Part shown: piece after piece, positions 1 through 8,486 of the stretch
Layout of the letters: each line of letters opens with the position of its first letter
Position numbering within the stretch: position 1 is the stretch's first letter
Assembly: GCA_030066475.1 (NCBI GenBank)
Contig: JASJBO010000315.1
Span: 1-8,486, forward strand
DNA from: Myxococcota bacterium
Lineage (GTDB): Bacteria; Myxococcota_A; UBA9160; PR03
Direction of reading: 5' to 3'
Length of the DNA stretch: 8,486 bases
Notes under the pieces: generated by a model
What the model was told of the DNA's origin: nothing
What the model saw: the letters and a program-made list of their open reading frames with translations, nothing else
The model's database searches: none
Position numbers and translations under genes: made by a program

Positions 1-25
1 GGCCCCGCCCCCGCGACGCGCCTTG

Positions 26-1375
26 CTACGCCTCGTCCGGCACCCAGTTGCAGTGGAATCCGAACGGAACGCGGTCGGGCAGATGCACCGTCGCCACCGG
101 CTCGCCGGTGAAGTCGCGCGCATCGAGGATCTGCACGTCCGCGCGGCCCTCCCTGGCGTCGTGGGCGTAGGCCATCACCCACCCGTCGTCCTCCTCGGCG
201 CCCTTTGAGCGCGGCACGAACACCGCCTCCATGAACTGCCGGTGGGCGCCCTCGTGGCGCAGCAGGGTCTCGCCCCTCTGCAGGTCGTGCTTCAGCAGGC
301 CGCCGGTCACGAGGTCGCGGCCGTCGCCGAAGCCCGCGCCGTAGCCGAAGCGGTGCGGCTTGCCGATCAGGCGCTCGTCGATGCGCGGGAACTCCTGGCC
401 GTGATCGTCGATGCGAGTCTCCTTGACCGGTCCGCCCCTGGGGTCGATCAGCCAGCGGTCGAGCGTCGGGGGGCCCTCGTTGGGACCGCGCAGGTCGGTG
501 TCGAACATCTTCGGGTGGCGCACGACGTCGAGCACGATGCGGCCGTCGTCGTCCTCGTAGCTGTTGAGCGGGTGGAAGACGAAGCAGGGCTCGACCTCGG
601 CGTAGACGACGTCGTCCGCGCCGCCGTCGCGCGGCAGCAGGCCGACCCGCGTCGGGCGTTCCGGGTGCCAGCGATAGGGCAGGGAGTAGCCCTCGGCGAT
701 CACGGTCTCGTCGAAGATCACCGGGCAGTCGACGAAGACGAACCAGTTCTCGGTGATCGAGCAGTCGTGGATCATGGGCTTGCCCGGGAGCGGGACGTCG
801 ACGGTCTTGCGCACGCGGCCGTCGACGCCGACCACGACGTACTGGATGTAGTCCCAGCCGAAGTGGTAGACGCAGGCGTGCAGCTCGCCGGTCTCGGGGT
901 CGCGCTTGGGGTGCGCGGTGAAGCCGCCCGGCAGGGTGCCGCCGAAGTCGGTCCGGGTCAGGGTCTCGAGCTCGTAGTCGAGCTCGACCGGGACGTTGCC
1001 CGCCTCGACCAGCGCGAAGGTGCGGCCGGCGTGGCCGATGACGTTGGTGTTGACGACCCCGCCGCCGTTCCCGCCGTGCGTGGGACCCGCGACCGGCGGG
1101 CCGCCGCGCTTCGCCACGACCTGGTCGTCGCGCACGTAGCGGCGGCGGTACCACTCGGCCTGGCCGTCGCGCAGGCGCAGGCCGTGCACCATGCCGTTGC
1201 CGATGAACCAGTGGTAGCTCTTCGGCTCGGGGGCCACGGGGTTCGGGCCGATGCGCAGCAGGCGGCCGTTCAGCTCGCGCGGGATCTGGCCCGTGACGTC
1301 GAGGTCGAGCGCGGTCAGCTCGTCGTCGACGGGGGCGAAGTTGCCGGACAGATACGGATTCGCGGTCGCGTTCAT
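26..1375 (-). CDS. Carotenoid oxygenase (RPE65/CCD) family dioxygenase
   Basis: A 449-residue non-haem Fe(II) dioxygenase of the carotenoid/stilbene cleavage family, which splits a C=C bond of a polyene or stilbene with O2. The four iron-ligand histidines are visible in their usual contexts: H155 (GGFTAHP), H203 (MIHDCSITEN), H268 (FVFHPLNSYED) and H441 (PFGFHCNW). The N-terminal family block (LNGRLLRIGPNP at 36-46; WFIGNGMVHG at 56-65) is intact, and the length is normal. No signal peptide, so probably cytoplasmic or peripherally membrane-associated. The ATG was chosen because it overlaps the upstream TetR stop (ATGA at 1372-1375) and has AGGAG at 1383-1387; longer in-frame extensions run across the TetR gene and are spurious. 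The two genes form one translationally coupled unit, so the regulator probably controls this enzyme. The substrate cannot be told; the position I equate with the stilbene-binding lysine of lignostilbene-type enzymes is V123. Confidence 0.93.
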   Translation of the reverse strand: MNATANPYLSGNFAPVDDELTALDLDVTGQIPRELNGRLLRIGPNPVAPEPKSYHWFIGNGMVHGLRLRDGQAEWYRRRYVRDDQVVAKRGGPPVAGPTHGGNGGGVVNTNVIGHAGRTFALVEAGNVPVELDYELETLTRTDFGGTLPGGFTAHPKRDPETGELHACVYHFGWDYIQYVVVGVDGRVRKTVDVPLPGKPMIHDCSITENWFVFVDCPVIFDETVIAEGYSLPYRWHPERPTRVGLLPRDGGADDVVYAEVEPCFVFHPLNSYEDDDGRIVLDVVRHPKMFDTDLRGPNEGPPTLDRWLIDPRGGPVKETRIDDHGQEFPRIDERLIGKPHRFGYGAGFGDGRDLVTGGLLKHDLQRGETLLRHEGAHRQFMEAVFVPRSKGAEEDDGWVMAYAHDAREGRADVQILDARDFTGEPVATVHLPDRVPFGFHCNWVPDEA

Positions 1376-1995
1376 GCGGGTTCTCCTGGCTCGCGCCCCA
1401 GGACGAGGCCGAGCGTGATGTCGAGCGCGTCTTCGAGTCGGGCCCCGGGAACGGCGCCGGTGAGGGCGCCCTGGGACCACAGGGAAGCGAGGCCGTGGAC
1501 GGCGGCCCAGACCGAGCCGGCGAGCGTGCGCGGGTCGCGCTCGGACTCGAAGCCGGCGTCCTGAGCGGACTGCACCAGGCGCACGAGCTGCTCGAACGCG
1601 GCGGCGCCCTCGCCCGCCAGGCGCGGGTTGGCGCCGTCGAGCGCGTCGGGGCGGAACATCAGCGCGAACAGGCCCGGGTTGGCGACGGCGGCCTCCACGT
1701 AGGCCCTGCCGGCGGCCCAGAGCCTGGCGCGCGGACCGGCGCCCGCCGGCAGGCTCCGGCTGGCGCGGTCGACGACGTCCGAGAGCATGCGGAAGCCGCG
1801 CGCGGCGACCTCGGACCGCAGGTCCGACAGGCTCTCGAAGTGGCGCAGCGGGGCGCCGTGCGAGACGCCCGCCTCGCGCGCGATCCGCCGCAGCGTGAGC
1901 CGCTCGATGCCCTCGGTCTCGAGCAGCTTCAGCGCCACCTCGACCAGGCGAGTGTCGAGGCTCTCCACGGCGCCTCCCTCGATCGCCTCCGTCAT
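1372..1995 (-). CDS. TetR/AcrR family regulator, WHG-type C-terminal domain
   Basis: A 207-residue one-component repressor. The N-terminal TetR DNA-binding domain lies at about residues 12-60, with the helix-turn-helix at 34-53 (TLRRIAREAGVSHGAPLRHF). The C-terminal ligand and dimer domain has NPGLFALMF (106-114) and W163-x3-H167-G168, the hallmark of the WHG (TetR_C_33) subfamily. It is the first gene of a minus-strand unit with the carotenoid oxygenase and shares 4 nt with it. It diverges from a second TetR gene at 2085. The ATG directly abuts a tandem palindrome (1997-2032) and has no Shine-Dalgarno sequence, which suggests a leaderless transcript and autorepression. Regulation of the coupled oxygenase is inferred from coupling; the ligand is unknown. 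Confidence 0.93.
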   Translation of the reverse strand: MTEAIEGGAVESLDTRLVEVALKLLETEGIERLTLRRIAREAGVSHGAPLRHFESLSDLRSEVAARGFRMLSDVVDRASRSLPAGAGPRARLWAAGRAYVEAAVANPGLFALMFRPDALDGANPRLAGEGAAAFEQLVRLVQSAQDAGFESERDPRTLAGSVWAAVHGLASLWSQGALTGAVPGARLEDALDITLGLVLGREPGEPA

Positions 1996-1996
1996 G

Positions 1997-2032
1997 GTAG
2001 ACAGCGTCTACTATCGAGTAGACGCTGTCAAC
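1997..2032. promoter_or_regulatory. Tandem palindromic operator of the minus-strand TetR-oxygenase unit
   Basis: Site A, GTAGACAGCGTCTAC (1997-2011), is a perfect 6+3+6 inverted repeat. Site B, GTAGACGCTGTCAAC (2018-2032), is the same pattern with one mismatch. Their starts are 21 bp apart, two helical turns. Read together, 2000-2029 is also a perfect 13-bp inverted repeat around ATCG. The repeat ends one base from the TetR start codon and covers its promoter region. A two-dimer TetR operator (as known for QacR) is the natural reading; the binding protein is inferred from position. Confidence 0.75.
2005..2031 (-). promoter_or_regulatory. Probable promoter of the TetR-carotenoid oxygenase unit
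   Basis: On the minus strand a consensus -35 hexamer TTGACA (2031-2026) is followed after 15 bp by TAGACG (2010-2005), a poor -10 match. Transcription would start close to the ATG at 1995, giving a leaderless message. The element lies wholly within the tandem operator, so bound repressor would block polymerase. Confidence 0.4.
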
Positions 2033-2042
2033 CGCACGACCT

Positions 2043-2080
2043 CTCGACTTGCGCTCGAATGATTTCGAGTAATACTCGAT
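2043..2080. promoter_or_regulatory. Helically phased TCGA-core array, probable operator of the plus-strand TetR gene
   Basis: Four TCGA cores start at 2044, 2055, 2065 and 2076, spaced 11, 10 and 11 bp, about one helical turn each. Adjacent cores form exact inverted repeats: CTCGAA-TGAT-TTCGAG (2054-2069) and TCGAGT-AAT-ACTCGA (2065-2079). The array ends 5 nt before the ATG at 2085. A possible promoter (TTGCGC at 2049-2054, 16 bp, AATACT at 2071-2076) lies inside it. The sequence differs from the 1997-2032 operator, so the two divergent regulators probably read separate sites. Confidence 0.55.
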
Positions 2081-2084
2081 TCGC

Positions 2085-2750
2085 ATGCCGACCAAGCCCG
2101 CCGCGCTCTCCGAGCCCATGTCCAGGCCTGCCCGCGGCGGCGCACGCCGCGGCGCCGGCCGCACCGCCCGCGGAGACACCGCCGAGCGCCAGGCGCGCAT
2201 CCTCGCCGAGGCCACCCGGCTGTTCGCGCGCGCCGGCTTCGATGCCACGACCACCGCCGAGATCGCGCGCCGCGCCGGTGTCTCCGAGGGCACGCTGTTC
2301 CACCACTACCCGAGCAAGCGCGCGCTGCTCGCGGCCATCGCCGAGCGCGGTGCCCGCGAGATCCTCGGCGCGGCCTTCGCCGGCATCGACCCCGAGCGCG
2401 ACGCGCCCGACATCGAGGCGATCGCGCGCCGGCTGGTGGCCTTCGCGCGCGAGCACGAGGACCTCTACCGCGTGTTCCGCATGGGGCGCGGCAGCGAGCC
2501 GCCCGACGCGTCGTTCGCGCTCGAGCAGGGGGAGGACCGCATGGTGGCCGCGACCGCCGACGCGCTGGCGCGCTGGAGCGCGCGCGGCCTGCTGCGCCCG
2601 CTGCGACCGCGCCTGGCCGCCGAGCTCGTGTTCGCGCAGTTCGACGCGCTGGTGCGCTACTGCGTGCTGCTCGGCAACGACGACGACGAGGACGCCTGCA
2701 TCGCCGAGTTCGTCCGCTCGCTCACTGGCGCGCTCACCGAGCCGTCCTGA
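2085..2750 (+). CDS. TetR/AcrR family transcriptional regulator
   Basis: A 221-residue TetR-type regulator. After a basic, Arg/Ala-rich N-terminal tail (residues 12-34), the DNA-binding domain spans about 33-80, with the helix-turn-helix at 56-75 ending in the classic GVSEGTLFHHYPSK. The C-terminal ligand domain (about 85-221) is not assignable to a subfamily; an acidic run (NDDDED) lies near residues 198-203. The start is ambiguous: ATG 2085 has no Shine-Dalgarno sequence and follows a palindrome by 5 nt (leaderless reading), while an in-frame ATG at 2118 would shorten only the disordered tail. It heads a plus-strand unit with the nitroreductase-like remnant (20 nt downstream) and the SDR, which it probably controls. 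Confidence 0.92.
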   Translation: MPTKPAALSEPMSRPARGGARRGAGRTARGDTAERQARILAEATRLFARAGFDATTTAEIARRAGVSEGTLFHHYPSKRALLAAIAERGAREILGAAFAGIDPERDAPDIEAIARRLVAFAREHEDLYRVFRMGRGSEPPDASFALEQGEDRMVAATADALARWSARGLLRPLRPRLAAELVFAQFDALVRYCVLLGNDDDEDACIAEFVRSLTGALTEPS

Positions 2751-2770
2751 AGCGAGGCGAAGGAGGTCCC

Positions 2771-2989
2771 GTGGCCGAATCGCATGCCCAGGCGCCGACG
2801 CTGCCGCTCGCGATGCCGCTCGAGGAGGCGATGCGCACCCAGCGCTCGATCCGGCGCCTGCACCCCGATCCCGTGGACGACGCGCTGCTGCCGATTGGGC
2901 GCTACGGCCCGACCACCCGCAAGCCCGTCGGCGACGTCGTCCACTTCGATCGCTACGGGAACCGACCCTACGCGGAGGCCAAGCGATGA
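2771..2989 (+). CDS. Internally deleted nitroreductase-family remnant, 72 aa
   Basis: A short intact frame starting at GTG 2771 with a strong AAGGAGG (2760-2766). Residues 15-40 (MPLEEAMRTQRSIRR..PDPVDDALL) look like the start of an FMN-dependent nitroreductase, including the family's opening Arg-rich FMN-phosphate motif (R22, R25, R28/R29). Residues 41-64 (PIGRYGPTTRKPVGDVVHFD then RYGN) look like the extreme C-terminus of the same family. The roughly 130-150 residues between, which hold most of the flavin site and dimer core, are missing, so the protein cannot be an active nitroreductase. The frame was kept through the deletion (junction about 2888-2893), and its TGA overlaps the next gene's ATG (ATGA, 2986-2989). 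It may survive because its translation feeds the SDR start. Homology is recognised by eye; a genuine small protein is the alternative. Confidence 0.7.
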   Translation: MAESHAQAPTLPLAMPLEEAMRTQRSIRRLHPDPVDDALLPIGRYGPTTRKPVGDVVHFDRYGNRPYAEAKR

Positions 2990-3918
2990 TCGAGCTCCCC
3001 GACTACGCCGCACCGCGCGGCGGCCTGCGCCGCATGCTGAGCGCCTCGCTCGGCCAGGAGCGGCGCACGCCCACATGCCCCGACACGCCGCGGCTCGACG
3101 GCCAGCTCGCCGTCGTGACCGGCGCGACCGGCGGCATCGGGCTCGAGACCGCGCGCGGGCTGGCCCGGCGCGGGGCGGAGCTGATCCTGCCGTGCCGCAA
3201 CCCCGAGAAGGGCGAGCGCGTGGCGGCAGCGCTCGGCGCCGAGACCGGAGTGCGCATCGCGCTCGTCGCGATGGACCTCGAGGACCTCGAGACGGTTCGC
3301 AGCGCCGCGTCCGAGATCGCGCGCCACGCCGGCGGCCGCTCCGTCGACGTGCTGGTCGAGAACGCCGGCGTCTGGCCGCAACGCCATGCGCGGACGCGGC
3401 AGGGGCACGAGATCGCCTTCGGCGTGAACGTACTCGCCCACTTCGCGCTGCGCCGCGAGCTCGCCGCGGCCGGCCTGCTCGCCGCGAGCCGCATCGTCGT
3501 GGTGACCGGGGACATCTACATCCTCGCGTCGGCCTGCACGCCGGACTACCGCTGGCGCGGCCCGCTGGGCGGCATGCGGGCCTACTGCCGCAGCAAGCTC
3601 GGCAACCTCTGGATCGCGGCGGAGCTCGCGAAACGCTCTCCGGACCTCGAGGTGCGCGTGGTGCACCCCGGTGTGGTTGCGACCAACCTGGGCGGCGACG
3701 CCGGCGCGTTCGGCAACCGCATCAAGCGCGTCATGATGATCTCGCCCGAGCGCGGCGCGCAGATGCCGCTCGTCTGCGCCACGCAGCCCGGCCGCGAGAC
3801 CGGCGGCTACTGGCACAACGCCCACGGCCGCATGCAGCTCGCACCGGAAGACCCGGCACGGGACGGGGCCGCCGCGGCGAAGCTGTGGGAGACCTGCGAG
3901 GCACTGGCAGGCCGGTAG
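2986..3918 (+). CDS. Short-chain dehydrogenase/reductase (SDR), retinol-dehydrogenase-like
   Basis: A 310-residue NAD(P)-dependent oxidoreductase with a Rossmann fold. Visible motifs: cofactor glycine motif TGATGGIG (45-52), acidic D97 after the third strand (MDLED), ENAG (125-128) in place of the usual NNAG, catalytic-tetrad Asn N148 (FGVNVL), and YxxxK as Y200-CRS-K204. The long gap between strand 5 and the Tyr, and HPGVVATNL (217-225), resemble the retinol-dehydrogenase/WW-oxidoreductase group acting on lipophilic alcohols or ketones. The serine normally ending strand 5 (V-S-S) is replaced by T174-G175 in VVVTGDIY. An unusual 40-residue N-terminal stretch precedes the Rossmann fold. ATG 2986 was chosen for its overlap with the upstream stop; frames reaching further 5' are spurious. 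Third gene of the TetR unit. Substrate unknown. Confidence 0.92.
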   Translation: MIELPDYAAPRGGLRRMLSASLGQERRTPTCPDTPRLDGQLAVVTGATGGIGLETARGLARRGAELILPCRNPEKGERVAAALGAETGVRIALVAMDLEDLETVRSAASEIARHAGGRSVDVLVENAGVWPQRHARTRQGHEIAFGVNVLAHFALRRELAAAGLLAASRIVVVTGDIYILASACTPDYRWRGPLGGMRAYCRSKLGNLWIAAELAKRSPDLEVRVVHPGVVATNLGGDAGAFGNRIKRVMMISPERGAQMPLVCATQPGRETGGYWHNAHGRMQLAPEDPARDGAAAAKLWETCEALAGR

Positions 3919-3980
3919 GGTTCTCCAGACGGTGCGGTGGGTCGCCCCGCGAGCAGTCCGGCGGAAGACGCCGGCCGACG

Positions 3981-5246
3981 CTAGACGCTCTGCACGAACT
4001 CGCCCGTGATCGACGCGACGTCCGGCGTGCCCATGTGCCGCATCACCGTCTCGAACTCGCGGCGCAGGACGCGCAGCACACCGGCGACGCCCGGCTCGCC
4101 GAACGCTGCGAGTCCCCACAGATAGGGACGGCCGATGCAGACGGCGGTGGCGCCCAGGGCGAGCGCGGTGAAGACGTCGGTGCCGCGCCGGAAGCCGCTG
4201 TCGATCATCACCGGGATGCGCCCGTCGACGGCCCGCACGACCTCCGCCAGGACCTCGATCGTCGAGATCGCGTTGTCGATCTGCCGCGCGCCGTGGTTGG
4301 AGACGAGGATGCCGTCGACGCCGTGCTCCGCGGCGAGGGCGGCGTCCTCCTGGGTGAGGATGCCCTTCAGGACGAGCTTCATCGAGGTCGCGTCGCGGAT
4401 GCGGTCCACGTCGTCCCAGTCGAGCGTCAGCGCGTCCGAGGCGATCTCGAGCGGATCCCGACCGAAGAAGGTGAGCAGGCGACCGACGCGGCCGAGCTGG
4501 CTCGCACCGTGACACGTCTGGCAGTGCGGGTTCTCGGGCCCCGGGAAGGGGTCGCCCGGACCGCGGAAGTAGCGCAGGCGGTCCTGGCTGCCGAAGCCGA
4601 CATAGTCGACCGTGAGCACGGCCACGGGGCAGCCGGCCTGCTCCGCCCGCCGGAGCTGGAGCCGCGTGAGCGGCCACACGCGCGACGCGATCAGCATGAA
4701 CCAGACCGGCGCGCCGCGCGCCTCGACAACCCGATCGAGTGACTTCGCGGAGGCCGTCGAGAGGATCTGGAGCTGGTCGGTGCTCTTCGCGGCGCGCGCC
4801 ACGGCCAGCTCGCCCTCGGGATGGAACGCGGTCTGCATGCCCGCCGGCGCCAGCGCCACCGGGAACGGGAGCCTGGTGCCCAGCACCTCGGTCGTCGTGT
4901 CGAGCTCCGCCACGTCGATCAGGCGCCGCGGGCGCAGCCCGAAGCGCCCGAAGCCGGCGCGGTTGGCGTGGAGGCCGCGCTCGTGGTCGACGCCGGTGGC
5001 GAGGTAGGCGTAGTGCCCCGGCGAGAGTCGCTGCTTCGCCACGGCGCGGAAGTCGAAGACGTTGATCGCGTCCCCGGGCGACCCGATCGGCTGGCCGGGG
5101 GGCGAGAGGTCGGGCTCGCACTGCCCGAGCGCCTCGAGCAGCGGCTCCACCGCGCCGGCCGGACGCGCCGTCCACCACAGCGGGCTGCCCAGCAGGAAGC
5201 GGAGCAGAGCGCGACGGCTCGGGCCTCGGGGGGCGAGGCAAGGCAT
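3981..5246 (-). CDS. FMN-dependent alpha-hydroxyacid dehydrogenase family protein, Tat-exported, with CxxCH motif
   Basis: A 421-residue member of the glycolate oxidase/L-lactate dehydrogenase (LldD, flavocytochrome b2) family, which oxidises 2-hydroxyacids to 2-oxoacids on FMN in a TIM barrel. Residues 1-32 look like a Tat signal: SRRALLR (10-16), a hydrophobic stretch, then AGA before a likely cleavage site at 32/33, so a periplasmic location is inferred. Mapped on spinach glycolate oxidase from memory, Y81 (Y24), D214 (D157), K294 (K230), H318 (H254) and R321 (R257) are kept, as is the FMN-phosphate motif DSGFRRG (349-355). The positions equivalent to Q127, Y129 and R164 are M184, I186 and about Q221, so substrate or electron acceptor may differ. 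A haem-c-type CQTCH (242-246) sits in the loop after strand 4. The gene diverges from the TetR gene at 5337, its likely regulator. Confidence 0.9.
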   Translation of the reverse strand: MPCLAPRGPSRRALLRFLLGSPLWWTARPAGAVEPLLEALGQCEPDLSPPGQPIGSPGDAINVFDFRAVAKQRLSPGHYAYLATGVDHERGLHANRAGFGRFGLRPRRLIDVAELDTTTEVLGTRLPFPVALAPAGMQTAFHPEGELAVARAAKSTDQLQILSTASAKSLDRVVEARGAPVWFMLIASRVWPLTRLQLRRAEQAGCPVAVLTVDYVGFGSQDRLRYFRGPGDPFPGPENPHCQTCHGASQLGRVGRLLTFFGRDPLEIASDALTLDWDDVDRIRDATSMKLVLKGILTQEDAALAAEHGVDGILVSNHGARQIDNAISTIEVLAEVVRAVDGRIPVMIDSGFRRGTDVFTALALGATAVCIGRPYLWGLAAFGEPGVAGVLRVLRREFETVMRHMGTPDVASITGEFVQSV

Positions 5247-5295
5247 GAAAGCGAAGATATATTCGTCTTTCGATCGACGTCAAGAAGAAAGCGAA
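5247..5295. promoter_or_regulatory. GAAAGCGAA repeats, possible TetR operator between divergent genes
   Basis: GAAAGCGAA occurs at 5247-5255 and 5287-5295 in direct orientation exactly 40 bp apart. A near-inverted copy, TTCGTCTTTC, lies between at 5262-5271 and pairs imperfectly with either flank. The set brackets the minus-strand promoter in an A/T-richer patch. Control by the divergent TetR protein at 5337 is inferred from position only. Confidence 0.4.
5254..5283 (-). promoter_or_regulatory. Promoter of the alpha-hydroxyacid dehydrogenase gene
   Basis: On the minus strand TTGACG (5283-5278, 5 of 6 to consensus) is followed after 16 bp by TATATC (5261-5256) or after 18 bp by TATCTT (5259-5254). 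The second box ends 7 nt before the ATG at 5246, and no Shine-Dalgarno sequence is present, so transcription probably starts at or next to the start codon. Confidence 0.5.
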
Positions 5296-5336
5296 TTGTC
5301 CTTCGGTTTTTTGGCGATCCCCGCTACCGTGTCGCC

Positions 5337-5996
5337 ATGAGTGCATCCCGCAGGCGCGGTCGGCGCGCCGCCCCGGTGCCCCCGGCCCCGCGGGAGTTCC
5401 AGCAGGCGCGGTCGCGGGCGTCGTACGAGCGCATCCTGGCGGCTGCGCTCGAGCTCTACGCCGAGCGCGGCTTCCACGCCACCCAGACGCCCGACATTGC
5501 CGAGCGCGCGGGCATGAGCGTGGGCGGGCTCTACCGCTACTTCCGCGACAAGCACCAGGTCTTCCTGGAGCTGGTGCACCGCGTGCTCGAGCAGAACCGC
5601 CAGACGCAGGACCGCATGCTGGCGGCGGTCGAGGCGGAGCTGGACGCGGGCAACGTGGACCTGCGGCGTTTCGTCGAGGTTGCCGTCGACTGGACCTGGC
5701 GGGCGCTGCACCCGGCGCCCCCGGACCTGCTGCGCACGCTGGCGGCCATGGCGTACGCCGACCCCGCGTTCGCCGCGCTGACCGACCAGTACGACCGCTA
5801 CGAGCGCAAGGAGCTCTCGCGCGTGCTCGCCAAGCTCACCTCGCGCCGACGCGTGCCGTCCCCGCTCGCCGCGGCGCGCGTGGTCGACCTCGTCATCCCG
5901 ACCGTCGCGATCTGGACGGCGCTCCATCCGGAGGATGCGCGTGGGGTCAAGGAGGCGACGGTGGAGATGATCTACCGCTACCTGGCCGAGGGCTAG
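5337..5996 (+). CDS. TetR/AcrR family transcriptional regulator
   Basis: A 219-residue TetR-type regulator with a basic tail (RRRGRR at 5-10), then the DNA-binding domain at about 26-75, with its helix-turn-helix at 50-69 (QTPDIAERAGMSVGGLYRYF), typical of the family. The C-terminal region (about 80-219) is helical and Trp-containing (VDWTWRALHPAPPD, 107-120), with a late hydrophobic helix VVDLVIPTVAIWTAL (162-176); no specific subfamily is assigned. ATG 5337 is the first methionine that keeps the DNA-binding domain without entering the divergent gene. It has no Shine-Dalgarno sequence but a TACCGT box (5325-5330) ends 6 nt upstream, again compatible with a leaderless message. It is separated by 90 bp from the divergent hydroxyacid dehydrogenase, its probable target. 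Confidence 0.92.
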   Translation: MSASRRRGRRAAPVPPAPREFQQARSRASYERILAAALELYAERGFHATQTPDIAERAGMSVGGLYRYFRDKHQVFLELVHRVLEQNRQTQDRMLAAVEAELDAGNVDLRRFVEVAVDWTWRALHPAPPDLLRTLAAMAYADPAFAALTDQYDRYERKELSRVLAKLTSRRRVPSPLAAARVVDLVIPTVAIWTALHPEDARGVKEATVEMIYRYLAEG

Positions 5997-6030
5997 CTGA
6001 TGGACTTCGTTCGGCTTCGCCTCACTGCGC

Positions 6031-6045
6031 GCGCCCGCCGGGCGC
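6031..6045 (+). terminator. GC hairpin downstream of the TetR gene, weak terminator candidate
   Basis: GCGCCC-GCC-GGGCGC is a perfect 6-bp stem with a 3-nt loop, 35 nt after the TetR stop. It is followed only by TTGCAAGG, not a T tract, so intrinsic termination is uncertain. The rest of 5997-6105 shows nothing else I can interpret. Confidence 0.3.
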
Positions 6046-6105
6046 TTGCAAGGGGCTTCTGCCGCGCAGACTCCTGATGGTCAGGGCTCGCCCCTCGAGA
6101 AAGTA

Positions 6106-6125
6106 TGTCAATACATGTATTGACA
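6106..6125. promoter_or_regulatory. Perfect 20-bp palindrome, putative RHH operator
   Basis: TGTCAATACATGTATTGACA is an uninterrupted, perfectly self-complementary 20-mer in an A/T-rich island, 28 nt before the RHH start codon. Its right end is the TTGACA -35 box of the downstream gene, so a bound dimer or tetramer would exclude RNA polymerase. RHH antitoxin-like proteins commonly autorepress through such sites; binding here is inferred. Confidence 0.7.
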
Positions 6126-6147
6126 AATCCTCTCCCGCCAGTACGCT
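6120..6147 (+). promoter_or_regulatory. Promoter of the RHH-nucleotidyltransferase unit
   Basis: Consensus -35 TTGACA (6120-6125), 16-bp spacer, -10-like TACGCT (6142-6147). Six nucleotides separate the -10 from ATG 6154, so the start site would fall on the A of the ATG; there is no Shine-Dalgarno sequence. The identical TACGCT recurs before the gene at 7797. Confidence 0.5.
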
Positions 6148-6153
6148 CCCTAT

Positions 6154-6642
6154 ATGCACAAGACCGAGCAGCTCCAGATCCGGGTCTCGGCCTCCCAGAA
6201 GCTCGCGATCAAGAAGCAGGCGGAACGCGCAGGGAGGACGATGTCCGAGTGGATCCTGAGCCGGCTGCTTCCGTCGCCGCAGACCGCTTTCCAGGAGCTG
6301 GTCGCGGATCTGGCAACCTCGGACGAGCCCTCGTATGCCGTGGCCGAGCTGCTCGAGCTGCTCGGCTCGCTGAACGCTGCGGAATTCGAGAACGCGGTCG
6401 CCGAGCTTCCTGCCGCCCCGCTCTCTCCATACTGGCAGAACTACCTGGCGGCGACCGTCGAGCAGGCTGCGGCCACGAAGCGGGCGAGGGTGCCGAGCTG
6501 GACGCGCGAGATCGCGCCGCTGGACGAGCCGGTGTTCGGCTCCTCGCTTCGCAGTCTGCGGCTGCACCTGCTCTTGAACTCGCCGCCCGCGTTCGCGCAG
6601 CGCAACATCTTCATCGACGCGAGCGTGGGCGACCGGGTCTAG
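6154..6642 (+). CDS. Ribbon-helix-helix protein, putative antitoxin or repressor partner of an NTase
   Basis: A 162-residue protein. Residues 5-40 fit a ribbon-helix-helix DNA-binding domain: strand LQIRVS (7-12), helix ASQKLAIKKQAERAG (13-27), turn RT, and helix MSEWILSRLL (30-39), the Arc/CopG pattern of many type II antitoxins. The remaining 120 residues are not a family I recognise: acidic helical segments (45-86), then YWQNYLAATVEQ (93-104), and a distinctive tail (113-162) with SLRSLRLHLLL, PPAFAQRNIFIDASVGDRV. At 162 residues it is about twice the usual RHH antitoxin, so the C-terminal part may bind the partner. The nucleotidyltransferase gene starts 2 nt after its stop, and a perfect palindrome overlaps its promoter. 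Antitoxin function is inferred from this layout; a plain transcriptional regulator is the alternative. Confidence 0.85.
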   Translation: MHKTEQLQIRVSASQKLAIKKQAERAGRTMSEWILSRLLPSPQTAFQELVADLATSDEPSYAVAELLELLGSLNAAEFENAVAELPAAPLSPYWQNYLAATVEQAAATKRARVPSWTREIAPLDEPVFGSSLRSLRLHLLLNSPPAFAQRNIFIDASVGDRV

Positions 6643-6644
6643 CC

Positions 6645-7184
6645 GTGTCCTACGCGCTCTCGCGTGAGGACATCCTGCGCCTGCTCCGCGCGCTGAACAC
6701 GGAGCTGGAGGCAGACGGGGTCAGGGGGCAGGTCAACCTCGCCGGCGGCGCGGTCATGTGTCTCGCCTTCGGGGCCCGCGCGTCGACGCGCGACGTCGAC
6801 GCCGTCTTCGAGCCATCCGTTGCCGTCCTCGACGCCGCCTTGCGAGTGGCGGCCCGGGAAGGCGTGCGGGACACGTGGCTGAACGATGCGGTCAAGGGCT
6901 ACGTCAGCGATCGCGGGACCTTCGTCCCCTTCCTCGAGCTGAGCCACCTCAAGGTGTTTCGCGCCACCGGGGAGTACATGCTGGCCATGAAGTGCCTGGC
7001 GATGCGAATCGGAGAGGGCTATCGCGACGAGGAGGACGTCCGCTACCTGGTTCGCAATCTCGGGATCGGCCGATACGACGAAGCCCTGGAGGTCCTCGGC
7101 CGCTACTACGCGCTTCCGGAGTACCCCGAGACGGCGCTGCTGGCGCTCCGGGAGCTGCTCCCGGACCCAGCGAGCCGACCATAG
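6645..7184 (+). CDS. DUF6036/AbiEii-like nucleotidyltransferase, putative toxin
   Basis: A 179-residue protein of the DNA polymerase beta-type nucleotidyltransferase superfamily. The active-site signature is complete: G34-G35 (NLAGGAVMCLAFG, 31-43), R45, then the metal-binding pair D50-x-D52 (STRDVDAVF, 47-55). Downstream LAMKCLAMRIGEGYRDEEDVRYL (positions 113-135) is the Lys plus RDxxD helix pattern of DUF6036 and AbiEii/MenT proteins. AbiEii/MenT relatives are toxins that modify tRNA or nucleotides; DUF6036 members are largely uncharacterised. GTG 6645 was chosen because it gives the family's usual N-terminus and follows the RHH stop by 2 nt; the frame upstream of it is antigenic to the RHH gene and spurious. 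Translation is probably coupled to the RHH gene. A housekeeping nucleotidyl transfer role is not excluded. Confidence 0.88.
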   Translation: MSYALSREDILRLLRALNTELEADGVRGQVNLAGGAVMCLAFGARASTRDVDAVFEPSVAVLDAALRVAAREGVRDTWLNDAVKGYVSDRGTFVPFLELSHLKVFRATGEYMLAMKCLAMRIGEGYRDEEDVRYLVRNLGIGRYDEALEVLGRYYALPEYPETALLALRELLPDPASRP

Positions 7185-7295
7185 GCGCAGGGCGTCGGGT
7201 TCAGGGCATTCCGGCACCTGCCAATTTCGAGGGAGTGAATCCCTCGGTGCAGGCCAGCTCCATGAAGAACCCGTTCGCCATCAGCTTCATCGGGG

Positions 7296-7315
7296 GGCGC
7301 CGCGTCCGAGGCGCC
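7296..7315. repeat. GGCGCC hairpin and 9-bp direct repeat between convergent genes
   Basis: GGCGCCGCG occurs twice (7296-7304 and 7310-7318). Because GGCGCC is self-complementary, the copies can also form a 6-bp hairpin (7296-7301 with 7310-7315). It lies just beyond the minus-strand stop at 7321. No T tract follows on either strand, so a terminator role is weak. The rest of 7185-7295 has no gene I would support. Confidence 0.3.
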
Positions 7316-7320
7316 GCGAG

Positions 7321-7686
7321 TCAGCTCATCGCCTTCACGTAGGTGCCGAGGTCGAAGTAGTCGCGCCACACCTTGATCTTGCCGTTCTCGAGCTCGAAGA
7401 CGCCCGTGCAGGGCAGGTCGACGGACTTGTCGCCGGCCCGGGTGCGGTCGACGCGCTCGGCGATCACGACGTCGCCCGCGGCGACGAGGTGGAGAATCTC
7501 CCAGCTCGTCTCCGTCCAGGTTCGGATGAAGCCGGCGATCATGTTCTTCACGTTCTCGCGGCCCGCGACCGGGCCGGTCGGCATGTTGTGGTAGATCCCG
7601 TCCTCGGCGAAGTAGCGGCTCAGCTCCTCGGGGTCGAGCCGCGACCATGCCTCGATGAAGTCGCGAACGATGCTCTCGTTGTCCAC
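7321..7686 (-). CDS. Limonene-1,2-epoxide hydrolase family protein
   Basis: A 121-residue protein with the small cone-shaped alpha+beta fold of limonene-epoxide hydrolase/SnoaL-like enzymes, which open epoxides with water. The residues known in the Rhodococcus enzyme are recognisable: Y32 and N34 (IYHNMP, equivalent to Y53/N55), R78 and D80 (AERVD, R99/D101), and D109 (VWRDYFD, D132). The catalytic set is therefore complete, which makes true epoxide hydrolase activity more likely than a generic SnoaL role. GTG 7686 was chosen over the upstream in-frame ATG (7755) because GGAGGG lies about 5 nt before it and the family N-terminus (NESIVRDFIEAW) begins at once. No signal peptide; cytoplasmic. 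It stands alone, 110 bp from a divergent gene. Substrate unknown (terpene, sterol or fatty epoxides are possible). Confidence 0.9.
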   Translation of the reverse strand: MDNESIVRDFIEAWSRLDPEELSRYFAEDGIYHNMPTGPVAGRENVKNMIAGFIRTWTETSWEILHLVAAGDVVIAERVDRTRAGDKSVDLPCTGVFELENGKIKVWRDYFDLGTYVKAMS

Positions 7687-7748
7687 GAAGCCCTCCGATG
7701 TGCGCCTGCGGCAGAAGAACGCCCACGATATCGCGATTCCGCCGGCCG

Positions 7749-7777
7749 GTGACACACTGGGCGGACTCCCCTACGCT
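7749..7777 (+). promoter_or_regulatory. Promoter of the exported-protein gene
   Basis: GTGACA (7749-7754, 5 of 6 to the -35 consensus), a 17-bp spacer, then TACGCT (7772-7777), the same -10 as the RHH unit. The expected start near 7784 leaves a 13-nt leader carrying AGGAGGGG (7785-7792). Confidence 0.5.
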
Positions 7778-7796
7778 GCGCTGCAGGAGGGGTGAC

Positions 7797-8486
7797 ATGC
7801 TGAGATTCGTCGCGGTCTTCCTGCTCGTGCTCGCCCTCGGGCCCGCCGGGGCCAGCGGGCAGGCCGGCCCCTCCGACGCCGAGGTCGAGCGCCGCCTCGA
7901 GTTCCTCGAGGAGCGACTCGACGCCTCCCGCAGGCGCGGGCAGTACTGGTTCTATGGATGGGGCGCCGTGATGGGCGGCAGCGTCATCGCGAACGGCGTT
8001 CGCGCCGGTCTGGACGACAGCGAGGACCATCGCACGATGGCGCTCGTCGAGGTGGGAAAGGCGACCCTTGGCCTCGCCGACCTGATGCTGCGGCCGCTCG
8101 AGGCTCGCCACGGGGCCGATTCGATCCGCTCGATGCCGTCCGCGACGCCCGAGCAGCGGCTGCGCCAGCTCGAGGCCGCCGAGGCCCGGCTCGAGGCCAA
8201 CGCGGAGCGCTCCGACAACCGCTGGCACTGGCAGCCCCATGCCGGCGCTCTCGTCGTCAACCTTGCGGCGCTCGGCATCGTGGGCGGCATCGGCGACTGG
8301 AGCGACGCGGCCATCTCCTTCTCCACCGGCATGCTCGGCGCCGAGGCTCGCATCTGGACCGAGCCGCGCCGGCCGCGACGGGACTGGGACGACTACCAGG
8401 CCTTCAAGGCCGGGCAGACGTCGACCAAGGGCGGTCTCGCGATCGTCCCCCAGCAGAACGGTCTGGCCGTGAAGTGGACCTTCTAG
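7797..8486 (+). CDS. Exported protein of unknown function with internal duplication
   Basis: A 229-residue protein I do not recognise. Residues 1-22 are a Sec-type signal peptide (basic start, hydrophobic FVAVFLLVLALG, small residues ASGQA at the cleavage region). ATG 7797 follows AGGAGGGG (7785-7792) at normal spacing; the frame continues upstream but without a signal peptide at the front. The mature part has two similar halves, about 31-104 and 119-191. Each has an Arg/Leu/Glu-rich helix (RRLEFLEERLDA; RLRQLEAAEARLEA), a W-x-W-like patch, a small-residue Gly/Ala helix, an Asp-Ser-Asp turn, then a second amphipathic stretch. The C-terminus is GLAVKWTF, ending in Phe as many outer-membrane proteins do. 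A periplasmic or membrane-associated location is inferred. It ends exactly at the window edge with a TAG stop. Confidence 0.85.
   Translation: MLRFVAVFLLVLALGPAGASGQAGPSDAEVERRLEFLEERLDASRRRGQYWFYGWGAVMGGSVIANGVRAGLDDSEDHRTMALVEVGKATLGLADLMLRPLEARHGADSIRSMPSATPEQRLRQLEAAEARLEANAERSDNRWHWQPHAGALVVNLAALGIVGGIGDWSDAAISFSTGMLGAEARIWTEPRRPRRDWDDYQAFKAGQTSTKGGLAIVPQQNGLAVKWTF

Follow-up and report, generated by a model that had tools for sequence, protein, structure and literature searches.

A two-gene module with its own DNA control site, found in several bacterial phyla, is best explained, with a probability of about 0.74, as an autonomous toxin-antitoxin system in which a putative nucleotidyltransferase (NTase) toxin is preceded by a two-domain antitoxin that would also repress its own promoter. 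The member described here lies in the window, by which we mean the whole 8,486-nucleotide stretch of DNA that was analysed, and comprises the following features:

6106..6125, no strand: operator, perfect palindrome TGTCAATAC-AT-GTATTGACA, candidate site of the ribbon-helix-helix (RHH) antitoxin
6120..6125, + strand: -35 hexamer TTGACA, inside the operator right arm
6142..6147, + strand: putative -10 TACGCT, the best -10 candidate, 6 nt before the ATG at 6154
6154..6642, + strand: putative antitoxin/autorepressor gene, 162 aa, stop codon included
6154..6276, + strand: N-terminal RHH DNA-binding domain, residues 1-41, PF21983 above cut-off
6355..6639, + strand: C-terminal domain, about residues 68-162, predicted to neutralise the toxin, the constant part beside the NTase
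6645..7184, + strand: NTase gene, presumed toxin, GTG start, 179 aa, stop codon included
6744..6749, + strand: NTase motif I, G34-G35 (80/80 loci, partly by construction; search pattern GGAVMCLA)
6786..6800, + strand: NTase motif II, T48 (80/80), D50 (74/80) and D52 (74/80)
6990..6992, + strand: NTase motif III lysine K116 (79/80, partly by construction; search pattern YMLAMKC)
7026..7037, + strand: NTase motif IV, D128-x-x-D131 (D128 77/80, D131 79/80)

Putative operator and promoter, and genes of the window

The palindrome TGTCAATACATGTATTGACA at 6106-6125 is matched over 20 of 20 nt and carries TTGACA in its right arm, in agreement with the initial annotation, which had described a perfect operator-like palindrome over the -35. 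A shuffle test confined to that single palindrome sequence, and not extending to palindromes generally, gave one match in the real sequence and none in 200 shuffles, and the palindrome score in the 113-nt upstream region was reached by 0 of 60 Markov resamples. TTGACA and TACGCT are 16 nt apart; a generic promoter scan of the window returned 0 sites because this -10 is weak. Of the 72 RHH-type loci (68 RHH, 3 fused and the window), 69 had a right arm and start codon that could be scored, and in 60 of them the selected -10 stops 5-7 nt short of the start codon; since the -10 was picked at each locus as the best of five positions, this only suggests that the window module could have a leaderless mRNA, which may begin at or near the ATG.

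Residues 2-39 of the first protein match the NikA-like family PF21983 (33.5 bits versus a Pfam gathering cut-off of 27), bearing out the N-terminal RHH domain read earlier from the sequence; the same family is matched at E<=0.1 by all 24 members of the partner alignment (A2), and NikA, Arc and CopG are among the weak fold matches of the protein. The structure models have mean pLDDT values of 86.4 for the antitoxin and 91.2 for the NTase. The NTase begins at GTG 6645, 2 nt past the stop codon of the RHH gene, and has the intact GG (residues 34-35) and DxD (residues 50-52) that had been noted.

Genome contigs were searched with a profile of 26 NTases (A1), which gave 175 stretches and, from them, 148 relatives; the 80 best supply the residue counts given above. 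Because the contig search relied on the peptide patterns GGAVMCLA and YMLAMKC, some of the invariance of G34, G35 and K116 was built in by the search itself; neither pattern covers T48, D50, D52 or D131. All four AbiEii motifs (hG[G/S], DhD, the motif III lysine and +DxxD), as given in the accessible part of PMC3985639, are present in the window NTase, with a GG-to-D spacing of 14 versus 15 in AbiEii and with His at the ‘+' position of motif IV in 63 of the 80 relatives. The T-x-D, K, D spacing appears to follow that of MenT1, K116 being aligned with MenT1 K137 and T48 with MenT1 T39.

The window NTase matched neither AbiEii/DUF1814 (PF08843) nor DUF6036 (PF19502) in Pfam at E<=1; its best Pfam match, DUF2204 (E 0.069), fell under the cut-off, and it had no NCBIfam match. 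PF08843 was matched at E<=0.1 by 3 of the 26 members of A1 (best E 0.027), and four of ten relatives scanned (L063, L125, L131 and L135) passed the DUF6036 cut-off. The DUF6036 label of the initial annotation consequently suits relatives such as L063 and L125 and not the window protein by its own score; judged by sequence similarity, the latter is joined to the family through intermediates such as L063 (E 2e-53 to profile A1; DUF6036 score 27.5 versus a cut-off of 23.6). No paper naming DUF6036 was found in the literature that was accessible.

Linkage of the NTase to its partner

Homologues of the two proteins at E<=0.001 numbered 3818 of 4528 and 1761 of 2267 candidates, of which the best 120 matches of each protein were listed. 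Loci L001-L135, less L109 (no open-frame match) and duplicates, gave 119 loci, with an RHH partner upstream in 68, an XRE partner upstream in 10, another upstream partner in 11 (a helix-turn-helix (HTH) by Pfam in L125 and a weak one in L075), a downstream partner in 10, a fused one in 3 and none recognised in 17. A partner was present at 95 of the 101 strong loci (NTase E<=1e-30), comprising 68 RHH, 9 XRE, 9 other upstream, 7 downstream and 2 fused; an RHH partner thus occurs at 70 (68 plus the 2 fused). These counts support the toxin-antitoxin-like operon proposed initially, and a predominance of partnerless NTase homologues, the pattern expected were that proposal wrong, is not seen among the strong relatives.

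The six partnerless strong loci include three that begin at contig edges (L039, L061 and L119) and one in the toxin-first clade (L121) whose contig ends 13 bases past the NTase match. At L049, the operator stands directly before an NTase without its first catalytic aspartate and there is no RHH gene; at L103, an operator-like site (2 mismatches by eye) is joined to mid-NTase, with loss of the RHH gene, GG and DxD. No intact orphan NTase with informative flanks was found among the 101 strong loci. This contrast (2/2 deletion loci degenerate) is post hoc and small, because 10 of the 95 paired NTases (L002, L010, L018 and others) also lack a catalytic aspartate; L072 is truncated. Loss of such a residue while the partner persists suggests toxin decay.

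Furthermore, three more genome samples of 349, 298 and 282 genomes, the chosen centre genomes included, contained the NTase in 5, 23 and 23 genomes, respectively; its distribution is therefore patchy. In the 298-genome sample, the partner profile matched 20 genomes, with the NTase as the next gene in 16, fused in 3 (G431, G491 and G622) and the remaining one (G504) cut by a contig end; the NTase-only genomes G442 (L103), G474, G545 and G629 gave weak, mostly partial matches. The RHH-type partner profile matched 11 genomes of the 282-genome sample, all with an adjoining NTase (the partner lying downstream in G714), and 12 other NTase genomes had no match to this profile. A broader C-terminal-domain profile found the partner in 6 of these 12 (G681, G791, G795, G877, G881 and G914; the G681 partner is a weak match at E 2e-4 lying 211 nt away), G879 and the strong copy of G925 were cut by contig ends, and G707, G778, G807 and G920 (NTase E 1e-14 to 5e-6) had no partner with the broader profile. 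The adjacent co-occurrence of the two families that had been proposed as a check is thus found, the partner profile leading to an adjacent or fused NTase in 19/20 and 11/11 genomes. Two adjacent, co-oriented genes that are nearly always together show the linkage expected of type II/IV toxin-antitoxin systems, and among strong relatives the linkage is near-obligate.

A constant C-terminal domain beside varying DNA-binding domains

The C-terminal domain adjoins the NTase whether it is joined to an RHH or an XRE domain or lacks any recognised DNA-binding domain. The partner-profile match, examined in 21 loci whose partner is XRE, other or downstream, starts at positions 40-98 and ends at 158-165; Pfam assigns HTH_3 to the partners of L066, L125 and L126 and no family to those of L042, L060, L083, L123 and L127, and hence the C-terminal domain travels with the NTase while the N-terminus varies. 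The different antitoxin architecture suggested by the initial annotation was right and incomplete, in that the constant element is the C-terminal domain and the RHH is one of several N-terminal forms. At three loci the RHH, C-terminal domain and NTase are fused in a single ORF, with GG and DxD retained in L101 and the catalytic residues lost in L104 and L105; these fusions are suggestive of direct toxin-antitoxin contact. A distant NTase match in L085 (775-1443, E 9e-7) lies after an HTH_37 protein with a C-terminal end that, by eye, looks like the constant domain, a hint that the superfamily extends further.

Candidate operators across relatives

RHH-type sites, sought as GTCAATAC-N0-8-GTATTGAC with <=2/16 mismatches within 1 kb upstream of the NTase, were found in 61 of 68 RHH loci, 3/3 fused loci and the window, and in 0/10 XRE, 0/11 other-upstream and 0/10 downstream loci; among the 17 partnerless loci only L049 and L103 had one. 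The spacer between the arms is 2 in the window and 4 in most relatives (56 of 67 site-bearing loci), and the RHH loci span Myxococcota, Pseudomonadota, Gemmatimonadota and Acidobacteriota. The operator is conserved and, where exact, occurs at one site per genome: 15 of the 26 genomes with an RHH or fused module have one exact site each, at the module, and 11 have none, with a reversed-operator control matching 0/26. Across the 298-genome sample, the exact site occurred in 8 genomes, at the module in 7; the eighth, in G547 (L172, G547:C66:66171-66190), is a lone exact operator with no recognisable toxin-antitoxin genes within 3 kb and is either a remnant or chance.

The XRE loci have a different site, TGACATA-N6-TATGTCA, in 7/10 at <=2 mismatches and in 0/69 RHH loci including the window; in 7/8 genomes it is confined to a single place, the module (reversed control, 1 match). 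Differing DNA-binding domains go with differing operators, a correlation not significant by an independent-contrast test with just 2 independent contrasts. The sequence evidence for the predicted binding of the antitoxin to an operator at its own promoter is strong. With several DNA-binding domains, each with its own operator, grouped naturally around one constant toxin-antitoxin core, the family offers a way to study the evolution of autoregulation apart from that of neutralisation. The operator was also seen in 12 viral stretches, in two of which (L162 near 3806 and L168 near 2289) a different short RHH ORF adjoins it, that of L162 being NikA-like by Pfam; RHH proteins of a wider clade may recognise the operator.

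Proposed mechanism and alternative explanations

In the toxin-antitoxin reading, the free AbiEii/MenT-like NTase would probably modify tRNA and stop growth, as its fold and catalytic residues imply. The first gene would encode a two-domain antitoxin, the C-terminal domain of which is predicted from its constancy and the natural fusions to bind and silence the NTase, while the RHH would dimerise on the palindrome over the -35 and repress its own promoter, as operator conservation indicates. The 2-nt gap suggests translational coupling of the two genes.

Neutralisation might instead be covalent or indirect, the antitoxin inducing auto-phosphorylation of T48 or protecting the target, a variant of the toxin-antitoxin reading that we consider possible and hold tentatively. 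T48 is invariant and aligns with MenT1 T39, the phosphoacceptor in MenA1-induced auto-phosphorylation according to the accessible text of PMC11375011, and AbiE is reported as non-interacting in what is available of PMC3985639; T48 may, however, be conserved for catalysis alone, and the fused antitoxin-NTase chains suggest contact. The domain make-up of MenA1 also differs: in the M. tuberculosis system MenAT1 (MenA1-MenT1, Rv0078B-Rv0078A), MenA1 is a 68-aa protein without an apparent DNA-binding domain (PMC10435456, as far as accessible), whereas here a 162-aa protein with RHH and C-terminal domains goes with a conserved operator.

It is unlikely that the NTase modifies a small molecule or drug, like aminoglycoside or lincosamide nucleotidyltransferases, with the first gene merely a regulator. 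A plain regulator has no need of a second domain that persists when the DNA-binding domain is replaced or lost; a toxin-antitoxin system also better accounts for the near-obligate pairing, the fusions and the missing catalytic residues of both deletion loci, and the motif spacing appears to follow MenT1. Similarly improbable is a phage-defence (abortive infection) role, raised in the initial annotation, of which no sign was found. The fold is AbiEii/MenT-like and AbiE can confer phage resistance (PMC3985639, in the part accessible), but an IMG/VR search with two patterns matched no relative, PADLOC gave no match to the window RHH protein and only marginal AbiEii matches (E 0.03-0.04) to the NTase, and the neighbours, considered in the window only, are metabolic genes and TetR regulators. 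That the palindrome is random and the genes an artefact of overlapping ORFs in GC-rich DNA has a negligible probability given the 3818 and 1761 homologous proteins, the conserved alignments and the operator in other phyla, despite many long ORFs on both window strands.

Comparison with known systems

AbiE (AbiEi-AbiEii, COG5340-COG2253/DUF1814) is similar in its bicistronic layout and NTase motifs I-IV; its autorepression at the promoter and its two-domain antitoxin, whose N-terminus binds DNA and whose C-terminal domain suffices for antitoxicity, match what is predicted here. It differs in having a winged helix and two 23-bp repeats, where the present module has an RHH or XRE domain and one palindrome (PMC3985639, accessible portion). 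The COG5340/COG4861 winged-helix antitoxin is absent, the window partner being a NikA-like RHH protein and those of relatives XRE proteins or proteins without a recognised domain. ParD, TacA, FitA and AtaR share the RHH N-terminus, whereas their toxins differ and the C-terminal domain here is different and larger; ParD and TacA1 Pfam matches of the RHH protein were below cut-off, and AtaR, FitA and VapB12 were among its weak fold matches.

In HicB antitoxins, a constant domain is fused to exchangeable RHH or XRE DNA-binding domains (PMC2701414, as far as available), and domain exchange as such is therefore already known; the toxin and constant domain differ, and the accessible part of that paper makes no mention of matched operators. 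The modular Panacea antitoxins (PanA; PMC8832971, accessible part) likewise share one recurring domain, but there one domain is kept while the toxin changes, whereas here the toxin and C-terminal domain are kept while the DNA-binding domain and operator differ. Each ingredient is already known on its own: two-domain antitoxins that autoregulate, NTase toxins and, in HicB, RHH/XRE exchange; the module is thus a variation on known kinds. No report of this pair was found in literature that included few subscription papers. Found in several phyla, the module delimits a proposed NTase toxin-antitoxin family that can be tested; its window member lies outside the AbiEii and DUF6036 Pfam cut-offs.

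Genomic sites and boundaries of the module

The module is present at unrelated genomic sites. No blastn-detectable flanks, over about 4 kb on each side, are shared by L013/L014 (NTase 92% identical) or L012/L020 (90%), and likewise none by L007/L013 (88%), both from isolate JA6.bin17; the close pairs L007/L035 and L026/L045 have flanks in common, indicating vertical descent. In 7 of 10 pairs (L013/L014, L023/L038, L012/L020, L007/L013, L013/L026, L052/L059 and L009/L013), the shared DNA begins 13-17 nt before the operator right arm, which is the operator left edge, and ends -7 to +43 nt from the NTase stop; in L029/L043, L022/L032 and L028/L019 it begins further in. The apparent left edge could be sharpened by selection on the operator. 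L023 and L038 have a 5.2-kb neighbourhood in common with the module on opposite sides, and L038 is uninterrupted at the position of the L023 copy.

Given such sharp unit ends, one may ask how bare toxin-antitoxin units move. A speculative and rather doubtful extension is that a transposase-free selfish unit of ~1.1 kb, from operator to toxin stop, spreads between phyla into unrelated places, swapping DNA-binding domain and operator as a matched cassette and keeping the toxin and a neutralising domain that would silence it via auto-phosphorylation of the invariant T48.

By eye, a MITE-like element with inverted ends and flanking TTAA lies just upstream of the operator in L023 (about 5285-5440). 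The window neighbours (26-5996 and 7321-7755) include an RPE65-family gene, three TetR-type regulators, an FMN-dependent dehydrogenase and a SnoaL/epoxide-hydrolase-like gene.
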